Part shown: positions 1 through 64,000 of the stretch, piece after piece
Layout: each line of letters begins with the position of its first letter
Position numbering within the stretch: the stretch's first letter is position 1
NCBI RefSeq assembly: GCF_003025035.1
Contig: NZ_PYJN01000005.1
Coordinates: 352,864-416,863 of the forward strand
DNA from: Rhizobium sp. SEMIA4064
GTDB taxonomy: Bacteria > Pseudomonadota > Alphaproteobacteria > Rhizobiales > Rhizobiaceae
Direction: 5' to 3'
DNA: 64,000 nucleotides
Notes under the pieces: generated by a model
Seen by the model: the letters and a program-made list of their open reading frames with translations, nothing else
What the model was told of the DNA's origin: nothing
Database searches by the model: none
Made by a program: the position numbers and the translations under genes

Positions 1-257
1 GACGGAACGGCTGTAAGCGCCGCCGGTCCGATATCGTGCCAGGTGGCTTTCGGCGTGACCGTACGGTCAGCGACGACAGTGCCACGCACCGGATCGCGCA
101 GGGCGAGATAGAGCGGTTGGTTGTCCCTGCCGGAAGAGAAGGCCTCCGCATCGGCCCGCGCGGCAAGATTGATGCCGCCGCCGAGCGCCAGTCCGAGGTA
201 GGCGAAGAAGGCGACGAACAGCGAGGCGATCACGCGCGCTCCGGCACGTCGCGTCAT
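1..257 (-). CDS. Partial membrane-anchored protein of unknown function (C-terminus outside window)
   Basis: An open minus-strand frame begins at ATG 257 and runs off the left edge, giving about 85 residues. The N-terminus has a short basic stretch (MTRRAGAR) followed by one hydrophobic segment at about residues 9-31, which suggests a signal anchor. The remaining visible part is soluble and should lie outside the cytoplasm. It starts 66 bases after ybaL on the same strand, so it may be co-transcribed with it. I do not recognise the family, and too little is present to infer a function. Confidence 0.6.
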   Translation of the reverse strand, partial: MTRRAGARVIASLFVAFFAYLGLALGGGINLAARADAEAFSSGRDNQPLYLALRDPVRGTVVADRTVTPKATWHDIGPAALTAVP

Positions 258-323
258 CCTGCTATCGTTCTCTTCGCTGTCGGCAGCGCCGAATTCGAAC
301 GGGTTCAACGGTTAAAAGGGCCT

Positions 324-2177
324 TCATTCCTTTGCCGGAGCGGGTTCCGACGGTTCGGTCATGATATCAGGACGCTGCGCGTCTTCATAGTGCGGCCTGT
401 CATGATGCACTTGCGCCAGCCGGTCAACCATCCCCAGCGCAATTTCCCGCTCTCCCATGATCACCGTATCGGCGCCATATTGCTTGAGCACATCGACTTC
501 GGCGTCGGAATGGGCGCGGGCGACGATCAGGATCGACGGGTTGATGGCGCGTGCCTGCTCGGCGGCGCGGCAGGCCTCGAAGGTATTCGGAATGGCAATG
601 ACCAGGCTGCTCGCGGCGGAAATATTGGCATATGCCAGAACTTCCGGGGAGGCGGCATTGCCGTAAATCGCCTCGATTCCCTGCCGCGCGAGGTCGCCGA
701 TCCGCTTGTCGGAATCTTCGATGACCACAAAGGGTGTGGCGGAAGATTTGAGCTTCTCTCCGACAATGCTGCCGACGCGGCCAAAGCCGATCAGCACCGC
801 ATGATCCGTCAGTGTAACGGCGTGCAGTTCCTCACCGACATCGTCGGGCGTTGACGGATGGGTAGGGGAAGGCGAGGCTTCGCCCGCCGTCGGTTGCTCT
901 GCCTGGATGGCCGGTTCCGTGCCTTCCGGCATTTCGGCGTGCGGCTTAGTTTCTTGAATCTTCCGCAGCCAGTCGCAGGCAATGAAGACAAGCGGGTTGA
1001 GAATGATCGAGATGATCGCGCCGCCAAGGATCAGGTCGCGGCCTTCGGCCGGCAGCAGCCCGAGATCGGAGCCGAGCGCGGCGAGGATGAAGGAGAATTC
1101 GCCGATCTGCGCCAGACTGGCGGAGATGGTCAGCGCCGTGCTCATCGGCTTGCGGAAGGCGAGCACGATAAAAAAGGCGGCGACGGACTTGCCGATGATG
1201 ATGATGAAAATAGTCGCCAGCAGCGGCAGCGGATTGTCGATCAGGATGTTGGGGTCGAACAACATGCCGACCGAGACGAAGAACAGCACGGCGAAGGCAT
1301 CGCGCAGCGGCAGGCTTTCCTGTGCGGCCCGGTGGCTGAGCTCGCTTTCCGACAGGATCATGCCGGCGAAGAAGGCGCCGAGCGCCAAGGACACGCCGAA
1401 GAGTTTCGCAGCCCCGAACGCGACGCCAAGCGCAATGGCGAGGACACCGAGGCGGAAGAGTTCACGCGAGCCGGTATGAGCGATGAGGTGCAGGATCCAG
1501 GGAATGATCCGCCGGCCGAACACCAGCATGAGCCCGACGAAGGCCGCGACTTTCAGCAACGTCATGGCGATAATGCCGGTGATGCCGAGATCGAGGCCAA
1601 GCAATCGGTTGAGGCCGGCCGATAGCGGCTCCGTAGCGCCATGACCATCGGCGGAGATGCTGGCGGCGGCCGGAATGAGCACGAGGGCCAGCACCATGGC
1701 CAGATCCTCGACGATCAGCCATCCGACCGCGATCTTGCCGCGCTCGCTCTCGATCAGCCGCCGCTCCTGCAGGGCTTTCAGGAGAACGACCGTCGACGCG
1801 ACGGAGAGCGCTAGGCCGAAGACGAGGCTACCGCCGAGCGGCCAGCCCATCAGCGCGCCGAGGCCCCAGCCGAGCAGCGTTGCGAAGCCGATCTGGACGA
1901 TCGCGCCGGGAACGGCGATGCCACGGACTGACAGCAGATCCTTCAGCGAAAAATGCAGGCCGACCCCGAACATCAGCAGGATGACACCGATTTCGGCGAG
2001 TTCCGGCGCAAGGCTCTGGTCGGCGACGAAGCCCGGCGTATGCGGGCCTGCGAGCACGCCCGCAATGAGATAGCCGACAAGCGGCGGCAGTTTGAAGCGA
2101 TTGGCGATGGCGCCGAAGATGAATGCCAGCACAAGGCCCATGACGATGGTCGAAATCAAAGGCGTATCGTGTGGCAT
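324..2177 (-). CDS. ybaL: YbaL-type monovalent cation:proton antiporter (CPA2) with TrkA-N domain
   Basis: A 617-residue inner-membrane antiporter that closely resembles E. coli YbaL along its length, including the N-terminal TPLI..IV.GLVLAFI region and the VASTVVLL and SHRAA..SLPLRDAFAVLFF segments. Residues 1-400 form the multi-helix Na+/H+ exchanger domain. A Pro/Glu-rich linker covers about 410-450. A TrkA-N/RCK domain follows, with the Rossmann glycine motif GFGRVG at 464-469, so nucleotide-gated exchange is likely. It is somewhat longer than E. coli YbaL. The gene is divergent from a small XRE regulator only 82 bases away, which may control it. Family assignment is firm; the transported ion (K+ or Na+) is not shown by the sequence. 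Confidence 0.92.
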   Translation of the reverse strand: MPHDTPLISTIVMGLVLAFIFGAIANRFKLPPLVGYLIAGVLAGPHTPGFVADQSLAPELAEIGVILLMFGVGLHFSLKDLLSVRGIAVPGAIVQIGFATLLGWGLGALMGWPLGGSLVFGLALSVASTVVLLKALQERRLIESERGKIAVGWLIVEDLAMVLALVLIPAAASISADGHGATEPLSAGLNRLLGLDLGITGIIAMTLLKVAAFVGLMLVFGRRIIPWILHLIAHTGSRELFRLGVLAIALGVAFGAAKLFGVSLALGAFFAGMILSESELSHRAAQESLPLRDAFAVLFFVSVGMLFDPNILIDNPLPLLATIFIIIIGKSVAAFFIVLAFRKPMSTALTISASLAQIGEFSFILAALGSDLGLLPAEGRDLILGGAIISIILNPLVFIACDWLRKIQETKPHAEMPEGTEPAIQAEQPTAGEASPSPTHPSTPDDVGEELHAVTLTDHAVLIGFGRVGSIVGEKLKSSATPFVVIEDSDKRIGDLARQGIEAIYGNAASPEVLAYANISAASSLVIAIPNTFEACRAAEQARAINPSILIVARAHSDAEVDVLKQYGADTVIMGEREIALGMVDRLAQVHHDRPHYEDAQRPDIMTEPSEPAPAKE

Positions 2178-2259
2178 CGCTGTCTCCTTCGATACTGGAA
2201 ATCCCGTGTGGTTTATGACATATTTGGCTTAAGTTGACCAATATGGGCAGTTTTTCATC

Positions 2260-2526
2260 GTGAATCAAGGCGGCAACCCAACGATTCTCACTCCTGCGCT
2301 CTGCCGCGCGGCACGCGGGCTGCTCGACTGGACCCAGTTGGACATAGCCGAGAGAGCAGGCGTATCACGAAGCACGATCCGCGACTACGAAGGCGGGCGC
2401 CACGACATTCATCGGGCAACCGAGGCGCAACTGCGTCTGGCCTTCGAAGAGGGTGGAGTCGTCTTCGTGAAAATGCAGGAATTTGGTTGGGGCGTCTGCC
2501 TGCGCCCGACTTCCGACCGCGGCTAG
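2260..2526 (+). CDS. Small XRE-family DNA-binding regulator
   Basis: An 88-residue protein with a GTG start. It consists almost entirely of a Cro/C1-type helix-turn-helix at about residues 10-65 (LTPALCRAARGLLDW, then AERAGVSRSTIRDYEGG). This compact form is common in rhizobia, and no effector domain is present. It is divergently transcribed from ybaL across 82 bases, so regulation of ybaL or of itself is an inference from position. The stop codon TAG is the first three bases of a TAGAGC repeat terminus at 2524. The last 20 residues or so may have been altered when the repeat arrived, because they extend past the conserved helix-turn-helix fold. Confidence 0.85.
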   Translation: MNQGGNPTILTPALCRAARGLLDWTQLDIAERAGVSRSTIRDYEGGRHDIHRATEAQLRLAFEEGGVVFVKMQEFGWGVCLRPTSDRG

Positions 2527-2624
2527 AGCGGTTTAGTGTTTCACGGAATCGTTTCCCGCTCTATCCCTTTGTTTTTTGCATTCTGGACGGAAAACCGCCC
2601 TGCACTTTTCCTGGAATTGCTCTA
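2524..2624. repeat. Rhizobial dispersed intergenic repeat with inverted TAGAGC/GCTCTA ends
   Basis: A 101-base element fills the gap between two convergent genes. It begins TAGAGC at 2524 and ends GCTCTA at 2624, and contains the segments GGACGGAAAACCGCC and TTTTCCTGGAATTGCTCTA. I recognise this type of sequence as a frequent intergenic repeat in Rhizobium genomes. Internal complementarity (GAGCGG at 2526 with CCGCTC near 2556) allows a hairpin. The left terminus supplies the TAG stop of the XRE gene and the right terminus supplies the TAG stop of the opposing glycosyltransferase gene. Confidence 0.6.
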
Positions 2625-4121
2625 AGGTTTCGGCGCCAGGCAGCTTGGCGAAAGATGGTAGGCGTAGAGCGTCCTGCCTTTCATGTTGCCGAAATCGGGC
2701 GACCAGCTCTTGATGAGCTCCGACCGGCCCGTGGTGCAATCGAACGGTTCGTCATCGACATAAAGCACATCATCAGTCGCGCTGGATGGCAGCGAAAAAT
2801 TCTGCTCGTAATAGCTTTTCGGGAAGCCGCCAGAGTTACGGGCGTAGATATGATAGGGCTTGCCCTTCAGCGTATAGAAGAGATCGGCGAGTATACCGCG
2901 GTTATCGGCGACGATGGTCGAGGCATTCGCCTGGGCAGCGATATCGGCGATCTCCAGGCTGATGGCGCTGCGGCCGACATACCGCTTCATGACGAGATCG
3001 CCGTTCGGCAGCTTGATGTCATAGGCAAACACGGTCAGGATCGGCAGCAGGAAGGCGACGACCGAGCCGATGATCAGCGAGACGGCAAGCCCCTTCTTCG
3101 TCAGGCGGTAGAGCACCCAGACGGCGAGGATGGTGCCGGCGGCATAGGCGGTAACCGCCCAATTGGCATAGGCCTTTGCAAACAGCGCCTGCAGCGTGAT
3201 CAATGCGATAACGGGGATGGACAGCCAGACGAGCAGCTTTTCCCGGTCGTCGCTTTGTCCGCTGATCATCCGCCAGGCGGCCCAGAGCATGCCATAGAAC
3301 ATGACGGGGCCGACGACACCGAATTGCGCGCCGAGGAATCCGAGCGCGCCGAGCAGATGCTTCGCCAAACCGCCACCGTTTCCTTCGCCGTTCCAGTGGG
3401 CAATGCTTTCGGTGTGACGCACCGTCGCCGCATCATGGGCGAAATTCCACCAGAGATTAGGGGAAACGACGATCGCGCCGGCGATGGCGGCGATGAGCAC
3501 GTCGCGCCAGGCAATACGTGCCGAACGCAGCGTCAGCATCGCGATACCGACGCCGGGCAGCAGGAAAAGCACCGAATATTTCGTTAGGAAGGCGATCCCG
3601 AGGCTAACGCCGAGGATTAGCGCTTCGATGATCGAGGAGCGCTTGGTGAGGCCGAGAAAAGCCCAGATGGCAATGGTGACGAACAGGATTTGAATCGTAT
3701 CCGTCGACATCAGCACGGCCGAAAGCGAGGCCGCCGGCAGGGTAACGAAGATGACGCCGACCCAGGGCTCGATCTCCCGCCCGGCATCCCCCTCGAACAG
3801 TCGCCGCGTCGTCCGCATCAGCATCAGGGCGGTGGCAAGATGGAAGAGAGGCGCGGACACGCGGATCCAGAAGGTCGAGTCCGACCCCGATATCGCATTG
3901 AAGAAGCGAATGACCCAGGCGATGATCGGCGGCTTGGAATAATAGCCGAAGTCGAGGTTCTGACCCCAGAACCAATATTGTGCCTCGTCGACGAAGAGAT
4001 CCGTCCTGTTGAAGAACAGCATTACCACGCGCCAAAGCGTGACGCCGAAGATGATTGCAAGAGCAAGCGGCAGCGACAGTGTCTTGTGGCTCGTTTCGGA
4101 ATAGGTGGTGTCGGACATCAA
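2622..4121 (-). CDS. GT39/ArnT-like membrane glycosyltransferase (PMT_2 family)
   Basis: A 499-residue polytopic membrane protein. After the first transmembrane helix (about residues 15-36) comes the short motif DEAQYW with acidic residues D45 and E46, then FGYYSKPP. This is the signature of the dolichyl-phosphate-mannose:protein mannosyltransferase/ArnT superfamily, which moves a sugar from a polyprenyl-phosphate donor onto lipid or protein outside the membrane. Eight to ten more hydrophobic helices and a C-terminal extracytoplasmic domain follow. Acceptor and sugar cannot be told from sequence. The gene is alone on its strand and its stop codon lies in a TAGAGC repeat end. The IS630 element begins 142 bases upstream of its start. 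Confidence 0.85.
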   Translation of the reverse strand: MMSDTTYSETSHKTLSLPLALAIIFGVTLWRVVMLFFNRTDLFVDEAQYWFWGQNLDFGYYSKPPIIAWVIRFFNAISGSDSTFWIRVSAPLFHLATALMLMRTTRRLFEGDAGREIEPWVGVIFVTLPAASLSAVLMSTDTIQILFVTIAIWAFLGLTKRSSIIEALILGVSLGIAFLTKYSVLFLLPGVGIAMLTLRSARIAWRDVLIAAIAGAIVVSPNLWWNFAHDAATVRHTESIAHWNGEGNGGGLAKHLLGALGFLGAQFGVVGPVMFYGMLWAAWRMISGQSDDREKLLVWLSIPVIALITLQALFAKAYANWAVTAYAAGTILAVWVLYRLTKKGLAVSLIIGSVVAFLLPILTVFAYDIKLPNGDLVMKRYVGRSAISLEIADIAAQANASTIVADNRGILADLFYTLKGKPYHIYARNSGGFPKSYYEQNFSLPSSATDDVLYVDDEPFDCTTGRSELIKSWSPDFGNMKGRTLYAYHLSPSCLAPKP

Positions 4122-4234
4122 CAGGTCGATCTCTGTGCCGGGTCGTCAGGCTTCATACGGAACTATCGAGCCCGACGCTAGCTCTGGCCGAGAGAGAACG
4201 ATGGCAAAAGCGCGCCCGGATGCCGCGAAGAAAG

Positions 4235-4249
4235 CCTCTTTGTAAGAGG
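4235..4249. other. Small hairpin next to the IS element, possible weak terminator
   Basis: CCTCTT, loop TGT, AAGAGG forms a perfect 6-base stem with pyrimidine-rich sequence on both sides (TTTCT after it on plus, CTTTCTT after it on minus). Read on the minus strand it would lie downstream of the 37-codon ORF at 5445-5558 if the IS element were removed. It could then be that gene's original terminator. This is a weak signal and chance is possible. Confidence 0.25.
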
Positions 4250-4344
4250 TTTCTGCCGCCTAATACCGAAGCCTGATGAGGTCGACTCACGCGATTCCAT
4301 TTTTGGGCAAATCATGATTCAACATGGCGAAAGGAGATTTCGCC

Positions 4345-4893
4345 ATGGGAACAGCATTGGCCATTCGTGGAGATTATACGGCTGACGACCTGCGTCGGCT
4401 GGCAAGGCAAAGCCGAGATGCGGATTTGTCGCGGCGATTGATAGCCTTGTCGATCATTTACGACGGGGGTTCCCGCAGCCAGGCAGCATCGCTGGGCGGG
4501 GTCGGTTTGCAGATCGTCCGTGACTGGGTCGAGCGTTTCAATCTGCATGGTCCGGAAGGGCTGAAAACGGGCAAGGCGAAGGGACGTGAGCCGCTTTTGA
4601 ATGAGCCGCAGCGCAAGGCACTGATTGATGCGGTTGAAAAAGGTCCGGTTCCTTATCTCGATGGCGTTGTGCGCTGGCGACTGGTCGATCTGGCCCAGTG
4701 GCTTTGGCAGGAGCATCGCATCTCCATCAGTCGCCAGACGCTTGGGCGCGAACTCAATGCCCTGGGTTATCGCAAACTGAGCGCCCGCCCCAAGCATCAT
4801 GCGCAAGACCCCAACGCGATTGAAGAATTTAAAAAAACTTTCCCGCCGCAGTGGGGGAAATCGCCGCCGGGGCCGCCACAGGCAAGCGAATAG
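4345..4893 (+). CDS. IS630-family transposase, first reading frame (DNA-binding part)
   Basis: The 182-residue first frame carries the N-terminal helix-turn-helix (SRSQAASLGGVGLQIVRDWV region) and the winged-helix segment typical of IS630 transposases. ATG 4345 is preferred over ATG 4324 because AAGGAG lies eight bases upstream of it. A run of seven A residues (4831-4837) interrupts the product. Beyond it this frame reads an unrelated tail and stops at 4893, while the catalytic part continues in the -1 frame. The family's usual sequence after the lysine pair reads NFPAAVGEI, which is exactly what the -1 frame gives. It is therefore either programmed frameshifting or a decayed copy. Confidence 0.85.
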   Translation: MGTALAIRGDYTADDLRRLARQSRDADLSRRLIALSIIYDGGSRSQAASLGGVGLQIVRDWVERFNLHGPEGLKTGKAKGREPLLNEPQRKALIDAVEKGPVPYLDGVVRWRLVDLAQWLWQEHRISISRQTLGRELNALGYRKLSARPKHHAQDPNAIEEFKKTFPPQWGKSPPGPPQASE

Positions 4894-5405
4894 AAATTTG
4901 GTTCCAAGATGAGGCCCGCATCGGCCAAAAGAACAAGATCACCAGGCGGTGGGCCAAGCGAGGGACACGGCCATCTGCTCCCCATGATCAGCGGACCAGG
5001 TCCGCTTATATCTTCGGTGCGATCTGCCCGAAACTTGGCAAGGCCGCAGCCCTCGTTATGCCATGGTGCGATACGCATGCCATGAACCAGCATTTGATCG
5101 AGATATCCCGCCATATTGCCAATGACGCTCACGCCGTCCTGATCATGGATCAGGCGGGCTGGCATTTATCGAACAATCTCATTGTGCCGGACAACATATC
5201 CATCCTGCCGTTGCCAGCGAAGTCTCCCGAACTCAATCCCGTTGAAAACCTCTGGCAGTTCATGCGCGAAAATTGGCTCTCCAACCGCGTCTTCAATTCC
5301 TACGAGGACATCGTCGACCACTGCTGTGATGCATGGCGCAAGCTTCAACGCCAGCCTTGGCGCATCATGTCAATCGGACGCAGGAAATGGGCCAATGAGT
5401 TCTAA
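4851..5405 (+). CDS. IS630-family transposase, second reading frame (DDE catalytic part)
   Basis: The 184-codon second frame holds the complete DDE catalytic core. Counting from the GTG at 4851, D20 lies in FQDEARIG, D100 in IMDQAGWH and E132 in NPVENLW. A stop (TAA 4830-4832) in this frame just upstream means it is normally entered by a -1 shift on the A7 run at 4831-4837, not by independent initiation. All three acidic residues and the C-terminus are intact, so the copy may still be active if frameshifting works. Confidence 0.85.
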   Translation: MGEIAAGAATGKRIEIWFQDEARIGQKNKITRRWAKRGTRPSAPHDQRTRSAYIFGAICPKLGKAAALVMPWCDTHAMNQHLIEISRHIANDAHAVLIMDQAGWHLSNNLIVPDNISILPLPAKSPELNPVENLWQFMRENWLSNRVFNSYEDIVDHCCDAWRKLQRQPWRIMSIGRRKWANEF

Positions 5406-5444
5406 TCATCGAGCTTTGGTATAAAGGCGTTTGAGGCAGGATTC

Positions 5445-5558
5445 TCAGAGGACGCGCGGAGCGATTTTGCTGCGAGCCTCATCGATGAGGCTTAGGAACA
5501 CGAAGGCAGCAAGCGTCATGCCGGCCGTCAGCGAAGCAGTCAAACCAAGAACAATCAT
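5445..5558 (-). CDS. Possible 37-residue single-span membrane peptide
   Basis: A short minus-strand frame begins at ATG 5558 with a good ribosome binding site (GGAGAGAG, five bases upstream) and stops at 5445. It encodes a hydrophobic segment (about residues 2-24, rich in Leu, Ala, Thr and Val) followed by a polar tail (LIDEARSKIAPRVL). Length, start signal and composition fit a small membrane protein. I know of no family for it. The IS630 right end lies 24 bases beyond its stop. A chance frame remains possible. Confidence 0.42.
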   Translation of the reverse strand: MIVLGLTASLTAGMTLAAFVFLSLIDEARSKIAPRVL

Positions 5559-5993
5559 TGCTCTCTCCGTATCGACATCGAAAGTGTCTCTACTTAGCAA
5601 TTTAGAATATGAAGCTTGCCCGTGACTTGCGGATATTGCGGTTTTTACTCAAAACGACCGCCAACGGAAATCGAACCGAGATAGTTTAAATCAAAACGGG
5701 ATAGCTACCGGGTCTTATTAACCTTCAAGCAAGGAATTAACCATAAACATTGGACTAGCACGTCGGAATGGGAAAACTGTCACTCGTTCTCACCAGGCAT
5801 GAAGCCGCCCCGTCGTACCGGGTCAGATCCGGTATCAATGTCATCAAACGGTCCGAACAGGCCTTGATGAACGAGCGAGCTTCAGCGTCCCGGTCAATAA
5901 ACCGGAGGCGGCGTGCACCTGTCCTCGTCTCTTCATCGCGTCTGAACCGGATCATTCAGTGGTTTCGCCGGCGTTTCTACGCCCGGCAGTTCG
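5559..5993. other. 435-base gene-poor region upstream of icpA
   Basis: No convincing gene is seen in this stretch. It contains the probable promoter of the chemotaxis operon. An AT-rich tract (about 5640-5750) carries two TTAACC motifs, followed by a GC-richer segment that would be a long untranslated leader of roughly 200 bases before icpA. Short open frames on both strands here lack recognisable domains, and one runs into icpA in another frame. Confidence 0.6.
5718..5744 (+). promoter_or_regulatory. Paired TTAACC motifs upstream of the che operon (CtrA-like)
   Basis: TTAACC occurs at 5718-5723 and again at 5737-5742. The second copy extends to TTAACCAT, the half-site form of the CtrA box in alphaproteobacteria. 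The 19-base spacing is close to two helical turns. The motifs lie in the only AT-rich part of the upstream region. CtrA or another motility regulator binding here is an inference; no -35/-10 pair stands out. Confidence 0.4.
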
Positions 5994-7652
5994 GTGGGGA
6001 CGATTTTGGCGCAGGATTCGCCATCAGATCAGGCAGGACGGGCGCAGGCGGGCAGCCTTCGCGACCGTTTGCGTTTTGCTGGTCTCGATGCCGAGCAATG
6101 CGAAATCGTGCGCCGCAACCGGCCGATGTTCGACGCGCATCTGAAAGCCGGCCTGCGCGATCTCTTCCACCGCCTCCAGACTTTTCCGGACGCCTCCCGT
6201 AATTTTAACAGTGAAAGCCAGCTCGAACGGCTGCAGGACCTGCAATCCTCGCACTGGGGCGTGTTGACGGATGCCCGTTTTGACAGCCTCTATGCCGAGC
6301 GCGTCAAGGTTCTCTCCGATACCGAAAGCAAGATGGGGCTCGACCCGCGCTGGCACGTCGCCGGTCACGGCGTGGTGCTGGAGCATCTTCTCTCTGGGAT
6401 CGTCGAGGAGATGGGCGGCCGCGCCATCCTGCCCGGCACCAAGCGCCGCGCCCGTGAGCTGAGCGAACTGATCACGGCTGCCGTCCGCCTCGTCATGGTT
6501 GATGTCGAAATCGCCGTGTCGCTGCGTTTCAACGAGCTGCGGCTCAACCATCAGCGGGCGCTTGCCGAACAGCGTAGCTCCGATCATGCCGAAGCTGCCG
6601 GACTCTTTGCCGATGTCATTCGCAGCCTTGCGGAACGCGATCTGACCGCCCGCCTGCCTGCTGATGGTCCAGAAGCCTATGCAGAACTGGCGCAGACGCT
6701 GAATGCCGCTCTGGACGACATCCAGGAGCAATTTGCGGCACTGTCCGGCAGGGTGCAGGCCGCCGATGCGGCGACGGATGCGCTCGCACGCGATTCCCGT
6801 TCCCTCGCTCAAAATTCCATGGAGCAATCCCAAGGGCTTGCCTTGTCGGCAAGGCAGCTCGCCGAACTGGCCGATCAGGTTCGCAGCAATGCCGCGACCA
6901 CTCGGTCGGCCGAGCGCGCCGCCGCCTCCACCCGTGTTGCTGCCGAAGACAGCGGCCGGGTCGTCGGCCAGGCGATTTCCGCCATGGCCGATATCGAGAC
7001 GTCGGCGGAAAAGATCGGCCAGATCATCGGCGTCATTGACGAGATCGCTTTCCAGACCAATTTGCTGGCGCTCAACGCCGGTATCGAAGCCGCGCGCGCC
7101 GGCGATAGCGGCCGCGGCTTTGCCGTCGTCGCGCAGGAAGTCCGCGCGCTTGCCCAACGCTCCGCCGATGCGGCTCGCGAGATCAAGGTGCTGGTGACGG
7201 GCACCAAGGCGCAGGTCGATGCCGGCGTGCAGATGGTCGGCCGCACGCAGGAAGCGATCGGCGGCATCGTCCGTCAGGTGACCGATATCAACGATGCTAT
7301 TTCCGGCATCGCCGCCGCCACCGATGAACAGGCAGCCGGCTTGCGCACAGTGACGACGGATATCGGCGGCTTCGGCGAACGCGCCGCTGCCACCGAAAGC
7401 CTTGCCCGTCGCTCGAATGAGGGCGCCGATCATCTTCATACCGTCATCCTGGAACTTGGCCAGACGATCCGCGAATTCCGCCTGGAGCGCGAGCGTCGCC
7501 ATGCGGCGGTGCCGCGCCCGGTGAATGCCCCGCAACGCTTGCCGATCGCTCAGCGCGACGAAGGGCTTGCCGGGCGTGACGAGGGGAGTGCCGCCGAATT
7601 CGATTTTCCGCTTCGCAGGGCCGGGTTCGGGGGCGAACGGAATGCATACTGA
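5994..7652 (+). CDS. icpA: Soluble globin-coupled chemoreceptor IcpA (first gene of che operon)
   Basis: A methyl-accepting chemotaxis protein of up to 552 residues with no transmembrane segment. Residues about 20-180 look like a protoglobin sensor domain (RFAGLDAEQ near its start). A short HAMP-like linker and a long coiled-coil signalling domain follow. The conserved hairpin tip (IDEIAFQTNLLALNAGIEAARAG region) is near 345-370. Sinorhizobium IcpA/McpE has the same architecture and also heads the che operon. Globin-coupled sensors usually bind haem and sense oxygen. The GTG at 5994 has a poor ribosome binding site; TTG 6006, with GGGGA six bases before it, is an alternative start. Confidence 0.88.
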   Translation: MGTILAQDSPSDQAGRAQAGSLRDRLRFAGLDAEQCEIVRRNRPMFDAHLKAGLRDLFHRLQTFPDASRNFNSESQLERLQDLQSSHWGVLTDARFDSLYAERVKVLSDTESKMGLDPRWHVAGHGVVLEHLLSGIVEEMGGRAILPGTKRRARELSELITAAVRLVMVDVEIAVSLRFNELRLNHQRALAEQRSSDHAEAAGLFADVIRSLAERDLTARLPADGPEAYAELAQTLNAALDDIQEQFAALSGRVQAADAATDALARDSRSLAQNSMEQSQGLALSARQLAELADQVRSNAATTRSAERAAASTRVAAEDSGRVVGQAISAMADIETSAEKIGQIIGVIDEIAFQTNLLALNAGIEAARAGDSGRGFAVVAQEVRALAQRSADAAREIKVLVTGTKAQVDAGVQMVGRTQEAIGGIVRQVTDINDAISGIAAATDEQAAGLRTVTTDIGGFGERAAATESLARRSNEGADHLHTVILELGQTIREFRLERERRHAAVPRPVNAPQRLPIAQRDEGLAGRDEGSAAEFDFPLRRAGFGGERNAY

Positions 7653-7714
7653 CATCTCTATTTTATGCGCATGCGGGCTGTGGGACCCGATTTTAGGCAA
7701 CAAGGAATAAAGCG

Positions 7715-8011
7715 ATGCCGAGCAGGAAGGGCGAAAAGACAATCAGTCTGGCCGCGGTGCTGGACCTCAACGAAGCCTCGACGCTTCGCGGCAAGTTGGT
7801 GGGACTGCGCGGCAGCAATGTCGTGATCGATGCGTCCGGCGTCGAGAGGATCGGGGCCTTGTGCGTCCAGGTCATCATGGCCGCCGCCAAGACTTGGAAT
7901 GAAGACAAGCTGTCCTTCACCTTTTCGAAGGTGTCGGACGCATTTCAAAAAACGATGCAGTTGATCGGCGTCGACATCGATCACCTGCTTGCCAAGGAGA
8001 TCCGGCAATGA
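7715..8011 (+). CDS. cheS: CheS, STAS-like chemotaxis accessory protein
   Basis: A 98-residue protein with an STAS-type fold pattern (LDLNEASTLRGKL, then VVIDASGVERIGALCVQVI). It lies between icpA and cheY1, exactly where Sinorhizobium cheS is. In that organism CheS binds CheA and speeds dephosphorylation of the sink regulator CheY1. The start ATG 7715 follows AAGGAA with eight bases of spacing. The stop overlaps the cheY1 start by four bases, implying translational coupling. The DASG segment places a potential phosphorylatable serine as in anti-anti-sigma factors, but function by phosphorylation is not established. Confidence 0.85.
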   Translation: MPSRKGEKTISLAAVLDLNEASTLRGKLVGLRGSNVVIDASGVERIGALCVQVIMAAAKTWNEDKLSFTFSKVSDAFQKTMQLIGVDIDHLLAKEIRQ

Positions 8012-8373
8012 AGAAAAAAGTGCTGACCGTGGATGATTCACGGACCATTCGAAACATGCTTCTCGTCACCCTCAACAACGCCGGCTTCGAGACCATCCAG
8101 GCCGAAGACGGAGTCGAGGGTCTCGAGGTTTTGGAAGAAGCCAATCCCGACGTCATCGTCACGGACATCAACATGCCGCGCCTTGATGGCTTCGGCTTCA
8201 TCGAGGGCGTGCGCCGCAACGACAAGTACCGGGCCATCCCGATCCTGGTGCTGACGACCGAAAGCGACGCCGAAAAGAAGAACCGTGCCCGTCAGGCCGG
8301 TGCGACGGGCTGGATCGTCAAGCCCTTCGATCCCGCCAAACTGATCGATGCCATCGAGCGTGTAACCGCTTAA
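8008..8373 (+). CDS. cheY1: CheY1 response regulator (probable phosphate sink)
   Basis: A 121-residue single receiver domain. The acidic pocket D9/D10, phosphoacceptor D53 in VTDINMPRLDG, a threonine in LVLTTES (83/84) and K105 in IVKPF are all present, so it should be phosphorylated by CheA. In Sinorhizobium, CheY1 drains phosphate from the motor-acting CheY2 in place of CheZ. Its position directly after cheS, with a 4-base overlap, supports this role. The role itself is inferred from orthology. Confidence 0.92.
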   Translation: MKKKVLTVDDSRTIRNMLLVTLNNAGFETIQAEDGVEGLEVLEEANPDVIVTDINMPRLDGFGFIEGVRRNDKYRAIPILVLTTESDAEKKNRARQAGATGWIVKPFDPAKLIDAIERVTA

Positions 8374-8388
8374 ACAGGATCTGTTCCT

Positions 8389-10689
8389 ATGGATATGAAC
8401 GAAATCAAAGAGATTTTCTTCCAGGAGTGCGAGGAGCAGCTCGCCGAACTGGAATCCGGTCTCCTGAAAATGAATGATGGCGACCGGGATCCGGAAACCG
8501 TCAACGCCGTCTTCCGTGCCGTTCATTCCATCAAGGGTGGGGCAGGGGCCTTCGGTCTGGATGACCTTGTCGCCTTTGCCCACGTCTTCGAGACGACGCT
8601 CGATTGTGTTCGATCCAACAAGCTGGAGCCGACCCAGGATGTCCTGAAGGTCATGCTCAAGGCCGCCGACGTTCTGGCGGACCTGACCAACGCCGCCCGC
8701 GATGGCGGCAGTGTCGATCAGGCCCGCAGCAGGGGCCTGGTCAAGGAACTGGAAGCTTTGGCCCACGGCGAATTGCCCTCGGCATCGGCAGCCGCCGAAG
8801 CCGCGCCGAAGCCGGCAAAGGCCGCTGCACTCGCCCCAGCTCCGACCCCCGTCAAAGCCGCGCCCGCTCCCACGGATGACAGCGGTTTTCAGCCGATCCC
8901 CTTCAGCTTCGACGATGATTTCGGTGGCGACGAAGCGTCTGCGGGCATGCCGGAATACGAAGTCAGCTTCAAGCCGCGCTCCGATCTCTACGCCAAAGGC
9001 AACGACGCCACGCTGCTGCTGCGCGATCTCTCGCGCGTCGGCGAGATGAGCATCCATTGCAACACGGACGCCCTGCCGGGCCTCGATCAGCTTGATCCCG
9101 AAGGCGCCTACTTCAAGTGGACGATCTCGATCAAGACGGACAAGGGTGAAGACGCCATCCGCACCGTCTTCGAATTTGCCGAATGGGATTGCGAGCTCGA
9201 TATCCGGCTGGTCGAAGACGCCGCTGCTGGTACCGATGAAGAATTGCCGATGGTCCCCGTGCCCTTCGATCTCTCCGTTCTCGACAGCGATGAGCCGGCT
9301 GTGGAAACCGCCGAAGCGCCGCAGCCGAAAAGCGATGCCGCCGCCGCCGTTGCAGCCGCCGAAACGGCAAGCAATGTCACGCAGCTTGCCTCTGCTGCAG
9401 CTCGTGTCGAAAAGAAGGAAGCAGCGGCAGCCGCCGCTGCTGCCGCTGCCAATGCTGCCGCGCAGAACAATGCCGCCGCCGCCGGTCAGACCATCCGCGT
9501 CGATCTCGACCGTGTCGACCGTCTGATCAACCTCGTCGGCGAGCTTGTCATCAACCAGGCGATGCTGTCGCAGAGCGTCATCGAGAATGACAACAATGGC
9601 GCATCCTCGATCAACATGGGCCTCGAAGAGCTGCAGCAGCTCACCCGCGAGATCCAGGACAGCGTCATGGCGATCCGCGCGCAGCCGGTGAAGCCGGTCT
9701 TCCAGCGCATGTCGCGTATCGTCCGTGAAATCGCCGACATGACCGGCAAGTCGATCCGCCTGATCACCGAGGGTGAAAACACCGAAGTCGACAAGACGGT
9801 CATCGATAAGCTGGCCGAGCCGCTCACCCACATGATCCGCAACGCCGTCGACCACGGTGTCGAAACCCCGGAAAAGCGCACGGCGCTCGGCAAGAACCCG
9901 GAAGGCACGGTTCGCCTGACGGCAAAGCACCGGTCCGGCCGCATCCTGATCGAACTCGCCGACGACGGCGCCGGCATCAACCGCGAGAAGGTGCGTCAGA
10001 AGGCGATCGACAACGATCTCATCCCTGCCGATGCCAACCTCTCGGACGAGGAGATCGACAACCTGATCTTCCTGCCGGGCTTCTCGACGGCCGATAAGAT
10101 CTCCGACATTTCCGGCCGCGGCGTCGGCATGGACGTCGTCAAGCGCTCGATCCAGGCGCTCGGTGGCCGCATCAATATCAGCTCCAAGCCGGGACATGGC
10201 TCGGTCTTCACCATGAGCCTGCCGCTGACGCTGGCCGTCCTCGACGGCATGGTGGTGACGGTGGCCGGCCAGACGCTGGTCGTGCCACTCACCGCCATCG
10301 TCGAGACCCTGCAGCCGGAAGCCGCCGCGATCCATTCCTTCGGCGCCAACCACCGCCTGATCTCGATCCGCAACAGCTTCTGCCCGCTGGTCGATGTCGG
10401 CCGCATCCTGAACTTCCGCGCCACGCAGGCCAATCCGGTCGACGGTGTCGCGCTGCTTGTGGAATCGGAAGGCGGCGGCCAGCGCGCTCTGATGGTCGAT
10501 GCCATCCAGGGCCAGCGCCAGGTCGTCATCAAGAGCCTCGAAGCGAACTACACGCATGTGCCCGGCATCGCCGCTGCGACCATCCTTGGCGATGGGCGCG
10601 TCGCTCTCATCCTCGACGTTGATGCTGTAGTCGGCGCCTCCCGCGGGCAGTCGCTGAAGGCCGAGATGTCGTACGCAGCAGCGGGTTAG
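8389..10689 (+). CDS. cheA: CheA chemotaxis histidine kinase
   Basis: A 766-residue kinase with all five domains: HPt with phosphorylatable H46 in [13 protein letters not shown], a CheY/CheB-binding P2 region around 180-290, dimerisation, HATPase (N box [11 protein letters not shown]1 DDGAGI, G2 GRGVGMDVV) and a C-terminal CheW-like domain. Two alanine-rich linkers join the parts; the longer one, about 310-365, has a run of GCx codons at 9420-9480. It autophosphorylates in complex with receptors and CheW and passes phosphate to CheY1, CheY2 and CheB. It starts 15 bases after cheY1. Confidence 0.96.
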
Positions 10690-10693
10690 GCCT

Positions 10694-11161
10694 ATGTCAT
10701 ACGCCGTCAAGAACATGACCCAGGGTGCCCGTGAGCTGATCGCCTTCCGCATCGGCGATCAGGAATTCTGCGTCGATATCATGTCGGTTCGTGAAATCCG
10801 CGGCTGGACGCCGGCGACGGCCATGCCGCATTCGCCGGCCCATGTCCTTGGCATTATCAACCTGCGCGGCGCCGTCTTGCCGATCGTCGATCTCTCGGCC
10901 CGCCTCGGCATGAAGCGCGCCGAGCCGACCGCACGCCATGTGATTATCGTGGCGCAGGTCAAGCGCAAGGTCGTCGGCCTGCTGGTCGACGCCGTGTCCG
11001 ATATTCTGACGGTGACCGACGACAATATTCAGCCGACGCCGGAAATTTCTTCCGACTATGAGCGGCAGTTTGCACGCGGCATTCTGGCGATCGACCGCCG
11101 TATGATCTGCCTTATCGAACTCGAAACACTGTTCCCGGACAGCGAAAGCGAAGCTGCATGA
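10694..11161 (+). CDS. cheW: CheW coupling protein
   Basis: A 155-residue CheW/SH3-like domain ([22 protein letters not shown], then [22 protein letters not shown]). It links CheA to chemoreceptors at the membrane or in cytoplasmic clusters with IcpA. It lies four bases after cheA and overlaps cheR by four bases (ATGA). The ribosome binding site before ATG 10694 is weak, as expected for translational coupling to cheA. Confidence 0.95.
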
Positions 11162-12066
11162 GTATGATGGGAGCAACAGATTTCAGGGCTTCCCCGGACG
11201 AGGTGCTGGCCAGCGGCGAATATCCGCTAACGCGGCGCGATCTTTCCGAAATTGCCGCCATGATCTATTCGGACGCCGGAATTTCTCTCAACGAGACCAA
11301 AGCCTCGCTGGTCTATTCGCGGCTGTCGAAGCATATCCGCGCACTGGGCCTGCCGGGCTTTCGCGATTATTGCGTGCTGGTCGCCTCGCCGGCGGGGGCA
11401 GCGGCACGGCGCGAGATGCTGTCGCATCTGACGACGAATTTCACCCGCTTCTTCCGCGAGAATCATCATTTCGATCATCTGCGCGACGAGGTTCTCCCCG
11501 GCCTTCTGGCCCGCGCCAAAAGCGGTGGTCGCGTTCGCATCTGGTCGGCAGCCTGTTCCGACGGGCAGGAGCCCTATTCCATAGCGCTCACAGTTCTGTC
11601 GCTGTTGCCGAACGCCGCCGATTTCGATTTTAAGATTCTGGCGACCGATATCGATCCGAAGATCCTCGGCCTTGCCCGTGCGGGCGCCTATGACGAGACG
11701 TCGCTCGAAACGGTTTCGCCCGTCATGCGCAAGCAATGGTTCCAGGAAGTCAACATCCAGGGCCGCCGCAAGTTCCAGATCGACGATCGCGTCAAGCGGC
11801 TGATCACCTTCAACGAGCTGAACCTGATGGCACAATGGCCGTTCAAGGGCATGTTCGATGTTATCTTCTGCCGCAACGTCGTCATCTATTTCGACGAACC
11901 GACGCAGACGAAGATCTGGTCGCGCTTCGCCGGCCTGCTGCCGGAGAACGGCCACCTCTACATCGGCCATTCCGAGCGCGTGTCGGGTGAAGCCAAGCAC
12001 ATCTTCGACAATATCGGCATCACCACCTACCGCCGTCTTGCCAATTCAAACGGGAGGAAAGCATGA
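11158..12066 (+). CDS. cheR: CheR chemoreceptor methyltransferase
   Basis: A 302-residue SAM-dependent methyltransferase with the N-terminal all-alpha CheR domain and the catalytic Rossmann domain. Key segments are [17 protein letters not shown] (SAM-binding acidic loop), ATDIDPKIL, and [13 protein letters not shown] with the NV/IYF motif. It methylates receptor glutamates for adaptation. It overlaps cheW by four bases and cheB by four bases. No C-terminal TPR extension is present. Confidence 0.95.
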
Positions 12067-13106
12067 GCGCCCCCGCCCGTGTTCTTGTCGTTGACGACTC
12101 TGCCACGATGCGTGGCCTGATCACCGCTGTTCTGCGCTCCGATCCGGAGGTCGATGTCATCGGCCAGGCCGGCGATGCAATGGAAGCGCGTGCGGCGATC
12201 AAGGCGCTCAATCCCGATGTCGTGACGCTCGATATCGAGATGCCGAACATGAACGGCCTCGATTTTCTCGAAAAGATCATGACGCTGCGGCCCATGCCGG
12301 TCATCATGGTCTCGACCATGACGCATCGTGGTGCCGAGGCGACCCTAGCAGCCCTTGAAATCGGCGCGTTCGATTGCGTCGGCAAGCCTGCTCCGGGCGA
12401 GCCGCGTCCTTTCGGCGATCTGGCGGAAAAGGTGAAGGCGGCCGCTCGTTCGCAGCGGCAATATAGCAAGCCCGCCGCCGAGCATGCTCCGCCCCCAGCG
12501 GTCGCGGATTTCCGCGTCGGTCGCAAGATCGTTGCGATTGGTTCGTCCACCGGCGGCGTCGAAGCACTGATCGCGGTCCTGCAGAAATTCCCGGCCAATT
12601 GCCCGCCGACGGTCATTACCCAACACATGCCGCCAACCTTTACCCGAAGCTTTGCTGAACGGCTCAACCGCCTCTGCGCACCCGTGGTGCAGGAGGCGAC
12701 CGATGGCGCGCGGCTGGAAATCGGCAAGATCTACCTGGCGCCCGGCGGCGATCGACACTTGCAGGTCGCCAACGCATCGGCGCCCCATTGCCGCTTGGTC
12801 GATCGCGGGCCTGTCAACGGCCATCGTCCTTCTGTCGATGTGCTCTTCGATTCGGTCGCCGAGCTCGCCGGCCGCAACGCGGTCGGCGTGATCCTGACTG
12901 GCATGGGACGCGATGGCGCCGCCGGTCTTCTCAAGATGCGCCATGCCGGCGCTCGCACGATCGGCCAGAACGAAAAGACCTGCGTGGTCTACGGAATGCC
13001 GAGGGTCGCGTTCGAACTCGGTGCAGTCGAACAGCAGGTTCCGCTGAACGCCATTGGCGAGGAAATATTGAAAGTAACAGCCGCCCGTAAGGAAGGAAGC
13101 GAATAA
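12063..13106 (+). CDS. cheB: CheB receptor methylesterase/deamidase
   Basis: A 347-residue response-regulator enzyme. The receiver domain has D11/D12 and phosphoacceptor D57 in TLDIEMP. The catalytic domain has S162 in GSSTGG, H188 in TQHMP and D284 in GMGRDG, each two residues earlier than in E. coli CheB. It removes methyl groups from receptors to reset sensitivity and is activated by CheA. The stop overlaps the cheY2 start (TAATG). Length is normal for the family. Confidence 0.96.
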
Positions 13107-13495
13107 TGTCTATAGCGGAGAAGATCAAAGTTCTGATCGTCGACGACCAGGTCACCAGCCGTCTGTTGTTGAGCGATGCGCTGACGCAACTGGGCTTCAA
13201 GCAAATTACCTCTGCCGGTGACGGCGAGCAGGGCATGAAGATCATGGAGCAGCAGCCGCATCATCTGGTGATCTCCGACTTCAACATGCCGAAGATGGAT
13301 GGTCTCGGCCTGCTGCAGGCCGTGCGCACCAATCCAACGACGAAGAAAGCGGCCTTCATCATCCTCACGGCGCAGGGCGACCGTGCGCTGGTGCAGAAGG
13401 CCGCCCAGCTCGGCGCCAACAACGTTCTCGCCAAGCCCTTCACCATTGAAAAGATGAAAGCGGCTATCGAGGCCGTGTTCGGAGCATTGAAATGA
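13106..13495 (+). CDS. cheY2: CheY2 response regulator (motor-acting)
   Basis: A 129-residue receiver domain with D13/D14, phosphoacceptor D58 in [12 protein letters not shown]88 in ILTAQ and K110 in LAKPF. It resembles E. coli CheY in this core. In Sinorhizobium, CheY2-P is the form that slows the flagellar motor by binding FliM. Its place between cheB and cheD matches that order. It overlaps cheD by four bases. Confidence 0.93.
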
Positions 13496-14046
13496 TCGTT
13501 GAGGGTGCTGCCCGTCGCGTGCACATCATTCAGGGCGAGTACAAGGTCATCAACGATCCGGACGTGGTGCTGTCGACCATTCTCGGCTCGTGTGTGGCGG
13601 CGTGCTTGCGTGATCCGATCGCGGGCGTCGGCGGCATGAACCATTTCCTGCTGCCGGGAACGGCCGCTTCGCCGACGAGTGGTGGCGACGCGACGCGTTA
13701 CGGCGTGCATCTGATGGAGCTTCTGATCAACGGTCTCCTGAAGCAGGGCGCGCGTCGTGACCGGCTGGAAGCCAAGGTCTTTGGCGGTGCGAAGACGATT
13801 GCCACTTTCTCTAATGTCGGCGAACAGAATGCCGCCTTCGCCATGCAGTTCCTGAGGGACGAAGGCATTCCGGTGGTTGGCTCCAGCACAGGCGGCGAGC
13901 ATGGACGCAAGATCGAATATTGGCCGATCTCCGGCCGTGCCCGGCAATACCCGTTGACCGGCGCCGAAACGCAGAAGACCGTGGCTCTGGAACAGCGCCC
14001 CGTTGCAGCCCCGAAGCCGGTCGACAACACGATCGAATTTTTCTGA
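13492..14046 (+). CDS. cheD: CheD chemoreceptor glutamine deamidase
   Basis: A 184-residue CheD family member. The catalytic cysteine C34 lies in [13 protein letters not shown] and H51 in [10 protein letters not shown], with the downstream AKVFGGAKT segment. It deamidates specific glutamines in receptors and can interact with CheY-type partners. The C-terminal 30 residues or so are variable. It overlaps cheY2 by four bases. Confidence 0.93.
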
Positions 14047-14063
14047 TCAACGAGGACTACCTG

Positions 14064-14453
14064 ATGACCACGATCCCGCGTGCCGAAGTATCCGACATGC
14101 AGGAGGCGCTCCCCGCCATCCTCATGCGCATCGTCTCGGAATTGCACGATGTCGCCTATCTGATCGAACGCATCGAACCGCAACTGCTCGATCTCGGCGG
14201 CGTCAACGTGCTGGATTCGCCAGACTCGATGAAGGTCATGCAGGGCATCGATCTCGCTGTGCAGAAGACGCGGGGCATTGCCGAGTTCATCGACACCATC
14301 ACCGGCGGCATGCCGGAGGGCTGGATGGTCGATGTTGCTACCGCGCTGAGCCTGGTCAAGCTCGCCGAAATGCAGAAGGCTCTCGGCGGCGCCGGTCGCC
14401 ACGGACATTCGCAACCCTTGGCCAAGGCCGCCGGCGACTTCGATTTCTTCTGA
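14064..14453 (+). CDS. cheT: CheT, rhizobial chemotaxis signal-termination protein
   Basis: A 129-residue, mainly helical protein that closes the che operon, as in Sinorhizobium. The start ATG 14064 is chosen because GAGGA lies just upstream; an open frame further 5' overlaps cheD and is not needed. A DxxxQ motif (DLAVQKT, about residue 71) resembles the phosphatase motif of CheZ. A role in CheY dephosphorylation is the reported function of the Sinorhizobium protein as I recall it. No transmembrane segment is seen. The His/Gly-rich segment near the C-terminus is variable. Confidence 0.82.
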   Translation: MTTIPRAEVSDMQEALPAILMRIVSELHDVAYLIERIEPQLLDLGGVNVLDSPDSMKVMQGIDLAVQKTRGIAEFIDTITGGMPEGWMVDVATALSLVKLAEMQKALGGAGRHGHSQPLAKAAGDFDFF

Positions 14454-14619
14454 TCGGAAGCGCCGCGCCTGATATTGTTTTTCCTATATTATCTCGGATA
14501 AATTTTTAGACGTTTTCATTTTTTCCGGCCCGGACGAAACGCTCGCACAAGTTTCGATTTCTATCTTCGCTGCAGGGCACAAAGCCATCAAGGTCTTTGA
14601 CGAATCGTGCGAGAACAGA

Positions 14620-16299
14620 ATGAATCTGTTAAATCAATTAGTTCCCTTGTTCAGGAATCTGCAGAACCTGGGGAGGACACGCCTGCTGATCATGGCGGGC
14701 GTCGGCGTCGTTTCCATGGCGCTGATTCTGTTTGCAGCCCTCTACGTCAATAAACCCGCCCAGGAAACGCTCTATGTGGGCCTGGACGCGACCGATCTGA
14801 ACCAGATCAGCATCGCGCTTGCCGAAGCCAATATCGGTTTCCAGGTGGGCACGGACGGCACCAGCTTGACCGTGCCGGCTGGCATGACCGGCAAGGCGCG
14901 TTTGCTTCTCGCCGAGCGCGGCCTGCCGAACAGCACCAATGCCGGCTATGAACTCTTCGACAATGTCGGCTCTCTCGGCCTGACCTCCTTCATGCAGGAA
15001 GTGACCCGCGTCCGTGCGCTCGAAGGCGAAATCTCCCGCACGATCACCTCGATCACGGGCATTAGCGCAGCACGCGTCCACATCGTCATGCAGGATGTCG
15101 GCAACTTCCGTAAGGCGGACCAGAAGCCGACGGCTTCCGTCATGATCCGAGCGAACGCCGAATCGGCGCGCAAGTCGGCCCAGGCCATCCGCCATCTCGT
15201 TGCCTCTGCCGTTCCCGGCCTTGAGGTCGACGACGTCACGATTCTCGATTCCACCGGCCAATTGCTCGCCTCTGGCGACGATCCGAGCAATGGCGCGCTG
15301 AACCGCAATCTCGGCATCGTGCAGAACGTCCAGGACGAGGTCGAATCGAATATCAACAAGGCGCTCGCTCCCTTCCTCGGCATGGACAATTTCCGCTCCA
15401 GCGTGACGGCGCAGCTCAATACCGACAGCCAGCAGGTGCAGGAAACTACCTACGATCCGGAATCGAAGGTCGAGCGCTCGGTCCGTACCACCAAGGAAGC
15501 GCAGAAGTCGCAGCAGCGCCAGTCGGATACGGCGGCAACCGTCGAGCAGAACATTCCGCAGGCTGCGCCGCAGTCCGGCGGCAGCGGGCCGACATCGAAC
15601 GACCAGTCCGACAAGCGCGAAGAACAGACCAACTACGAAATCAACAGCAAGACGACGGCGACGACCCGCAACAGCTACAGGGTTGAGAAACTCTCGGTGG
15701 CCGTTGTGGTCAACAAGGGTCGCATCGCCCAGATGGTCGGTCAGCCGGCCGATCAGGCGAAGGTCGACGCCTATATCGCCGAGATGCAGAAGATTGTCAC
15801 GACCGCCGCCGGCGTGGACACTGGCCGTGGCGACGTGGTGACCGTCAATGCGATGGACTTCCTCGACAACCAGTTGCTCGATGACACATCCTCGAGCTTC
15901 GACATCATGGGCATGCTGAGCCGCAATATGGCCGGCATCATCAACTCGGCTGCCTTCGTCGCGGTTGCCTTCCTCATCGTCTGGATGGGCTTCCGTCCGC
16001 TGATCCGCTCGCTCGGCGGCGGTGTGGCTGGCGCGGCTCTGCCGGAAGCGGCGGGCCTGGAACTGCCGGATTTCGCTCCTGCGGTCGGCGGACCGGGTGC
16101 CGCGCTGATGGACGGCTTCGGCTCGGACTTCGGCTTCGACAGCACCGACGATCTGCTGACGATGGGCGAAGACGGCGGCACCTTCAATCGCCGCGTCAAG
16201 GAAGGGCCGGAACGCCGCCTCTCGCGCATGGTGGAAATCAGCGAGGAACGCGCCGCCAAGATCCTCAGAAAATGGGCAGTCGACAACGCCGCCGCCTGA
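14620..16299 (+). CDS. fliF: FliF flagellar MS-ring protein
   Basis: A 559-residue ring protein. It has an N-terminal transmembrane helix at about 22-45, the two YscJ/FliF ring-building domains (VGLDATDLNQI, then ALEGEISRTI), a Gln/Ser/Thr-rich periplasmic loop around 290-345, a second transmembrane helix near 440-460 and a cytoplasmic C-terminus ending in acidic and KILRKWAVD residues that bind FliG. It is the first basal-body structure to assemble. It is separated from cheT by 166 AT-rich bases, so it probably has its own promoter. A strong terminator follows directly. Confidence 0.96.
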   Translation: MNLLNQLVPLFRNLQNLGRTRLLIMAGVGVVSMALILFAALYVNKPAQETLYVGLDATDLNQISIALAEANIGFQVGTDGTSLTVPAGMTGKARLLLAERGLPNSTNAGYELFDNVGSLGLTSFMQEVTRVRALEGEISRTITSITGISAARVHIVMQDVGNFRKADQKPTASVMIRANAESARKSAQAIRHLVASAVPGLEVDDVTILDSTGQLLASGDDPSNGALNRNLGIVQNVQDEVESNINKALAPFLGMDNFRSSVTAQLNTDSQQVQETTYDPESKVERSVRTTKEAQKSQQRQSDTAATVEQNIPQAAPQSGGSGPTSNDQSDKREEQTNYEINSKTTATTRNSYRVEKLSVAVVVNKGRIAQMVGQPADQAKVDAYIAEMQKIVTTAAGVDTGRGDVVTVNAMDFLDNQLLDDTSSSFDIMGMLSRNMAGIINSAAFVAVAFLIVWMGFRPLIRSLGGGVAGAALPEAAGLELPDFAPAVGGPGAALMDGFGSDFGFDSTDDLLTMGEDGGTFNRRVKEGPERRLSRMVEISEERAAKILRKWAVDNAAA

Positions 16300-16302
16300 T
16301 AG

Positions 16303-16330
16303 AAAGACCGGGAGACGCTCCCGGTCTTTT
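16303..16330 (+). terminator. Rho-independent terminator after fliF
   Basis: A perfect 12-base stem, AAAGACCGGGAG (16303-16314) and CTCCCGGTCTTT (16318-16329), with a three-base loop (ACG), ends in a short T run. It begins three bases after the fliF stop. It separates the che/fliF unit from visN. Confidence 0.88.
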
Positions 16331-16830
16331 CACGTTATCGGAAGAGTACAGCTTGATCGCATAAACTCTGGGTTTTGATAAATATCTGCTTCAATTCAGC
16401 ATAACGAAATCGAGTGATGGGATGTGGTTGCAAGCTGTGGTCTGATCGGAAATTTCGTTGCTGGGTAGAAGGAATCGACTTACAATCATCATATCTATTC
16501 GTAGTTGCGTCGAAGCGACGCGAATCAGATCATAAAATCCGTGTTTTGGTAAATTCAGACTATTTTGGAGATGCCGGTGCGCGGGGAAATCAGTCTATAG
16601 TCAGTTGATCATGATTTCAGCGATTCGCGCCAATGCGATTTGCCGAAACCGAATTTATATATTAGCGCGCTTACTGCGCCGTGCGTCCGCAGGGACTCGT
16701 ATGGATGCAGTAGCAAATTGAGTTGGCGCAGACGCCTTTTTGAAGATCGACGCTATCTTCGAGGTTTATGTGCCGGGTCCAGACCGAGCAATGCTCTCGT
16801 TGGCGTTTGAGCGCCTGACAGCGGCAGGAA
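16331..16830. other. 500-base regulatory region upstream of visN
   Basis: This stretch is clearly lower in GC than its neighbours and has no convincing gene. A 64-codon frame at 16414-16608 lacks any domain or sensible start signal. It probably carries the visN-visR promoter and a long leader. The visN-visR pair stands at the top of the motility cascade, so regulatory input is expected here, but I cannot name a specific binding site. Confidence 0.5.
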
Positions 16831-17577
16831 ATGCAAAAAATGGACATGCAGATATTGCAGGGGAGCAAGGGCGAGAAGGATATGCGATTGGCCGCGTCCG
16901 CCAATGCGATGTCGCGCGATCAGCTCATTCAGCAATTGAGCGCCATTGCCGGCCCGGCCTATCTCCAATCCGGCCTGCGTCTGCTCACCGACTATGTCGG
17001 CGCCTCCCATTATCTGCTGGCCCGCTGCGACCTGATCCAGGAGAGCGGCCTCGATTTCGTCGTGTCCTCCGATTGGCCTTTCGATCTTGTCCGGCGTCTT
17101 GCTTCCGAACTCACCAGCGGCTACGGCCGCACCGGCGAGCTTGAGAAATGCATGTCGCTGTTCCAGCCGAATTTTGCTTACCTGCCTGACGATGTTGAGT
17201 TGCCGGAAGGCGTCAGCCGCCAATATTGCTCGCTGACCTTCAATGTGGGGCGCACACGCTTTTCGCTGATGCTGCTTGCCCGTGATGGCCTGCTGCTGTC
17301 GCCCGAGCGGCTGCGTGACGTGGGACTGCTGTCGGGTTACTTCGCGAGCTTCACGCGCTGCGCGGAGGGCAAGTCCGAGCGTGATTTCGATCTCACCGAG
17401 CGTGAGCTTGAATGCTTGTTCTGGATTGCAGAGGGCAAGACGAGCGACGAGATCGCCATGATCCTCGGCATCTCCAGAAACACCATCAACAACTATATCA
17501 CCAGCGTCATGCGCAAGACCGCGACCAAGACGCGATCGGAAGCGATCGCCTTTGCTGTCAGAAACAACCTCGTTTGA
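16831..17577 (+). CDS. visN: VisN, LuxR-type master regulator of motility
   Basis: A 248-residue regulator with an N-terminal ligand-type domain and a C-terminal LuxR helix-turn-helix (LTERELECLFWIAEGKTSDEIA, then ISRNTINNY). In Sinorhizobium and Agrobacterium, VisN pairs with VisR to switch on all flagellar and chemotaxis genes through rem. ATG 16882, 17 codons inside, has a better ribosome binding site (GAGAAGGAT) and may be the true start, giving 231 residues. It is followed by visR after 11 bases. Confidence 0.93.
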   Translation: MQKMDMQILQGSKGEKDMRLAASANAMSRDQLIQQLSAIAGPAYLQSGLRLLTDYVGASHYLLARCDLIQESGLDFVVSSDWPFDLVRRLASELTSGYGRTGELEKCMSLFQPNFAYLPDDVELPEGVSRQYCSLTFNVGRTRFSLMLLARDGLLLSPERLRDVGLLSGYFASFTRCAEGKSERDFDLTERELECLFWIAEGKTSDEIAMILGISRNTINNYITSVMRKTATKTRSEAIAFAVRNNLV

Positions 17578-17588
17578 AAGCCTATTGA

Positions 17589-18335
17589 ATGCGATATCAG
17601 CCGGTTAGGACGACGGACACGCCAAGCGAAGCAAGGCTCGGCCGTTCGCATCGGATATCGAGCCGGTCTGATCTCTTCCCGAAACTGGTGTCGATGCAGA
17701 AGTTGATCGACGCGCAGAATTTTGCGGTTTATCGCCTTAGCGGCTCCGGCCTGCCGAGCAAGCAGCGCCTGGTCTGTGAGTTGGAAAACTGGGGCTCGAC
17801 CAACACCGTCGTCAATAAGGCCTTCGTCGAAGCCTATGGGGAGGCGATGATCGAGCATATCGAAAAGTCGTTGCTGCCGCTGATGTGGAACGGCCGTGAT
17901 AGCGACAGCACGGCCGAGACGCCCGACTTTGCCTCTTTCACGCAGCGTCTGAAGCCGCATCTCCTGCCCTTTGCCGGCGTCGCTTTTCCGGTGCGTCTGG
18001 GATCGGTTGGCAACGGCTATGTCGTGTTCGCCGCGAAATTCATGGATCTCACGAGCGATATGATCGTCGAGCTGCATGGCCGTAGCTGCCAGATCATGAT
18101 GGATCTCCTGTCACTGGACGAACGCCGATCGCCGGCCGCCGAAGCGCTGAGCGAGCGCGAGATCGCCTGTCTGCAGCTTGCCGGCGATGGCCGGATCAGT
18201 GAGGAAATAGCCGAAAAGCTGGGATTGTCGGTGCATACCGTCAACGCCTATCTCGGTTCGGCGACGATCAAGCTCGACAGCGTCAACCGCATTCAGGCAA
18301 TCGCGAAAGCCATCCGCTTCGGCTATATCAGCTAA
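17589..18335 (+). CDS. visR: VisR, LuxR-type master regulator of motility
   Basis: A 248-residue partner of VisN with the same layout. The N-terminal domain is of unknown ligand. The LuxR helix-turn-helix is at the C-terminus (LSEREIACLQLAGDGRISEEIA, then LSVHTVNAYLG). VisN and VisR are thought to work as a heterodimer because loss of either abolishes motility in Sinorhizobium. Convergent transcription from the flhB operon ends about 130 bases downstream. Confidence 0.93.
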   Translation: MRYQPVRTTDTPSEARLGRSHRISSRSDLFPKLVSMQKLIDAQNFAVYRLSGSGLPSKQRLVCELENWGSTNTVVNKAFVEAYGEAMIEHIEKSLLPLMWNGRDSDSTAETPDFASFTQRLKPHLLPFAGVAFPVRLGSVGNGYVVFAAKFMDLTSDMIVELHGRSCQIMMDLLSLDERRSPAAEALSEREIACLQLAGDGRISEEIAEKLGLSVHTVNAYLGSATIKLDSVNRIQAIAKAIRFGYIS

Positions 18336-18453
18336 GCCGGCGGGCGTTCACGGGGACGCATAAGGGCCGGTTCCGGTCTTTTGAATCCAAAGCATCTTAT
18401 CCGCCGCCAGGTGATCCCATAACGGACAGGATCTTCCCTGGAATTTTGGAAAA

Positions 18454-18502
18454 GCAAAAAGATGGTGCGGTTCTGCGCCTCCTTGAAAGGCCGAACCGCA
18501 CC
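18454..18502 (-). terminator. Terminator at the end of the motA-flhB operon (possibly bidirectional)
   Basis: GGTGCGGTTC (18464-18473) and GAACCGCACC (18493-18502) form a perfect 10-base stem with a 19-base loop. Read on the minus strand the stem is followed by ATCTTTTTGC, a T-rich tail. It therefore best serves the minus-strand operon ending at 18561, and could also stop visR transcripts. Confidence 0.7.
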
Positions 18503-18560
18503 AATGCTGAGCTACCTCAGCGGACATTCATCATGAAATTTGGGATGGTTTGAGCCTTCT

Positions 18561-18998
18561 TCAGGCTGCGCGCGTCGTTCCGCCGATCGCGTAGCGGGCG
18601 TCCCGCAGGCTGCGGGCGAGGAGCGCGGTGTTCTCGTCCGGATCGGCCGAGGCTTTATCGAAGGCGATGTGGTTGATCTCGATGCCGGCATGATGTTCCG
18701 CGAGCGCCAGCTTGGCATAGACGGTGACGCCGCGCGGTTTGATTTCGAGGTCGATGGTGACTTCCGCCGGCCCACCCCATTCGAGCTTGTAGTCGCCCCC
18801 GAGGCCGAAATTGACAGTGCCCGGATGGAAATAAAGCTCAGCCGCCGAAGCCACGAGGTCGGCGAGATTGCCATAGCGCTCGAAGCGCAGCAGCGAAATC
18901 AGATCGGCCGCGTCGAGGAGCCGCAATTCGCTGGCGACCGGGCTGATGGCTTCGGCCAGAATTTGTTCACGTTGGGCAGAGTAGGGGGATTTTTTCAT
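18561..18998 (-). CDS. Conserved hypothetical protein, last gene of motA-flhB operon
   Basis: A 145-residue protein starting five bases after the flhB stop. The N-terminus is helical (REQILAEAISPVASELRLLD). The middle has alternating beta segments (TVNFGLGG, YKLEWGG, TIDLEIKPRGVTVYAKLA), which suggests a small alpha/beta domain. No signal peptide or membrane helix is seen. A gene of unknown function occupies the same place beside flhB in other rhizobia. I cannot assign a function; a motility link is inferred from the operon only. Confidence 0.75.
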   Translation of the reverse strand: MKKSPYSAQREQILAEAISPVASELRLLDAADLISLLRFERYGNLADLVASAAELYFHPGTVNFGLGGDYKLEWGGPAEVTIDLEIKPRGVTVYAKLALAEHHAGIEINHIAFDKASADPDENTALLARSLRDARYAIGGTTRAA

Positions 18999-19003
18999 TC
19001 GAT

Positions 19004-20083
19004 TTATCGTACCCGTTTTCTATTCGACTGCGCGGCATAGATCCTATGAATCAGTTCTGCGACGGCCTTGTAAAACACTGACGGGATGACACTATCTACC
19101 GAGACTTGCGCAAACATGGAGCGCGCGAGTGGCGGATCTTCGAAGACGGGAATGCCGTTTGCCTCGGCAATCTCTCTGATTTTGAGGGCGATGAGGTCCT
19201 GTCCCTTGGCGACGACGATGGGTGCGTCGTTTTCCTCGCGCACATAACGCAACGCTACGGCGAAGTGAGTCGGGTTGGCAATCACCAAAGTGGCGCGCGG
19301 CACCTGCTTCATCATGCGCCGGCGGGCACGGTCGCGGGCAATCGAGCGCTGGCGCGATTTGACGATCGGGTCGCCCTGGGATTGCTTGAATTCTTCCTTG
19401 ACCTCCTGCTTCGTCATTTTCAACTGATCGACCCAATGGAAACGGGTCCAGAGCACGTCGCCGATGGCGACGATGGCGGTTGCCAGCAGCACGATGGTCA
19501 GAATTCTCTGGATGATGGTCGACAGCCGCACAAAGATCGTCTGCGGATCGGAAACCAGCGAATCGATTGCATGGAAGAATTGGCCGCGCAGCACGAAGAA
19601 CATGATGACGCCGACCACGAAGATCTTGGCAAGCGACTTGCCGAATTCCACGAAACCCGATGTGCTGAAGATGCGGCTCCAGCCGGCGACCGGCGATATG
19701 CGGGAAAACTGTGGCTGGATGCGGTCGAGAACGGGTGTCGGCAGGTTCTGGAACAGCGAGGAGCCGATGCCGAAGACGAAGAACAGCACGACGGCGGGCA
19801 GCAAGAGGTTGCCGACTTCCCAGCCGATACGGATGAACAGGGAAATGACGTCCGGCCCTGTATCGAGCCGCCACTGATCGGGTTTTTCGAAGAGATCGCG
19901 CAGCACCTCGCCCATGCGCCCCATGCGCCCTGGCAGGAAGAAGGTGACGTAGATGACGGTTGCAAGCATCGACGCGAAGAGCGTTGCTTCTTTGGAGTGA
20001 GGGACATTGCCCTTCTCCATAGTGTCGCGGAGTTTTTTCTCCGTCGGTTTCTCTGTTTTACTGTCCTTGTCTTCGTCAGCCAA
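19004..20083 (-). CDS. flhB: FlhB flagellar export gate and specificity switch protein
   Basis: A 359-residue export protein with four hydrophobic helices in the first 215 residues and a cytoplasmic domain containing the NPTHFAVAL autocleavage site (family motif NPTH, cut between N and P). Cleavage switches export from rod/hook to filament substrates. The extreme N-terminus is rich in Lys and Glu, as usual. It lies in the motA-fliM-fliN-fliG-flhB operon. Confidence 0.96.
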
Positions 20084-20111
20084 AGCAGCCGTCCTTCATG
20101 AAACGGAAAGA

Positions 20112-20132
20112 GGCCGTGCGTCATGCACGGCC
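20112..20132 (-). other. Hairpin between fliG and flhB
   Basis: GGCCGTGC and GCACGGCC form a perfect 8-base stem around a 5-base loop in the 93-base gap between fliG and flhB. On the minus strand it is followed by TCTTTCC, a weak T tract. It may attenuate transcription into flhB or mark an mRNA processing point. Confidence 0.45.
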
Positions 20133-20176
20133 TTGTTTTGAATAGTCTAAGACGATTTAGGTGAGTCGCGCTGAGG

Positions 20177-21220
20177 TCACGCGGCTTCTTCCACAGGCGT
20201 CTTGTCTTTTGCCTTGAGTTCGATCTGGCCGGAGTTGGAAAGCCGGATGGCTTCCTGGGCGATCGCGCGCCGCGCGATAGCGATTTCGCGCGGGTTGATG
20301 CCCGTATTGCTCATCTGCAGATCGGATTCGATCATGCGGCGCTGGCGCGGGCTGATCGAGCTGAGCACGATCTCGCGAATCTCCGCCGAGGAGCCGCGCA
20401 GCGCCATGGTGAGGATGTCGGCCGCGATGTCGTTGAGCAGCATGACGCGGCTCGGCTGCGGCATGAGCGTGAGGTCGTCGAAGAGGAAGATCTTCGGGCG
20501 TACCTTGTCGACCGATTCCTTGTTGAGTGTTTCCAGCGAGGTGAGCAGCGTGTCGACCTGGGGCTTGTCCAGCTCGTTCATCAGCTCCGCCACCTTCGTC
20601 GAACCGGCAGCATTGCGTTCGGCATCGATTTCCGCCATCAGCCCCAGCACGCGGTTTTCGATGATCTGAGCCGCTTTCGGGCTGACATCCTTGAGATTGA
20701 CGGTGCGGTTCATGATGTCGGCGCGTTGCGCCTCCGGCAGTTGCAGCAGAACCTTGGCGCCGAAAGAGGACGGCATCATCGACAGCACATAGGCGATGGT
20801 TTGCGGATGCTCACGTAGGAAGAACTTCGCGACGAAGGTCGGATCCGCCTCGCCGAGGCGGTCCCAAATCGAGGTCTCGTAAGCCTGGAAGGCCGTGCGC
20901 CGGCCGAGAAGGCTGTCGACCTCGTCGGGTGTCAGGCCCTCCTCGAGGATGCTCTCGATTGCTTTGGCGTTGTCCATCAGACCCGCGCCTTCGGTGAAGA
21001 GATCCTCGAATTCCGCGACGAGCTGCGCCAGCTCGTCCGGCGGAATAAGCCTCAGCGACTGCGCCGAGGCAATGATAAGCTGCAATTCATGCTGCGTGAA
21101 ATACTTCAGCAGCCGTCCCGCCACCTGCTTTCCCATGGCAAGAAGAACGGCTGCGGCCTTTTCAGCCTGAGTTAACGGTTTCTCGGTGAGCGCACCGCTG
21201 AAATCGTCAAAGTCCATCAT
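20177..21220 (-). CDS. fliG: FliG motor switch protein
   Basis: A 347-residue protein of the C-ring with the usual N, middle and C domains. The EHPQTIAYVLSMM motif (EHPQT family signature) is near residue 130. The C-terminal torque helix region contains charged residues (DIAADILTMALRGSS, then REIVLSSISPRQRRMIESDL). It binds FliF and contacts MotA to generate torque. The gene lies 49 bases after fliN. Confidence 0.96.
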   Translation of the reverse strand: MMDFDDFSGALTEKPLTQAEKAAAVLLAMGKQVAGRLLKYFTQHELQLIIASAQSLRLIPPDELAQLVAEFEDLFTEGAGLMDNAKAIESILEEGLTPDEVDSLLGRRTAFQAYETSIWDRLGEADPTFVAKFFLREHPQTIAYVLSMMPSSFGAKVLLQLPEAQRADIMNRTVNLKDVSPKAAQIIENRVLGLMAEIDAERNAAGSTKVAELMNELDKPQVDTLLTSLETLNKESVDKVRPKIFLFDDLTLMPQPSRVMLLNDIAADILTMALRGSSAEIREIVLSSISPRQRRMIESDLQMSNTGINPREIAIARRAIAQEAIRLSNSGQIELKAKDKTPVEEAA

Positions 21221-21269
21221 GGTCTTCGTCTCCGTCCCAAACAGGGAGTGGGCTTATTCTGAACCGGGT

Positions 21270-21806
21270 TCAGGCTTTTTTCGTATTCGATACTTCAATG
21301 AGCTTGATACCGAAGCGGGTGTCATCATGTTCCAGCACGGTAATTTCGCCCCGGCCGATTCTGCGGCCATTGACGGTGATTTCGACGGGCTCGCCGATCT
21401 TCTTGTCGAGGGCGATGATCGCGCCTTCGGTCAGGTTCATCAGGCCGGAGACCTGCATGCGGCTGCTGCCAAGCACGATCTGAACATCGATCGGGATATC
21501 CATGATCAGGTCGAGATTGGCGGTCAGCGCGCTGCCCGGAGCGGCCGGTTCGGCGAAGGAGGAACCGCCGAAATCGCCGCCGCCGAAAGCGGAGCCTGCG
21601 TTGTCGTCTCCGAAATCGCCACCGAAGGCCGAAAGATCCGTGCCCGGCTCGGCGCCGAATGCATCGGCATCGAAATCCGGCATGCCGCCGTCGGTGTCTT
21701 TCTTCAGCACGCCGCGCAGGCCGTCGATGGCCTCATCCAGTGCGGCGTCGCTGTTTTCAACTTCCAGCGATTCCTCGCTGCTTTTCTGTGTCGTCTTCCT
21801 AACCAT
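21270..21806 (-). CDS. fliN: FliN motor switch protein
   Basis: A 178-residue protein whose C-terminal 80 residues form the SpoA domain ([18 protein letters not shown], then [16 protein letters not shown]). The N-terminal 90 residues are acidic, Gly- and Ala-rich, with low complexity. This makes it somewhat longer than the enterobacterial form. It forms the base of the C-ring with FliM and links to the export ATPase complex. It follows fliM after 66 bases. Confidence 0.94.
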
Positions 21807-21872
21807 GAAATCACTATTCCAGTTGAAACTTGCCTCAAGCTGCCGTGGGTGGAGAGGCCACCCGCCAGCCGG

Positions 21873-22817
21873 TCAATTCATCAGGTGTCGAAGAAGCTCG
21901 TCGTCGGAATTCACATTGTCCTTGACGCGCACCGTATAATTTTCGCCCGAGCGGCCGAATTCGCAGATGTAGAGGTCCTTGCTGTTGGCGCTGACCTCGA
22001 CGCGGACATCATCCGTGTCCATGAAGGGAATGACGTCGCCGACGGCGAGCCTGGAAATCGTGTTCAGCGTCAGCGATTGCAGCCGGATGCGCGCTTCCAG
22101 CGTCACCTGCGAGCGACGCACCTGTTCGCTGAGCTGCTCCGTCCATGCTTCCGACGCCGCGGATGGGTTCTTCGCCTTGGGCACGCTGACCACGGTGCGC
22201 AGCAGAACCTGCTGCGGGATGATGACGATGATTTCCGAGACGGTCTTGCCGAGCGCAATCGTCATCGTGATGGCAGCGGCGAATTCGTCAGCCTGGTCGG
22301 CAGCGGGCTTCGGGCGGTTCTCGACGTTAAACGGCGCGTCCAGATTGGGTTCGAAACCACCGGATGCGTTGACGGCCGAGCGCAGCACATTGGCGATCTT
22401 GTCGAAGACCATGACGGCAAGGTCGAGCTCGATGATCGAAAGCGGCCGCGCGACGGGCGCTTCGATCGTCTCCGGCAGCGCGCCCAGCAAGTGCTCCATC
22501 ATGGTCATGATGAAGCCTGTGCCGCAGCCGAGAACGAATTTCGGCGCCCAGTTGCGCAGGGAACCGTTCACAAGCGCGCAGTTGCCGCCGAGGCCGGCGA
22601 TGAGATCGTTCATCAATCCCGACTGGCAGCCGGCATAGGCGACGGACACATCGAGACCGCTTTCGGTCTTGATGAAGTCGGGGAGGAATTCGCTGTAGAC
22701 CTGACCGAAGGCAGCGGCGAGCTTTCCAATGGTTGCCTGGTCGCCGAGGCCGCCGGTCAGCTTGGCGAAGAGGGCGCGATCCATCGTCTGTACCTTGGCT
22801 TGTGATTCCTGGCTCAT
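21873..22817 (-). CDS. fliM: FliM motor switch protein
   Basis: A 314-residue divergent FliM. It has a middle domain (GGLGDQATIGKLAAAF and GLGGNCALVN regions) and a C-terminal SpoA domain (ISRLAVGDVIPF). The classic N-terminal CheY-binding motif LSQ.EIDALL is not evident, which is typical of rhizobial FliM. It begins five bases after motA. The family call rests on the SpoA domain and on position between motA and fliN. Confidence 0.88.
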   Translation of the reverse strand: MSQESQAKVQTMDRALFAKLTGGLGDQATIGKLAAAFGQVYSEFLPDFIKTESGLDVSVAYAGCQSGLMNDLIAGLGGNCALVNGSLRNWAPKFVLGCGTGFIMTMMEHLLGALPETIEAPVARPLSIIELDLAVMVFDKIANVLRSAVNASGGFEPNLDAPFNVENRPKPAADQADEFAAAITMTIALGKTVSEIIVIIPQQVLLRTVVSVPKAKNPSAASEAWTEQLSEQVRRSQVTLEARIRLQSLTLNTISRLAVGDVIPFMDTDDVRVEVSANSKDLYICEFGRSGENYTVRVKDNVNSDDELLRHLMN

Positions 22818-22822
22818 GATCG

Positions 22823-23695
22823 TCAGGCCGCCTTGCTCTCACCGCCGGGGTTCATCATTTCCTGCTCGACGGCGTCGATCGACGGACGTTCGTAGGAGGA
22901 GATGGTCTTACGGCCATATTCGAGCGCCACCTGCGGTACGGAGCCGTTCATGTAGGCGAGCAACGTCTGCTTCACGATCACGTAGAGGCGATGCTGCTTG
23001 CTGCGCACGACCTTGATCTGCGACACGAGGGGGGCGCAGACGGAGTAGGAAAGGAGAATACCGAGGAAGGTGCCGACCAGTGCCGAGCCGATGAGGTGGC
23101 CGAGCACTTCGGGCGAATCGTTGATGTGGCTCATGGCCTTGATGACGCCGAGAACGGCGGCGACGATACCGATGGCCGGGAAGGAATCGCCCATGATCGT
23201 GATGGCGTGATAGGGCTTCATCTTGTCGTGCAGGATGGTGTTGATCTCTTCGTCCATCAGCGCCTCGATCTCATGCGAGCGGGCGTTGCCAATGATGATG
23301 AGGCGCACATAGTCGCAGATGAAGGCCGTCAGTTCCTTGTTCTTCAGCACCGTCGGGGCGGCCTGGAAGATCACGGATTCGTCCGGGTTGTCGATGTGGG
23401 CTTCGATTTCGTTGCGCGACTTGGTGCGCAGGTCCCGCATCAGCGCATAGAGCACGCCGAGCGTGTCCAGATAATTGCGCTCCTTCGGAACCGAGTGCTT
23501 GAAGGCTTCGCCCAGCGCCTTGCCGGAATCCTTCACGACCTTCATCGGATTGGCCATGATGAAGCCGCCGATGCCCGCGCCCGCGATGATGACAAATTCG
23601 AAGGGCTGGAACAGCGCGTCCACATGCCCACCCATCGCCATGAAGCTGCCAATGATGCAGCCGCAGGTCACTACAAATCCGATAATAATATTCAT
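22823..23695 (-). CDS. motA: MotA flagellar stator proton channel subunit
   Basis: A 290-residue four-helix stator protein. It starts [18 protein letters not shown], has GFIMANP near 50, a cytoplasmic loop with the charged residues that meet FliG, and the proline-containing helices at about 170 ([13 protein letters not shown]) and 205. It works with MotB encoded at 43761. It is the first gene of the minus-strand operon and is divergent from flgF across 229 bases. Confidence 0.96.
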
Positions 23696-23924
23696 CGCCA
23701 GTCCACACCTGAACGTTGCTTCCTCAGATCAAGTAGGGGACTTGCCTTGCGTGAGGCTGTTCGGCGTGCACCGCAACAAGCTTTTCGTCGTGTCAGCTTC
23801 GCACAAGCCAATGCAGGCAGAGTATCGGGTAAGGGCATCCACGCCCGGCTAACGAAATGTAGGAGCGCCGCAATATCTGGCGTTTCCTTTCCCGTTATTC
23901 TCCAATGTCCGGAGGGCGTTGAAA
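23696..23924. promoter_or_regulatory. Divergent promoter region between motA and flgF
   Basis: A 229-base gap separates two oppositely transcribed flagellar operons and must hold both promoters. No TTAA-type CtrA box is present here, unlike upstream of icpA and rem. GGAGGG at 23911-23916 is the flgF ribosome binding site. Rem-dependent control is expected from the Sinorhizobium model, but I cannot point to the site. Confidence 0.5.
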
Positions 23925-24659
23925 ATGCAGTCTGGTATTTATGTGGCGCTGTCATCGCAGATGGCGCTCGAGCGGCGTCTGACGACGATCGCCGATAACA
24001 TGGCCAACGTGAATACCACGGGTTTTCGTGGCACCGAGGTCAAGTTCAATCAAGTTCTTAGCAATACCGAAAACAAGCTCAACGCCAAGGTCGCCTTCGT
24101 CTCGCAAGGCAACGACTATCTCTCCACCGACAACGGCGAATTGCAAAACACCGGCAATCTCTTCGATTTTGCGGTCAAGGGTGACGCCTGGTTCGGCGTC
24201 AACACGCCGGCAGGCCTGGTTCTGACGCGCGACGGCCGATTTACCATGAGCGAGAGCGGCGCCCTGGTCTCCACCCGCGGCTATCCAGTACTGGACCCCG
24301 GCGGCGCACCGATCCAGCTTGATCCCGGCGGCGGCGCACCGAGTGTGTCTGCGGACGGCACGATCGCGCAAAACGGCAAGCCAGTCGGCAAGATCGGGCT
24401 CTACAGCTCTGATATCAGCAAGGGCTTCCTGCGCTATGACAATAGCGGCGTGTTGCCGACCGATACGCCGCAGTCTGTTGTCGACCGCTCCAATGTCGGT
24501 ATCGCCCAGGGGTATCTCGAAAACTCCAACGTCAACGGCATGCGGGAAATGACCCAGCTTATCGAAGTCAGCCGTGCCTTCGACAATATCTCGACGTTGA
24601 CGAACAGCAGCGAAGGCACGCTCTCGGATGCGATCAAGACCCTCGGCGGCAGCCAGTAA
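23925..24659 (+). CDS. flgF: FlgF proximal rod protein
   Basis: A 244-residue flagellar rod protein with the N-terminal rod signature (ADNMANVNTTGFRG) and the C-terminal coiled segment (SRAFDNISTLTNSS). ATG 23925 is chosen because GGAGGG lies eight bases upstream; a TTG two codons earlier sits too close to it. It is the first gene of a long plus-strand operon and precedes fliI by nine bases. Confidence 0.93.
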   Translation: MQSGIYVALSSQMALERRLTTIADNMANVNTTGFRGTEVKFNQVLSNTENKLNAKVAFVSQGNDYLSTDNGELQNTGNLFDFAVKGDAWFGVNTPAGLVLTRDGRFTMSESGALVSTRGYPVLDPGGAPIQLDPGGGAPSVSADGTIAQNGKPVGKIGLYSSDISKGFLRYDNSGVLPTDTPQSVVDRSNVGIAQGYLENSNVNGMREMTQLIEVSRAFDNISTLTNSSEGTLSDAIKTLGGSQ

Positions 24660-24668
24660 GAGGGTCGG

Positions 24669-26063
24669 ATGATGTTCGAGGATGGGATGCCTGAAGGCGC
24701 GATGTCGCCGAGATTCTCGCGTATGGCCGCCTTGGCGGATCAATATTTGATGGCGGAAAACACGGTTGCCGATGGTGGCCATGTGCGCACCATCGCGGCC
24801 GGCCACTACACCGTCGCAGGCCTTTCCAGGCATGTGCGCCTTGGTGAGTTCGTCGCCCACCGTTCCTCGACCGGCATCCATCTCGGTGAAGTCGTCCGCG
24901 TCGAGCCGGAGCTGACCTATGTCTGCCCGATCGAGCCGGGCGAGCCGATCGGCATCCACGACACGGTCATCCGCAAAGGCGCCTTCCGTATCGCTCCATC
25001 CGATAGCTGGTGCGGGCGCACGATCAACTCGCTGGGCGAGCCGATCGATGGCCTGGGACCGCTGACGGCCGGCATGGAGTCGCGCTCGATCTCCAATACG
25101 GCGCCGCCCTCGATGACGCGCAAACGCGTTGAGACGGGTTTCAAGACTGGCGTGCGCGCCATCGACATCTTCTCTCCGCTCTGCCTTGGCCAGCGTCTCG
25201 GCATTTTCGCCGGTTCCGGCGTCGGCAAGTCGACGCTGCTGTCGATGCTGGCGCGCGCCAATGCTTTCGACAAGGTGGTGATCGCGCTGGTGGGCGAACG
25301 TGGCCGCGAAGTCCGCGAATTCATCGAGGACACGCTCGGTCCCCACATGCAGAAGTCGATCGCCATCGTCGCGACCAGCGACGAGAGCCCGATGCTGCGT
25401 AAGATGGCGCCGTTGTCGGCCATCACCATCGCCGAGCATTTCCGCGATCAGGGCGACAACGTGCTGTTGATCGTCGATAGCGTCACCCGCTTCGCCCATG
25501 CCATCCGCGAGGTTGCGACCGCGTCCGGCGAACCGCCGATCGCGCGCGGTTATCCCGCCTCCGTCTTCACCGAGCTGCCACGCCTCCTGGAGCGTGCAGG
25601 TCCGGGGCCGGAAGGAACCGGCACGATCACCGCGATCATCTCCATCCTCGTTGACGGCGACAATCACAACGACCCGATCGCCGATTCCACCCGTGGCATT
25701 CTCGACGGCCATATCGTGCTGCAGCGCAGCCTGGCGGAAGAGGGACGTTATCCGCCGATCGATCCGTTGGCCTCGGTGTCGCGTCTGGCGCGCAAGGCCT
25801 GGACGCCGGATCAGGAAAAGCTGGTTTCGCGCCTGAAGGCACTCGTGCACCGCTATGAGGAAACCCGCGACCTGCGCCTGATTGGCGGATACCGCCAGGG
25901 CAGCGACGCGGATCTCGACATGGCCGTCCGCCAGGTGCCGATCATCTACGACATTCTGAAACAGACTCCCGGCGAACGCCCCTCGGCTGACGCCTTCACC
26001 GATCTTGCGACCGCGTTGAAAAACGGCTCGGCCGCGTCCATCCAGCCGCCGAGAGCAAAATGA
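24669..26063 (+). CDS. fliI: FliI flagellar export ATPase
   Basis: A 464-residue F1-beta-like ATPase. The P-loop AGSGVGKST lies at 181-189, the Walker B segment VLLIVDSVTRFAHA near 263-276, and DGHIVLQRSLAE is in the C-terminal half. It drives unfolding and delivery of flagellar export substrates and normally works with FliH and FliJ. Candidates for those are encoded at 43129 and 58448. Confidence 0.96.
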   Translation: MMFEDGMPEGAMSPRFSRMAALADQYLMAENTVADGGHVRTIAAGHYTVAGLSRHVRLGEFVAHRSSTGIHLGEVVRVEPELTYVCPIEPGEPIGIHDTVIRKGAFRIAPSDSWCGRTINSLGEPIDGLGPLTAGMESRSISNTAPPSMTRKRVETGFKTGVRAIDIFSPLCLGQRLGIFAGSGVGKSTLLSMLARANAFDKVVIALVGERGREVREFIEDTLGPHMQKSIAIVATSDESPMLRKMAPLSAITIAEHFRDQGDNVLLIVDSVTRFAHAIREVATASGEPPIARGYPASVFTELPRLLERAGPGPEGTGTITAIISILVDGDNHNDPIADSTRGILDGHIVLQRSLAEEGRYPPIDPLASVSRLARKAWTPDQEKLVSRLKALVHRYEETRDLRLIGGYRQGSDADLDMAVRQVPIIYDILKQTPGERPSADAFTDLATALKNGSAASIQPPRAK

Positions 26064-26093
26064 TGTTTCCGCGAAATGTCGTTCGCTCCTGCC

Positions 26094-26146
26094 ATTTGAT
26101 TTCGCATCATCCTGTCCGAAACCGCTTCGCGCCTTTCGGACCATGC
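26094..26146. repeat. Palindromic intergenic repeat after fliI
   Basis: ATTTGATTTCGCATCATCC followed by a hairpin, GTCCGAAA (26114-26121) and TTTCGGAC (26134-26141). The same layout (ATTTGATTT, then a CCGCTT-centred stem ending in CTTTCGG) recurs at 28023-28082 in the same operon. It has the character of a dispersed rhizobial palindromic element that could stabilise or punctuate the operon mRNA. Confidence 0.5.
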
Positions 26147-26709
26147 CGAGAGAGAGGCCGAACGTGAGAGAATCCGACGCAGACGAACCGGTCGCTCCGC
26201 TGAGGCCGGTAAAAAAGCGGACCTTCACCGATAAGGCCTTGGCCGGCACCGGTCTGTTGCTCGCTGGCATCTCGGCTTTCTTCCCCTGGTACGTGTTCCT
26301 GAACCCCGACAAGTTCGGCATTCACGTCGCCGAGGGCGATCGTACCCGCGATCTGCCGAACTGGCCGGGACGCGAGATCGTCAACGTCTCGCCGCTGGCC
26401 ATGGTCAACAAGAACCCGAACGAGCCGAAGGTTATCGCTCCCGATCCGTTGACGACGGCGACGATTAGCAACGTCGGGCGCGAGGACGATAAGGGCCAGC
26501 CGGCCGAAGATCAGCCGTTCCCCGGCAAGTCACCGTTCCATTTGCTGCATGTCGCAAACGGCCGGGCGCTGATTGAGGATGACACCGGCATGTATGTCGT
26601 GCGCGTCGGCTCGATCCTGCCCGATAACAGCCGTCTGGCGACGATCGAACAGCGCGACGGAAAGTGGGTCATCATCACCTCCACGGGTGATGTTTACGGC
26701 CACAACTAA
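26143..26709 (+). CDS. Conserved rhizobial flagellar-operon protein of unknown function
   Basis: A 188-residue protein with a basic N-terminus (RPVKKRTFTDK), one membrane helix at about 33-52 (ALAGTGLLLAGISAFFPWYVF) and an extracytoplasmic remainder with a short beta-rich C-terminus (GRALIEDDTGMYVVRVGSILP). GTG 26164, preceded by GAGAGAGG six bases upstream, is probably the real start (181 residues), because ATG 26143 lies inside the repeat. It sits between fliI and flgB. I do not recognise a function. Confidence 0.75.
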   Translation: MPRERPNVRESDADEPVAPLRPVKKRTFTDKALAGTGLLLAGISAFFPWYVFLNPDKFGIHVAEGDRTRDLPNWPGREIVNVSPLAMVNKNPNEPKVIAPDPLTTATISNVGREDDKGQPAEDQPFPGKSPFHLLHVANGRALIEDDTGMYVVRVGSILPDNSRLATIEQRDGKWVIITSTGDVYGHN

Positions 26710-26826
26710 GAACCCGCAATCGCCTGCGTATCAGACTTAGTAAAGACTTTAGCAAGAACGCATTCCCCGCAAGTCCCACGCAAGATTATTCCTCTAGGGT
26801 CCTGCTGTAAGAACGGAGAGAAGCCC

Positions 26827-27219
26827 ATGCAACCGATTCAGCTCTTTGACTTGGCCTCGCGGCAATCCGAGTGGCTCCAGGTTCGCCAAGAGGTCGTTGC
26901 CGGCAATATCGCCAATGCCAATACCCCGAAGTACCACGCCAAGGATGTCACGCCGTTTCAAGCCGTTCTCGACAACCAGAACGTCGCCATGGCGAAGACC
27001 AATCCGGCGCATTTTTCGGGCAATGAATTCAGCCAGAGCGGCGACGTCAACGTCGAGGAAGCGTCGCTCAATCAGGAAATCGGCGTCCAGGAGTCGGGTA
27101 ACACCGTCGGTCTGGAAGACGAACTCGCCAAATCCGGCGACATCCAGCGCCAGTACGGTTTGAACACTGCGCTGGTCAGCTCCTTTCATCGCATGATGTT
27201 GATGACCGTAAAACAATAG
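26827..27219 (+). CDS. flgB: FlgB proximal rod protein
   Basis: A 130-residue rod protein with the N-terminal signature VAGNIANANTPKYHAKD and a C-terminal helix (NTALVSSFHRMMLMTVKQ). It is among the first rod subunits assembled on the MS ring. It has a good ribosome binding site (GGAGAG before ATG 26827) and precedes flgC by 16 bases. Confidence 0.95.
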   Translation: MQPIQLFDLASRQSEWLQVRQEVVAGNIANANTPKYHAKDVTPFQAVLDNQNVAMAKTNPAHFSGNEFSQSGDVNVEEASLNQEIGVQESGNTVGLEDELAKSGDIQRQYGLNTALVSSFHRMMLMTVKQ

Positions 27220-27235
27220 ATGAAGTGAAGATGTT

Positions 27236-27655
27236 ATGGACCCTTTATCAGCTGCGTTGAAGATTGCGGGCTCCGGCCTGGAGGCCCAATCGACCCGCCT
27301 GCGTGTTGTTTCCGAAAATATCGCCAACGCCCGTTCGACGGGCGACACCCCCGGTTCCGATCCCTATCGCCGCAAGACCGTGACGTTCGGCGCCGAGCTC
27401 GATCGCGCCAACAACCTGACCACGGTTGGGGTGAAGAAGTTGGGCGAGGACACCAGCAAGTTCATCCAGGAATACGACCCAGACAATCCGGCGGCGGACC
27501 CGAAGGGTTATGTCAAGATGCCCAACGTCAACGTTCTCGTTGAAATGGCCGATATGCGCGAAGCCAATCGCTCCTACGAGGCCAATCTGCAAACGATCAA
27601 GCAGTCGCGCGATCTCATCAACTCCACCATCGATCTCTTGAAGAATGCACAATGA
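27236..27655 (+). CDS. flgC: FlgC proximal rod protein
   Basis: A 139-residue rod subunit with [22 protein letters not shown] at the N-terminus and the family C-terminal motif [15 protein letters not shown]. It overlaps fliE by four bases (ATGA), so the two are translationally coupled. Confidence 0.96.
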
Positions 27656-28002
27656 TTGACGCTATCAAGAATATTTCCTCCCTTTCGGCAGTCCGCGGTC
27701 TCGGCAGCATCACTACGGACCAAAGCTCCTCTTCGTCCAACAGCCTGGCATCGACGCTTGGCTCAACAATCGGCAACGTGACCGGAACCAGCTTTGCCTC
27801 GGTCATGTCCAACGTGGCGAAAGACACGGTCAACACGCTGAAGGAAGCTGAAAACGCCTCCTTCGCCGGTATCAAGGGCACGATGAGCACCCGCGAAGTG
27901 GTCGACAAGGTCATGCAGGCGGATCAGACGCTGCAGACGGCGATCGCGCTGCGCGACAAGGTCGTTTCGGCCTTTCTCGATATTACGAAAATGCAGATTT
28001 AG
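27652..28002 (+). CDS. fliE: FliE MS-ring/rod junction protein
   Basis: A 116-residue protein with a serine-rich N-terminus and the FliE helical C-terminus ([20 protein letters not shown]). It connects the MS ring to the rod and is the first rod export substrate. It starts inside the flgC stop. Confidence 0.94.
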
Positions 28003-28022
28003 GGCGGGTGGCCTCGCTCCCA

Positions 28023-28082
28023 TTATTTGATTTGGCGCGATCTTGTGCAAAGCCGCTTTGCGGCTTTCGGGATCACGCTCTA
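28023..28082. repeat. Palindromic intergenic repeat before flgG, ending in GCTCTA
   Basis: ATTATTTGATTTGGCGCGATC is followed by the hairpin AAAGCCGC (28049-28056), loop TTT, GCGGCTTT (28060-28067), and then GATCACGCTCTAG. The terminal GCTCTA matches the terminus of the element at 2524-2624. The start matches the element at 26094. No gene lies here. flgG begins just downstream, so the hairpin is in the operon mRNA. Confidence 0.5.
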
Positions 28083-28099
28083 GCTCGAAGGACGAAGAC

Positions 28100-28888
28100 A
28101 TGAGAGCGCTCGCTATTGCCGCGACGGGCATGGACGCCCAGCAGACCAACCTCGAAGTGATCGCGAACAACATCGCGAACATCAATACGACGGGTTACAA
28201 GCGTTCCCGCGCCGAGTTCTCGGACCTTCTGTACCAGACCGAACGCGCCAAGGGCATTTCCAACCGGCCGAACCAGGCCGTGGTGCCGGAAGGCGCCAAT
28301 ATCGGTCTCGGCGTGCAGACGACAGCCGTGCGCAACATTCAGATCCAGGGCGAACTGTCGCAGACCCAGAACGATCTCGACGTCGCGCTGGTCGGCCGCG
28401 GCTGGTTCCAGATTCAGATGCCCGACGGCACGACGGCCTACACCCGCGCCGGCTCGTTCAACAAGAGCGATACCGGCCAGATCGTGACCGCTGACGGCAA
28501 CGTGCTGCAGCCGGGGATCACGATCCCGACCAACGCCACCAACATCACCATCAACGAATCCGGTCAGGTCTCGGCAACGATCGGCACCGCGACGACGCCG
28601 ACCGTTCTCGGCCAGTTGCAGATCGCCAACTTTGTCAACGAAGCGGGCTTGCAGCCGATGGGCAGCAACCTCTTCACGCAGACGCCTGCCTCCGGCGATC
28701 CCGTCGTCTCCGATCCGAACCAGAACGGCTTTGCCTACATGAAGCAGGGCTATCTGGAATCGTCGAACGTCGATGCGGTCAAGGAAATCACCGACCTGAT
28801 CTCCGCGCAGCGCGCTTATGAGATGAATTCCAAGGTCATCACCACCGCCGACGACATGGCGCAGATCGTCAGTAAAGATCTGAAGTAA
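28100..28888 (+). CDS. flgG: FlgG distal rod protein
   Basis: A 262-residue rod protein with the N-terminus [20 protein letters not shown] and signature [14 protein letters not shown]. The C-terminus has the hook/rod helix [23 protein letters not shown] 28100 is the family start; upstream in-frame codons fall in the intergenic repeat and are not coding. It is followed by flgA after 20 bases. Confidence 0.96.
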
Positions 28889-28908
28889 CGAGAGGACGGG
28901 GGCCGAAC

Positions 28909-29409
28909 ATGAGGTTTCGCCGGATGAAAAGCTTAGCAATGGCCTGGTTCGCCGCAGCGAGCCTCTCCGTCGTGTTCGTGTCGGCCGCTCCCGCCGGCGC
29001 AACCGGCAACGACGCCACCAGCCTGGGGACCGCCGTCGTGCCGACCGAGACGATTTATCCGGGCGATATCATCAGCAGTGGTCAGCTCGAAGAGGTCGAG
29101 GTCACCAATCCCAACCTCACGGGCGACTATGCCAAGCGGCTTCGCGATGTCACGGGGTTGGTGTCGAAGCGGACGCTTCTTCCGGGCCGCACGATTTCCA
29201 TTTCCGCCCTGCGTCAGCCCTTCGCCGTGACGCGTGGCTCCAATATCCGTCTGGTGATGAGCATGGGCAGCATGACGATCACCGCTGCTGGAACACCGCT
29301 GGATGACGGCGCGGTCGGCGATAGCGTACGAGCCCGCAATCTGGACTCCGGCATTATTGTCAGCGGCACTGTTCTCGAAAACGGTACGATCCGAGTGGTC
29401 GCAAAATGA
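28909..29409 (+). CDS. flgA: FlgA P-ring assembly chaperone
   Basis: A 166-residue periplasmic protein. It has a signal peptide (about residues 1-28, cleaving near APAGA) and an SAF/ChapFlgA domain (YPGDIISSGQLEEVEV, then LLPGRTISISALRQP). It helps FlgI assemble into the P ring. It overlaps flgI by four bases. Confidence 0.93.
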   Translation: MRFRRMKSLAMAWFAAASLSVVFVSAAPAGATGNDATSLGTAVVPTETIYPGDIISSGQLEEVEVTNPNLTGDYAKRLRDVTGLVSKRTLLPGRTISISALRQPFAVTRGSNIRLVMSMGSMTITAAGTPLDDGAVGDSVRARNLDSGIIVSGTVLENGTIRVVAK

Positions 29410-30524
29410 GAAGCCTTCGTAATTTCCTCAGGGTTTTGCTGGCATTGCCCAGCCTGATCATCGCCGATCCGGCCCTGGCGATGCAATCGCGCATCAAGGA
29501 CATAGCCTCGCTGCAGGCCGGCCGTGACAACCAGTTGATCGGCTACGGCCTGATCGTCGGTCTCCAGGGGACCGGCGACGGCTTGCGTTCCTCGCCGTTT
29601 ACCGAACAGTCCATGCGCGCGATGCTGCAGAATCTCGGCATTTCGACGCAGGGCGGCCAGTCCGCCGCCAAGAATACCGCTGCCGTCATGGTGACGACCA
29701 ATCTGCCGCCATTCGCAAGCCCCGGCAGCCGCATCGACGTCACGGTCAGCTCGCTCGGCGATGCGACCTCGCTTCGCGGCGGCACGCTGATCATGACCTC
29801 GCTCAGCGGCGCCGACGGGCAGATCTACGCCGTGGCGCAGGGCTCGGTCATCGTCTCGGGCTTCCAGGCCCAAGGGGCTGCGGCCAGCGTCACCGAAGGC
29901 ACCACCACCGCCGGCCGAGTGCCGGGCGGCGCCATCATCGAACGCGAACTGCCATCGCGTTTCAAGGATTCCGTCAATCTCGTCCTGCAATTGCGCAATC
30001 CGGATTTCTCGACCTCGATCCGCATCGCCGATACGGTGAATGCCTGGGCGACCTCGCATTTCGGCGCTCCGATCGCCGAGGCCAAGGATTCCCAGGAGGT
30101 CGCGATCGAGAAGCCGAAAATGGCCGACCTGACGCGGCTGATGGCGGATATCGAAAATCTCGACGTCCAGACCGACACGCCCGCCAAGGTCGTCATCAAC
30201 GAACGCACCGGAACGATCGTCATCGGCGCCGATGTCCGCGTCTCGCCGGTCGCGGTCAGCTACGGCACCTTGACGGTCCAGGTCAGTGAAAACCCGCAGA
30301 TAGTCCAGCCGGAACCCTTCTCGAACGGTCAGACGGCCGTTCAGGATCAGACGGACATCACCGCCAGCAAGAGCGGAGGCCGTGTCGCCGTGCTTGAAGG
30401 ACCTGATCTGAAGACGCTGGTCTCCGGGCTGAACAATATCGGCGTCAAGCCGGACGGCATCATCGCCATCCTGCAAGGCATCAAATCGGCCGGCGCCCTG
30501 CAAGCGGAGCTCGTGCTGCAATGA
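29406..30524 (+). CDS. flgI: FlgI P-ring protein
   Basis: A 372-residue periplasmic ring protein with a signal peptide (residues 1-25 approximately) and family segments IKDIASLQAGRDNQLIGYGLIVGLQGTGDG, here read in parts, and KVVINERTGTIVIG. It forms the bushing in the peptidoglycan layer. It overlaps flgA and motE by four bases each. Confidence 0.96.
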   Translation: MRSLRNFLRVLLALPSLIIADPALAMQSRIKDIASLQAGRDNQLIGYGLIVGLQGTGDGLRSSPFTEQSMRAMLQNLGISTQGGQSAAKNTAAVMVTTNLPPFASPGSRIDVTVSSLGDATSLRGGTLIMTSLSGADGQIYAVAQGSVIVSGFQAQGAAASVTEGTTTAGRVPGGAIIERELPSRFKDSVNLVLQLRNPDFSTSIRIADTVNAWATSHFGAPIAEAKDSQEVAIEKPKMADLTRLMADIENLDVQTDTPAKVVINERTGTIVIGADVRVSPVAVSYGTLTVQVSENPQIVQPEPFSNGQTAVQDQTDITASKSGGRVAVLEGPDLKTLVSGLNNIGVKPDGIIAILQGIKSAGALQAELVLQ

Positions 30525-31057
30525 CAACGATCACCATCGCCAGGAAATTGCTGACCTCCGGATGCGTCGCGACGGCATTGCTGCTGTCGGTCTCGGCAGC
30601 GGCGGCGCAGGAAGCGCCGAAGCCGGTCGCCGATCCGGCGTCCAGCCAGGACGAGATCAAGCAGTTCTGCACGAACATCGCCGATCCGGCCCGCGACCAG
30701 CGCTATCTGCTGCAGAAGCAGGAGCTTGAGAAGCTGCAGGCCGATGTCGACCAGCGCATTGCCACGATGGACAAGCGCAAGGCCGAATACGAAGACTGGC
30801 TGAAGCGGCGCGACGATTTCCTGAAGACCGCGGATTCCGGCCTAGTCGACATCTACAAAAATATGAAGCCCGATGCGGCGGCGGCAAGTCTTGATCAGGT
30901 CAAGGTGACCGTTGCGGCCGCCATCATCATGAAACTCTCAGCCCGCCAGTCGAGTCTCATTCTGGCGGAGATGGATGCGCAGAAGGCGGCTGTTGTCACC
31001 AACATCATCTCCAGCGCGTCCGATCCGAATACATCGAAGTCGAAGGACCCCTCATGA
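30521..31057 (+). CDS. motE: MotE, periplasmic chaperone for MotC
   Basis: A 178-residue secreted protein with a signal peptide (cleavage near SAAAAQE) and a central coiled coil (QKQELEKLQADVDQRIATMDKR). A C-terminal MgtE-N-like helical part follows (VAAAIIMKLSARQSSLILAEM). In Sinorhizobium, MotE folds and stabilises the periplasmic motor protein MotC. The position between flgI and flgH matches. It overlaps both by four bases. Confidence 0.9.
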   Translation: MTTITIARKLLTSGCVATALLLSVSAAAAQEAPKPVADPASSQDEIKQFCTNIADPARDQRYLLQKQELEKLQADVDQRIATMDKRKAEYEDWLKRRDDFLKTADSGLVDIYKNMKPDAAAASLDQVKVTVAAAIIMKLSARQSSLILAEMDAQKAAVVTNIISSASDPNTSKSKDPS

Positions 31058-31767
31058 ACATGCGTCTTACGGCCACCTGCGCACTCGTCGTTTTCCTTGC
31101 CGGTTGTCAGTCGCAGGCAATGAAGGAAATCGGTAGGGCGCCAGCCATGAGCCCGATCGGCAGCGGCCTGCAATATGCGCAGACGCCGCAGATGCTGCAG
31201 TATCCGAAGCGGCCGCATCAAGTCGCGCAGGGTTACTCGCTCTGGAACGATTCGCAGGCGGCCCTTTTCAAGGATGCGCGTGCTCTCAATGTCGGCGACA
31301 TCCTGACGGTCAATATCTCGATCAACGACAAGGCGAACTGGGATAACGAGACCAATCGCAGTCGCACGAACAAGAGCGACATGAACTGGAACATCACGGC
31401 CAAGATCTTTGGCTGGCAGCCGAGCACCAATGCCGACGCGACCTCCGGTTCCGACACCAGCACCGACGGTAAGGGCAAGATGCAGCGGTCCGAGCAGATT
31501 ACCCTGCTTGTCGCCGCTGTCGTCACCGGCGTCCTTGAAAACGGCAACCTGATGATCAGCGGTTCGCAGGAAGTGCGGATGAACCAGGAGATTCGTATCC
31601 TGAACGTCGCTGGTATCGTCCGGCCGCAGGACGTCACCGCGGACAACACGATCTCCTATGACAAGATCGCCGAAGCGCGCATCTCCTACGGCGGCCGTGG
31701 CCGTCTGACGGAAGTGCAACAGCCGCCGCGCGGTCAGCAGGCGGTCGATCTGCTGTCGCCGCTCTGA
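31054..31767 (+). CDS. flgH: FlgH outer-membrane L-ring lipoprotein
   Basis: A 237-residue lipoprotein. The signal peptide ends in the lipobox LAGC with the modified cysteine at about residue 18. The family motif ALNVGDILTVNISINDKA follows the N-terminal region. It forms the outer-membrane bushing with FlgI. It overlaps motE by four bases. Confidence 0.95.
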   Translation: MNMRLTATCALVVFLAGCQSQAMKEIGRAPAMSPIGSGLQYAQTPQMLQYPKRPHQVAQGYSLWNDSQAALFKDARALNVGDILTVNISINDKANWDNETNRSRTNKSDMNWNITAKIFGWQPSTNADATSGSDTSTDGKGKMQRSEQITLLVAAVVTGVLENGNLMISGSQEVRMNQEIRILNVAGIVRPQDVTADNTISYDKIAEARISYGGRGRLTEVQQPPRGQQAVDLLSPL

Positions 31768-31810
31768 CGGCCGGGCAGCACGTATTATTTGATAACAGGC
31801 GGATAGAGAC

Positions 31811-32302
31811 ATGGCAGCGGCAGAGGCATCGGAAAAAAGCAAGGGATCGCCGCTGATCATGATGATTATCGGTCTGGTGATCCTGACGGCTCTCGGCGCC
31901 GGCGGCGGCTGGTTCCTCGGCCACATGGTGGCGCCGCAGATCAAGACGGCGACGGCCGCGGTACAGGCCGCGCCGCAGGCGCCGACAGGTGAAAAGCAGG
32001 CTGCGGCTGCCGCGGGCGCGAACGGCATCGTCCAACTCGAACCGATCACGACCAATCTTGCCTATCCCTCCCAAAACTGGATCCGGCTGGAAATCGCGCT
32101 GATGTTCAAGGATAAGCCGGACCAGCAGCTCGCGGAAGCCATCCACGAGGATATCCTCGCCTACGTCCGTACCGTTTCGCTGCAGCAGGTCGAAGGTCCG
32201 CGTGGCTTCCAATATCTTCGGGATGACATTCAGGAACGTGTTGACCTTCGCTCGGAAGGGCGGGTATCGAAAGTTATGTTCAGAACTTTCGTGATCGAAT
32301 GA
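31811..32302 (+). CDS. fliL: FliL stator-associated inner-membrane protein
   Basis: A 163-residue single-span protein with a short cytoplasmic N-terminus and a transmembrane helix at about 15-38. The periplasmic FliL domain (LEPITTNLAYPSQNWIRLEI, then HEDILAYVRTVSLQQVEG) follows. It stabilises the stator around the rotor. It follows flgH after 43 bases and overlaps fliP by four. Confidence 0.94.
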   Translation: MAAAEASEKSKGSPLIMMIIGLVILTALGAGGGWFLGHMVAPQIKTATAAVQAAPQAPTGEKQAAAAAGANGIVQLEPITTNLAYPSQNWIRLEIALMFKDKPDQQLAEAIHEDILAYVRTVSLQQVEGPRGFQYLRDDIQERVDLRSEGRVSKVMFRTFVIE

Positions 32303-33057
32303 GTCGATTATTACTTGCTTTACTTATATTAGCTGCTGCTGCGTTTTCGCCTGAAATGGCGATGGCGCAGCAATTGCCATCTCAGCTCCCGACGGATCTC
32401 TTGAATGTCCCGGTGAACGGGTCGGTCGCGGCTTGGATCATTCGCACCTTCGGGCTGTTGACGATCCTGTCGATCGCGCCCGGCATCCTCATCATGGTGA
32501 CGAGCTTTCCGCGCTTCATCATCGCCTTCTCGATCCTGCGTTCGGGCATGGGCCTCGCGACCACGCCGTCGAACATGATCCTGCTGAGCCTCGCGCTGTT
32601 CATGACCTTCTATGTCATGTCGCCGACCTTCGATCAGGCCTGGAAGGATGGCGCGCAGCCGCTGCTTGCCAATCAGATTTCGGAGGCCGATGCCGTCCAG
32701 CGCATCGCCGAGCCTTTCCGTACCTTCATGTCGAACAACACGCGCGAAAAGGACATCAAGCTCTTCGTCGATCTGGCGCAGGAGCGGGGGCAGACGGTGG
32801 TGATCGACAACAAGATCGATTACCGCGTGCTGATCCCGGCCTTCATGATCTCGGAAATCCGCCGTGGTTTTGAAATCGGCTTCCTGGTCGTTCTGCCGTT
32901 TCTGGTCATCGACCTGATCGTCTCGACCATCGTCATGGCGATGGGCATGATGATGCTGCCGCCGACATCGATCTCGCTGCCTTTCAAGATCCTTTTCTTC
33001 GTGCTGATCGACGGCTGGAATCTGCTGGTCGGCAGCCTTGTACGATCTTTCCACTAG
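32299..33057 (+). CDS. fliP: FliP flagellar export channel protein
   Basis: A 252-residue export-gate protein with an N-terminal signal peptide (cleavage near AMAQQ). Membrane helices carry the family segments SFPRFIIAFSILRSGMG and FKILFFVLIDGWNLLVGSL. It forms the pore with FliQ and FliR. The stop TAG (33055-33057) is the first half of a TAGAGC repeat terminus. It is the last gene of the flgF operon. Confidence 0.96.
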   Translation: MSRLLLALLILAAAAFSPEMAMAQQLPSQLPTDLLNVPVNGSVAAWIIRTFGLLTILSIAPGILIMVTSFPRFIIAFSILRSGMGLATTPSNMILLSLALFMTFYVMSPTFDQAWKDGAQPLLANQISEADAVQRIAEPFRTFMSNNTREKDIKLFVDLAQERGQTVVIDNKIDYRVLIPAFMISEIRRGFEIGFLVVLPFLVIDLIVSTIVMAMGMMMLPPTSISLPFKILFFVLIDGWNLLVGSLVRSFH

Positions 33058-33112
33058 AGCGCCGTGCGTTGCGCTTGCGGGTGATTCCACCTGAAAGCGG
33101 GATGCTTTAATC
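33055..33112. repeat. Rhizobial intergenic repeat beginning TAGAGC
   Basis: TAGAGCGCCGTGCGTTGCGC followed by GTGATTCCACCTGAAAGCGGGATGCTTTAA. These are segments I recognise from frequent intergenic elements in Rhizobium. The first three bases serve as the fliP stop codon. It belongs to the same class as the element at 2524-2624, though the body differs. Confidence 0.5.
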
Positions 33113-33130
33113 GCTTGCCACTGGGCGGAC

Positions 33131-33159
33131 CGTCATCGGGAGCGGAGCTTCCGATGACG
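33131..33159. terminator. Hairpin between convergent fliP and GT41 genes
   Basis: CGTCATCGG (33131-33139) and CCGATGACG (33151-33159) form a perfect 9-base stem in the 110-base gap between two convergent genes. There is no long T run on either strand. It is a candidate bidirectional terminator or a part of the adjacent repeat. Confidence 0.5.
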
Positions 33160-33167
33160 CGAGATGC

Positions 33168-35171
33168 TTATTCCGCGGCGATCGCCGCAGCACTCTGATC
33201 TTCGACCAGGAACGGCTCGGTGCGCACCGGCAGGGCCGGTACGTCCATGTGATCCGGGCCGAGACCCTTCCTGGCGCGTTCGACCATCATTTCGTAGGCG
33301 GTCTCGAGGTGACGGGTGATGCGTTCGGCATCGAAGAGCGGCTTGATATAGCGGTTGACGGTCAGCGTTTCCTTGAGCGCGGCAATGCGCTCCGGCTGCC
33401 TGGCAAGTTCCACGGCCATATCTTCGTAGGCCTGGACATCAGCGGCCACCAGCTCCGGTACGCCGATGGCGGCGAGCAGGCTTTCGCTGACGCGCGAGGC
33501 GAAGTTCGTGCCCTTCATCGTCAACACCGGCAAACCGCCCCAGAGCTGTTCCGAGGTCGTCGTATGGCCGTTCACCGGGAAGGTATCGAGACCGAGATCG
33601 GCCAATTGCTGGCGGTCGATGTGATCCTCATAGCGGATACGGGTGGTGAAGACGATGCGCTTGCGGTTGACGCCGCGCGCCTCCAGGCGTGACCAAAGGT
33701 TGGCCTCGGCGCGCGGACCGTTGCAAAGCAGCCAGAGCACGCTGTTCTTGGTGCGCTTCAGTATGTTGCACCAGACATCGACCATTTGAGAGGTGATCTT
33801 GCGGTTGCCGTTGAACGAGGCAAAGACGAAGGCATCTTCCGGCAATCCATGCTCCGCTCGAGTGGTCGGCCGTGCCTTCGGACGATACATCGGATCGTTC
33901 GGCTGATAGCATTCGGGCAGACGGCAGAACTTCTCATGGAAATGCGGCTTGGAATAATCCGGCAACACGTAGGGGTCGCCGATGATGTAGTCGAGGTCGA
34001 TGTTGACGGCCGAGCCCGGAAAGCCGAGCCAGGCCGTCTGGATCGGCGCTGCCTTGTGATTGAGGATACGGACGCGGCTATCCTTGGTATGTCCCTTGAG
34101 ATCGACCAGGATGTCGATCCCACGGGCGCGGATCGCCTCCGCCGCTGCCTGATCGGAGTGGCTGCGGATATCGACCATGGTGCCCCATCTCGAATAGTCG
34201 AATTCTTCCTCGCGCTGAGATGACAGGGACGAGTGGTCGAAGAGGGTAATCTCGAACTTGTCCCTGTCGTGCAGTTCCAATGTCCGCTGCAGGAGCTTCA
34301 TCGTCGCATGGCCCGGCCAGAAGTCCGATGAGAGATAGCCGATGCGAATCTTGCCGGCCCAAGTATGCGGCGCCTTGCGGCGCGCTTCGGCGTGTCCGGC
34401 CGGCAGCGGCATCGTGTCGTGCACAGCGAACTTGTTGATTGCTTCGTCGCCGCACCAGTGCAGATGGAAGAATGGATTGTCCGGCCTGACATAGTCGAGG
34501 CTGCCCGCAGCTACGGATGTCAGGATCGGCCCCATATGTTTGTCCACCGTCGCAAGATCGGACAATTCGCGAGCAAAGATCAAATGGAGCGTGCGAAAGA
34601 TGATATTGTCGGGATGCTTCTTGAACAGGGTGGCAACGATGTGCCGGTTGCCGTCGTCGTAAAGATCATCGGTCAACAGTTTCGAGGCCAGCAGCCGATG
34701 CCGGAGCTCCGGTCCTTCAACGAGGACGCTCTTGAAGCCGGCCAGCAGGTCCCTTTGCTGTCGGCTTAGAAAGATGCTGGTAAGGGCAAAGGCGAGTTCC
34801 GGATCCTTGAACGCCTGGGGCAGGATCAGGCTTCCGATCGAGAGCGTCGCGTCTTCGTTGCCTGTCGCAAAATGCAACAGCAAGGCTTCCCGCAGATAGT
34901 CTTCGCGATACGGCTTTTGTCTGCCTGCCAGCTCAAACGATCTCGCCGCGTCCGATCTGAAGCCGAGTTTCAAGAGCGTTTTTGCCAGCAGCGCGTAGGT
35001 CTTTGGCGATGTGTCGGTATTGAGCAGCTCGTTCAGTGTTTCGAGCGCGCGCGTATATTGCCCCTTTTGATAGAGGTTGGACGCTGTCACATAGGCGTTT
35101 TTCGTATTCACGAGCGAGAACTCCGAGCGAACTTTGACCAGTCTCCGGCAATGGCCGAAGTCCGTCATCAT
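33168..35171 (-). CDS. GT41/SPINDLY-type O-linked glycosyltransferase with TPR-like N-terminus
   Basis: A 667-residue protein. The N-terminal 240 residues are helical repeats of TPR type (YQKGQYTRALETLNELLNTD near 34). The C-terminal half is an O-GlcNAc-transferase-like domain with IRIGYLSSDFWPGHATMKLL, VDLKGHTKDSRVRIL and NGHTTTSEQLWGGLPVLTM near 535-553. These enzymes transfer a sugar from UDP- or GDP-sugar to Ser/Thr of proteins. It lies between fliP and the first flagellin gene, so flagellin glycosylation is a reasonable inference. GTG about 20 codons inside, with GGAG upstream, is an alternative start. It is monocistronic and opposite to its neighbours. Confidence 0.85.
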   Translation of the reverse strand: MMTDFGHCRRLVKVRSEFSLVNTKNAYVTASNLYQKGQYTRALETLNELLNTDTSPKTYALLAKTLLKLGFRSDAARSFELAGRQKPYREDYLREALLLHFATGNEDATLSIGSLILPQAFKDPELAFALTSIFLSRQQRDLLAGFKSVLVEGPELRHRLLASKLLTDDLYDDGNRHIVATLFKKHPDNIIFRTLHLIFARELSDLATVDKHMGPILTSVAAGSLDYVRPDNPFFHLHWCGDEAINKFAVHDTMPLPAGHAEARRKAPHTWAGKIRIGYLSSDFWPGHATMKLLQRTLELHDRDKFEITLFDHSSLSSQREEEFDYSRWGTMVDIRSHSDQAAAEAIRARGIDILVDLKGHTKDSRVRILNHKAAPIQTAWLGFPGSAVNIDLDYIIGDPYVLPDYSKPHFHEKFCRLPECYQPNDPMYRPKARPTTRAEHGLPEDAFVFASFNGNRKITSQMVDVWCNILKRTKNSVLWLLCNGPRAEANLWSRLEARGVNRKRIVFTTRIRYEDHIDRQQLADLGLDTFPVNGHTTTSEQLWGGLPVLTMKGTNFASRVSESLLAAIGVPELVAADVQAYEDMAVELARQPERIAALKETLTVNRYIKPLFDAERITRHLETAYEMMVERARKGLGPDHMDVPALPVRTEPFLVEDQSAAAIAAE

Positions 35172-35360
35172 GGATTCGTGGGATAATCGCGCGCGTAGCT
35201 TGCCTGAAACCGAAGCAATGTTGAACGCTCCTTTACGTATCGTTAGCTACGTTACGGTTGGCCGCTTTTGGGAGTTCCGCGTTTAAGGAATTCGCAAGCA
35301 ATGCATGCGAGTTTACCTGCGACATGACGGGTTTGGTCCTCTAGGAAATGGGACCGAGGA

Positions 35361-35441
35361 GCATGAAGCCGCTCCGTCATCGCCGGTATTTGAAGTCCGG
35401 TATGTCCTCCTTTTCGTATTCAGTTTCCAGGGGACACACTT
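35361..35441 (+). promoter_or_regulatory. Flagellin flaA leader with RBS-masking helix
   Basis: GCATGAAGCCG at 35361 starts a segment shared with the flaD leader. CCGG pairs flank a small loop at 35383-35400, followed by TGTCCTC (35403-35409). This can pair with GGGGACA (35430-35436), which contains the ribosome binding site six bases upstream of ATG 35442. The pairing is seven base pairs with one G-T wobble. flaB and flaC leaders have the same arrangement. Confidence 0.6.
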
Positions 35442-36353
35442 ATGACCAGCATTGTAACCAACAACTCCGCTATGGCCGCTCTGCAGACTCTGCGCGGCAT
35501 CAGCAGCAACCTGCAGAACACGCAGGAAGCCGTTTCTTCCGGCCTGCGCATCTCCAAGGCTTCCGATAACGCCGCCTATTGGTCGATCGCCACCTCGATG
35601 AAGTCCGACGACAGCGCTATGGGCGCCGTCTCCGACGCCCTCGGCCTCGGTGCTGCCAAGGTCGACACGGCATCTACCGCCGTCACCAGCTCGATCGACA
35701 TCGTCGGCCAGATCAAGGACAAGCTCGTCACCGCCATGGAAGGCTCGGTTGACAAGGGCCAGGTCCAGGAAGAAATCGGCCAGCTCCAGCAGCAGCTCCA
35801 GAGCGTTGCTCAGTCCGCTTCGTTCAACGGCGAAAACTGGGTCATGGCTGCAAGCGGCGACTCGGCCTCGGTCGTTTCGTCCTTCATCCGCGGCACCAAC
35901 GGCACCGTTTCGGTCAGCACCACGTCCTACGCATTCAACACCGGTGCAACGGGCAACGTTCTGTTCGGCTCGAACAGCGGTTCGATCGATACCTCTTCGG
36001 GTATCCTTGGCACCACGGACTCCACGGTTGGCGCTTCGGTCTTCAGCCTGGACATTTCCAACATGACCTCGGGCCAGATCTCCAGCGCCCTCAACATGGT
36101 TCAGACCGCTCTGAACTCCATGACCAGCATGGGTTCGAAGCTCGGCTCGATCTCCAGCCGTATCGACCTGCAGACGAGCTTCGCTTCGTCGCTCTCCGAC
36201 TCGATCGAATCGGGCGTTGGCAAGCTCGTCGATGCCAACATGGAGCAGGAATCGAGCAAGCTCTCTGCTCTGCAGACACAGCAGCAGCTCGCTATCCAGT
36301 CGCTCTCGATCGCGAACTCCTCCTCGCAGTCGATCCTGTCGCTGTTCCGTTAA
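35442..36353 (+). CDS. flaA: Flagellin FlaA
   Basis: A 303-residue flagellin with the conserved N-terminal D0/D1 helices (MTSIVTNNSAMAALQTLRGI) and C-terminal helices (SKLSALQTQQQLAIQSLSI). The short central region is rich in Ser and Thr (VSVSTTSYAFNTGATGN region), as in complex rhizobial filaments. It is a near copy of the next gene, with equal length. The paralogue call A versus B is by order only. Translation is probably controlled by the leader and FlbT/FlaF. A terminator follows. Confidence 0.95.
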   Translation: MTSIVTNNSAMAALQTLRGISSNLQNTQEAVSSGLRISKASDNAAYWSIATSMKSDDSAMGAVSDALGLGAAKVDTASTAVTSSIDIVGQIKDKLVTAMEGSVDKGQVQEEIGQLQQQLQSVAQSASFNGENWVMAASGDSASVVSSFIRGTNGTVSVSTTSYAFNTGATGNVLFGSNSGSIDTSSGILGTTDSTVGASVFSLDISNMTSGQISSALNMVQTALNSMTSMGSKLGSISSRIDLQTSFASSLSDSIESGVGKLVDANMEQESSKLSALQTQQQLAIQSLSIANSSSQSILSLFR

Positions 36354-36362
36354 GAAGAAGGA

Positions 36363-36434
36363 CTGGCGCCAGACGCCAGCCGAAATTTCTAAACACCAAG
36401 TTAACCGCGCCTTCCTAAGGCGCGGTTTTTTTTA
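36363..36434 (+). terminator. Double hairpin and terminator after flaA
   Basis: CTGGCG and CGCCAG (36363-36379) form a first hairpin. A second stem, AACCGCGCC (36403-36411) and GGCGCGGTT (36419-36427), is followed by a run of about eight T residues, a clear Rho-independent terminator. The upstream hairpin may protect the mRNA 3' end. Confidence 0.9.
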
Positions 36435-36465
36435 TATTTTTGGATTGGCCTCGGTTCAGGTTTTC

Positions 36466-36610
36466 TTAACCATATTGCTGTTTTCTAACACCATTGAAAC
36501 GGCGAGTTAACCTTAACAGATTGGGTTAACAGGCATGATGCTGAGTGCCGTTACCGGTTTTTAGGTCCGGAATGTCCCTTAATTAACCGCTGCCAAAGGG
36601 GCAAAATATT
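36466..36610 (+). promoter_or_regulatory. flaB promoter and leader: TTAACCAT, paired GTTAAC, RBS-masking helix
   Basis: TTAACCAT lies at 36466-36473, and GTTAAC at 36506-36511 and 36525-36530 (19 bases apart). AGGCATGATGCTGA follows, a segment almost identical in flaC. CCGG pairs at 36554 and 36567 frame a loop. TGTCCCTT (36573-36580) can pair over eight bases with AAGGGGCA (36596-36603), which holds the ribosome binding site nine bases before ATG 36611. Confidence 0.6.
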
Positions 36611-37522
36611 ATGACGAGCATCCTTACCAACAACGCTGCAATGTCCGCCCTGCAGACGCTGCGCGGCATCAACAGCGACTTGCAGTCCACTCAGAATGCT
36701 GTTTCCTCCGGCCTGCGCATCTCCAAGGCTTCCGACAACGCCGCCTATTGGTCGATCGGCACCACCATGAAGTCTGACGACAGCGCTATCGGCGCCGTCT
36801 CCGACGCCCTCGGCCTCGGTGCCGCTAAGGTCGACACGGCAACGACCGCTGTCACGAGCGCCCTCGACATCGTCAGCCAGATCAAGTCCAAGCTTGTAAC
36901 CGCCATGGAAGGCTCGGTTGACAAGGGTCAGGTCCAGGAAGAAATCGGTCAGCTCCAGCAGCAGTTGGAGAGCGTCGCTCAGTCCGCTTCGTTCAACGGC
37001 GAAAACTGGGTCGTGGCTGCCGCCAACGACTCCGCCTCGGTCGTTTCCTCGTTCATCCGCGGCACCAACGGCACCGTTTCGGTCAGCACCACGTCCTACG
37101 CATTCGACACCGGCGCAACGGGCAACGTTCTGTTCGGCTCGAATTCCGGCACGATCGACACCACGTCCGGCATTCTCGGCACCGTGGACAGCACGGTCAA
37201 TGCCTCGGTCTTCAGCCTCGACATCACCGGCATGACCGGCGGCCAGATCTCCAGCGCCCTCAACATGGTTCAGACCGCTCTGAACTCCATGACCAGCATG
37301 GGTTCGCGCCTCGGCTCCATTTCGACCCGTATCGACCTGCAGACGAGCTTTGCTTCGTCGCTGAAGGACTCGATCGAATCGGGCGTCGGCAAGCTCGTCG
37401 ATGCCGACATGGAACAGGAATCGAGCAAGCTCTCTGCTCTGCAGACGCAGCAGCAGCTCGCTGTTCAGTCGCTCTCGATCGCCAACTCCTCTTCGCAGAA
37501 CATCCTGTCGCTGTTCCGTTAA
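36611..37522 (+). CDS. flaB: Flagellin FlaB
   Basis: A 303-residue flagellin, nearly identical in length and sequence to flaA (for example the shared SGLRISKASDNAAYWSI and QSASFNGENWV segments). Differences are scattered through D0 (TSILTNNAAMSALQTLRGI) and the central region. It is probably a tandem duplicate with gene conversion. It has its own leader and terminator, so it can be expressed independently. Confidence 0.95.
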   Translation: MTSILTNNAAMSALQTLRGINSDLQSTQNAVSSGLRISKASDNAAYWSIGTTMKSDDSAIGAVSDALGLGAAKVDTATTAVTSALDIVSQIKSKLVTAMEGSVDKGQVQEEIGQLQQQLESVAQSASFNGENWVVAAANDSASVVSSFIRGTNGTVSVSTTSYAFDTGATGNVLFGSNSGTIDTTSGILGTVDSTVNASVFSLDITGMTGGQISSALNMVQTALNSMTSMGSRLGSISTRIDLQTSFASSLKDSIESGVGKLVDADMEQESSKLSALQTQQQLAVQSLSIANSSSQNILSLFR

Positions 37523-37570
37523 TAGGAAGAGCCGGCGCCTGGCGCCGACTGAAATTCCGAAACAACAATT

Positions 37571-37604
37571 TAACCGCGCCTCCCAAGAGGCGCGGTTATG
37601 CTTT
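37571..37604 (+). terminator. Terminator after flaB
   Basis: A perfect 12-base stem, TAACCGCGCCTC (37571-37582) and GAGGCGCGGTTA (37587-37598), with a 4-base loop is followed by TGCTTTT. The core AACCGCGCC/GGCGCGGTT is the same as in the flaA terminator. A palindrome (CGGCGCC/GGCGCCG, 37533-37547) precedes it. Confidence 0.85.
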
Positions 37605-37656
37605 TCAGGGTAGCCTCTATCGTATTCTTGCTGCTTTCGCGAGCAGCTCGGCTTGC

Positions 37657-38919
37657 TCAGGAGGCGTCCGTCGTTACGCCGGTCTTCCTGTTCTGCACGG
37701 CATCGATGAAGCCATCAAACAACTTGCGCATGGCAACCTGCTTGTAGGGGTAGACGGTCGCGCTATCCATGTTGTGGACGACCATTGCCACGTCGAGTTC
37801 GAAAACCAGCAGACGCCCGTCTGGAAGTTCGGCGCAATCGATACCGAAATAATCAAGCCCTATGTGCCGATAGAGAGCCGCGAAACTCTCCTTGTGGCGG
37901 ATCGCGAAATCCGTATCGAAATTCTCCATCCAAGCCTGTTCGACAGCGCGCTTCGCCGGGCTCTCCGCCATGCCGGCGCTCAGATAATGCACGATCCAAT
38001 GCTCGGAGAGTGCCATATGGCTGGCAAAGGCCTTACCGTCGATGAATACGATGCGTTGCTTGTTGTAGAGGCCGTCCGGCCCGCGGAAATCGATGAAGGG
38101 CGCGACGTAAAGCTCGGGAGCCGGCTGCGTGGCAATCCATGCGGAAAGTTCTATGATATCGGCGATGCGTTCCATTCCGTTGCCGGCATGGGTGCTGATC
38201 GGGCGAACGACCAGCGGAAAGGAGAGCCCCGGTGCGCAATCATCCAGGGTCTTCGTGCCCGCACCGATGGCGACAAGATCTGCTCGTGGCACGCGATACG
38301 TGCTCGGCGACAGGATGGAGGGCTCATTGGCCAGCATGCCGCTGACACCATCGCGCGTCAGCCTGCTGATCAGTTCCGGATCGTTGTTCATGATCGGGCC
38401 GTTAAAATCGGCCAGCACCTTCTGCATCCGTTCAAGCACGGGGCCGTTTTCCGTGGATTCGCCGATCGCCATGAACGCCACGTCATGCTCCGGCAAATCC
38501 GCGAGCGCGGTCGTTTCAGGATCCACATAGTGCAGCCAAAGAACACAGTCGCTATCCGCCAGTAGGAAATCCAGCGGCGTGTTCGCCATGAAGTTGCCCG
38601 GTGTCACGAAGGCCAGCAGCCGTGGTCCCTGTCCATTTCCATGGACGATGCAAAAGTTGCGGCTGAGATCGACGGCGCCCCGCAGGACCTGTTGCGCCTC
38701 CTCGGCGCGGTTAAGCGTTTGCAGGATCGTCGCTAGGTCGAAAATCGCCGCCGCATCCGTGCCATCGGCTCCAACGCGTTGCATCAGCTCGTTCCAGAGC
38801 GGCGTCACATCCGCGCCGGCATAGATGAGCGACACGATCCTCTGCATGCCCAGAATTCGGCCAGCGCCACCGATTTCGTCAGAGGCGCGGTCGGCCACGA
38901 GGCCGGATGTCATCAGCAT
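37657..38919 (-). CDS. ATP-grasp-like protein of unknown substrate, paired with a PLP decarboxylase
   Basis: A 420-residue soluble protein. Residues 20-85 look like a helical, TPR-type region. The middle has FPLVVRPISTHAGNGME (about 234-250), matching the ATP-grasp lysine/glycine loop area. The end has GLDYFGIDCAELPDG and LLVFELDVAMVVHNMD (355-385), matching the metal-binding acidic pair of ATP-grasp enzymes (D361, E374). Such enzymes join a carboxylate to an amine or thiol using ATP. Its start overlaps the decarboxylase stop by seven bases. The fold call is moderate; the substrate is unknown. Confidence 0.65.
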   Translation of the reverse strand: MLMTSGLVADRASDEIGGAGRILGMQRIVSLIYAGADVTPLWNELMQRVGADGTDAAAIFDLATILQTLNRAEEAQQVLRGAVDLSRNFCIVHGNGQGPRLLAFVTPGNFMANTPLDFLLADSDCVLWLHYVDPETTALADLPEHDVAFMAIGESTENGPVLERMQKVLADFNGPIMNNDPELISRLTRDGVSGMLANEPSILSPSTYRVPRADLVAIGAGTKTLDDCAPGLSFPLVVRPISTHAGNGMERIADIIELSAWIATQPAPELYVAPFIDFRGPDGLYNKQRIVFIDGKAFASHMALSEHWIVHYLSAGMAESPAKRAVEQAWMENFDTDFAIRHKESFAALYRHIGLDYFGIDCAELPDGRLLVFELDVAMVVHNMDSATVYPYKQVAMRKLFDGFIDAVQNRKTGVTTDAS

Positions 38920-40400
38920 GGGAGCAAATCCTGTCGAGAACCGAGTTTGAGAACGCCGTCAATCAGCGCATCGATATCCGCCTGCCGCGTGCGATGGTTC
39001 ACGATCGCGGCGCGGATTGCCGGTTGTCCGTTGAAGTGAGTTAGGGAAGGGGCAACGCGCCCCTCGGCGTGGAGATGTTCGATAATCCTTGCATTGACCT
39101 GCGGCGGCACGTCGTCGCCGGCGCCGACATAGGCAAAGCAAACGATGTTGAGCGCAACCGGCGCGAGGAGCCGCAAGGCGGGTTCCTGTTCGATCCGGCC
39201 TGCCAGGCCGCGCGCCAGGGCACAGTTGGCAGCCATCGAATCGCCCAATGCCTTGACGCCATAGGTCTTGAGGGTGAACCAGGTTTTGAGCGCGCGGAAG
39301 CCGCGGGACAGGTCCGGGCCGTAGTCGCAAGGCCACCAGTCGCCGCCGGCCAGACCGGAGGCCGCGCGGCTGAGATAGGCTGCATCCGAAGCAAACCTCT
39401 GACGCTGCCATGCGCTGTCCCGCACGAGGAGGAAGCCTGCGTCGTAGGGCACCTGGCCCCATTTATGGAAATCGAACGCAAGCGAATCGCAGGACTGGAT
39501 GCCGGTGAACAGATGCGCCAGATCATCGGACAGGATGCCCAGTGCCCCGAGCGCGCCATCGACGTGAAAATGCAGGTCATTGGCGTCAGCGATACCGCGC
39601 AAGGCACTGAGGTCGTCGATCGCTCCTGTATTCACCGTCCCCGCGGTTCCGATGACCAGGAACGGTGTGTGTCCTTCGTTCTTATCGCGCAGGATGGCAC
39701 GTTCGAGAGCCGCAATATCGATCTGCCCGGCCGCATTGACCTGGATGCGCCTGAGCTGCTCGCTGCCGATCCCCGACATCTCGAAGGCGCGCGGCACGCA
39801 ACCATGCACTTCGCTCGATGTATAGGCGACCAGCCGTGACCCATTCGGCAAGCCTTTTGCGCGGACATCCGCACCAAGCTTTCTGCTTAGCGCGAGCAGG
39901 ACGGCGACGAAATTGGCTTGCGAGGCGCCAGTCAGGAACAGGCCGCCGGCGGTCTCAGGAAATGAAAATATTTGCCGGGTCCATCGGATGATCTGACGCT
40001 CGACCTCGATCGGCATATGATCGCGCCCGCCGAGATTGGCATTCAGACCGCCAGCCAGCATCTCCGCCAACATACCAGCGGCCGTTCCGCCGCCCTGCAC
40101 CCAGCCCATGAATCCCGGGTGGATATTGCCGCTGCCATAGGGAAGGATGTTGTCGCGGAATATGGCGTGGGCATCCGCCAAATCCGTCGGTTCGACCGGC
40201 AGCGGTGCGTCAAACAGGGCGCGTGCGGGTGACGGCGCCGGTTGCCAGACGGGCTTCTCGGAGAGCGTTTCCAGATGGTCGAGCATATCGTCCAGCATCT
40301 GGTGACCCTGTTTGCGCAGGGTTTGCCAGTCGTCGGGGTCGAGGCTTGTCCGTTGAGGAGGTCCATCCCCCGGCAATCCGCCGTCTTGTAAACTTAACAT
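38913..40400 (-). CDS. Group II PLP-dependent decarboxylase (aromatic/other L-amino acid type)
   Basis: A 495-residue protein of the glutamate/aromatic amino acid decarboxylase family. The PLP lysine is K313 in DFHKWGQVPYD. H199 in SSEVHGCV should stack on the cofactor ring and D281 in HVDGALG pairs with its nitrogen. GGTAAGMLAEML and NIHPGFMGW are also family segments. It decarboxylates an amino acid to an amine. It forms a two-gene unit with the ATP-grasp-like gene, which could join that amine to a carboxylate. It is inserted between flaB and flaC on the opposite strand. The substrate cannot be told. Confidence 0.88.
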   Translation of the reverse strand: MLSLQDGGLPGDGPPQRTSLDPDDWQTLRKQGHQMLDDMLDHLETLSEKPVWQPAPSPARALFDAPLPVEPTDLADAHAIFRDNILPYGSGNIHPGFMGWVQGGGTAAGMLAEMLAGGLNANLGGRDHMPIEVERQIIRWTRQIFSFPETAGGLFLTGASQANFVAVLLALSRKLGADVRAKGLPNGSRLVAYTSSEVHGCVPRAFEMSGIGSEQLRRIQVNAAGQIDIAALERAILRDKNEGHTPFLVIGTAGTVNTGAIDDLSALRGIADANDLHFHVDGALGALGILSDDLAHLFTGIQSCDSLAFDFHKWGQVPYDAGFLLVRDSAWQRQRFASDAAYLSRAASGLAGGDWWPCDYGPDLSRGFRALKTWFTLKTYGVKALGDSMAANCALARGLAGRIEQEPALRLLAPVALNIVCFAYVGAGDDVPPQVNARIIEHLHAEGRVAPSLTHFNGQPAIRAAIVNHRTRQADIDALIDGVLKLGSRQDLLPC

Positions 40401-40546
40401 GCCGATCCCGCATTGGCTGAATTGTCGACGTCGCGATCACGCCGTTTGCGGCGGGACAGTCGTCCGATCGTGACAATCTTATGCCGCCCAAGGTGGCGCG
40501 AGGCTGACCTGACGCGCGGCTCGCCTCTTCCGGGATATATGATTTT

Positions 40547-40645
40547 GTTAACTTTCCGGTTTCCTTGTTAACTTTTTATTAAGCCTAATGTTGTCATCTG
40601 CGGCTAACGCAACGGTTGGTTAACTTCTCCTAAGAGCCGGTTAAC
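40547..40645 (+). promoter_or_regulatory. Four GTTAAC motifs and a TTAA-N7-TTAA box upstream of flaC
   Basis: GTTAAC occurs at 40547, 40567, 40619 and 40640, in two pairs spaced 20-21 bases. TTAA at 40568-40571 and TTAA at 40579-40582 are seven bases apart, the classical CtrA box layout of alphaproteobacteria. The last GTTAAC is followed by AGGCATGACGCTGA, also seen in flaB. Regulator identity is inference. Confidence 0.45.
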
Positions 40646-40722
40646 AGGCATGACGCTGACTGCCGTTCCCGGCCGAAGACCGGAATGTCCCTTCTAATTT
40701 CAGCCACAAGGGGCACCTCTCC
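40646..40722 (+). promoter_or_regulatory. flaC leader with RBS-masking helix
   Basis: CCGG pairs at 40669 and 40680 flank a short loop. TGTCCCTT (40686-40693) is complementary over eight bases to AAGGGGCA (40708-40715), which contains the ribosome binding site nine bases before ATG 40723. The two arms are identical to those in the flaB leader, although the 14-base spacer between them differs. Confidence 0.6.
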
Positions 40723-41643
40723 ATGACCAGTATTTTGACCAACGATGCTGCAATGTCTGCTCTCCAGACTCTGCGCTCGATCAACAACAATTTGGAAAAT
40801 ACCCAAAACCGCGTCTCCTCCGGCTATCGTGTTGCCAAGGCCTCCGACAACGCCGCCTATTGGTCGATCGCGACCACCATGCGTTCCGACAACAGCGCGC
40901 TTTCGGCTGTCTCTGATGCTCTGGGTCTCGGTGCTGCCAAGGTCGACACCGCCTATACGGCAATGGACAATTCCATCAGCGTCGTCGAGCAGATCAAGGA
41001 CAAGCTTGTCGCGGCAACGGAAAACAGCGTCGACAAGGCTGACGTTCAGGAGGAGATTTCGCAGCTCCAGGAGCAGCTTGAGAGCATCGCGCAGTCCGCT
41101 TCGTTCTCCGGGCAGAATTGGATGATCGGAGCCAACGGCGCCTCCGCATCGGTCGTGTCCTCCTTTGTCCGCAACAACGACGGTACGGTCGCGGTCAACA
41201 GCACCAGCTACACGTTTGATACGGGATCGGCAGGCAACGTGATGTTCGGCGCCAATTCCGACGGCACGATCGACACGAGCTCCGGTATCCTCGGCACCAC
41301 ACAGGATATCAACGGCACGGCCTATTCCGTCTTCAGCCTCGACATTACCAACATGACGAGCGGCGACATTTCCCTGGCGATGAACCTGGTGCAGTCGGCC
41401 CTCAACACGATGACGAGCACCGCTTCGCAGCTCGGCTCGCTGTCGACCCGCATCGACCTGCAGACTAGCTTCGTTTCAACCCTGAGCGACACGATCGACT
41501 CCGGCGTCGGCAAGCTCGTCGATGCGAATATGGAAGAAGAATCAAGCAAGCTCTCGGCGCTGCAGACACAGCAGCAATTGGCGATCCAGTCGCTGCAGAT
41601 CGCAAACAACAGCGCGCAGAACGTTCTGGCGCTCTTCAAGTGA
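40723..41643 (+). CDS. flaC: Flagellin FlaC
   Basis: A 306-residue flagellin (MTSILTNDAAMSALQTLRSI at the start, SKLSALQTQQQLAIQSLQI near the end). It is more diverged from flaA/flaB in the centre (SSFVRNNDGTVAVNSTSY). The paralogue letter follows gene order only. It shares the regulated leader type with flaA and flaB. Confidence 0.93.
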   Translation: MTSILTNDAAMSALQTLRSINNNLENTQNRVSSGYRVAKASDNAAYWSIATTMRSDNSALSAVSDALGLGAAKVDTAYTAMDNSISVVEQIKDKLVAATENSVDKADVQEEISQLQEQLESIAQSASFSGQNWMIGANGASASVVSSFVRNNDGTVAVNSTSYTFDTGSAGNVMFGANSDGTIDTSSGILGTTQDINGTAYSVFSLDITNMTSGDISLAMNLVQSALNTMTSTASQLGSLSTRIDLQTSFVSTLSDTIDSGVGKLVDANMEEESSKLSALQTQQQLAIQSLQIANNSAQNVLALFK

Positions 41644-41670
41644 GCCTTGACCGGAGCTTACGTTAGGAAA

Positions 41671-41712
41671 GCGCGGCGGCATTTCTCTCTTGCCGCCGCG
41701 CATAAGCTTTTG
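41671..41712 (+). terminator. Probable terminator after flaC
   Basis: GCGCGGCGGCA (41671-41681) and TGCCGCCGCGC (41691-41701) form an 11-base stem. The tail ATAAGCTTTTG is only moderately T-rich. Confidence 0.7.
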
Positions 41713-41833
41713 TTAGCCTTCCGGGGTACTGATTTGCAGTATTTGCGCAAAGCCCCGGTGTCCGGCCTTTTTCGTCGGAACCGTCAGGGCTTTATCTAGC
41801 GACGGGCCGCGTTGGGATCTCTTCCGCTGGCTG

Positions 41834-41900
41834 GCATGAAGCCGTTCGTTGCTGCCGGATCGTCCGGTCTGCCGTTTCCAATAGAATTACGGATTTTCCG
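41834..41900 (+). promoter_or_regulatory. flaD leader, related to flaA but without the masking arms
   Basis: GGCATGAAGCCG at 41834 and CCGG pairs at 41855 and 41864 match the flaA leader layout. The TGTCC arm and the AGGGG ribosome binding site are absent. The 34 bases after the second CCGG have no strong Shine-Dalgarno, so translation may be weaker or controlled differently. Confidence 0.45.
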
Positions 41901-42878
41901 ATGAGCAGTCTGACGACGAACCCCTCCTCTTTGGCCGCGCTGACCGTTTTGCGCGGCGTCAACAAAGATCTTGGTGTCGTGCAGGAACAGGTTTCGTCCG
42001 GGTATCGCGTCGAGAACGCGAGTGACGATCCGACCTATTGGTCGATGTCGAAGACGATGCAGTCGGACCAGAGCAGTCTTTCCACCATCAGCGACGCGCT
42101 CGGCCTCGGCGCCTCGAAAGTCGATACCGCCTCCACCGCCATGGATTCGGTCGTCGATCTCGTGACCCAGATCCAGGCCAAACTGGTTTCGGCCAAGGAG
42201 CCGGGCACCGATAAGACCGCGGTCAATGCGGACATTCAACAGCTCAAGAACCAATTGCAGTCGGTCACGCAATCCGCGTCCTTCTCCGGTGAGAACTGGC
42301 TCTACAACACCGCTTCGCAGCCAGATACCAAGCAATCCGTCATCAGCAATTTCACGCGTGGTTCGGATGGCCAAGTCAATCTCGTGACGATCAATTACGA
42401 TAGTTCGCAAACGCTGATGATCGATACCGCCGATGCGAGCCGCGGACTGCTGACGAAGGACATCGACGCCAGCGCGTTCGATACATCAGGTTCAACGTCG
42501 ACATCCCGCAACTATTATCTCCTCGCTGCGGATTCCGGCACGGCTCCCTCCGACGGCACGGAAATTTCCATTTCCGAAAGCACGACGGACGATCAGCTCA
42601 CCGATATGATCAATGTGACGAACTCGATCCTGAAATCGGTGACGTCAGCGGATTCGACGCTGGGTGTGATGAAATCCCGTATCGACGACCAGTCCGACTA
42701 CATTTCCAAGCTCAGCGATGCCCTCAAGACCAGCGTCGGCAATCTCGTCGATACCAACATGGAAGAGGCATCCGCGCGTCAGAGCGCACTACAGACGGCA
42801 CAGCAGATGGGCATTCAGGCATTGTCGATCGCCAATACCATGTCGAGCAAGATGCTGATCCTGCTGCAGGCAAAGTAA
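41901..42878 (+). CDS. flaD: Flagellin FlaD (divergent)
   Basis: A 325-residue flagellin with the conserved N-terminus (SSLTTNPSSLAALTVLRGV) and C-terminus (SARQSALQTAQQMGIQALSI). Its centre is longer and clearly different from the other three (SQPDTKQSVISNFTRGSDG, then STSTSRNYYLLAADSG). It is likely a minor filament subunit. The paralogue name is tentative. A GC-rich imperfect hairpin without T run lies just after it. Confidence 0.92.
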   Translation: MSSLTTNPSSLAALTVLRGVNKDLGVVQEQVSSGYRVENASDDPTYWSMSKTMQSDQSSLSTISDALGLGASKVDTASTAMDSVVDLVTQIQAKLVSAKEPGTDKTAVNADIQQLKNQLQSVTQSASFSGENWLYNTASQPDTKQSVISNFTRGSDGQVNLVTINYDSSQTLMIDTADASRGLLTKDIDASAFDTSGSTSTSRNYYLLAADSGTAPSDGTEISISESTTDDQLTDMINVTNSILKSVTSADSTLGVMKSRIDDQSDYISKLSDALKTSVGNLVDTNMEEASARQSALQTAQQMGIQALSIANTMSSKMLILLQAK

Positions 42879-43128
42879 ATTCCGGGTTGGCGCGGCCGAG
42901 AGGCTCGCGCCCGCCGCATTCATCCTCGCACAAGTTTGACCCCCTACGGTCCATCGCAATGGCATGGCTGCGCTATTTTCCGGTGACGTTCGGCGTCACG
43001 TCCGGAAAGCGCTGCCGCAGGACGGAAACCGGAAGCGTGATGATCGACGTTTTGAGCATGGGAATTCAAGGGACCTGTCGAGAAATCAGCTCGCGGTCTT
43101 CTGCGGATGAAAAGGGGAGGATGTCAGC

Positions 43129-43764
43129 ATGAGCCCGACACTCTCCCGCTATCTCAAGGATTTCAGCGCCGAATCGCCGCCCCCGTCTCCAGTCGTGCCG
43201 GACATGTCGTTCGAAGAGACGTTCGATTTCCCGGAAGCTCCGGTTGTACAGCCGATCGATATCGAGGCGGAACGTCGCGAAGCCTATGCGCAGGGGCACG
43301 AAGCCGCAACGCAGGAATTGACGCAAAAGCACCAGACCGAGTTGGAGACCATCGCCGAAACGCACCGAGGCGAGATGGACGCCTTGCGCACCCGATATGA
43401 AGAGCGCGCCGCGGAGAAGATCGTCAACGGATTGACAAAGGTCGCCACGATACTTGGGCAGGCGATCAGCGCGGAGGCTGCCGCAGCACTTGCGCCGATC
43501 ATGACCGAGGAGCTGACGACCAGGGCTGTCGCCGATCTCGCTGAACGCGTGGAGGCAGCGATTCTTGATGGCGCGGCCGGCCCGATTACGGTCAGTGGTC
43601 CCCGCCATCTCTTCGAGAGCCTGCATGACAGTCTCGGCCAAAACGGCGTTTTGCTGCGCCACATCGAGGCGCGCGATGTCGATCTCACCGTAACGATCGG
43701 AGAAAGCGTTCTCGTGACCCGTATGTCTGCCTGGGCCGCTAGTCTGAAAGAGATTCTGAAATGA
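43129..43764 (+). CDS. FliH-like protein upstream of motB
   Basis: A 211-residue soluble protein. The N-terminus is proline-rich and acidic. A long charged helix follows at about 45-105 (EAERREAYAQGHEAATQELTQ) with the GxxxA-type pattern seen in FliH stalks. The C-terminus is a VDLTV..GESVL beta segment. FliH links FliI to the C-ring and has no other candidate in this cluster. Start ATG 43129 has a strong GGAGG. It overlaps motB by four bases. The FliH call is by architecture, not by clear identity. Confidence 0.6.
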   Translation: MSPTLSRYLKDFSAESPPPSPVVPDMSFEETFDFPEAPVVQPIDIEAERREAYAQGHEAATQELTQKHQTELETIAETHRGEMDALRTRYEERAAEKIVNGLTKVATILGQAISAEAAAALAPIMTEELTTRAVADLAERVEAAILDGAAGPITVSGPRHLFESLHDSLGQNGVLLRHIEARDVDLTVTIGESVLVTRMSAWAASLKEILK

Positions 43765-45269
43765 GCGACGGCGATCACAATCAGGGCAAACACGAAATCA
43801 TCATCGTCAAGCGGCATGGCGGCGGTGATCATGAAGGTGGTCATGGCGGCGCATGGAAGATCGCCTATGCCGACTTCATGACGGCAATGATGGCCTTCTT
43901 TCTGGTGATGTGGCTGGTGAATGCCGCAAACGAAGAGACGAAGGCCTCCGTTGCCTCCTATTTCAATCCGATCAAGCTCGCCGACGAAAAGCCGACCGAA
44001 AAGGGGCTGAAGAAGCCTGTCGATAAGGCGGACGGGCAACAGAACCAGGCGAAGTCGAAGAACAAGGAAGACAATCCGAACGACGGCAAGTCCGCCAAGA
44101 CCGGCGAGGACCAAACCTCGACGTCGGGCGATCAGACGAATTATTCCGAAGCCGATTTCTTCGAGAATCCCTATTCGGTTCTGGCCGAAATCGCTCAGCA
44201 GGTCGGTCAGCAGGCCAATGTCAGCGCCAAGGGCGAGGGGGGCGCTGCCCAATCCGGTCCCGCCACAGGTGCGGATGGCGGCCAGGCCTATCGCGATCCC
44301 TTCGATCCGGATTTCTGGACCAAGCAGGTTCAGGTCTCGAGTGCCTCGAAGAAGGCCAACGAAGAGCAATCCGCAAAATCCGACCAGTCGCCGAAGGGCG
44401 AAGTGATTGCCCTTTCCAAGGCGACTGCCGCCGATACCGGTCAGCCGGCTACTCAGCCACAGACTCCTGAAGACCAGCCGACTCTGAGCGATCAACAGGC
44501 GCCGACGGATCAGCAGACCCCGGCCAAGGACCAGCAGAACAAGCAGGCTACGAAGCAAACCGCGAACCAACAGAGCGCCAGTGCAGCCGCCGCTACCGCC
44601 GCCGAGCAAAGCGATGCTTCGACGACCGAAGACAGCACCGCAGCGGCGCAGAACAAGGACGCCGCCCCGACGAAGGATCAGCAGCAGGATGCCAAAGACC
44701 TGCAGCAGGCGATCGAGAAGCAGATCAGCGGCGTCGCCGGTCAGCTCGCCGAGGGTCTGCAGGTCACGCCGGCTGAGGGCGGGCTTCTCGTGACGATTTC
44801 CGATCAGACCAACGATCCGATGTTCAACATCGGCTCGGCCGTTCCACGCCAGGAGATGGTGCTGGCGATGGCGAAGATCGGCAAGGTCCTCGCGGACCGC
44901 AAAGGGTCGATCCTGATCCGCGGCCACACCGACGGGCGCCCCTATATGGTCGATGGCCACAATGACAATTGGCGCCTGTCGCTCGACCGCGCTCAGAGCG
45001 CCTACTACATGCTCACTAACGGCGGGCTGGACGAGAAACGGATAGCGCAGGTTTCGGGGTTTGCCGACCGCCGGCTGAAACTGCCCGACGATCCCTTCAA
45101 CGACGCCAACCGCCGCATCGAAATCCTGATTCAGGGCGCTTCGAACCAGGCTGCCAAGAGCCAGACCGATGGCGGAAATCAGGAGCCGGTCAAGCCAGTC
45201 CCGGCCAAGCCGAGCCAAGGCAAGCAGGGTAAGGGCCAAGGCAAGCCGACACAAGGCAAACAGGGATAG
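43761..45269 (+). CDS. motB: MotB stator protein with long Gln/Thr/Lys-rich linker
   Basis: A 502-residue stator subunit. The single transmembrane helix carries the proton-binding aspartate D38 in AWKIAYADFMTAMM. The C-terminal OmpA/peptidoglycan-binding domain has ILIRGHTDGRPY and NDNWRLSLDRAQSAYYML. Between them lies a linker of about 250 residues rich in Q, K, T, D and A. This makes it longer than the roughly 310-residue E. coli form. A repetitive tail (GKQGKGQGK) ends the protein. It pairs with MotA (22823-23695). Confidence 0.94.
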   Translation: MSDGDHNQGKHEIIIVKRHGGGDHEGGHGGAWKIAYADFMTAMMAFFLVMWLVNAANEETKASVASYFNPIKLADEKPTEKGLKKPVDKADGQQNQAKSKNKEDNPNDGKSAKTGEDQTSTSGDQTNYSEADFFENPYSVLAEIAQQVGQQANVSAKGEGGAAQSGPATGADGGQAYRDPFDPDFWTKQVQVSSASKKANEEQSAKSDQSPKGEVIALSKATAADTGQPATQPQTPEDQPTLSDQQAPTDQQTPAKDQQNKQATKQTANQQSASAAAATAAEQSDASTTEDSTAAAQNKDAAPTKDQQQDAKDLQQAIEKQISGVAGQLAEGLQVTPAEGGLLVTISDQTNDPMFNIGSAVPRQEMVLAMAKIGKVLADRKGSILIRGHTDGRPYMVDGHNDNWRLSLDRAQSAYYMLTNGGLDEKRIAQVSGFADRRLKLPDDPFNDANRRIEILIQGASNQAAKSQTDGGNQEPVKPVPAKPSQGKQGKGQGKPTQGKQG

Positions 45270-45272
45270 TCC

Positions 45273-46577
45273 ATGGCGCGCATTCAGCATCGTCATCGCC
45301 TCGCGCTCGCTCTGACCCTCGGCATGTCAATGCCGGGGATCGCTGGTGCTGAGGATGCGGACAGCCTGCCGCCCTATAAGATGCTGCGCTCGCTCGAATT
45401 CATCCAGGACTCCGTGGTGGCAGGTGACAGTTCGGCCGGCGAGATGCAGCGTTTCATGCTGGCGACCATCGACGAGCGTCTGCGCACCGCCGATAAATCC
45501 ACCTTCGACGATAGCCGCAATGTCGACGCCGCGCTGATTTACGCGATGAGCGGCGGTAATCCTGCGACGCTGGAATTTCTGATGTCGCGCGACCTCAACG
45601 GCAATTTCGACAATCGCGTCGCCGATGTATTGAGGAAATATCTGAACGGCAAAGGGCTGCTGGTGGTCAATACGCTCAGCGATATTGCCCGGGAATATCG
45701 TGACAAGAAAATCGGCCCCTATATTTCGCTCGTTGCCGCCAACGTCATGTCCTCCAAAAACCCGAAGGCGGCGCTGAAGCTTTATGACTGGGCGCGCTTG
45801 ACGTCGCCCGGCACCATTGTCGAGGAATCGGCGCTGCGTCGTTCCCTTGCTCTTTGCACCGATAGTGGGATGGTGCCGGAGGGGCTCGCCTATGCGCAGC
45901 GCTATACGAGGCGCTTCCTGCATTCGCCCTATGCCAGCCAGTTCGCCAACCTTTTCGTGCAGCTCGTCGTCGATCATAACGCCGAGGTCAAGCAAGAGGA
46001 TATTGTCGACATCCTGTCCTTCATGGACCCGCCGAGGCAGCGGGAAATCTATCTGCGGATGGCGCGTCGCGCCGCGATCGCCGGCAAGGCCGATCTTGCC
46101 GCCCTCGCTTCCGGTCGTGCCCAGGCGATCTCTAACGACGGCGGCGATGCATTCGGCGCTCTGGCGGGCTTCTACGGCGGCGTTGCCGGTGTATCGACAC
46201 CTGAGCTGGGGACCGCGGTTCGCAACATAGATCAGATGCCAGCCGGCGAATTGAACGTGCAGGATCGCGCCCTGCGCGACGCCGCCAAGGTGGTGGCGGA
46301 CGAAATTCTGCGGGCGCCAGACCCGTCAAGCCTGACGCAAGTCTCACCCCTTAATCTGCCTAATCAAGATAATACTGAACACGATGCTGCTGTGACGAAA
46401 CCACCTGGGGCCAAGCCCCCTGGCACGGCGGGTGTTGAGGAGGGAGCCCCGGCAAAGGCGGCTCCCGCCCCGGAGGAAGGGAGGCAGGAGGCCGACTCTT
46501 CATTCAACGCATTCGTCACGACGAGCCGCTCGAAGCTTGACGCCATCGACGGCCTGTTGAAGCAGGAAAGTCATTGA
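45273..46577 (+). CDS. motC: MotC periplasmic motor protein
   Basis: A 434-residue secreted protein with a signal peptide (cleavage near GIAGAED) and a helical body (SRDLNGNFDNRVADVLRKYL). A Pro/Ala-rich C-terminal segment spans about 370-410. In Sinorhizobium, MotC is needed for motor rotation, binds MotB and depends on MotE for folding. It follows motB by three bases and overlaps motD. Confidence 0.9.
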   Translation: MARIQHRHRLALALTLGMSMPGIAGAEDADSLPPYKMLRSLEFIQDSVVAGDSSAGEMQRFMLATIDERLRTADKSTFDDSRNVDAALIYAMSGGNPATLEFLMSRDLNGNFDNRVADVLRKYLNGKGLLVVNTLSDIAREYRDKKIGPYISLVAANVMSSKNPKAALKLYDWARLTSPGTIVEESALRRSLALCTDSGMVPEGLAYAQRYTRRFLHSPYASQFANLFVQLVVDHNAEVKQEDIVDILSFMDPPRQREIYLRMARRAAIAGKADLAALASGRAQAISNDGGDAFGALAGFYGGVAGVSTPELGTAVRNIDQMPAGELNVQDRALRDAAKVVADEILRAPDPSSLTQVSPLNLPNQDNTEHDAAVTKPPGAKPPGTAGVEEGAPAKAAPAPEEGRQEADSSFNAFVTTSRSKLDAIDGLLKQESH

Positions 46578-46579
46578 TC

Positions 46580-48223
46580 ATGATGGATATCGGTATTGCC
46601 AGTGCCCCATCTGGGGCCGATCTGGTTGCTGTTGCCAAGGGCGGGCGTTCGGCCAAGCAGGATGACGGTGACGGCAAAGGTTTTCTGGATGCGCTGACGA
46701 GTTCGCGCGGCAACGGGCGAAGATCCGACGCGTCCGCGCAGGGCGATGCGGACACAACCGATACCGCTGGTGGCGCCGATAGCAACACCGATGCCGATAC
46801 GGTGCAAACTTCGGCAGGCGATCCGACCGCGACCACTCCGCCCACGGATGATAGCAGCACCGGAGCCGGCATGATCGATCCGTCCGCCGCCAATATTGCC
46901 GCCCTCGCTGAGCTGGCCAAAGGCTCCAAACAGCCTGGCGGTGCGAAGTTCCCGCAGGGAGCGGACGCAGCAAATCTTTCAAAATCGCTGATGGATCTGC
47001 AGAAGCAGGCCCCGGCAGATGCCACATCCGCCGATCAGGCTCAGGCGGCCGACCCGGCTGGCAATACGGACCCAACCGATATTCTGGCTCAGGCGCAGAC
47101 CTCGGATCAGCTTGATGATATTGCGCAGCAATTCTCGGACGCGATCGCCGGCAATCAGCCGATGCAAGGTAATGGCGACGGCAAGACGCAGGCGCCTGGC
47201 AAGACAGGCAAGACGACGTCAACCGACGACGATGGTAAGTCTACGATAACGCAAGGCGCTCAGGCCAGCGGCGCGGTGTCGGACGCGCTGTCGCTTCTGA
47301 ATGTGCCGCAGGCGGCCAACGCGGTTGCGGCTGCGCCGCAGAGTGTAGCGAATGTGTTTGCCGGCGCCGACGCAAAGACGCAGGCGGATTCGGATCAGTC
47401 GTTGCCAAAACTTGGCGATGTGACGGCGCTCAAGGATGCATCGGCGAATGCCACGGACGCCGACGCAACACCTTCTGTTGCTACCGATGCCACCGCTACC
47501 GCACAGACCTTCCGGCTGGTGCGCGCCGATGGCCGCGGCGGCTCGCTCGACATGTCGATCAGCAAGGGCAGCGACGATACGGCACAGGTCGACGTCAAGG
47601 CATCGGGCGGCGGCAATGCGGAGACCGTTACGGTGCTCGATTCCCGCCGCTACCTCGGCCTTGCCACCAATTCCAGCGCGACGCTCGTCACAAGCGCGCT
47701 GGCGGGAGACGGGGAGTGGTCGGGTGCGATGCAGTCGAGTTCGGCGCTCTCCAACGCCGCGAGCTGGACAAGCACCGGTAAGGTCGTCAATACGCTCAAG
47801 ATCCAACTGCATCCCAACGATCTCGGCCAGGTCACCGCTACCATGCGGCTTTCTGGCGATCAGTTGAGTGTCGATCTCAAAGTGCAGACCAGCGAGGCCT
47901 ATCGGCAGCTCCATGCCGATCAGAGCCATATGATCGACGCGTTGCGCGCCCAGGGATATCAGGTCGATAATATCACTGTGACCCTGGCCTCGAACGCGGA
48001 TCAGCAATCGGATAGCGGCAGGCAATCCGGCTCGCAAGGACAGTCCCAACAGCAATCCCTATTGAATCAGGGGCAGGGCGGGGACGCGCGACCAAAGGGG
48101 CAGAGCTATTCGGGGCAGCAGGCAAATGGCAATGACGGCAATCGCAGCACGGGCGACCGCAGCATGGAAGACAGCACTGCTGGCACTGCTCAGCGTCTGC
48201 GCTCTGGCGACGTTTACCTCTGA
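46580..48223 (+). CDS. motD: MotD/FliK hook-length control protein
   Basis: A 547-residue protein. The N-terminal two-thirds are low-complexity, Asp/Thr/Ala-rich export-type sequence. The C-terminal FliK domain has LKIQLHPNDLGQVTATMRL at about 405-423 and a Gln/Gly-rich tail. In Sinorhizobium, MotD was first seen as a motility protein and later assigned as FliK, which sets hook length. ATG 46580 follows AGGAAAG; a TTG two codons earlier overlaps the motC stop. Its 3' end overlaps the transglycosylase gene by 98 bases. Confidence 0.9.
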   Translation: MMDIGIASAPSGADLVAVAKGGRSAKQDDGDGKGFLDALTSSRGNGRRSDASAQGDADTTDTAGGADSNTDADTVQTSAGDPTATTPPTDDSSTGAGMIDPSAANIAALAELAKGSKQPGGAKFPQGADAANLSKSLMDLQKQAPADATSADQAQAADPAGNTDPTDILAQAQTSDQLDDIAQQFSDAIAGNQPMQGNGDGKTQAPGKTGKTTSTDDDGKSTITQGAQASGAVSDALSLLNVPQAANAVAAAPQSVANVFAGADAKTQADSDQSLPKLGDVTALKDASANATDADATPSVATDATATAQTFRLVRADGRGGSLDMSISKGSDDTAQVDVKASGGGNAETVTVLDSRRYLGLATNSSATLVTSALAGDGEWSGAMQSSSALSNAASWTSTGKVVNTLKIQLHPNDLGQVTATMRLSGDQLSVDLKVQTSEAYRQLHADQSHMIDALRAQGYQVDNITVTLASNADQQSDSGRQSGSQGQSQQQSLLNQGQGGDARPKGQSYSGQQANGNDGNRSTGDRSMEDSTAGTAQRLRSGDVYL

Positions 48224-48758
48224 CGCCCTTGCTTCTGCGAATGGTGCTCCGCCCGACAACGGCGCGGCCGGCCTGTGCGAGCGCGAAATCCAGTCGGCTG
48301 CAGCGAAATTCGGAATACCGGAAGGGATTCTTTATTCGGTCGGTTTGACGGAGACCGGACGCAAGGGCTCGCTCTATCCCTACGCCCTCAATATCGAAGG
48401 CAAGCCGGTTTTCCCGCCTTCGGAAGGCGCCGCCTTGCAGACCTTTGTGGCGGCGAGACAGAGCGGAGCGAAGCTGATCGATATCGGCTGCATGCAGATT
48501 AACCAGTATTTTCACGGCGAAAACTTCGCCTCCGTTGCCGATATGTTCGACCCGCATCGCAATGTCGAATATGCCGCCAAGTTCCTCCGCGACCTCCACG
48601 ACAGGCATGAGACCTGGACGATGGCGGTAGCAAGATACCATGCCGGACCGAACAACGACCCCGCCCAAAAGGTCTATGTCTGTCGTGTCATCGCCAATCT
48701 GGTCGCCACCGGATATGGGAAATGGACGCCCAACGCGGCGACCTTCTGTCAAAACTAA
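48126..48758 (+). CDS. Secreted lytic transglycosylase of the flagellar cluster
   Basis: A 210-residue protein with a signal peptide (ALLALLSVCALATFTSDALA, residues 17-36) and an SLT-type fold: IPEGILYSVGLTETGR places the catalytic glutamate in LTETG, then IGCMQINQYFHGENF and VARYHAGP. It would cut peptidoglycan locally to let the rod pass. The start lies inside motD in another frame (98-base overlap). The first two ATG codons, 48126 and 48132, are both possible. It sits between motD and rem, as in other rhizobia. Confidence 0.88.
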   Translation: MAMTAIAARATAAWKTALLALLSVCALATFTSDALASANGAPPDNGAAGLCEREIQSAAAKFGIPEGILYSVGLTETGRKGSLYPYALNIEGKPVFPPSEGAALQTFVAARQSGAKLIDIGCMQINQYFHGENFASVADMFDPHRNVEYAAKFLRDLHDRHETWTMAVARYHAGPNNDPAQKVYVCRVIANLVATGYGKWTPNAATFCQN

Positions 48759-48932
48759 AATAACCGAAAGTTGCATTTGGCTTTTCGTGCGTCGTCGCTA
48801 ACCTATTTGGCATGGTTGACAACATGCAGATTGCCTGAATTACATATATTCATAATATACTAACTAACCAAATTTTTATCGGTGTAAAACGAAGAGCACC
48901 CACTACATATAGTGCAAATCGTACCCTAAATC

Positions 48933-48947
48933 TTAATCAATTATTAA
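48933..48947 (+). promoter_or_regulatory. TTAA-N7-TTAA box upstream of rem (CtrA-like)
   Basis: TTAA at 48933-48936 and TTAA at 48944-48947 are separated by exactly seven bases, the full CtrA box layout. They lie about 90 bases before the rem start in a strongly AT-rich 280-base intergenic region. AT richness raises the chance of a random match. VisN/VisR are the known rem activators, and their site should also lie in this gap. Confidence 0.4.
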
Positions 48948-49038
48948 TTCCCGTCACTCATTTCCTTCAGTTGTTCGTGATTCGCCCGATTCGTACCCAT
49001 AGTCCATCGAAACACCACACTGATTCGGAGGCGGACGA

Positions 49039-49710
49039 ATGATCGTAGTGGTTGATGAGCGAGAGCTCGTTAAGGATGGTTACACTTCTCTCTTTGGGCG
49101 CGAGGGCATCCCGTCGACGGGGTTCGATCCCCGGGAATTCGGCGAATGGGTCACGACCGCTGCAGACGGCGATATTGCCGCCGTCGAAGCATTTCTGATC
49201 GGACAGGGACAGCATGTGCACGAATTGCCGCGGGCAATTCGCGACCGCTCTGTCGCCCCGGTTATTGCCGTTAGCGATCAGCCCTCGCTGGAATCGACGC
49301 TGGCGCTCTTCGACTGCGGCGTCGACGATGTCGTCCGTAAGCCGGTGCATCCGCGCGAGATCCTTGCCCGTGCGGCAGCGATCCGCCGGCGGCTGAAGGC
49401 GATCACCAGCTACACCGACATCGGCCCGATTCGCGTTTTCGCGGACGGCCGTGACCCGGAGATCAACGGCGATGTCTTCGCCCTTCCGCGGCGCGAACGG
49501 CGCATCCTGGAATATTTGATTTCCAACCGCGGCCGCCGGGTGACCAAGACGCAGATCTTCAACGCGATCTACGGCATCTTCGACGAGGAAGTCGAAGAGA
49601 ACGTCGTTGAAAGCCACATCTCCAAGCTGCGCAAGAAGTTGCGCAAGAAGCTCGGTTTCGACCCCGTCGATTCCAAGCGCTTCCTTGGCTACTGCATCGA
49701 TTGGAATTGA
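49039..49710 (+). CDS. rem: Rem, OmpR-type activator of flagellar genes
   Basis: A 223-residue regulator with an N-terminal receiver-like domain and a C-terminal winged helix ([24 protein letters not shown], read in parts, then [17 protein letters not shown]). The receiver lacks the usual phosphoacceptor motif (no DxxMP after strand 3; the stretch reads [15 protein letters not shown]). It therefore probably acts without phosphorylation. In Sinorhizobium, Rem is switched on by VisNR and activates motility genes in exponential growth. Confidence 0.92.
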
Positions 49711-49999
49711 TCCATCGATCGGGATTTGGCGTAGCAACGCTCGAACCCCGCGTGTAATTCCCTCCCAGAATTTCTCCCAATTCCCCAGAATTATACGCGG
49801 GCCCGAACATCGACGGCGGTGTTCGAATGAGAAGGTGCGCCAACTCTTACCGTCACTGCGACCCTTGAGCGTTCTTTTTGACGCGTCGCAGCAATCTTCG
49901 AAAAGCTGCATCATGATGACCGGCTTTTCCTCTTTTCAGACAGCTTCACGCAAGGCCCGCCCCATACTCTCAGCCTTACGAGGAAAACGAGGATTCCAG

Positions 50000-51280
50000 A
50001 TGAGCATTTTCGGCAGCATGAAAACCGCGGTTTCAGGGATGAACGCCCAGGCGAACCGTTTGGGCACTGTTTCTGACAACATCGCCAACGCCAATACCAC
50101 CGCCTACAAAGAATCAACGGCGAGCTTTTCCTCCCTCGTCCTGCCTTCCTCGGCCGGCAGCTACAGTTCCGGCGGCGTCCAGACGTCGGTGCATCAGGCG
50201 ATCTCGCAGCAGGGCACCATATCCTACACGACCTCGAGCACCGACCTCGCAATCCAGGGCAACGGCTTCTTCGTCGTCCAGAGCTCGTCCGGACAGACGT
50301 TCCTCAGCCGCTCCGGCGACTTTTCTGCGGACTCCTCGGGCAACCTCGTCAATTCCGCCGGCTTCACGCTGATGGGCTATCCCGCTAGCTCGTCCGGGAC
50401 GGCTTCTGTGGTCGTCAACGGCTTCAGCGGCCTGGAACCGATCAATGTCAGCCAGAACGGCGTGACCGCGGTCGCTACGACGACCGGCGAGATGGAAGGC
50501 AACCTCAATTCTAATGCCACCATCGCGACCACCAGCTCCACCGGTCATCTGCCGTCCGAAAATCTGGCGCCGGTAACCGACGACACGAACAAGGTCTCGG
50601 TCACCGGTTATGACAGCCAGGGCAATGCCACCACCTTCGACGTCTACTATACCAAGACAGCCGACAATACGTGGGATGTAACGGTCTACAATCAAGCAGA
50701 CTTGGTCTCCAATCCGACATCGGGCAGTGCTCTTTATAGCAGCGATCCCGTCGGCAGCACGGAGCTGGATTTTGACGACACTGGCGCTTTGACGAGCGGC
50801 GGAACGTTCGATCTCAGCTTCACCAGTGGATCGACGACGCAAACCATCTCAATGGATATGACGGGCTTCACCCAGGTCGCTACCGACTTCAACGCGACGG
50901 GCAGCATGAACGGCCAGGCTCCGAACCCGGTGACGAGTGTCACCATCGGTAAGGATGGCACGGTCAATGCAGTCTATAAGGACAGCTCCACCAAGGCCCT
51001 CTATCGTATCCCGCTCGCCACGGTGGCAAGCCCCGACAATCTGACGCTTGAGAGCGGCAACGTCTATTCGGCCAATGGTGACTCGGGCGTTACGGTGACC
51101 GGTTTCCCGCAGACTGGCGGCTTTGGCTATATTCAGTCCGGCGCGCTGGAAGAGTCCAACGTCGACCTCGCGACCGAACTGACGACCATGATCGAGGCGC
51201 AGAAAAGCTACACCGCGAACTCCAAGGTGTTCCAAGCCGGTTCCGACCTTCTGGACGTTCTGGTCAACCTGCAACGTTAA
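50000..51280 (+). CDS. flgE: FlgE hook protein
   Basis: A 426-residue hook protein. ATG 50000 has GAGGATTCCAG before it and gives the family N-terminus MSIFGSMKTAVSGMNAQANR with SDNIANANTTAYKE; the open frame upstream is not coding. Hook domain D1/D2 segments and the C-terminal helix MIEAQKSYTANSKVFQAG are present. It forms the universal joint between rod and filament. A gap of 289 bases from rem contains its promoter. Confidence 0.96.
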   Translation: MSIFGSMKTAVSGMNAQANRLGTVSDNIANANTTAYKESTASFSSLVLPSSAGSYSSGGVQTSVHQAISQQGTISYTTSSTDLAIQGNGFFVVQSSSGQTFLSRSGDFSADSSGNLVNSAGFTLMGYPASSSGTASVVVNGFSGLEPINVSQNGVTAVATTTGEMEGNLNSNATIATTSSTGHLPSENLAPVTDDTNKVSVTGYDSQGNATTFDVYYTKTADNTWDVTVYNQADLVSNPTSGSALYSSDPVGSTELDFDDTGALTSGGTFDLSFTSGSTTQTISMDMTGFTQVATDFNATGSMNGQAPNPVTSVTIGKDGTVNAVYKDSSTKALYRIPLATVASPDNLTLESGNVYSANGDSGVTVTGFPQTGGFGYIQSGALEESNVDLATELTTMIEAQKSYTANSKVFQAGSDLLDVLVNLQR

Positions 51281-51307
51281 TAAGTACGATAGGGTAACGA
51301 GCCAGCC

Positions 51308-52783
51308 ATGTCGCTCACCACAGCACTCAATAACGCTCAAGCGATATTCAACAATACCGGCACGCAGAGCAGTGTCGTATCGAACAATATCGCCAATGCC
51401 GGCAACACGGATTATACCCGTCGCCAGGCGATGTTGACGACGGACATGACTGGCGCACAGGTCGTAAAGATCGCCCGCGCCGACGAGCCTTCCTTGCAGA
51501 AAGCGTTCCTGGGCAGCACGTCCGACGATGCTGCTCAGCAACGCCTGCTGAAGGGCTATGAGGATATTCAATCCGGAACGATCGGCGGCAACGACAACGA
51601 GATCGCGCCGGCCACCTACCTTGCCGCCCTGCAAACGGCAATGCAGACCTATGCTGGTTCGCCGGCCAGCACCACCGCGGCGCAATCGGCCGTCAACGCT
51701 GCCCAGGATCTCGCAAATTCCCTGAACAACGCCACCACGGCCGTCAACGGAATTCGCACCGATGCCGACAAGGAAATCAGCTCGGATGTAGACTCGCTGA
51801 ACAGCCTGCTCTCGCAGTTCGAGCAGGCGAATGATGCGGTCAAGACAGCGACCGCGACCGCCGGTCCAACCTCTTCCGCGCTGGCGGATGCAACGGACCA
51901 ACGCGATGCGGTTCTGAAGCAGATTTCCCAGATCGTCGGTGTCACCACGGTAACACGATCGAACGGCGACATGGCGCTCTATACCAGCGGCGGCACGACA
52001 CTGTTCGAGACGATACCGCGTCAGGTGACCTTCTCGCCGACGAATTCCTACACGGATGGCACCGTCGGCAACAATGTTTATATCGACGGTGTGGCAGTCG
52101 ATCCCGGCGAGGGCGCTGACACGACGGCTCAGGGCAGTCTTCAGGCAGCACTTCAGGTTCGCGACGACATTGCCCCGACCTACCAGAAGCAGCTCAACGA
52201 AATCGCCCGCGGCCTTGTGTCGATGTTTTCGGAAAAGAACCAGTCCGACTCCACTCAAGATCCGTTGCCCGGCCTTTTCACATGGAGTGGCGGCACGGTG
52301 CCGACCGATGCCACCACCGTCTCCGGCATGGCCGGTACGATTGAGGTCAATTCCGCACTGATCACCTCGGAAGGCGGCGATCCAACCCTCTTGCGGGATG
52401 GCGGCATCAACGGTTCCGACTATGTCGTCAACTCCAGTGGCGACAGCGGCTATTCCACGCTGCTCGACTCCTACGTCACCGGCTTTGACACGAAGATGGA
52501 CTTCGACGCCGATGCCGGCTCCGACACGACAGCCAGCATCATGAATTACGCGTCCGATTCTATCGGCTGGCTGGAAGATCAGCGCAGCTCGGCAAATACG
52601 GCGGCGGAAAATACCTCGGCGGCACTGTCTCGGTCATCCGAAGTCTATTCGAACGAGACCGGGGTCAACCTCGATGAAGAGCTGACGCTGATGATGGACA
52701 TCGAGCAATCCTACAAGGCGGGAACGAAGATATTGAACGCCGTGAACGAAATGCTTCAATCGGTACTGGATATTGCGAGCTAA
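51308..52783 (+). CDS. flgK: FlgK hook-filament junction protein 1
   Basis: A 491-residue junction protein with the N-terminal signature SNNIANAGNTDYTRRQ and the C-terminal helix NLDEELTLMMDIEQSYKAGTKILNAVNEML, read in parts. The central region is about average for the family. It follows flgE by 27 bases and precedes flgL by three. Confidence 0.95.
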   Translation: MSLTTALNNAQAIFNNTGTQSSVVSNNIANAGNTDYTRRQAMLTTDMTGAQVVKIARADEPSLQKAFLGSTSDDAAQQRLLKGYEDIQSGTIGGNDNEIAPATYLAALQTAMQTYAGSPASTTAAQSAVNAAQDLANSLNNATTAVNGIRTDADKEISSDVDSLNSLLSQFEQANDAVKTATATAGPTSSALADATDQRDAVLKQISQIVGVTTVTRSNGDMALYTSGGTTLFETIPRQVTFSPTNSYTDGTVGNNVYIDGVAVDPGEGADTTAQGSLQAALQVRDDIAPTYQKQLNEIARGLVSMFSEKNQSDSTQDPLPGLFTWSGGTVPTDATTVSGMAGTIEVNSALITSEGGDPTLLRDGGINGSDYVVNSSGDSGYSTLLDSYVTGFDTKMDFDADAGSDTTASIMNYASDSIGWLEDQRSSANTAAENTSAALSRSSEVYSNETGVNLDEELTLMMDIEQSYKAGTKILNAVNEMLQSVLDIAS

Positions 52784-52786
52784 GCC

Positions 52787-53845
52787 ATGAAACTTTCCTT
52801 CATTTCAAGCGCAGCCATTCAGAACGCTATGCGCCAGACGATCCGTCAGTCGCAGAATGAGATGACGGATGCTTCGACAGAAGCGACGACCGGTGTCTAT
52901 GCCGATATCGGTGTCGCGCTGGGCAGCAACACCGCGCTCAGCGTCAATCTCACACGGGAAGTGACGCGCATCGATTCCCTGCTGAGCAGCAACTCGATCG
53001 CCGACCAGCGCATGTCGTCCTCGCAGACGGCCCTGAGCGATATGTCGTCCCAATCCCAGAAGCTGATGGACCAACTGGTGGCGTTGCGCGGCAACACCGA
53101 TGGCAGCAGCGTGTCGCTGACGCAGCAGACGGCGAGTGCGACACTTTCGAGCTTCCTTTCCGATGCCAATACCATGGTCAACGGTGAGTATCTCTTTGCC
53201 GGCACCAATACCGACGTGCAGCCGATGACCGACTACACCTCCGAAGCAACAACGTCTATCCAGGCGGCGTTGTCACAATACGCCAGCGACAACGGCACGA
53301 CCGTCGATCAGCTCACCGGCGACCAGATGACGGATTTCATCACCACCCAGGTCGAGCCGATGTTCACGTCGGACAGCGCTACTGCGCCGGATAGCTGGGC
53401 AAGCTGGTCGGCCGCTTCGGATCAGAACATGTCGAGCCGCATCAGCAACTCGGAAGTGATCGATTCCTCGACCAACGCCAATGAACCCGGCATGCGCTAC
53501 CTGGCGCTCGCAACCACCGTGGTCAATTCGCTGATGGACTCGTCATTGAACTTGAGCCAGGACGCGTTGAACGCGGTCAACGACCAGGCCACCAGCTATA
53601 CGCGTCAGGCGATCGACGGGATCAACGACCAGTCGAGCCAGCTCGGCCTGTCGCAATCGCGTCTCTCAGATGCGAACACATCGCTGAATGCTCAGAAAGA
53701 CATCATTAACACTAATATCGGGGACCTTACCGGAGTCGATCCTTATGAGGCTTCGACCAAAGTCAATAGCCTCGAAACTCAGCTTGAGACGGCCTATACT
53801 ATCGTCTCCAAGATACAGCAGCTGAGCCTTGTAAATTACCTTTGA
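52787..53845 (+). CDS. flgL: FlgL hook-filament junction protein 3
   Basis: A 352-residue flagellin-like junction protein. The N-terminal coiled coil (RQSQNEMTDASTEATTGVYADIG region), a DTNVQPM-type middle (LFAGTNTDVQPMTDY) and the C-terminal helix (LETQLETAYTIVSKIQQLSLVNYL) are present. It is needed for filament polymerisation onto the hook. Confidence 0.93.
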   Translation: MKLSFISSAAIQNAMRQTIRQSQNEMTDASTEATTGVYADIGVALGSNTALSVNLTREVTRIDSLLSSNSIADQRMSSSQTALSDMSSQSQKLMDQLVALRGNTDGSSVSLTQQTASATLSSFLSDANTMVNGEYLFAGTNTDVQPMTDYTSEATTSIQAALSQYASDNGTTVDQLTGDQMTDFITTQVEPMFTSDSATAPDSWASWSAASDQNMSSRISNSEVIDSSTNANEPGMRYLALATTVVNSLMDSSLNLSQDALNAVNDQATSYTRQAIDGINDQSSQLGLSQSRLSDANTSLNAQKDIINTNIGDLTGVDPYEASTKVNSLETQLETAYTIVSKIQQLSLVNYL

Positions 53846-53882
53846 TGATCAAAGGGATGTAATGACCAGGAAGGATGCATGA

Positions 53883-54230
53883 ATGTATCAGTTCTCATAT
53901 GCGGAAGTCATGCAGGATGCGGTGGCCGACGCCAAAGAAAGAGAACGGCAAGTACTGGACCGGTCGGTAGCTCTTCTCTCAGCGGCCCGTGACAAGGGGA
54001 AGTACGGCCGCGAAGCGATCGAGGCGTTGTTCTACACAAGACGCGTCTGGCTCAGCTTTATTGAGGATCTGAAAAGCCCGGAGAACCAGCTCAACGTCGA
54101 ACTGCGTGCCAATCTGATCTCCATCGCAATCTGGATTTTGAAGGAATGCGATCGGATCCGTAGGCGCCAGTCGGAAAATTATCAAGGCATCATCGATGTC
54201 ACCACCATCATCAGGGATGGACTTAAATGA
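53883..54230 (+). CDS. flaF: FlaF flagellin-regulatory protein
   Basis: A 115-residue FlaF family protein ([20 protein letters not shown], then LWQ-like helix [15 protein letters not shown] and [17 protein letters not shown]). In alphaproteobacteria, FlaF promotes flagellin production and works with FlbT. It overlaps flbT by four bases. Confidence 0.93.
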
Positions 54231-54676
54231 AAAGTACGCTTCGCATATCGCTTAAAGCCGGGGAAAGAATTTTTATCAACGGGGCCGTGCTGCGTGTTGA
54301 CCGCAAGGTCGCCCTGGAATTCCTGAATGATGTGACCTTCCTGCTCGAGAACCACGTTCTCCAGCCGGAGGATGCGACGACGCCGCTGCGCCAGCTCTAT
54401 TTCATCGCGCAGATGATCCTCATCAATCCGGAAGGCAAGGAACAATCGACGGCAATGTTCCGCAAGTCGATCGTCATGTTGCTCACATGCTTCCGCAACG
54501 AGGAAGTGCTGGCCGAGCTGAAGCGTATCGACGGCCTCGTTGCCACGGGCCGCGCCTTCGATGCGCTGAAGGCAATCCGGGGGCTTTATCCGGTCGAGGA
54601 CAACATCCTTAACAGCCAGGAGATGCCGGCGGCAACGATCGAACACATCCGCCGGGAGATCGCTCCGTGGCGGTAG
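54227..54676 (+). CDS. flbT: FlbT post-transcriptional regulator of flagellin
   Basis: A 149-residue FlbT protein ([41 protein letters not shown] and [18 protein letters not shown]). In Caulobacter, FlbT binds the flagellin mRNA leader and marks it for decay; in rhizobia it can instead promote flagellin synthesis. It is the best candidate to act on the leaders of flaA, flaB and flaC in this window. It overlaps flgD by 10 bases. Confidence 0.94.
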
Positions 54677-55176
54677 ATCCGGTCAGTGTGCTCAGCAGCA
54701 GCAGTAGTACCAGCAGTAGCAGTTCGAGCAGTGCTGCAGCGGCGTCTACAAGCGCCACTCTGAATTATAACGACTTCCTCCAGCTCCTCATCGCCCAGAT
54801 GAAGACGCAGGACCCGACCGACCCGATGGATGCCAGCCAGCAGATTTCGCAGCTCGCCAGCTTCTCTCAGGTCGAACAGCAGATCCAGACGAACTCGCAC
54901 CTGGAAACGGTGTTGCAGAACCAATGGATTTCGAATGCGTCGGACTATATCGGCAAGGAGATCATGAGTGCCGACGGCACTGTGACCGGTACGATCAAGG
55001 AAGTAACCGTCTATTCGGACGGTATCATCGCAGAAACCGACGCGGGCGACAAAGTGCTGCTGCAGGCCGGCGTTACTGTTGCTCCTTCGGGCACGACCAT
55101 TGATGCGCCGACGTCAACGACGGATACTAGCAGCAGCGATTCGACTGACAGTAGCAGCTCGACCAGCGGCTCATGA
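54667..55176 (+). CDS. flgD: FlgD hook-assembly scaffold, short form with poly-Ser ends
   Basis: A 169-residue FlgD with the conserved core [23 protein letters not shown] (read in parts) and [16 protein letters not shown]. It starts at GTG 54667 inside flbT. It is shorter than the 231-residue E. coli protein; the C-terminal part after about 130 is a Ser/Thr/Asp-rich tail. A serine run also lies at residues 9-20 (AGC/AGT codons). It caps the growing hook. Confidence 0.9.
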
Positions 55177-55206
55177 GGAGCCGCTGAACTAAAGGATGAA
55201 GATATT

Positions 55207-55473
55207 ATGAATGAAGCCGATGCATTGGATATCTTCCAGGCGGCGATCTGGACGGTGCTCGTTTCCTCGGGCCCGGCCGTTCTCGCCGCCATGCTCGTCG
55301 GCCTCGTCATCGCCTTGATCCAGGCGCTGACACAGGTGCAGGAAGCCACATTGACCTTCGTTCCGAAGATCGTTGCCGTCATGGTGACCGTCGGCATCAC
55401 GGCTCCCTTCGTCGGCTCGCAGATTTCGATCTTCACCAACCTCGTCTTTTCCCGAATTCAGTCGGGGTTTTAG
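55207..55473 (+). CDS. fliQ: FliQ flagellar export channel protein
   Basis: An 88-residue two-helix membrane protein (ALDIFQAAIWTVLVSSGPAV, then LIQALTQVQEATLTFVPK), the FliQ signature. It forms the export gate with FliP (at 32299) and FliR. Confidence 0.95.
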   Translation: MNEADALDIFQAAIWTVLVSSGPAVLAAMLVGLVIALIQALTQVQEATLTFVPKIVAVMVTVGITAPFVGSQISIFTNLVFSRIQSGF

Positions 55474-55591
55474 GACGGCGGGCGATCAGCGCGAGGCCAT
55501 TCTCGCGCAAGCTTCGCCTTTTAAGGATTTGACCGAATAGGGCAAACGGGTCAGCCGCTTGCCCCCTCTCATGAAGAGACGGAACCGGTCG

Positions 55592-57679
55592 ATGGCGCAA
55601 CCACCCGCAATAGCACTTCCCAAAGCCAATCCCAGCATGCGTGATATCGGGTTTGCCCTCGGTATCATGGTCATCCTCTGCGTGCTGTTCCTGCCGATCC
55701 CGCCATTCCTCATCGATATGGGTCTGGCCTTCTCGATCGCGCTCTCGGTGCTGATCCTGATGGTGGCGCTGTGGATCAAGAAGCCGCTGGAATTCTCGTC
55801 CTTCCCGACGATCCTGCTGATCGCGACCATGACGCGTCTGTCGCTGAACATCGCGACGACACGCGTCATTCTTTCGCACGGCTATGAAGGGCATGATGCG
55901 GCCGGCGGCGTGATCGCGGGTTTCTCCAGCCTGGTAATGTCCGGCGATTTCGTGATCGGTCTGATCGTCTTCATGATCCTGATCACCATCAATTTCATCG
56001 TTATCACCAAGGGTGCGACGCGTATCGCCGAAGTCGGCGCGCGCTTCACCCTCGATGCCATCCCGGGTAAGCAGATGGCGATCGACGCCGATCTGTCGGC
56101 CGGCCTGATCGACGAAAAAGAGGCTCAGCGCCGCCGCCGCGAGCTGGAAGAGGAAAGCTCCTTCTTCGGCGCGATGGACGGTGCTTCGAAATTCGTGCGC
56201 GGTGATGCCGTCGCCGGCCTGCTTATTACCTGCATCAACATCTTCGGCGGCATCATTATCGGTTATTTCCGCCATGGCATGCAGATCGGCCAGGCGGCTG
56301 ATGTCTTCGTCAAGCTTTCCGTCGGTGACGGTCTGGTATCGCAGATGCCGGCGCTCATCGTCTCGCTCGCCGCCGGCCTTCTCGTTTCGCGCGGCGGCAC
56401 CGCCGGCTCCACCGACCAGGCCGTTATCAACCAGTTGAGCGGCTATCCGCGTGCGCTCGCTGTCGCCGCGATCCTCATGGGCATCCTGGCCGTCATGCCG
56501 GGCATGCCATTCCTTCCCTTCCTCATTCTCGGCGGCCTCATGGCGGGCGGCGCCTGGTTCATTCCGCGGCAGGTCGAAGCCGAAAACAAGCTTCGCCGCG
56601 ATGCGGAAGAAAAGAAGGTGATGCAGTCGAAGGAAATGGAGAAGGATTCGGTCAAGTCGGTTCTGACGACCTCGGAAATCGAATTGGCGCTCGGCAAGAT
56701 CGTCTCCACCCGGCTGCTCGGCGCGCATCAGGAGCTGGCCTTCCGCGTTGGCAAAATGCGCAAGAAATTCGCGACGCAATACGGTTTCGTGGTGCCGGAA
56801 ATCAAGGTCACCGACGACATCGCCATTGCCGACAAATCCTATCAGATCCGCATCCACGGCACGACGGTCGCTTCCAATATGCTGCGTGTCGGCGAGGTGC
56901 TCGTCGTCACCGGTTCGGGCCGCAAGCCGACCGTGCCGGGCGATGAGATCCGCGAACCCGCCTTCGGCATGCCCGCCGTCTCCGTCCTCGAAGCCTTCAC
57001 CGAGGATTTGAAGCGCGAAGGCTTCCAGCCGATCGACAATGTCTCCGTCGTGCTGACGCATATGAGCGAAGTCATCCGCAACAACCTGCCGGCACTTCTC
57101 TCCTATAAGGACGTCAAGATCCTGATCGAGCGCCTCGATCCGGAATACAAGAAGCTCGCCGATGAGATCTGCTCGTCGCACATGTCCTATTCCGGGCTGC
57201 AGGCGGTGCTGAAGCTGCTGCTTGCCGAGCGTGTCTCGATCCGCAACCTGCACCTCATTCTCGAAGCCGTTGCGGAACTCGCACCGCATGTGCGCAAGAC
57301 GGAGCAGATCGTCGAGCATGTGCGCGTGCGCATGGCGCAGCAGCTCTGCGGCGACCTCGCGGACAATGGCGTGCTGCGCGTCCTCCGTCTCGGCAGCAAG
57401 TGGGATCTCATCTTCCATCAGGCACTGAAGCGCGACCAGAAGGGCGAAATCGTCGAGTTCGACATCGATCCGCGCAATCTGGAAGAATTCAGCGAGCAGG
57501 CAGGCAAAGTTATCCGTGAATACATGGACCGCGGCTTGCCCTTCGTGCTTGTCACCTCGCCGGAAACACGCTCCTATGTGCGCATGATCATCGAACGCCT
57601 GTTCGCGACTCTGCCGGTCTTGTCGCATGTGGAATTGGCCAAGGGGATCGAGATCAAGATTCTAGGTTCCATTTCATGA
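55592..57679 (+). CDS. flhA: FlhA flagellar export gate protein
   Basis: A 695-residue protein. The N-terminal half has about eight membrane helices with the FHIPEP-family segments [20 protein letters not shown] and [20 protein letters not shown]. The C-terminal cytoplasmic ring domain binds chaperone-substrate pairs. ATG 55592 ([18 protein letters not shown]) is the likely start; earlier in-frame codons lack conservation. It overlaps fliR by four bases. Confidence 0.95.
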
Positions 57680-58428
57680 TAACAGACCCCCAGGGCACCA
57701 TTTTGGCGTTGTTTCTCGCCTTCTGCCGCATTGGCGGCTGCATCATGGTGCTACCGGGGTTTTCGTCAGGCCGTGTGCCGCCGCAGGTTCGGGTGCTGCT
57801 GGCCGCGGCATTGTCTATGGCGATCCTGCCGCTGCTCTGGAACACGATCTATCCGGAAGTATCCAAAGGCAGCGGCACCTATATCGGTCTGATCTTCACC
57901 GAAACGGTGATCGGCCTGATGTACGGCATGATTGCGCGGCTCTATACGCTTGGGCTGCAATTTGCCGGCACGGCCATATCGATGTTGATCGGTTTCAATG
58001 CGCCAGGCGGTATGGACGTTATCGAAGAGACGAACGAGACGACGCTGACGAGCTTGATCAGCTTCTGCGGCCTGATGATGCTGTTCATCCTGGACTTTCA
58101 CCACCACGTCCTACAGGCGCTGGTCGATTCCTATTCGGTCCTGCCTTTTGGTGGCCATGTCGATGCGCGCGCCTCGCTAGTGTCGGTGGCGGATACGCTG
58201 CAGGCCACCTTTTTCATCATGCTGCGGTTGACGAGCCCCTTCCTGCTCTATGGTCTGATGTTCCAGATTTCGATCGGCTTCATCAATAAGCTCGCGCCGC
58301 AGATCCCGATCTATTTCATCTCCACGCCCTATCTGCTGATGGGCGGGCTGTTCATGCTCTATCTCAGTATCGCGGCGATCGTCAGCCAGTTCTCCGGCGC
58401 TTTCCTCCGCGTCTTCAACGGGCATTAG
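57676..58428 (+). CDS. fliR: FliR flagellar export channel protein
   Basis: A 250-residue membrane protein with about six helices ([20 protein letters not shown] at the start and [13 protein letters not shown] near residue 151). It completes the export gate with FliP, FliQ, FlhA and FlhB. It overlaps flhA by four bases. Confidence 0.95.
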
Positions 58429-58447
58429 CGAGGGCGAAGCCGAAGCC

Positions 58448-58867
58448 ATGGCGGAAAAGAGCCGGTCCGAAAAACTGAAGCGCCTCGTCGCCGTGCAACG
58501 CCATCTCGAGCGGATAGCGGAAAACGAGCTTGCGGATACTACCCGCCAGCGCAACGAGGTCAGCCAGTCGATGGAAAAGCTGATCGATGCGATCAGCTCG
58601 GCCGATCCGATCCATATGGCATTTTCGGTGCACTATGCCGGGCGCTATGGCCGCCTGACGCTCAAGGATCAGCAGCTTGATGGCATCCAGAAGCTGATCG
58701 AGACAAAAGTCTTGCAAGAGCGCACCAAGGCGGACCGGTTGGAAGAGCATATGAAGGACGCTCGCGAGCTGGAAATGCGCGAGGCGGACGACAATGCCGT
58801 CTACGACATCATCGATCAGCGCTTCGCAGGCGCAACGCCAGCCTCCAGCAAGGTTCAAAAACCATAA
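58448..58867 (+). CDS. Coiled-coil protein, probable FliJ-like export component
   Basis: A 139-residue, highly charged and almost wholly helical protein (KLKRLVAVQRHLERIAENELA, then KVLQERTKADRLEEHMKDA). Length and heptad pattern match FliJ, the stalk that activates FliI. It follows fliR by 19 bases. Identity is by shape and context. Confidence 0.6.
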   Translation: MAEKSRSEKLKRLVAVQRHLERIAENELADTTRQRNEVSQSMEKLIDAISSADPIHMAFSVHYAGRYGRLTLKDQQLDGIQKLIETKVLQERTKADRLEEHMKDARELEMREADDNAVYDIIDQRFAGATPASSKVQKP

Positions 58868-58869
58868 TC

Positions 58870-58976
58870 GTCGCGATCTTAGAACAAGATGGCTCCTCCC
58901 CGAATCGCCACCTTGCTCCGGATTCAAAAGATTAGATGATCTTCATGCGTTCAAATGAACCATGACGCTCTAACCG
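58870..58976. repeat. Intergenic sequence resembling a rhizobial dispersed repeat
   Basis: A non-coding stretch after the fliJ-like gene that contains GATGATCTTCATGCGTTC and AAATGAACCATGACGCTCTAA. The terminal GCTCTAA matches the TAGAGC termini seen elsewhere in the window. I call it a repeat because I recognise the type; its copies outside the window cannot be checked here. Confidence 0.4.
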
Positions 58977-59052
58977 CTCGATTTCGGCATAATCTTGCTC
59001 GATGGCTGCTTCACGCGTCGCAGGGTCATGCTTTAGTGAAAGGAAACGTGAC

Positions 59053-59649
59053 GTGGCTATTTCGCCTCCGAGTGATTTGGTCCTGGATGTCGTCAAGGCC
59101 GCCAATCCGGCCGACGTTCAGGCAGCCCAGGAAAAGCTCGCGGCCAACAGGGCTGCCTTTGCCGCCACAAGCCTGGCGGAAAATGGCAATGGTTTTGCCT
59201 CGACCGTGAGTGCGCTGGACAGCGCCGCGACGAAGGCCGGCCTCAGCAACGCCAACACGCATACGGCACAGACAAAGGTGCCGCAGGCCTATCACAAGTT
59301 CGAAGCGATGGTGCTGCAGAACTTCGTGAAGAACATGCTGCCAAACAGCGAAACACTCTACGGCAAGGGCTCCGCCGGCGAGATCTGGAAGGGCATGATG
59401 GCCGAACAGCTCGGCAATACGCTGGCCAAGAATGGCGGCGTTGGCATTGCCGAGCAAATGTACAAGGAACAGGTCGACAAGATGCGCAACACCGGCGCTG
59501 TCAACTCGGCAACCAATGAGAACGACAAGAAGATGGCGCTGAGCGCAATTACCGATTTCCAGCGCAAGACGCTTGCGGCGGCTGAGACCAATGGTGACAG
59601 CGATACGACCGTCACCAATCAAGATGCGCTGACGTCCAAGAAAGTATGA
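59053..59649 (+). CDS. FlgJ-like rod-binding protein
   Basis: A 198-residue protein with the rod-binding domain (FEAMVLQNFVKNMLPNSETLYG, then WKGMMAEQLGNTLAKNGGVGIAEQM, read in parts). This is the N-terminal half of FlgJ without the muramidase half; the separate transglycosylase at 48126 may supply that activity. GTG 59053 is preferred (AAAGGAAA upstream, and the family N-terminus begins AISPPSDL); an ATG 17 codons earlier has no such signal. Confidence 0.85.
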   Translation: MAISPPSDLVLDVVKAANPADVQAAQEKLAANRAAFAATSLAENGNGFASTVSALDSAATKAGLSNANTHTAQTKVPQAYHKFEAMVLQNFVKNMLPNSETLYGKGSAGEIWKGMMAEQLGNTLAKNGGVGIAEQMYKEQVDKMRNTGAVNSATNENDKKMALSAITDFQRKTLAAAETNGDSDTTVTNQDALTSKKV

Positions 59650-60032
59650 CCTGGGGGATGGACATGGAAGTGATTTCGAACGACTACCGCATCAAGTCGG
59701 TCCTTGGCCGCTTGGAGATGATCATCGATAACGAGAACAGCCGGATCGGCACCGATCCGGAATTCGATCTCAAGGTATCGAACGCGCATAAGAGCCGCTG
59801 CCTCTACGAATTGTCGATGCTGTTTCGCGATACCAATCCGGCCGAGCTTGCGGTCGCGCATATCGAGCAGTTGCACGGGCTGAAGAAGAAGCTGGTCTTG
59901 AACGCGCGCCGCGTCGAAGCCCATCTCGAAGCCGTGCGTGCCGTTGCCGATATCCTGAAGAACGCGGTGCAGAACGCCGATGCGGACGGCACCTATTCGC
60001 AGGAGCAGTTCCGCGTCCGTGAGGCCGGATGA
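59646..60032 (+). CDS. Probable FlgN-type flagellar export chaperone
   Basis: A 128-residue helical protein (RIKSVLGRLEMIIDNENSRI, then LKKKLVLNARRVEAHLEAVRAVADIL) ending with a short ADGTYS segment. Size, helical content and place between the rod-binding protein and a FliL-like gene match FlgN-type chaperones, which escort FlgK and FlgL. ATG 59664, with GGGGG upstream, is an alternative start. The call is moderate. Confidence 0.6.
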   Translation: MTWGMDMEVISNDYRIKSVLGRLEMIIDNENSRIGTDPEFDLKVSNAHKSRCLYELSMLFRDTNPAELAVAHIEQLHGLKKKLVLNARRVEAHLEAVRAVADILKNAVQNADADGTYSQEQFRVREAG

Positions 60033-60568
60033 TCAAGCTCGTCCTCACCGGCCTCTGGGTCTGCATCGTAACGCTGGCCTCTGTCTATTTTTCGGTGCAG
60101 ATGGCGACGGCGCCCGCGATCAATCCTGACGACGCCAAGAAGGCGCAGCAGGAATTCGTCAAGGGCGAATCGATCAACGTGCCCGTCATCGCCAACGGTC
60201 AGGTGAGCGGCTATTTCATCACGCGCATCTCCTTCATGATGGAGAAGGGCAAGGTGGCTCAAATACAAACGCCGTTGACGGAATTGACGACGGACCAGCT
60301 CTATTCCCTGCTGGTGGGCAATAAGGCGATCGACATTGGCCATACCGCCAGCTTCGATGTCGTCAGTTTCCGCAACGATATCAAGAAGAACATGAACGAA
60401 CGTCTCGGCGGCGATTATGTTGCCGACGTTCTGGTCGAACAGCTCGACTACCTCTCCAAGGACGAGATCAATAGCGGCGGCGACGGCTCCGGCAAGAGAA
60501 CCGTTAAGCCCGTAAAGATCGTCCAGGGCGATGCGGCGCCCGACGCAGAGCCCAAACAGGCGCATTAA
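60029..60568 (+). CDS. Membrane-anchored FliL-like protein
   Basis: A 179-residue protein with one N-terminal membrane helix (about 2-25) and a periplasmic part. It has YFITRISFMMEKG, LTTDQLYSLLVG and DIKKNMNERLGGDYVADVLVEQLDYL, which follow the same beta/helix order as FliL. A true fliL is encoded at 31811, so this may be a second stator-associated protein. It overlaps the flgN-like gene by four bases. The function is not proven. Confidence 0.6.
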   Translation: MIKLVLTGLWVCIVTLASVYFSVQMATAPAINPDDAKKAQQEFVKGESINVPVIANGQVSGYFITRISFMMEKGKVAQIQTPLTELTTDQLYSLLVGNKAIDIGHTASFDVVSFRNDIKKNMNERLGGDYVADVLVEQLDYLSKDEINSGGDGSGKRTVKPVKIVQGDAAPDAEPKQAH

Positions 60569-60587
60569 ACCTATTGACCACAGTGAT

Positions 60588-60611
60588 GGTCGCTCCCCTC
60601 ATGGAGCGGCC
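60588..60611 (+). terminator. Hairpin at the end of the late flagellar operon
   Basis: GGTCGCTCC (60588-60596) and GGAGCGGCC (60603-60611) form a 9-base stem with one G-T pair, 20 bases after the last flagellar gene. There is no T run, so it could be a weak or Rho-assisted terminator. Confidence 0.45.
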
Positions 60612-60820
60612 TGCTGCGTCTATCGCCCGAAACAGCGTTAACAAATCCCTGTTTTCCTCCCGCAATTCCGATCGATTTTCCTAACGGAAGCTTGGGATCG
60701 CCTTGCTATAAGCATGCTTAGCGATGCGTCCGATGTCACCGAACGGACAGGCGGTGGAGGATTTGCGTCGAGAAATTTGCCGGCGTCGAGCGTAGGAACG
60801 TTCGCGGCAGGAGGTTTTGG

Positions 60821-61663
60821 GTGAATCTGGTCGCAAATTTTGCCGTGCTGACGTCGCGTCGAATGATTTTCGACTTGCCGGTCTGCGACCTCGATTGGGA
60901 AGATGCGCTGAACTTCATCAATGAGCTGGCGTCGCTTCCGGTCGGCCAGACCGTCATCTCCTTCGTCAATGCCCACAACATGCTGATGATGCTGCGCGAC
61001 GCCAAATATCGCGATGTGCTGGCGAAAAATCTTGTCCTGCCCGACGGCGTCGGCCTGGATATCGCCTCGCGGGTTGCCCATGGTGTTTCCTTTCCGGCCA
61101 ATCTGAACGGCACCGATTTCGTGCCGGCTCTGCTGACTTTCATGGATCGGCGGAAGCGTGTCGGCCTGATCGGTGGCCGCCGCGATGTCGTTGAAAAGGC
61201 CGCGGAAAATTTCCGCAAGCATGCACCGTGGCATGACTTCATCGTTATTGCAGACGGCTATTTCGATAAGGCGGAAAGCGATCTGATCGCTGCGGAGGTC
61301 GGCCGCCAGAAGATCGACGTGCTGATTGTCGGCATGGGGACGCCGCTCCAGGAAAAATGGGTCGCCGACCATATCGAGCCGCAGCATGCGAGGCTGGTGC
61401 TGACGGTCGGCGCACTGTTCGATTTCGTGTCCGGCACGGTGCCGCGCGCGCCGGCGCTGATGCGCACCATGCGCTCCGAATGGATCTATCGCCTGCTTCA
61501 GGAGCCGGGCAGGCTATGGCGGCGCTATATTCTCGGCGTGCCGCACTTCCTCTATCAGGTCGTTCGGCACCAGTTCGGCCGCAAGGAACGTATCCTGCGT
61601 GCCGCGGAGCCACAGGCCGCGCCGCTGCTGCGGCTTCCTTCGCCCGACAAACTCGCCAGTTGA
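60821..61663 (+). CDS. WecG/TagA/CpsF-family (GT26) glycosyltransferase
   Basis: A 280-residue glycosyltransferase. The family segments FVNAHNMLMMLRD, LPDGVGLD, VGLIGGRRDVVEKA and VGMGTPLQEKW are present, with a basic membrane-binding C-terminus. These enzymes add N-acetylmannosaminuronate or a related sugar to a lipid-linked intermediate at the inner membrane. The GTG start has a strong AGGAGG. Its neighbour encodes a polysaccharide chain-length protein, so a surface polysaccharide role is likely. The sugar is unknown. Confidence 0.9.
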   Translation: MNLVANFAVLTSRRMIFDLPVCDLDWEDALNFINELASLPVGQTVISFVNAHNMLMMLRDAKYRDVLAKNLVLPDGVGLDIASRVAHGVSFPANLNGTDFVPALLTFMDRRKRVGLIGGRRDVVEKAAENFRKHAPWHDFIVIADGYFDKAESDLIAAEVGRQKIDVLIVGMGTPLQEKWVADHIEPQHARLVLTVGALFDFVSGTVPRAPALMRTMRSEWIYRLLQEPGRLWRRYILGVPHFLYQVVRHQFGRKERILRAAEPQAAPLLRLPSPDKLAS

Positions 61664-61728
61664 TCCTGATCGCGCCCTCGATCGCTGCGGTTGTTAACCT
61701 TTTCTTTGCCTTGAAAATTTAGAGTGGG

Positions 61729-61736
61729 TTAACCAT
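61729..61736 (+). promoter_or_regulatory. TTAACCAT motif upstream of the chain-length gene
   Basis: TTAACCAT, the CtrA half-site form, lies 19 bases before the ATG at 61755. A second GTTAAC is at 61693-61698, 35 bases upstream of the GTTAAC at 61728. The gap to the previous gene is short (about 90 bases) and AT-rich. Confidence 0.4.
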
Positions 61737-61754
61737 CGGCATCGGTCATTGACC

Positions 61755-63716
61755 ATGCGCGCGAGAAAACCCGCGATGTTCGAAAGCAAGGCCAGGATCA
61801 GATTCCTTTCCAATGACGCAGATGCCTTCGAGGCTTCCCGCGGCGCCGAACGTCATGCCTATTTCGATCGCGGTGTGGACGGCTATCTCGTAGCAGCGAA
61901 TGTCCAGCCCGCCGACCGCCAGGCTGCGAGCGATGCGGAATTGCTGGCCCTCATTCAAAAGATGCTGGATGGTGATCCCTATCCGGTCTCTGGGCGGAAA
62001 AGGCCCGCGGTGACTGAGGTCGCAGAGGCTCCGCCGCTCCCCGATCGTATCCGCGGCATCCTGCGAGATCATTCTGTCGCGCGCGAAACCATCATGGATC
62101 GCCAACCGGAGCTGATCGCAGAGCAATCATTGCCTTCGTCCCGCGCCGAAGAGATTGAAATCGATCTTTTGCCCTTGGTCGCACCGCCTGCCGTCCAGGC
62201 GACCGCGCCTCCGCCGCATCGTCGCTGGGTGTTCGGGTTCGGCTCCATTGCCTTCGTCACTATCGCAGCGCTGGCGGGCGCTTTTCTCCCGACGGTGGTG
62301 GCAGCGCCGCCGCGCTATGTCTCTCACACCGTGTTGCAAATGAAAGGGCAGGGGGCGGCGCGACAGGCGCTTCTGGATGTCACCGCCAAACGCGCCACGG
62401 CGCCCTCCCTGCTTTCCGATGTTGTCGCCAGGCTGAAGCTCGACCGCGATCCGGAATTCACCGGCGATCGGGCCGGCGCTTTCGGTGTTGCCGTGGAATT
62501 GCTGTCAGGCAATGGGAACGCTTCCGACGCGCCCTCGCGTGCGCAGGCTGCCTTCCGCAAAGATATCGCCGTTACCATCGATGCGTCGAGTGGCACCTTG
62601 CATCTCGCCGTGACCACAAGCGATCCGGCAAGATCGGCAGAGATCGCCAATCGTCTGGCCGATGCGACCATCTACGACGCCACCGTTGCGCAAGGGGCAG
62701 GGCTTGTTGGCAACGGCAGCTCGCCTGCCGACAAGAGCCTCAAGAATCTTGATCAAGCGAAGGGAGCGCTGGCCGATTTCAAGGCGCAGTATGGTGACGA
62801 TAGGATCGTTGCCGCGCTCGATCTTCAGCAGCAGCGCCAGCAGTTGGATGGCGAAATCAAGGCCGCCGAGGCTGCCGTGCAGGGCGCAAGGGCGCGCGTC
62901 TCGGCCGCCAAATCCGCGACGCCTGCCAGCGTCATGAGTGGCGCGTTGCCGGGCGGTCTGTCATCGGCCGCTCTCGATGATCTGCGCAGCCGCTATAGCG
63001 CCGCCAAGGTCGTCCTATCCCAGCTTTCCACGCAGCTTGGTCCGCGCCATCCCCGTCTGTTGGCGCAGCAGGCGACGATCGATGGTCTGGTCGCCGACAT
63101 CCGCAATCAACTGCAGCGTCTCATCGCCAGCAGCGATGCAGCGTTGCAGGCAGCCCTTGAGAACCGGACGGCGCTTTCCGCGCGGATGACCGCTCTCAGC
63201 CAGAAAAGCATCGATGTCGATATAGCCCGCTTGAGTCAGCTTCAGAGCGATGTTGCGGCGGCGCAGAGCCACTATGACGCCGATCTGCAAAACGCTGATA
63301 CGGCTCCGCCCCAGGCCGAGATTCCGATCGCCGTCATCACCCCTGCCATCGCCGCCAAGACGCCGCTCGACGACAATCTCGCGGGTCGTCAAGCAGCGGG
63401 CTTCATCATGGGCCTTGGCGCAGCACTTTGCCTGGTCTTCCTGCGGAAATGGATGGGCGGCGGGGTGTTTGCGGAGGATCAGGCAGCCCCGCACATCATG
63501 ACGCCCGAGCCGGTTTTCAGTGCGGTCGTCGAGCCGGCCCCACTGCCGCCGCGACCAATGCTCGATCTGCCGCGACCGCACTTCGATGCCACTATTCCGG
63601 TTGCCAATGATCGTCCCATGGTCTCGGAGGAGCTGACGCAGATCCAGCGCGAATTGGCGTTGTTGCGCACGAAAGTCCAGACCTATGCGTCGCGCCGGCA
63701 GACGATGCGGGGCTGA
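61755..63716 (+). CDS. Wzz/GumC-like polysaccharide chain-length protein with long N-terminal extension
   Basis: A 653-residue protein with two membrane helices (about 158-183 and 543-563) around a periplasmic part. The periplasmic part has long coiled coils (QQQRQQLDGEIKAAEAAVQG and LSQLQSDVAAAQSHYDADLQ). It resembles polysaccharide co-polymerases. No Walker motifs follow, so there is no BY-kinase domain. The first 155 residues form an unusual cytoplasmic extension before the first helix, and a short coiled coil ends the protein. Other starts (61749 TTG or 61776 ATG) are possible. Confidence 0.82.
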   Translation: MRARKPAMFESKARIRFLSNDADAFEASRGAERHAYFDRGVDGYLVAANVQPADRQAASDAELLALIQKMLDGDPYPVSGRKRPAVTEVAEAPPLPDRIRGILRDHSVARETIMDRQPELIAEQSLPSSRAEEIEIDLLPLVAPPAVQATAPPPHRRWVFGFGSIAFVTIAALAGAFLPTVVAAPPRYVSHTVLQMKGQGAARQALLDVTAKRATAPSLLSDVVARLKLDRDPEFTGDRAGAFGVAVELLSGNGNASDAPSRAQAAFRKDIAVTIDASSGTLHLAVTTSDPARSAEIANRLADATIYDATVAQGAGLVGNGSSPADKSLKNLDQAKGALADFKAQYGDDRIVAALDLQQQRQQLDGEIKAAEAAVQGARARVSAAKSATPASVMSGALPGGLSSAALDDLRSRYSAAKVVLSQLSTQLGPRHPRLLAQQATIDGLVADIRNQLQRLIASSDAALQAALENRTALSARMTALSQKSIDVDIARLSQLQSDVAAAQSHYDADLQNADTAPPQAEIPIAVITPAIAAKTPLDDNLAGRQAAGFIMGLGAALCLVFLRKWMGGGVFAEDQAAPHIMTPEPVFSAVVEPAPLPPRPMLDLPRPHFDATIPVANDRPMVSEELTQIQRELALLRTKVQTYASRRQTMRG

Positions 63717-63833
63717 CCCCGTCACTGCTTTTTCCTTGCAATTACCGCTTTCAGACACCATAGGGCGTTGGCAGGCAAATCCACTGGGCCGATGGCTTGT
63801 AGATTGCCGCCGAAACAATGTCGGGAGATATTC

Positions 63834-64000
63834 GTGACGACTGTGATCGATGGCAAGCAGGTGGCTGCTTCGGTAATTGATGCGGTGAAGACGGCAACCG
63901 CAGCACTGGAAAAGAACACGGGTGTGAAGACCGGCCTTGCGGTCGTCATCGTCGGTGATGATCCGGCGAGCCACACCTATGTCGGCGCCAAGGGCCGCAT
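63834..64000 (+). CDS. folD: FolD methylenetetrahydrofolate dehydrogenase/cyclohydrolase (partial, 5' end)
   Basis: A frame opens at GTG 63834 (GGGAGAT upstream) and runs off the right edge, giving about 55 residues. [16 protein letters not shown] and [21 protein letters not shown] match the N-terminus of FolD, including the substrate-site YVxxKxR motif (YVGAKGR). The enzyme interconverts methylene- and formyl-tetrahydrofolate in one-carbon metabolism. It is not part of the motility cluster. Confidence 0.88.

Follow-up and report, generated by a model that had tools for sequence, protein, structure and literature searches.

Introduction

In the FliW-CsrA system, translation of flagellin (Hag/FlaA) is tied to flagellin export through a block of the Shine-Dalgarno sequence (SD), and CsrA recognises GGA motifs. 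In Caulobacter crescentus, control by FlbT, FlaF and FljJ is placed in the flagellin 5' leader. The sign of FlbT is not the same everywhere in the passages of the FlbT papers used here (PMC3930126, PMC8781033, PMC9812332, PMC7591256): it is a repressor in Caulobacter, opposite to Brucella, where it is required for flagellin, and flbT was found in a motility-loss screen of Agrobacterium fabrum. Its mode of action on flagellin mRNA is called unknown or unclear in that part of the literature. A multi-hairpin leader linked to flagellar genes of the same order as the bacterium studied here has also been described: the flg-Rhizobiales RNA (Rfam RF01736, model length 141 positions), which precedes flgF.

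Here we analyse a window of 64,000 nucleotides from Rhizobium sp. SEMIA4064 (contig NZ_PYJN01000005.1) encoding four flagellins, FlbT and FlaF (Table 1). The locus resembles the Caulobacter system in the (here predicted) control in the flagellin 5' leader; in encoding FlaF and a FlbT of the same NCBIfam subfamily; and in having one flagellin paralog set apart, flaD, to which a role like that of FljJ may be assigned by analogy. It differs in that FlbT represses in Caulobacter and is reported, in the sources cited above, as needed in Brucella and Agrobacterium, and in that the leader had no flagellin-linked match outside the window's order. The SD block on flagellin mRNA predicted here is shared with FliW-CsrA; unlike in that system, the regulator genes are flbT and flaF, and 46 of the 111 parsed arms of the SD hairpin (P4) read GGGGC, without GGA. 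A CsrA-type leader was rejected, since GGA at the SD is not universal.

Rfam release 15 gave no match in the window at the gathering threshold, and at E-values up to 10 none of its families matched the leaders of the window as such. RF01736 was rejected as the identity of the element, its three over-threshold matches preceding flgF/flgG-type rod genes; it had no match in any of 101 genomes from the family to which the window belongs (the control gave no match either), and neither it nor Rfam matched the leaders at eight plus two related loci. The leader would add a structured RNA family not matched by Rfam release 15 in the stretches searched.

Table 1 Flagellin leaders, flagellin genes and candidate regulators in the window (positions of the window; SD, Shine-Dalgarno sequence).
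Feature	Position	Strand	Details
flaA leader RNA, predicted	35324..35441	+	P0 35324-35330/35374-35380; P1 35332-35340/35350-35358; P2 35360-35370; P3 35382-35386/35397-35401; P4 35403-35409/35430-35436; helices backed by relatives, whole-leader free minimum-energy fold deviates
flaA P4, SD-covering hairpin	35403..35436	+	SD = GGGG 35430-35433; pairing predicted
flaA CDS, flagellin	35442..36353	+	start codon 35442
flaB leader RNA, predicted	36498..36610	+	P0 36498-36503/36547-36552; P1 36506-36513/36523-36530; P2 36532-36542; P3 36554-36557/36567-36570; P4 36573-36580/36596-36603; five helices equal the free minimum-energy fold
flaB P4, SD-covering hairpin	36573..36603	+	pairing predicted
flaB CDS, flagellin	36611..37522	+	start codon 36611
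flaC leader RNA, predicted	40611..40722	+	P0 40611-40615/40663-40667; P1 40619-40625/40639-40645; P2 40647-40657; P3 40669-40672/40680-40683; P4 40686-40693/40708-40715; whole-leader free minimum-energy fold deviates and has no P4
flaC P4, SD-covering hairpin	40686..40715	+	pairing predicted
flaC CDS, flagellin	40723..41643	+	start codon 40723
flaD leader, without P4	41797..41900	+	P0-like arms 41797-41805/41846-41854; P2 41833-41843; P3 41854-41858/41864-41868
flaD CDS, fourth flagellin	41901..42878	+	
flaF, flagellin regulator	53883..54230	+	PF07309, NF009434
flbT, NF001995 subfamily	54227..54676	+	PF07378; candidate leader partner

A predicted hairpin over the Shine-Dalgarno sequence of flaA, flaB and flaC

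P4, a hairpin with the SD in its 3' arm, is present ahead of flaA, flaB and flaC, immediately 3' of P3, the CCGG hairpin. The sequence-only reading had described these arm pairs, with the spacings in flaB and flaC, and the coordinates bear it out: TGTCCCTT and AAGGGGCA separated by 15 bases in flaB, the corresponding arms separated by 14 bases in flaC (both helices include a U-G pair), and TGTCCTC and GGGGACA separated by 20 bases in flaA. The CCGG-loop-CCGG element that it placed just upstream does lie directly 5' of P4 in all three leaders, and is found in flaD besides. The spacers, which it noted to differ, are not free: AGTATT, GTATTT and TTTCGT abound in the loops of type A (arm GGGAC), whereas those of type B (arm GGGGC) are rich in GCCAA and CAGCCA.

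P4 appears when 60 bases are folded; when the flaA and flaC leaders are folded whole, lower-energy structures pair the SD with bases outside P4. The folding prediction leaves the SD 0-5% unpaired at 10 to 50 °C in the three leaders, in keeping with the earlier claim of a helix able to mask the ribosome binding site, and masking by P4 is what these models predict. The hairpin exceeds chance expectation: of 207 flagellin leaders, 136 were given an SD-covering stem by the hairpin caller, compared with 55 of 621 shuffled leaders, and the remaining 71 had no P4 by this caller.

Architecture of the whole leader

P4 is the last of five helices in a longer predicted leader, in which a three-way junction, with P0 enclosing P1 and P2, is predicted 5' of P3 and P4. 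For flaB (36498-36613) the free minimum-energy fold gives exactly the helices P0 to P4; the whole flaA and flaC leaders deviate from this model in their free folds, that of flaC lacking P4. The arms of the upstream helices match better within leaders than between them: the outer pair of the predicted P2 is standard in 145 of 167 leaders (119.7 shuffled); P1 pairs in 88 of 166 leaders (14.7% with arms swapped between leaders); P0 reaches a score of 18 in 44 of 166 (7.3% swapped), and is a perfect 7-bp helix in 53 of 138 (12.7% swapped). GCATGANGC is conserved in the leader alongside the junction, and the P3 loop is T-loop-like, its first base being U and its third-last base A in 55 of 121 cases (10.4 shuffled). 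A GGGCAAA / GCAAAA motif near P1 was rare (10 and 7 of 166) and was dropped; an upstream ORF (leader peptide) at ATGTC was rejected because the ATG frames are random (47, 46 and 38 in 131 leaders).

Covariation of P3 and P4

The 445 leaders gathered (192 + 253, the first set including duplicates) were reduced to 236 by taking out near-copies and any leader that was short or contained N, to 207 by dropping 29 with a flagellin score below 100, and to 167 by a tighter similarity cut. The alignment of 150 leaders used for the P3/P4 test, built on sequence alone, left out 9 whose start codon was other than ATG or which were not flagellins, and 8 as additional paralogs of one genome; it kept two other rows ending in GTG, and the window flaB replaces its near-copy in locus L007. 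The covariance-model seed comprised 72 of the 89 rows in which no fewer than 4 of 6 and 5 of 8 pairs were present; a further subset of 36 of these served no count.

RNAalifold predicted zero pairs on the same 150 rows, and pairs were therefore counted for a named structure. Changes on both sides of a pair were found in 79 cells, compared with 41.2 after shuffling (0 of 500 shuffles as high), and 78.6% of cells were paired, compared with 75.9% shuffled (0 of 500 as high) and 33-55% when slid, these shuffle counts not being probabilities because the sequences are related. Pair 55-91 by itself contributes 38 both-side changes. Of 142 rows, 60 and 66 do not form the two outer pairs of P3, and the two inner pairs of P4 are missing from 65 of 128 and from 80 of 124 rows; the 72-row seed follows the same covariation trend. 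Absence of covariation between the arms in relatives had been put forward by the sequence-only reading as evidence against itself, and the arms were found to covary: the alignment shows the predicted helices P3 and P4 to be kept through compensatory changes across the leaders of relatives.

Specificity and distribution

In the window's own genome (assembly rated 82% complete), the covariance model places only the flaA, flaB and flaC leaders below E 0.5, with E-values of at most 5.6e-7, which are not independent because all three are among the 72 training rows; the next match is at 0.52. Of the 62 best matches fetched, 60 lie immediately ahead of a flagellin, including 20 from genomes first met after model building; the flagellin start lies -6 to +12 bases from the match end in 57, and the other 3 are on cut contigs. 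These matches show a predicted leader element specific to flagellins and occurring at flagellin genes across much of the order Rhizobiales. Outside the order, the covariance model gave no flagellin-linked match: apart from the window's own genome, the 289 class genomes contained 2 weak matches, neither ahead of a flagellin, and the element was not seen in 20 leaders from other class genomes. The MPVIS-type flagellins examined were without the leader pattern.

FlaD-type leaders

The distribution of P4 depends on the flagellin type: the hairpin caller found the stem in 39 of 39 FlaA-type, 10 of 10 FlaB-type, 61 of 72 FlaC-type and only 3 of 40 FlaD-type leaders. FlaD-type leaders keep P2 and P3 in 40 of 40 cases and have no P4 stem called in 37 of 40, and flaD may be exempt from masking by P4. 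An open flaD leader does not follow from folding by itself, since its putative SD stretch (CGGA) is predicted to be mostly paired (1-21% open).

FlbT and FlaF

The earlier statement that flbT and flaF lie in the same flagellar cluster was correct (53883-54676). The window FlbT scores 166.4 bits against NF001995 (cut-off 125), and no FlbT relative was found in the PDB at E up to 1. Under a limit of 109 bits, chosen after the gap was seen, NF001995-type FlbT is encoded in 42 of 44 model-positive genomes compared with 20 of 205 others, so that the covariance model finds no leader in 20 of the 62 genomes with this type. With the curated limit of 125 bits, 57 of 249 genomes have NF001995-type FlbT. 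Any FlbT is present in 44 of 44 model-positive genomes and also in 131 of the 205 others, which makes its bare presence uninformative; what counts is the split into two FlbT subfamilies, together with gene position. Two FlbT copies occur in 11 model-positive genomes, and in each of these the NF001995-type copy is found at 12-21 kb from the leader, with the other copy elsewhere. The two FlbT comparison sets were hand-picked with match lengths and cluster positions in view; the first (n = 21) comprised 18 from model-positive genomes, the window included, and 3 from genomes that are not (G036, G069, G100). Simple joint inheritance of a single flagellar gene cluster can also account for the co-occurrence of leader and FlbT.

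In the Caulobacter vibrioides control genome, FlbT is above the NF001995 cut-off; Caulobacter thus shares the FlbT type, yet no flagellin-linked leader match lies beyond the order.

Proposed mechanism and alternatives

We give about an even chance to a mechanism in which the structured leader shuts flagellin translation through P4 on the SD, and FlbT, with FlaF, likely opens it. Since the SD of flaA, flaB and flaC is covered, by prediction, by the last hairpin, flagellin synthesis is likely held shut until FlbT/FlaF opens it. The NF001995-type FlbT would recognise the leader and, together with FlaF, would open P4 in rhizobia; it is cast as an opener because of the Agrobacterium fabrum motility screen and the need for FlbT in Brucella. 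FlaD, unmasked by P4, could be made first and may act as an export-reporting flagellin, like FljJ. A broader proposal, which we regard as doubtful, is that a new class of cis-regulatory RNA (junction, T-loop-like hairpin and SD hairpin) would tie flagellin translation in Hyphomicrobiales to the finished hook, FlbT holding or opening the SD hairpin depending on whether the exempt FlaD has been exported, with the leaders and the FlbT subfamily having evolved as a matched RNA-protein pair. The covarying helices, the predicted closed SD, the unmasked paralog and the matched FlbT subfamily now make direct tests of FlbT action possible.

Flagellin is a bulk product, and 5'-proximal helices can protect an mRNA. 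The leader could be a stability and ribosome-standby element, its stacked hairpins guarding the abundant mRNA against RNases and the long single-stranded P4 loops keeping ribosomes on standby, with flagellin output high and constant and without any switch. This is unlikely, given that P4 pairs precisely the SD with both arms kept, and that a stability role leaves the flaD pattern unexplained, P2 and P3 being kept there but not P4. A switch with an input other than FlbT, the P0-P1-P2 junction or the T-loop-like P3 being recognised by a small molecule, a small RNA or a different RNA-binding protein, is unlikely: the junction, GCATGANGC and the P3 loop do resemble a recognition module and FlbT also occurs where the leader has no match, but the leader tracks the FlbT subfamily, including in the two-FlbT genomes. 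A thermometer melting within the growth range would suit the shortness of the SD hairpin and, in flaB and flaC, its U-G pair; as the SD of flaA, flaB and flaC alike is predicted to stay closed from 10 to 50 °C, it is very hard to credit.

It is improbable that the inverted repeats work at the DNA level, as operators or parts of class III promoters, without an RNA role. In favour of this reading, TTAACC boxes are most frequent 141-160 bases upstream, S. meliloti flaA, flaC and flaD are reported to have CtrA motifs (PMC3616915), and passages of PMC10469942 and PMC10055731 yielded no transcript start of rhizobial flagellins. Against this, P4 overlies the SD a few bases ahead of the start codon, and operators keep their sequence, whereas the P0 and P1 arms vary freely yet stay complementary: the 118 leaders in which P0 scores 13 or more have 108 different arm pairs for it.

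Two conserved hairpins in the flagellin leaders

The sequence-only reading proposed a helix masking the ribosome binding site of flaA, flaB and flaC. Its two arms were found in these leaders at the proposed spacings, and in 3/3 leaders the 3' arm holds the G-run serving as Shine-Dalgarno (SD). This SD hairpin (P4) forms together with the CCGG hairpin (P3) when 60 leader bases of each gene are folded, and between 10 and 50 °C the G-run is unpaired with a probability of 0-0.05 (62 or 120 leader bases folded). P4 is predicted to block translation initiation.

The 445 flagellin leaders collected (65 loci from named records, nearly all of them Rhizobium, and about 100 order and family genomes) were reduced to 207 non-redundant ones. 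A strict expression (CCGG-loop-CCGG, 1 or 2 bases, TGTCC) was found in 114 of the 207; among the collected leaders, none was seen before MPVIS-type flagellins. Covariation was analysed over the 14 pairs of P3 and P4 in 150 leaders, selected via protein homology rather than leader shape and aligned on sequence alone, with shuffled (500) and slid controls. Both arms change in compensation in the relatives, the check that the sequence-only reading had proposed: 79 cells show a both-side change compared to 41.2 in the shuffled controls (0/500 as high), and 13 of the 14 pairs have at least one such change compared to 8.7 (2/500 as high). Paired cells amounted to 78.6% (75.9% shuffled; 33-55% slid). 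Both helices have a much firmer core. In P3, the four inner pairs are each paired in 88-96% of the rows, the outermost fails in 66/142, and the second shows six pair types (AU 30, GC 25, GU 14, UA 7, CG 4, UG 2) but fails in 60/142. In P4, each of the four pairs U103-C106 is paired in 84-94% of the rows, and the two innermost fail in 65/128 and 80/124. RNAalifold predicted no pairs on the 150-leader alignment, in our view owing to its gaps and outlying rows. The covariation picture was the same in a cleaner seed, 72 leaders chosen because they have both P3 and P4.

Coordinates of the flagellin genes and other features in the window
Feature	Position (strand)	Description
GT41 protein	33168-35171 (-)	glycosyltransferase-domain protein, divergent from flaA
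flaA leader fold	35332-35436	long alternative fold with the P1 region base-paired to the SD arm; energy below that of the conserved model
flaA	35442-36353	flagellin
Terminator-like hairpin	36400-36434	strong, with T-run, 3' of flaA
flaB	36611-37522	flagellin
Gene pair	37657-40400 (-)	two opposite-strand genes separating flaB from flaC and splitting the flagellin cluster
flaC	40723-41643	flagellin
flaD	41901-42878	flagellin, fourth in window
flaF	53883-54230	downstream of flagellin genes
flbT	54227-54676	downstream of flagellin genes

Specificity of the leader model

The covariance model built from the seed (R1), whose training rows include the three window leaders, matched 114/199 family genomes (E 0.001), 44/249 order genomes and 3/289 class genomes (E 0.01, the own genome being one of them). 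In the own genome only the flaA, flaB and flaC leaders, all training rows, fell below E 0.5. Among the 62 best matches listed (those above E 0.5 left out), 20 of them from genomes new at the order and family searches, 57 have a flagellin start codon -6 to +12 bases from the match end and three more, on cut contigs, encode flagellin; the two without flagellin (L247, L248) are the other two hits of the class search, both weak.

A predicted three-way junction upstream of P3

The motif NGCATGANGCN lies 5' of P3 in 167/207 leaders, 65-94 bases before the start in 166 of these, and its outer letters pair in 145/167 compared to 119.7 shuffled (maximum 132 in 2000 shuffles), forming P2. Immediately 5' of it is P1, a hairpin of free sequence whose own arms reach score 14 in 88/166 leaders (14.7% when swapped); the P1 arms of flaA and flaB are quite different in sequence and both still pair. 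P2 is separated from P3 by 10-13 bases (138 leaders parsed), and this interval is complementary to a stretch 5' of P1. This helix, P0, reaches score 18 in 44/166 leaders with own arms compared to 7.3% swapped, has a perfect 7-bp match adjoining P3 in 53/138 compared to 12.7%, and closes a three-way junction with P1 and P2 in the predicted fold. For the flaB leader, all five helices, P0(P1)(P2), P3 and P4, are present in the free minimum-energy fold. The free folds of flaA and flaC differ from the model (-37.7 vs -27.6 and -28.9 vs -21.8 kcal/mol, respectively), with the SD paired to other bases. In 55/121 cases (10.4 shuffled) the P3 loop begins with U and carries A at the third-last position, a pattern which, by its letters, we take to be that of a T-loop. 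TTAACC boxes peak mainly at 141-160 bases 5' of the start codon; another peak, at 101-110 bases, coincides with P1. CtrA motifs are reported for S. meliloti flaA, flaC and flaD in passages of PMC3616915.

flaD lacks the SD hairpin

The CCGG element, described as shared by three leaders, is also present in flaD, and there the second helix is missing; for the flaD CGGA stretch, taken as SD, the unpaired-probability computation used above gives 1-21% open. Among the loci from named records and the window, labelled by nearest query and not from a tree, a stem covering the SD was called in 39/39 FlaA-type, 10/10 FlaB-type, 61/72 FlaC-type and 3/40 FlaD-type leaders, and P3 and P2 were present in 40/40 FlaD-type leaders. 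Therefore, one flagellin of the cluster appears systematically free of the P4 mask. Four findings rest on sequence: the leaders are conserved, their arms covary, they are tied to flagellins, and flaD has no P4. Extra Rhizobium flagellin copies (L047 on plasmid pRLN2 and similar ones in L040-L059) keep P3 and P2 without P4; as far as listed, they account for the 11 FlaC-type leaders (of 72) in which no stem was called.

Association with one FlbT type

Both flbT and flaF are indeed within the flagellar cluster, as had been noted. FlbT is present in 44/44 model-positive order genomes, and also in 131/205 others. In the FlbT tree, from hand-picked sets, one branch with support 100/100 separates the 21 proteins of leader-type clusters (18 are from model-positive genomes) from the 20 of other flagellar systems. 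Two NCBIfam models exist for FlbT, the window protein belonging to NF001995. Over all 249 order genomes, independently of the hand-picked sets, the NF001995 type (limit 109 bits, next score 98.7) was found in 62, including 42 of the 44 model-positive genomes; the two others match R1 weakly, with E-values of 0.0045 and 0.0086. Fisher p, uncorrected for kinship, was 9e-30, and 1e-22 among FlbT-positive genomes. A second FlbT copy is present in eleven model-positive genomes (G035, G119, G143, G149, G607, G612, G650, G654, G667, G668, G670): in 11/11 the NF001995-type copy lies on the same contig, 12-21 kb from the leader, and the other copy elsewhere. R1 had no match in 20 genomes with NF001995-type FlbT; in the few leaders inspected from such genomes (L192, L200 and L202 among them) P4 is changed or lost, and P3 and mostly P2 are kept.

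The Caulobacter control genome also scores above the NF001995 cut-off. Passages of five papers (PMC3930126, PMC4347634, PMC8781033, PMC9812332, PMC7591256), taken together, describe Caulobacter FlbT as binding a flagellin leader and as a co-repressor together with the flagellin FljJ, propose Brucella FlbT as an activator, and list flbT as a hit in an Agrobacterium fabrum motility screen. The most likely mechanism is that FlbT would read the leader and open it.

Neighbouring genes and other leaders

The window belongs to a Rhizobium genome, and its FlaA best matches R. leucaenae USDA 9039 (98% identical). The GT41 protein also matches a TPR-rich family weakly, and in outline it resembles the Caulobacter flagellin glycosyltransferase FlmG. 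One gene of the opposite-strand pair encodes a PLP-dependent decarboxylase; the other has no Pfam match. All the Rfam sRNA matches at the hairpin 3' of flaA were under their thresholds.

No account of the P0-P4 flagellin leader was found in the literature covered, subscription papers being mostly outside it. By eye, flagellin leaders whose systems carry the other type of FlbT (L222, L226, L227) have repeated hairpin-like stretches with AGGA or AGAA loops, and those of other Alphaproteobacteria (L381, L384, L388, L391) have one or two such stretches with a GCAAAAYGC-like core. RF01736 is described in passages of two papers (PMC2864571, PMC3765529). In L229-L234, from Bradyrhizobium-like and other genomes, flgF/flgG-type genes follow either an over-threshold RF01736 match (three cases) or a weaker relative.
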